Part shown: positions 1-10,591 of the stretch, one piece after another
How the letters are laid out: the number at the start of each line of letters is the position of its first letter
Numbering within the stretch: position 1 is the stretch's first letter
From: an uncultured Synergistia bacterium
Lineage (GTDB): Bacteria > Eremiobacterota > SpSt-956 > JAKJGF01
Reading direction: 5' to 3'
Assembly: GCA_937888925.1 (NCBI GenBank)
Contig: CALARM010000681.1
Coordinates: 1 to 10,591 of the forward strand
Length of the DNA stretch: 10,591 bases
Translations under genes and position numbers: made by a program
Notes under the pieces: model-generated
Database searches by the model: none
The model's input: only the letters and a program-made list of their open reading frames with translations
What the model was told of the DNA's origin: nothing

Positions 1-1495
1 TACCACCGCTTACGCCGAGAGCAATAAGACTCAGAAGGGTAATTTTTTCCGGCAACTTATGGACATGATATTTTCCACCATGATAATGTACCATTCCTCT
101 GTCTCCATGGTCGTGATTATGGTCATGGTCGTGATTATGGTCATGGTCGTGATTATGGTCATGGTCGTGATTATGGTCATGGTCATGACTGTGATCGTGG
201 TCGTGACTGTGATCGTGGTCGTGACTGTGATCATGGTCATGACTGTGTCCATGGTCGTGATTATGGTCATGACTGTGATCATGGTCATGACTGTGTCCAT
301 GGTCGTGATTATGGTCATGGTCGTGATTATGGTCATGGCAGTGATTGTAGTCATGGTCGTGATTGTGGTCATGATCGTGACTGTGGTCATGGCAGTGATT
401 GTGGTCATGGCAGTGATTGTGGTCATGGTCGTGACTGTGGTCATGGTCGTGACTGTGGTCATGATTATGAGCGGATAAATGATCGGTTGATGCAACAGCT
501 TCTTTCTGTCTTATTATAAAAAGCCATATACCTATTATAGAAATAAGAATACCTGAAGAGAAACCTATCCAGGGATATAATTTTTCCGGCATAACGTATT
601 TAAAGGCAAAAAGGCATATAACTCCCAGCAATATAACACTTATTGTATGGGTAAAAGTAACGATGATACCAAGCAGGACGGCATGTTTTATAGTTCCCCT
701 GCTCCCTATGAGATATGCTCCGACAATGGTTTTACCATGTCCAGGAGCAAAGGCATGGAGGGCACCAAGTACTACAGCAAGACCAAGAGCAACAAGGACA
801 ACACTTAAATTTAATTTTTCTTTTGTAATAAGTCCGACAAGGCCATTGTCTCCCTGAGTTTCAGGAATGTTCGGTTCTGAAAATTCACTGTTATTGACTG
901 TAACAGAACCTTTCACAGAAGAAAAAACTATATCTGCTTTTGTACAGACTGCACTTTTTATATTTTTTGGTTTTTCCGGAGCACTTAATATATTAACAGA
1001 GTCTTCCCCTTTAACCATTATTTCCTTCCATCCGGGAGTGGATGTAAAATTATCATCATTGAAATATAATTTATTTTCACCTTTTCTCAAAAGTCCTTCA
1101 GGTATAGGAGTCTCAAAAAGATAATTCACTTTTAATATAGAAAGTTCACCTGCTCCTGTATTTACAATGACATTAGAATCTATAGTTTTAATATGTAAGG
1201 GTTGCTCGTTCAGTTTTATTGAAATATTCTGAAGAACTTTCTCTGTTGCCTGGTTCAGATAGGATTTCTTTTCTTCATCTGTATAAATAAAATCCTGATT
1301 CTTATCCATAATTTTAAGCTGACTGAAAGCAGAAGCCTCAGGAAGACGAAGAAGGTATTTCAATGTAATTTTGTCTGAAGAAATAGAAATCTGGCTTACC
1401 GCATCAATTCTGAGATAGCCGAACGGATGGGAGAAAACTCCCGATGGAAAGATAAATAAGAAACATATTACCAGACAAATAATTTTTTTTAACAT
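1..1495 (-). CDS. NicO-family nickel/cobalt transporter with giant His-rich loop (C-terminus outside window)
   Basis: Membrane transporter of the NicO (RcnA-like) family, which moves Ni2+ or Co2+ across the inner membrane. The frame is open from ATG 1495 to the window edge (498 codons seen, no stop). Residues 1-22 are a signal peptide ending VFS, and the mature protein starts HPFG. Residues 23 to about 225 form an extracytoplasmic beta-rich domain like those fused to some NicO proteins. Membrane segments follow, carrying family motifs: HAFAPGHGK from residue 247, then the VTFTHT segment. A strictly alternating His-X stretch spans residues 343-463, followed by another His-containing patch (VHYHGG) and a helix ending GVSGG, where these proteins usually continue with a second membrane half. 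GGAGG at 1500-1504 lies four bases before the ATG. The gene is 170 bases downstream of the propeller gene, separated by heptamer repeats. Export or import direction cannot be decided. The family call is firm; metal choice is inferred. Confidence 0.88.
   Translation of the reverse strand, partial: MLKKIICLVICFLFIFPSGVFSHPFGYLRIDAVSQISISSDKITLKYLLRLPEASAFSQLKIMDKNQDFIYTDEEKKSYLNQATEKVLQNISIKLNEQPLHIKTIDSNVIVNTGAGELSILKVNYLFETPIPEGLLRKGENKLYFNDDNFTSTPGWKEIMVKGEDSVNILSAPEKPKNIKSAVCTKADIVFSSVKGSVTVNNSEFSEPNIPETQGDNGLVGLITKEKLNLSVVLVALGLAVVLGALHAFAPGHGKTIVGAYLIGSRGTIKHAVLLGIIVTFTHTISVILLGVICLFAFKYVMPEKLYPWIGFSSGILISIIGIWLFIIRQKEAVASTDHLSAHNHDHSHDHDHSHDHDHNHCHDHNHCHDHSHDHDHNHDHDYNHCHDHNHDHDHNHDHGHSHDHDHSHDHNHDHGHSHDHDHSHDHDHSHDHDHSHDHDHNHDHDHNHDHDHNHDHDHNHDHGDRGMVHYHGGKYHVHKLPEKITLLSLIALGVSGG
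107..469 (-). repeat. In-gene tandem repeat encoding (His-X)n metal-binding loop
   Basis: The repeat has a 6-base ground period (one His codon plus one variable codon) organised into longer units: four identical 18-base copies at 107-178, and a 48-base unit at 248-295 whose start recurs at 296. Read in the transporter frame it gives 121 residues. His occupies 60 of the 61 odd positions; the exception is a Tyr at 347-349. The 60 intervening residues are 34 Asp, 12 Asn, 9 Ser, 3 Cys and 2 Gly. The frame matches the flanking transporter on both sides, so this is a real protein segment. It lies between two membrane parts and probably binds or buffers metal. Confidence 0.93.
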
Positions 1496-1550
1496 AGTGC
1501 CTCCGTAAACATTTTATATTTCATAAGTATAGTGAGTAATGTTCTATTCT

Positions 1551-1578
1551 CTTCACACTTCACTCTTCACACTTCACC
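1551..1578 (-). repeat. Heptanucleotide tandem repeat (four units)
   Basis: Four consecutive 7-base units start at 1551, 1558, 1565 and 1572, each CTTCACN on the plus strand (GTGAAG type on the minus strand). Alternate units are closest to each other, giving a 14-base super-period. The array lies in the gap between the propeller gene and the transporter gene and belongs to the GTRAnnn family seen elsewhere in the window. I see no strong promoter in this gap; weak TATACT-like and TATAAA-like sites occur near 1520-1530. Confidence 0.8.
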
Positions 1579-1595
1579 ATGACAGATCGGCCATA

Positions 1596-1667
1596 AATAG
1601 TGAACAGTGAGTAATGAGTAAAACATCATATTCACCACTCACTACTCACCACTCACTATTCACTGTT
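1596..1667 (-). repeat. Inverted heptamer arrays forming a 24-base-arm hairpin behind the propeller gene
   Basis: Positions 1600-1620 carry three GTGA-type heptamers on the plus strand. Positions 1631-1665 carry five heptamers in the opposite orientation and end exactly at the propeller stop codon (1666-1668). Arms 1596-1619 and 1644-1667 match at 20 of 24 positions as an inverted repeat. In the minus-strand transcript three of the four mismatches become G-U pairs, leaving one C-A mismatch. The loop is 24 bases. No T-run follows, so it is not a classic Rho-independent terminator; it may protect the mRNA 3' end or weaken read-through into the transporter gene. Confidence 0.75.
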
Positions 1668-2607
1668 AATAAATAGATGGAGTCCAGTCATCACTGCTGC
1701 CGGAGAAAACTTTTTCTATGTTCTTTCCTCCTGGATCCATAATAAAAATTTGCCAGTTAGGCCCCTGAAGATCAGAACAGAAAACTATTTTTTTCCTATC
1801 CCTGGAAAAATGGGGACAATGGGAACCAAATCCGCCTTTTGTAAGATGTTTGACATTAGTGCCATCTGATTTCATGGTAAATAAGTCATAATCTCCGTCT
1901 CTGTCAGAAGCCCATATTATATTCTTACCATCAGGTGATACAACTGCCTGAATATTATGGTAATGGACAGTCGTATTGGTAAGATGAACCTGTTTTGTTC
2001 CGTCTGTATTCATAACAAAGAGATCTGCATTTCCATCTCTGTAGGAAGTCCAGATTATTTTTTTCCCGTCAGGGAAAAAGGACGGGTCCCTGTCCCTTGT
2101 AACTTCTACGGTAGGAGGCATAGGACTATCATAAGACAGAGGCTGTTCTTTAACAGGTTTGTCAAAAGTAAGCCTCGTCTGATTTGAGCCATCAGAAGCC
2201 ATAACATAAACCTCTTCGTTTTTATCCCTTGTAGAGATAAAGACTATCTTTTTTCCGTCACTGGAAAAGGAAGGCATCTTATTATTACCACTGCTGGACG
2301 TAAGCTGTTTCCTGCCTGAACCGTCAACATTTATCATAAAAATCTGTGACCTCCCATCCCTGGAGTAAGCACTATAAATTAATTTCTTACCGTCTCCTGA
2401 CACACAGGGTTCGGTATCCACATATGGATTGGAAGATGTAAGATTCCTGGGCTCACCTTCGGAAGGGTAAAAAGCCGAATATATATCAAGATTTCCACTC
2501 CGATCAGATGCGAAATAAATACTATAGGTATTTGTTCCCTCTGCAAGGAAGGTGCAGAGTACAACTGACACAAAAGTCAAAATAGCCAGGAAGAAATTCT
2601 TCTTCAT
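1666..2607 (-). CDS. Secreted TolB-like six-bladed beta-propeller protein
   Basis: Predicted periplasmic or exported beta-propeller of 313 residues. A signal peptide covers residues 1 to about 23. Six PD40/TolB-type repeats follow at about 27-58, 64-104, 110-148, 172-210, 218-256 and 262-302, most with the pattern PSFSxDGKKIxFxSxRD, then ExxxMxxDG, then LT. The closing strand is WTPSIY at the C-terminus. A proline-rich insertion (149-171) separates blades 3 and 4. The N-terminal domain that true TolB carries before its propeller is absent, so this is probably not the Tol-Pal component itself; a binding or scaffold role is likely. The ATG overlaps the upstream stop as ATGA, and an AAAGGA site lies inside the upstream gene, which indicates translational coupling with the nucleotidase-like gene. 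The ligand is unknown. Confidence 0.85.
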   Translation of the reverse strand: MKKNFFLAILTFVSVVLCTFLAEGTNTYSIYFASDRSGNLDIYSAFYPSEGEPRNLTSSNPYVDTEPCVSGDGKKLIYSAYSRDGRSQIFMINVDGSGRKQLTSSSGNNKMPSFSSDGKKIVFISTRDKNEEVYVMASDGSNQTRLTFDKPVKEQPLSYDSPMPPTVEVTRDRDPSFFPDGKKIIWTSYRDGNADLFVMNTDGTKQVHLTNTTVHYHNIQAVVSPDGKNIIWASDRDGDYDLFTMKSDGTNVKHLTKGGFGSHCPHFSRDRKKIVFCSDLQGPNWQIFIMDPGGKNIEKVFSGSSDDWTPSIY

Positions 2608-5288
2608 TCTTTAACAATCCTTTCTTCCGCTCCCTGTTTAATCTCTTTAACTTCTTTTATATAATCAGAGATTACATCTCTGATAACTCCCCCTTTTTGA
2701 AGAAGTTTCCCGCCGGTAAAAAGAGTATAACCTTCTCCGCCTTCTGCCAGAAAACTGCTGGTAGCAACCTTATATAAGAAGCTGTCCGAAACAGGTTTGT
2801 CACCTATAGTTAAATTTAAAATCTTCTGGCCTGCCGGAGCATCCTTTTTATAAAGGATTTTCATACCGCTTATCTGAAGTATATCTTCAGAAGCAAGAGA
2901 CTGTTCCATAATAGCTTTAATATCTTTGCCTGTCATCTCCAGAACAGTCACGTTAAAATCATAAGGTATGACAGTATAAAGATGGCCGTAGGTAATATCG
3001 CCTTTAAACAAATCATTACGAAGATTTCTGCCGTTATAAACAGCCACGTCTGCACCTGATTTTTTAAGCATAACATCTGTTACAAAATCTCCGAGAGGAG
3101 ATTCTCTATCTCTCAATCTGGGGAACCAGCTATTTGCCGCTCCGAGAACTTCAGAATATTTAGCAGGTAATTTACTATTAAAGCTATCAATAATTTTCTG
3201 AATATCTTTATCACTTTCCTGTACACGTCCGGGAGAAATCGGTTTGATTTCATAAGTATAATTCACAGAGGTAATATCTTTCATAAATCCCATACCGATA
3301 TGACCTAAAAATCTTCCTTTAGTACCTGCTTCCAGTATCAAAATATCATTAATACTTAAAGGATCTACCGCGATAGAATAAGATCTCACATCTCCACCGA
3401 TTATAAAAACCGGTTTTTTATGATTACCTGGAATTATATTCTCAAAATCACTGGCTATAAGCATATTATCATAAAATCTCTGATTGGCCATTATTACAAT
3501 TGCATCACTGCTACTTTCGAGAGCAGAATAATATCTGGCAAGTGTAACCTTTGGATCTGTAAATGATAAACCTTTTACATATTCTCCCGGAATGAGTTTC
3601 GATATTTCACTATCAACAAGGCCGAGAACAGCTAACTTAAAGCCATTATAATCTACTATTATATAAGGCTTGAGTCCCGGGAAAAGATTATCTGTTCCCT
3701 GAACCATTACATTTGCCCCCAGTACAGGAAATGTTGCTTTGTTTATTAATTTACCAAGTTGTTCCTGTCCTACAAGGAAATCCTGTTCTCCAATCACTGC
3801 TGCCTTTACTCCTGTGGCATTAAGACAGTCTATTATAGCTTCCCCTTTCGTAGCTTCAGCCAGCGGTGTTCCATATAAAAAATTTCCGCTGCACAGGAGG
3901 AGATTATTTTTCGTGGAACCACTTAATTTCTTATAAGTGGAGGCAAGATAGGAAAAACCTCCTGATTCTGCAAAAGTTGTATTTTCCGTTTGTTCTTTTT
4001 CAGGAAGGAATGTATAGGCATTGGGGCCGCCTGTCATAAAGGGGTGAAGATATGAAAGCAGATCTGTAAAGTAATAAACATTTATTTCTGCCTGATTACG
4101 GGATATTGACGGATCTTTTTTTTCTTTAATATAAATTATACTTATTCGTCCAATATCATAACCTTTTACTGTGACCACATCTCCAACTTTCAGATATTCT
4201 ATTGGAAGAGCCTTTCTGGAAGGATCACTTTGATCTATGATTTTACAGGACATAAGATTTAATAATTGCTGTTTCTTATTATTACCCTCTATAAGAGCAG
4301 TTTTTTTAATTTTATTTATGTCAATAATTTTACCTTCTGCTACAATTTTAATTTCATCACTGCCTGACGATGTTCTGGTCAGACTTTCCAGTATAACAGG
4401 TAAAGCTTCCTCTACAAAAACTGCGCCGGCTATATAGGTTCTTCCAGGCATAGGCTGTGTGATACTGTAGATCATTACAGATTTTCCCTTAAGAGAGTCC
4501 AATCCTTTAAAATTCTGTGGCACAAGCATAACAGTCTTTTTATTTGCAAGAATCTTTTCATTACCTATTTTAAACATAAATTTTTCTTTTATAACTTCTG
4601 TAACTACACCTCTCAGAACCATAGGTCCATGGGAAGATACAAAAAGATCATTAACATAGGAAATAGGATCGAAAAAATAAGCAGGTTCAATAATCTTTGG
4701 TTCATGTTCGGCGAACCCCGGGAAAGAAGCCTTTGCATAAAATTTATCACCCGGGCGAAAAGCAGAAATAGCAACAGATTTAATATCCTTCATAACGTTC
4801 GTACCGGAAGTAATATTAAATTCCTTTTTGCCATCTTTTGTAACAACTGTAACATTATTGCCTTTTATTTCATGAACTGTTCCTGAATACTCCAGAGCAA
4901 CTCCCTGACCTGTAGCAAGTAAAAAAGCAGATTGTTGATCAAAAATTCCAACTGCCATTATCTCGTCAGGTAAGTTATTTTCTGTAGAAACAAGAATCTT
5001 ATCACCTACTTTAAAATCTTTAAACTGAACTGTAGCCATATTTTTTGTAAAACTCGTTCTGGAACTGGTGAGAATAGTTTTATCAACCGTTTTATCAGTC
5101 TTATCTTCTTTTATTGAAATTATAAAAGATTTATTATCTGTATTTATTTCTTCTACAGTGCCTGAAATAGAATAAAGTCCTTTTTTCTGTTCCTGGGCAT
5201 ATAGATTGGTATATATGGAAAAAGATAGAACCAGAATAAGAATTATAGTAATAATTTTGCTCACAATAACACCCTTTCTTTTAAACAT
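2604..5288 (-). CDS. Exported protein: four beta-domain repeats plus degenerate 5'-nucleotidase-like module
   Basis: The 894-residue frame starts at ATG 5288, used here for numbering. That ATG has no visible ribosome-binding site; GTG 5264 (codon 9) has AAAGGGTG upstream and leaves an ordinary signal peptide ending LYA, so it may be the true start. Four related beta-rich repeats (GxVxxI at the start, LKxGDxVxV near the end) cover about 39-112, 133-187, 224-275 and 316-378. Residues about 401-685 match the UshA/SoxB-type metallophosphatase fold, and 710-875 match the 5'-nucleotidase C-terminal domain (NGRNLR, DITYGHLYTVIP). The metal-site motifs are damaged: D409 remains, but the next His is L411, GD is GN469, GNHEFD is GEQDFL, the later His is N602, and GHTH reads GDVR (632-635). 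Hydrolysis is therefore doubtful; a binding or structural role is inferred. It is coupled to the downstream propeller gene. Confidence 0.85.
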   Translation of the reverse strand: MFKRKGVIVSKIITIILILVLSFSIYTNLYAQEQKKGLYSISGTVEEINTDNKSFIISIKEDKTDKTVDKTILTSSRTSFTKNMATVQFKDFKVGDKILVSTENNLPDEIMAVGIFDQQSAFLLATGQGVALEYSGTVHEIKGNNVTVVTKDGKKEFNITSGTNVMKDIKSVAISAFRPGDKFYAKASFPGFAEHEPKIIEPAYFFDPISYVNDLFVSSHGPMVLRGVVTEVIKEKFMFKIGNEKILANKKTVMLVPQNFKGLDSLKGKSVMIYSITQPMPGRTYIAGAVFVEEALPVILESLTRTSSGSDEIKIVAEGKIIDINKIKKTALIEGNNKKQQLLNLMSCKIIDQSDPSRKALPIEYLKVGDVVTVKGYDIGRISIIYIKEKKDPSISRNQAEINVYYFTDLLSYLHPFMTGGPNAYTFLPEKEQTENTTFAESGGFSYLASTYKKLSGSTKNNLLLCSGNFLYGTPLAEATKGEAIIDCLNATGVKAAVIGEQDFLVGQEQLGKLINKATFPVLGANVMVQGTDNLFPGLKPYIIVDYNGFKLAVLGLVDSEISKLIPGEYVKGLSFTDPKVTLARYYSALESSSDAIVIMANQRFYDNMLIASDFENIIPGNHKKPVFIIGGDVRSYSIAVDPLSINDILILEAGTKGRFLGHIGMGFMKDITSVNYTYEIKPISPGRVQESDKDIQKIIDSFNSKLPAKYSEVLGAANSWFPRLRDRESPLGDFVTDVMLKKSGADVAVYNGRNLRNDLFKGDITYGHLYTVIPYDFNVTVLEMTGKDIKAIMEQSLASEDILQISGMKILYKKDAPAGQKILNLTIGDKPVSDSFLYKVATSSFLAEGGEGYTLFTGGKLLQKGGVIRDVISDYIKEVKEIKQGAEERIVKE

Positions 5289-5319
5289 ATTTGAAAACAG
5301 ATAATCTTATAAAACAGAC

Positions 5320-5345
5320 TAAGGAATAGCTTTCGCTATTCCTTA
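5320..5345 (-). terminator. Hairpin downstream of the secreted CCC protein gene
   Basis: A perfect 11-base-pair stem (5320-5330 with 5335-5345) has a four-base loop that reads GAAA, a stable GNRA tetraloop, on the minus strand. It begins 27 bases after the stop of the gene ending at 5373. On the minus strand it is followed by GTCTGTTTTAT, only a modest T-run, so it could be a weak intrinsic terminator or an mRNA-stabilising hairpin. It lies only 31 bases before the next ATG, so read-through into the nucleotidase-like gene is possible. Confidence 0.6.
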
Positions 5346-5372
5346 TCTATGATTAATAACTGACTTAAATTA

Positions 5373-6437
5373 TTAACAGCAACAACTCGGTGTTACTTTT
5401 GGGGTAATCTGCTCATCCAGAATAGATGGCGTAAACTTAAGTTCTTTTACCGTGTTGGTACTCTTATCAAGGTACTGAATAGAAAAACCTGTTGCAAATG
5501 TAGAACCGAGATTATTGGTTTTAGCATTTACAGTAGAGGTTGTCATCTTATATGTAATACCACCCATTTCGGAACCGCCTTTGACATCCATATAATAGTT
5601 GGCATTGTTACTCGGTAAATCACCGGTTTTATTGGATGAATTTACTCCATCCATCATATTCTTGGCAGTGTTTATATCGGTCTTATAGGTAAACCACACA
5701 GGGTCACCTCTCAAAGCAGTAACGGTTCCCCCGGGGTTCTCCACATAGATATTAAAATAAGATTCATCGCTTTTCTGCCCGTCGCCGCCGCCATTTCCAC
5801 TTCCGCGGCTCTTCAGTACTACTGTAGTTCCATCAGGCTGTTTTACAGTATATTCAAGGCCCTGATATGTATATGTATTACCGGCAGGATCAGCTATGGA
5901 ATAACTATATACTTTTTTAGTAACCAGATAATCACCAAATTTTATTTCTTCTTCACTACCATATAAATTCTGATCAGCAGTCGGAGGAGGAGATACCGGC
6001 GCCGGTGCGTCACCGGGATTGGGATTTGAATTCGGATCTGCCTGCCATGCAGCATATTGCTGATCCCATACGGTTTTAGCAGCTACATAATTATTATAAT
6101 TTGTTTCCTGTTCATAATAACTGTCCCATAATTTATCTATATCTTCACTTGAGCTTGCACTGGTAGATACATCAAAAGTATCTGTTTCAGAAAGGCGTTT
6201 ACCTGTTCTGAGATCGGAAAAATATTTGTGGGCCCATGTATTATTTACTACCCACTCACTTCCGTTCCACACCATAGCTCCATTGAGGTTTGTCAGATTT
6301 CCTGCATCTTTTTCTACATGCCCCGCATCTTTAGTATCATTTTCAACTGTAATAACAGTAGTTCCGGCAAAGGATACAGACATAACCAGACATATAAAAA
6401 GTGCCAATATACTGATTGTTAATAAAGTCTTTTTCAT
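5373..6437 (-). CDS. Uncharacterised secreted protein ending in Cys-Cys-Cys
   Basis: I do not recognise a family for this 354-residue protein. Residues 1-24 form a clear signal peptide ending SFA. The mature part is polar and rich in Asn, Thr, Ser and Gly, with many Tyr and Trp. It has an acidic, Tyr-rich stretch (about 95-131), a Pro/Asn-rich linker (133-155), and beta-strand-like sequence from about 165 to 340 broken by a Gly-rich loop (212-221). The only cysteines in the mature protein are the last three residues, in the ending TPSCCC. The composition suits an extracellular or surface structural protein. GGAG at 6445-6448 lies seven bases before the ATG, and stronger ribosome-binding sites lie further upstream. 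It has its own promoter and a hairpin behind it, so it may be a single-gene unit and well expressed. The product is real; its function is unknown. Confidence 0.8.
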   Translation of the reverse strand: MKKTLLTISILALFICLVMSVSFAGTTVITVENDTKDAGHVEKDAGNLTNLNGAMVWNGSEWVVNNTWAHKYFSDLRTGKRLSETDTFDVSTSASSSEDIDKLWDSYYEQETNYNNYVAAKTVWDQQYAAWQADPNSNPNPGDAPAPVSPPPTADQNLYGSEEEIKFGDYLVTKKVYSYSIADPAGNTYTYQGLEYTVKQPDGTTVVLKSRGSGNGGGDGQKSDESYFNIYVENPGGTVTALRGDPVWFTYKTDINTAKNMMDGVNSSNKTGDLPSNNANYYMDVKGGSEMGGITYKMTTSTVNAKTNNLGSTFATGFSIQYLDKSTNTVKELKFTPSILDEQITPKVTPSCCC

Positions 6438-6516
6438 AATTTTTCTCCGGTTTTATCCGGATACCTCCTTTCAATATTTGAACATACTAAGAATTTAAGT
6501 TAAATTTTTCACCTCC
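6438..6516 (-). promoter_or_regulatory. Leader with two strong Shine-Dalgarno sites, each followed by a hairpin then an ATG
   Basis: On the minus strand AGGAGGTG (6510-6517) is followed by the inverted repeat AATTTAA-C-TTAAATT (6492-6506) and then ATG 6485, which opens a four-codon frame (MFKY, stop at 6471-6473). That stop overlaps AAAGGAGGT (6463-6471), which is followed by the hairpin TCCGG-ATAAAA-CCGGA (6446-6461) and then the gene's ATG 6437. Linear spacings are 24 and 25 bases, too long for normal initiation, but removing each hairpin leaves nine bases in both cases. The second hairpin also contains most of the proximal GGAG site. This suggests structure-dependent initiation, but is inference only. 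Confidence 0.45.
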
Positions 6517-6568
6517 TGCGATAAAAATGATTTATACCTCTTAATAATAAACTACTTCTACTGTAATA

Positions 6569-6577
6569 ATTATAACA
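6569..6577 (-). promoter_or_regulatory. Extended -10 promoter for the secreted CCC protein gene
   Basis: On the minus strand the sequence TGTTATAAT is a perfect TATAAT (6569-6574) with the TG of an extended -10 element. No good -35 box sits at 17 bases, which is tolerable for an extended -10; an A-tract of eight lies just upstream. Transcription would start near 6562, giving a leader of about 125 bases. Confidence 0.55.
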
Positions 6578-6785
6578 CGTTTTTTTTCTATGTTGTTACA
6601 AAAGTGTTAAAAAAATATGAAAATTTTGTAATATTATTTAATATCGTAGTACTTTTTTAAAAATTTGTAATACTTATATTTTACCGTGCAAGTGGTGAGC
6701 ACAAATAATACATAAATACTGTCGCGACCCGTAACGCTTAATGTGTGACGGGATGAAAACCTTTATTACAATGTTTATAGTCAGG
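6578..6785. other. AT-rich intergenic stretch between the HEAT-TrmL gene and the secreted protein gene
   Basis: Apart from a heptamer hairpin at 6728-6752, this stretch is very AT-rich with A/T runs and no credible frame. A small inverted repeat GTGC...GCAC lies at about 6686-6702 and a TCGCGA palindrome at 6722-6727. Upstream A-tracts could act as an UP-like element for the promoter at 6569-6577. No riboswitch consensus was recognised. Confidence 0.5.
6728..6752. repeat. Heptamer-family hairpin behind the HEAT-TrmL gene
   Basis: Arms 6728-6737 (CCCGTAACGC) and 6743-6752 (GTGTGACGGG) pair with one mismatch and one wobble around a five-base loop. The same sequence reads as three in-phase heptamers from 6731 (GTAACGC, TTAATGT, GTGACGG), the same unit types as the array at 9264-9284. 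It starts about 33 bases after the stop codon at 6786. No T-run follows on the minus strand, so a role as an intrinsic terminator is weak. Confidence 0.6.
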
Positions 6786-9242
6786 TCAGTAAAGCCATCC
6801 GTTATTTAACTGACGTAAAGCCTCATAGATTGCAACAGCAACAGAAGTAGAAAGATTGAAACTTCTGGCTTCGCCCCACATAGGTATGGAAAGGCACGAA
6901 TCTTCATGTTCTTTCAGCATAGATGCAGGAAGGCCCGGTGTTTCAGGGCCAAATACAAGGAAATCTTCCTTTTTATAAGAAACGGCAGTATAGGGTTTCG
7001 CTACATTGCTGGAAAAATAGAAAAATCTTCCACATGGAAAATCAGCATAAAGTTCTTCCATAGAAGGATAGTAGAACATATTAACAAGATGCCAGTAGTC
7101 GAGACCTGCCCGTTTCAGAGATCTATCCCGAAAAGAAAAGCCTAAATTGCCTACAAGATAAAGTTTCGAACCGGTTCCCGCACAGAGGCGCGCTATATTA
7201 CCGGTATTGGGTGGTATTTTAGGTTCATATAATACTATATTGATATAATTTTCCGGATAATAAGTTTCAGGCATTTTATTACACAGTTCCATAACACTTC
7301 TCCATTCCGATTGTTTTTTTTCTTCTCCTATACCGGCAGGTATCATTTCATCATAAGAATATTCTTTATCGTCACTCATGTCAGATGGCTCTTCCACAAA
7401 AGCCTCTCTTTTTTCAGGAGAACATTTTCCATATGGTTCCACATATTGATTCTGTTGTTTCTTCTCAAGTTTCTCCAGGGTTTTTTCTACAGTCCTCCTG
7501 ATGCCGGGATTTGTATCATGAAGTAAAAGAGACAGTTTGTCTATTATCAGAGCATCAGGTGCAAAATCTCTGAGGACTCCTGCTGCAGTTCTTCTTACTG
7601 AACTATTTTCATCTTTTAGATAATTTACTATAATCTCCGCTCCTGTACCAAGTTTTCCCAGCAATTTTAAAGCACATGATCTTACCTGCGGGTCTTGACT
7701 CTTCAGGGCAGATAAAATCACAGGTTTTGTCCTGTCGCCAAGAGACATTATAAATATTTCAACGGAATCCTTTATAATCGAATAGCTGTCACCTAGCCCT
7801 TTAACAAGAGCTTCTATGCCGGTATTACCGAGGGATAAAAGATTCTTATAATCTCTTCCGGCAAAATAATAATCTGCTTTTAAACATATATCATCTGTGT
7901 CCCATCCCATGTTATGAAGTGCAATAGCAGCGGAAAAACGGACATAATTGTGTTTATCCTTCAGGGCAGGTAAGATAATGGAAGAAGCTTCCATGCCCAT
8001 ATTCCCTGCAGCTTTTACGGCAAGTTTTCTGATATAGCTCCTTTTATGGCCTATAAAATCTTTTATCTCTTCCAGTGCTCTCGTATCTGCAAGTTTTCCC
8101 AGTGCTTTTATTACTTCAGCGCATACGGCCCAGTCTTCATCATAAAGAGTTTTCAAGAGGGCAGGTACAGCTTCTCTGGAGTCAGAGTTTCCGAGAGCTT
8201 TTGCAGAAAGAAACCTCACCTGTGGTCTGTCACTTTCAAGAGAAGAAACAAAAACAGAAGAAGCCCTTTTATCCTCTATAGAATACAGGGCTTCAACTAT
8301 AGAATCTTCAAACTCTTCCTTTCTTTTCCTGTATAAATCCATGAGAAAAGGGACAGAGACAGGATTCTTTATAGATCCGAGTGCTTTTATGGCAAGTCTC
8401 TTAATTTCGAGATTTTTATCATTTTTTATAATATCCATAAGAGGTTCTATAGAAGTACTGCTGGAAAGACCTGCAAGGGATTTCACGGCAGCCAGACGCA
8501 ATTCCGGTTCAGTTTCTTTCAGTTTATGACATAACACATCTACAGCTCTTTCATCTCCAATTTTTCCCAGGGCTTCAACTACTTTTATTTGCAGTTCCAG
8601 ATCTTCTTCTTTAAGAAGCTCCATAAGAGGAAGAAAAGCTCTTCTGTCGCCTATATTCCCTAAAGCTTCGGCAGCTCTTATATTAACCCTCAGATTGTTG
8701 AATTTCAATACTTCTATAAGAGGAACAACTGCCCTCTCATGTCCTATAATCCCAAGGGCATGGGCCGATTTACAGGCAAGATCCCAGTTTTTAGGAACAT
8801 AATTAAGATGTTCTATAAAAAGATAGAATGCTTCTTCACCGAGTTTAATCAATTCACCGAAATTACCACGTGCAAAATAATATCTCAGTTTTTCCTCAAA
8901 ACCGGAAGGTCTCCAGTCAAAACAGGTGAGCACCTCTGCAGCCATGGTATAAACCTTCCTCTCAGGATCACTTAAAGCTTTTACAAGTTCTCCTGTAGCA
9001 GATTTTTCCCGAAGCTGACCTATAGACCATATGGCATCACATCTGACATACCAGTCACGATCATTCATAGCTTCAATAAAAGCGGGAAGAGAAGAATCTT
9101 TAAAATATTCCATCAGTAAATCTGCTGCTTTATGTCTTACAGCAAGGTTTCTGTGTCTCAAAGCAGATTTTAAAAATTCCATATTTTTGCCTGTGAAATC
9201 CATAGACATAAATTCATGAGGAACAATATTTTGTATATTCAT
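6786..9242 (-). CDS. trmL: HEAT-repeat protein fused to TrmL-type tRNA (cytidine/uridine-34) 2'-O-methyltransferase
   Basis: An 818-residue cytoplasmic protein with no signal peptide. Residues about 20-593 are HEAT/PBS-lyase-type helical repeats, with recurring patterns such as AVRxxAAxALGxIGDxRA. Two long elements of related sequence, beginning near 110 and 447 (both with YYFA), interrupt the regular repeats. A charged linker spans 594-660. Residues 666-818 are a full-length SPOUT methyltransferase of the TrmL type: INIVLYEPKIPPNTGNIARL (667-686), FGPETPGLP (764-772) and IPMWGEARSFNLS (786-798), ending YEALRQL. TrmL uses S-adenosylmethionine to methylate the ribose of wobble base 34 in tRNA-Leu and normally stands alone at about 155-160 residues, so the N-terminal arm is extra. 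AAGGA lies 11 bases before ATG 9242. A second credible start is ATG 7292. The enzyme domain call is firm; the purpose of the HEAT arm is unknown. Confidence 0.9.
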   Translation of the reverse strand: MNIQNIVPHEFMSMDFTGKNMEFLKSALRHRNLAVRHKAADLLMEYFKDSSLPAFIEAMNDRDWYVRCDAIWSIGQLREKSATGELVKALSDPERKVYTMAAEVLTCFDWRPSGFEEKLRYYFARGNFGELIKLGEEAFYLFIEHLNYVPKNWDLACKSAHALGIIGHERAVVPLIEVLKFNNLRVNIRAAEALGNIGDRRAFLPLMELLKEEDLELQIKVVEALGKIGDERAVDVLCHKLKETEPELRLAAVKSLAGLSSSTSIEPLMDIIKNDKNLEIKRLAIKALGSIKNPVSVPFLMDLYRKRKEEFEDSIVEALYSIEDKRASSVFVSSLESDRPQVRFLSAKALGNSDSREAVPALLKTLYDEDWAVCAEVIKALGKLADTRALEEIKDFIGHKRSYIRKLAVKAAGNMGMEASSIILPALKDKHNYVRFSAAIALHNMGWDTDDICLKADYYFAGRDYKNLLSLGNTGIEALVKGLGDSYSIIKDSVEIFIMSLGDRTKPVILSALKSQDPQVRSCALKLLGKLGTGAEIIVNYLKDENSSVRRTAAGVLRDFAPDALIIDKLSLLLHDTNPGIRRTVEKTLEKLEKKQQNQYVEPYGKCSPEKREAFVEEPSDMSDDKEYSYDEMIPAGIGEEKKQSEWRSVMELCNKMPETYYPENYINIVLYEPKIPPNTGNIARLCAGTGSKLYLVGNLGFSFRDRSLKRAGLDYWHLVNMFYYPSMEELYADFPCGRFFYFSSNVAKPYTAVSYKKEDFLVFGPETPGLPASMLKEHEDSCLSIPMWGEARSFNLSTSVAVAIYEALRQLNNGWLY
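7290..7303 (-). promoter_or_regulatory. Internal ribosome-binding site and ATG that would give a free TrmL
   Basis: Inside the fusion gene GGAG (7300-7303) sits seven bases before an in-frame ATG (7290-7292, residue 651), which looks at least as good as the site at the gene's own start. Initiation here would give a 168-residue protein that is almost exactly a normal stand-alone TrmL. It could be a second product or a remnant of the gene's ancestral start. Confidence 0.45.
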
Positions 9243-9263
9243 AAGTAATTCAATCCTTATTTC

Positions 9264-9326
9264 GTGACGCGTAACGCGTGACGGGTATATTATAATTCGT
9301 GATGCGTAATGCGTAATGCGTATCTA
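9264..9326 (+). repeat. Heptanucleotide array of GTRAYGC type (nine in-phase units)
   Basis: Units start every seven bases from 9264 to 9320. The first three are GTGACGC, GTAACGC and GTGACGG; units at 9299, 9306 and 9313 are GTGATGC, GTAATGC and GTAATGC. The two middle units (9285-9298) are degenerate but keep the phase. The array lies just upstream of the HEAT-TrmL start. Confidence 0.8.
9289..9294 (-). promoter_or_regulatory. Possible -10 box for the HEAT-TrmL gene inside the heptamer array
   Basis: The minus strand reads TATAAT within the two degenerate heptamer units, 47 bases before ATG 9242. No clear -35 box is present at 16-18 bases, only a TTACGC-like hexamer, and there is no extended -10. 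AT-rich sequence makes chance matches likely. Confidence 0.3.
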
Positions 9327-9332
9327 ATCTCA

Positions 9333-9352
9333 GGGCGTTTAATTAAACGCCC
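9333..9352. repeat. Perfect 20-base palindrome
   Basis: GGGCGTTTAA is followed at once by its exact reverse complement, giving ten-base arms with no spacer. It lies between two heptamer arrays, about 90 bases after the LpxB-like gene's stop codon. There is no T-run on either side, so it is not a standard terminator; it may be a protein-binding site or part of a small dispersed repeat. Confidence 0.75.
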
Positions 9353-9371
9353 GTACTTACCATTTACGTCT

Positions 9372-9427
9372 CACTTTTCACTTTTCACTTTTCACTTTTC
9401 ACTTTTCACTCTTCACTTTTCACTCTC
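9372..9427 (-). repeat. Heptanucleotide array of CACTTTT type (eight units)
   Basis: Five exact CACTTTT units run from 9372 to 9406, followed by CACTCTT (9407), CACTTTT (9414) and CACTCTC (9421), all in phase. On the minus strand the unit reads AAAAGTG, that is GTGAAAA when permuted, so it belongs to the same GTRAnnn family. The array ends 13 bases before the stop codon of the LpxB-like gene. Confidence 0.85.
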
Positions 9428-9439
9428 CCCATATAAACA

Positions 9440-10591
9440 TCACCCATTATTGATACTTTCCAGAATTAATTTTACTGCCCTGTCTGCCGCTCCGGGAGAA
9501 TATAATCTTTTCAACTCTTCTGACATAGATTTAAGCTTTTCACTGTCTTTTAACAACTGAAGAGCTTTTGCAGTTACCTTTTCGGAGGTGATGACTTCAG
9601 TCATTTCGGGAACAATCTCCCTTCCTGCAAGAATATTCGGTAAAGCAGTAAAACCGAAAGTTTTCACAAGGTGTAATATCAATCTGCCTTTCAGATAGGA
9701 ACCGAAGGGTATTAAATCCAGGAGTCCGATAAACCCGCAGTAAGGTATTAAATCAGGTCTGTTCATAGGTGTTATTACGATCATAGGCTTCCCGAGAACT
9801 GCAGCCTCTGAAGATTTTGTTCCGGGAATAGTAATGACAAAGTCTGATTTTGCTATGGCTCCCGTCCCCCCCTGATATAAAAAAACTCTCACACCGGAAG
9901 AAGTTTCAAGATAATTACCTTCTTTCTGAAATTTCGCATCACTTCCTGTAAACCCCCGTGCAACAGGAGAAGATAAAATTTTCAGAAAAACATCCATTGA
10001 AATAAAGGGAGAAAGGGAAAGAATGAAAGAAGCAGCAGGAATTTCAATGGAAATAAGTTCTGCAATCTTAATAAAACATTTTACAAGGCACTTCAACTCA
10101 TGGGAGCGGCTCCCCGGCATGAAACAGATAACAGGATGTCCTGAAACCATGTCTTTATGTTCTTTCTCATCTTTCAGTTCATCCAGAACTGCATCTGCTA
10201 CAAATTCTCCTGTAACTTCAATTTTTTCTTCTTTTATACCATGTTCCAGCATAATATCTTTAAATTTTTTCTGTGGCACCAGATATTTAATAAAATAAGA
10301 ATCCCACATTTTATTGGCCCATTTATAGGCAATAGCTTTTATATTAAATCTCCGGGCCATAAGAGCAGAGTGAAACAGATCTCCTCCAAGATGAACTATA
10401 ATATGAGGAGGAAATTTTTCAAAAGTCTTCATTTTTTTATATAAAAACATAAAATATAAATATTCTTTGCCTGTAACAACACCGTCTATAAAAGACATTT
10501 CAGAGGCAACTCTTTTTTCCTGGCCGCTTGAAAAAACACATGGAAGGAGTACAAGTATAATATTATTACCGGTTTCTTTAAGTCTTCTCGC
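9440..10591 (-). CDS. LpxB-like glycosyltransferase (lipid-A-disaccharide synthase-related; N-terminus outside window)
   Basis: The frame is open from the window edge to the TGA at 9440-9442, 383 residues; the in-frame ATG at 10498 is probably internal because coding sequence continues upstream of it. It looks like a GT-B glycosyltransferase related to LpxB (family GT19), which joins UDP-diacylglucosamine and lipid X at the inner membrane. Counting from the window edge, conserved features are FMPGSRSHEL (157-166), IPGTKSSEAAVLGKP (255-269, the usual SGTxTLE region) and LPNILAGREIVPE (317-329, close to LpxB's C-terminal motif). The region corresponding to LpxB's YISPQVWAWR reads AYKWANKMW, and the PFE region reads VPQKKFKD, so it is well diverged and may use another acceptor. 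A free-standing sugar-nucleotide transferase for another glycolipid is the main alternative. Confidence 0.7.
   Translation of the reverse strand, partial: ARRLKETGNNIILVLLPCVFSSGQEKRVASEMSFIDGVVTGKEYLYFMFLYKKMKTFEKFPPHIIVHLGGDLFHSALMARRFNIKAIAYKWANKMWDSYFIKYLVPQKKFKDIMLEHGIKEEKIEVTGEFVADAVLDELKDEKEHKDMVSGHPVICFMPGSRSHELKCLVKCFIKIAELISIEIPAASFILSLSPFISMDVFLKILSSPVARGFTGSDAKFQKEGNYLETSSGVRVFLYQGGTGAIAKSDFVITIPGTKSSEAAVLGKPMIVITPMNRPDLIPYCGFIGLLDLIPFGSYLKGRLILHLVKTFGFTALPNILAGREIVPEMTEVITSEKVTAKALQLLKDSEKLKSMSEELKRLYSPGAADRAVKLILESINNG

Follow-up and report, generated by a model that had tools for sequence, protein, structure and literature searches.

A TrmL-type SPOUT methyltransferase domain fused to a long HEAT-repeat arm in a bacterial gene

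TrmL carries out the 2′-O-methylation of position 34 of tRNA-Leu, an activity which depends on i6A37, and is a perpendicular homodimer. The members of the TrmL/YibK/CspR group (COG0219, TIGR00185; PDB 4jak, 4kdz, 4pzk, 9j5p and 5co4) are described as consisting of the SPOUT domain only. Two papers call this enzyme "minimalist" (PMC3763551, PMC9508554), and a 2007 survey of SPOUT proteins states that YibK-family members hold the SPOUT domain only (PMC1829167). The initial annotation of the DNA studied here, which described TrmL as a small stand-alone enzyme, is in line with these sources. Other SPOUT enzymes are extended. TrmJ and the COG0566 enzymes are 2′-O-methyltransferases with an added domain, and in yeast Trm3 and human TARBP1, which form Gm18 in tRNA, the SPOUT domain is C-terminal and comes after a very long N-terminal region, which in Trm3 is predicted to be helical (PMC9508554, PMC5372735). 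How Trm3 picks its substrate was called unknown in 2017 (PMC5372735). Here we describe a bacterial gene which shares with these larger enzymes the possession of an extension and in which a SPOUT domain of the TrmL type comes after a linker and an arm of about 600 residues.

The gene lies in a stretch of DNA of 10,591 nucleotides, in the following called the window (Table 1). Its 818 codons contain no internal stop, which bears out the earlier statement that HEAT repeats and TrmL domain are joined in one uninterrupted frame, and relatives with the same order of parts exist. The original estimate of about 570 HEAT residues agrees with the structure model, in which helices span residues 18 to 597 and 17 repeats can be counted; these tandem helical hairpins match HEAT profiles (Pfam HEAT_2, E 9.6e-72, six stretches). 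Two inserted helix pairs of the arm resemble each other by eye, and the first of them contains many columns that are invariant among the fused relatives. Two motifs in the linker are conserved in all eight full-length fused proteins, the invariant columns being E627, S629, Y630, E632 and M633 in the first and V650, M651, L653, C654, N655, K656, Y661, Y662 and P663 in the second. These motifs may attach to the arm or the enzyme.

Table 1. Positions of the HEAT-TrmL gene and of its parts in the window (EcTrmL, E. coli TrmL).
Feature	Position	Strand	Details
HEAT-TrmL fusion gene, 818 aa	6786..9242	(-)	ATG at 9242, stop at 6788-6786
HEAT solenoid arm, residues 18-597	7452..9191	(-)	17 repeats, alphaRep-like
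Inserted helix pair 1, arm residues 115-135	8838..8900	(-)	extra model helices 115-125, 128-133
Inserted helix pair 2, arm residues 447-472	7827..7904	(-)	model helices 452-461, 465-469
Flexible acidic linker, residues 598-665	7248..7451	(-)	pLDDT <50 at 599-648
Linker motif [DE][KR]E[YF]SYxEM, residues 625-633	7344..7370	(-)	8/8 fused; also P0125
Motif VM[ED]LCNK....YYP, residues 650-663, directly before TrmL domain	7254..7295	(-)	8/8 fused; also P0125
TrmL-type SPOUT 2′-O-methyltransferase domain, residues 666-818	6789..7247	(-)	
SPOUT motif 1 region, residues 674-690	7173..7223	(-)	N679 = EcTrmL N14, R685 = R20
SPOUT motif 2 region, residues 761-772	6927..6962	(-)	E767 = EcTrmL E102; P769 replaces R104
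SPOUT motif 3 region, residues 786-811	6810..6887	(-)	R793, S794, N796 kept
Codon of N746, equivalent of EcTrmL Lys81	7005..7007	(-)	

The gene upstream, on the same strand, is LpxB-like (PF02684; 9440-10591, cut by the window end) and suggests a diderm host. It scores far below the TIGR00215 (LpxB) cut-off (54.9 versus 190.25 bits), and a tblastn search of a plasmid collection returned for it just two Proteus records at 24.6% identity. In the region between this gene and the fusion gene (9243-9439) the 7-bp unit TCACTTT is repeated in tandem 7.7 times (9371-9424), two 10-bp arms form a perfect inverted repeat (9333-9352), and short repeats resembling GTGACG and CATTACGC can be made out by eye. 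Near the fusion gene, the numbers of promoter- and terminator-like sites (26 and 4) came close to those in shuffled sequence (17.8, sd 3.7, and 3.6), and these sites were set aside. Further genes on the minus strand encode a 354-aa protein (5373-6437) with what looks by eye like a signal peptide, a C-terminal SCCC and, at E 0.001, no match in Pfam or NCBIfam; an 894-aa protein (2604-5288) with a 5′-nucleotidase C-terminal domain (PF02872) at residues 725-858, nucleotidase-like NCBIfam matches from about residue 416 on and, in its first 400 residues or so, a weak ExtJ match at 124-171 only; and a NicO-type nickel/cobalt transporter (PF03824; 2-1495, cut by the window end), in whose gene an 18-bp unit, repeated in tandem about 20 times (106-463), encodes a long His/Asp-rich stretch. 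Rfam gave no match anywhere in the window, and no tRNA gene lies within it.

The SPOUT domain (Pfam SpoU_methylase, E 2.1e-28, residues 667-806) is closest to TrmL and not to TrmH, TrmJ or RlmB. The NCBIfam model for TrmL, TIGR00185, scores 172.7 bits (E 4.8e-51, residues 667-813), whereas the rival models for TrmJ/YjtD, RlmB and TrmH reach far lower scores of 27.6, 28 and 25.1 bits, and the best five PDB matches are all named tRNA (cytidine(34)-2′-O)-methyltransferase. The score stays below the curated cut-off of 190.6 bits, which is ordinary, since most TrmL-type matches in two phylum samples are also below it: the cut-off is exceeded in just 8 of 295 and 8 of 124 genomes, while 260 and 89 of the same genomes, respectively, contain a match at E 1e-30. 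The extensions of TrmJ and the COG0566 enzymes are shorter than the arm described here (PMC9508554). With Trm3 and TARBP1 the protein shares, in the model, the layout in which the SPOUT domain is C-terminal and is preceded by a very long stretch of helices, but the region before the SPOUT domain comprises about 600 residues as against about 1280-1400 (PMC9508554), and the domain itself falls outside that family (2ha8 of TARBP1, E 4.9e-7, versus TrmL 4pzk, E 6.9e-46). The alphaRep proteins and the HEAT_2/PBS-lyase-like repeats, on the other hand, are designed binders and repeat families without a methyltransferase. At 818 residues and with its HEAT arm the protein also departs from the SPOUT-only architecture of about 155 residues which is the norm for TrmL; rather than a plain TrmL, it is a new architecture that contains a TrmL-type domain.

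We searched 5.77 billion proteins for relatives, with the TrmL part as query and with lengths between 0.55 and 1.75 times that of the whole protein, a search which detects relatives sharing five-residue words with the window's TrmL. The 174 candidates yielded 11 long matches, eight of which are HEAT-TrmL proteins. One of these clusters (P0001) is identical to the window's protein; the other seven, which come from four sources (ena, jgi, ncbi and lgn), are 54-90% identical to it, have 806-828 residues and keep the same order of parts and both linker motifs. Two shorter matches belong here as well, namely P0125, a 314-aa piece which starts inside the arm and comprises the last repeats, the linker and TrmL, and P0124, a TrmL-only protein of 167 residues which is 96% identical and begins within a linker motif. 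Such pieces are what an artefact of assembly or gene calling might leave behind. However, P0124 and P0125 both carry residues typical of the fused clade and may have been cut by contig ends or a frameshift, and the seven full-length clusters from four sources refute an artefact in the main, so that we consider this explanation extremely improbable. The initial annotation had named a missed stop or frameshift near 7290-7460 as the weak spot of the fusion; this is excluded, because all seven other full-length clusters are open through the same linker. P0124 could result from a frameshift, from a contig end or from splitting of the gene, and is the sole item that possibly counts against a strict fusion.

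Stand-alone TrmL proteins are abundant in the same protein database, with at least 7999 scored candidates of stand-alone size. The three remaining long matches are a Ppx/GppA-TrmL fusion (P0009), a TrmL-sigma54 fusion (P0010) and a PriA piece with a partial TrmL (P0011), the last of which looks chimeric. A search with the whole protein gave 401 matches. The best 120 of these are the eight fused proteins followed by HEAT proteins at 22-35% identity, and no close stand-alone relative of the arm is found among these 120. Single-domain relatives of the TrmL part occur at 52-61% identity among the matches listed. No fused locus was found in 84,980 species genomes by one scan with two arm peptide patterns, which is blind to diverged fusions without these two peptides; of the 453 stretches matched, two are relatives, a stand-alone TrmL and a HEAT match. 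One pattern scan of viral contigs matched 398 stretches without a relative, and tblastn of the plasmid collection matched 69 records, none of which reached 80% query coverage. In the first phylum sample the longest TrmL frame has 369 residues and the next 218 (150 of the 260 matches listed), and in the second the longest has 210 residues (all 89 matches). In the 369-aa frame (L007, G091:C8:6200-9200; match G091:C8:7516-7971, minus strand) TrmL is joined in-frame, without a stop, to a protein which we take, going by its sequence, to be RdgB-like.

In our literature search of 5.39 million papers, which covers the minority of subscription papers, no paper joins TrmL with a HEAT repeat, no precedent for a SpoU-HEAT repeat fusion was found, none of 15 papers on SPOUT methyltransferases or Trm3 contains "heat repeat", and the sole match for TARBP1 with HEAT repeats concerns SF3B1. 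Two possible precedents were rejected. In the paper on the CoCoNuTs (PMC11090510) the match to "SpoU" is an author name, and Xnr_5296 (PMC12772374) is, by that paper's own search, a COG0566 enzyme with an eL30-like domain. The HEAT-TrmL fusion is real, conserved and rare in the searches made, so that the rarity supposed at the outset holds within the proteins and species genomes covered.

HEAT domains are common and often fused to other domains. One may therefore ask whether an upstream HEAT gene simply ran into trmL by a neutral accident which left the two parts independent of each other. Most of the linker varies, distant members being 35-49% identical in it, and other TrmL fusions exist, with Ppx in P0009 and with the RdgB-like protein in G091. 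Yet the order of the parts, their length and the two linker motifs are kept in all eight proteins at an arm identity of only about 50%, and the arm lacks a close stand-alone relative among the best 120 of 401 matches. We regard such an accident as quite improbable.

A tree of the TrmL domain was calculated from 130 rows (nine fused domains including P0125, 118 stand-alone proteins, E. coli TrmL, P0009 and P0010). The fused domains form one clade with a support of 100/100, in a bootstrap that had not fully settled, on a stem branch of 0.56. With monophyly judged from the support values, the nine domains in a single clade imply that the fusion arose once in this set, and the HEAT-TrmL fusion looks single in origin.

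To compare the catalytic domains we mapped the nine fused domains and their 118 nearest stand-alone relatives, which are not an even sample, onto E. coli TrmL, whose numbering is used in the following. In that enzyme N14, E102, S130, N132 and L133 hold SAH or form the active site, R20, R45, R46, R129 and K42 serve in tRNA binding and Tyr142 in the dimer (PMC3763551). In all nine fused domains N14, E102, S130, N132, L133, R20, R46, R129 and Tyr142 (Y806 of the window's protein) are identical, and R45 and K42 are exchanged for Lys and Arg, respectively. R43 and R59 are not retained, but only 0 and 12 of the 118 stand-alone proteins have Arg there. Several positions which are usual in stand-alone TrmL are nevertheless altered. 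Six columns (728, 745, 746, 769, 785 and 795 of the fusion protein) have one residue in at least eight of the nine fused domains and another in at least 60% of the stand-alone proteins, and we stress three of them for their known role or their rarity. At the equivalent of K81 (746) all nine fused domains have Asn, whereas Lys is found in 113 and Asn in one of the 118 stand-alones. At the equivalent of R104 (769) eight of nine have Pro and P0125 has His, whereas 94 of 118 stand-alones have Arg or Lys and none Pro. The usual Leu of motif 3 (795) is Phe in eight of nine (F795 here; Leu in P0125) and Phe in one of 118 stand-alones. Of the earlier claim that all three SPOUT motif regions are intact it can thus be said that motifs 1-3 are kept, but that all or nearly all members of the clade have other residues in place of Lys81, Arg104 and the motif 3 Leu. 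K81 and R104 lie at the edge of the active site and are usual, although not defining, for TrmL.

In E. coli TrmL the exchange K81A leaves Km unchanged and lowers kcat by 40%, and with R104A Km is about three times as high (9.78 instead of 3.39 µM; PMC3763551). The losses would thus weaken activity but need not abolish it, and the fused enzymes are probably active, with weakened site edges which something else may make good. A different reading of the same residues is that K81N, R104P and the change from Leu to Phe in motif 3 reflect another target, either another RNA site or a protein, which is brought by the arm. The edge changes are indeed nearly exclusive to the fused clade, being present in eight or nine of nine fused domains as against none or one of 118 stand-alone proteins, and the stem branch of 0.56 is in keeping with this reading. 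Against it, the tRNA-binding residues R20, R46 and R129 and a Lys in place of R45 are retained, changes of this size can be neutral, and P0125 combines Asn at position 81 with His at position 104 and the motif 3 Leu, so that the edge changes need not be coordinated. A changed target is in our view unlikely.

The initial annotation had suggested that the arm could bind tRNA-Leu, a partner protein or the ribosome. Could the arm itself be what makes good the weakened edges? As in larger SPOUT enzymes, it might be a tRNA-binding extension that wraps the body of the tRNA and offsets the weakened contacts of the SPOUT domain. Most SPOUT enzymes have RNA-binding extensions, and the N-terminal domains of Trm3 and TARBP1 comprise about 1280 and 1400 residues (PMC3763551, PMC9508554); moreover, the tRNA-contact residue R104 is gone, as Pro, in eight of nine fused domains, and the arm of one member, P0007, is basic (net charge +12, pI 9.14). 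In the seven other members, however, the net charge of residues 1-592 is between -8 and 0. The linker (residues 593-665; pI 4.5-6.5, net charge -8 to 0 across the eight proteins) is negative in seven of eight. The arm being near neutral, a simple RNA-binding arm is not favoured. In addition an anticodon stem-loop minihelix suffices as substrate of E. coli TrmL (PMC9508554), and therefore a long grip is not obviously needed. We consider a tRNA-wrapping arm somewhat unlikely.

The surface of the arm may point to docking. In fold comparisons the arm is most similar to designed alphaRep binders. Hundreds of further solenoids match as well, karyopherins and the PP2A scaffold among them; we claim no kinship, and the matches to protein-binding solenoids mirror the content of the PDB. 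In alphaRep proteins the positions around the Arg of the B helix are among the variable binding positions. We determined the conservation at each repeat offset as the mean pairwise identity among four diverged members (the window's protein, P0006, P0007 and P0008). Offsets -3 and -2 before the B-helix Arg show 0.66 and 0.72 compared with an arm mean of 0.52, while +1, +2 and +5 show 0.47-0.50; residues near this Arg which are identical in all four members include W64, Y65, W153, W371, S402, Y403, N432 and Y433. This pattern suggests a conserved docking edge on the solenoid, which may be partly structural, because conservation is higher still at offsets -1, 0 and +7 (0.75-0.81), as it would be at structural positions.

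Taken as a whole, we propose, with a probability of roughly 0.45, that the protein is a dimeric ribose methyltransferase of the TrmL type which gained its arm once, which docks a partner with this arm and which methylates the anticodon loop of tRNA. A working SPOUT ribose 2′-O-methyltransferase of the TrmL type would have acquired the N-terminal HEAT arm in a single event. The TrmL domains, which retain the dimer residue Tyr142 in all nine fused proteins and were modelled as single chains, would pair as in TrmL, and such a dimer would therefore bear two arms on flexible linkers. The catalytic domain would methylate a ribose in the anticodon loop, probably at position 34, and the conserved edge of the solenoid would dock a partner that recruits or positions the substrate. 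The arm most likely docks a partner protein or the body of the tRNA, a protein being the likelier partner than bare RNA or tRNA, given the near-neutral charge of most arms. The docked partner would take over part of the catalytic domain's grip on the substrate, and with this grip partly relieved the loss of K81 and R104 could be allowed. Against this proposal count the basic arm of P0007, the existence of P0124 as a near-identical TrmL-only protein, and the consideration that a second stand-alone TrmL in the host might do the usual job. A more far-reaching version, which we hold to be rather unlikely, is that the HEAT scaffold makes TrmL a partner-controlled enzyme: the arm would recruit a protein, perhaps one from the ribosome or one that handles tRNA or senses stress, and would control the place or the time of methylation of the wobble ribose or of a new site, and the edge of the active site would have evolved to depend on the arm.

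According to a proposal by Liu and colleagues, extension domains arose in SPOUT enzymes as a means of widening substrate recognition (PMC3763551). Judging from the sequences, the new elements are the HEAT-arm architecture and the clade-specific change of the active-site edge, while the TrmL enzyme type is known. The fusion is a natural case of the gain of an extension domain on TrmL, the standard example of a SPOUT-only enzyme, and because single-domain relatives exist at 52-61% identity among the matches listed, one can measure directly how gaining the arm has affected the active site and the choice of substrate. It is also a bacterial parallel to Trm3 and TARBP1, built on a different SPOUT family, and if control by a docked partner holds true, bacteria would have evolved in it, independently, a counterpart of these enzymes.
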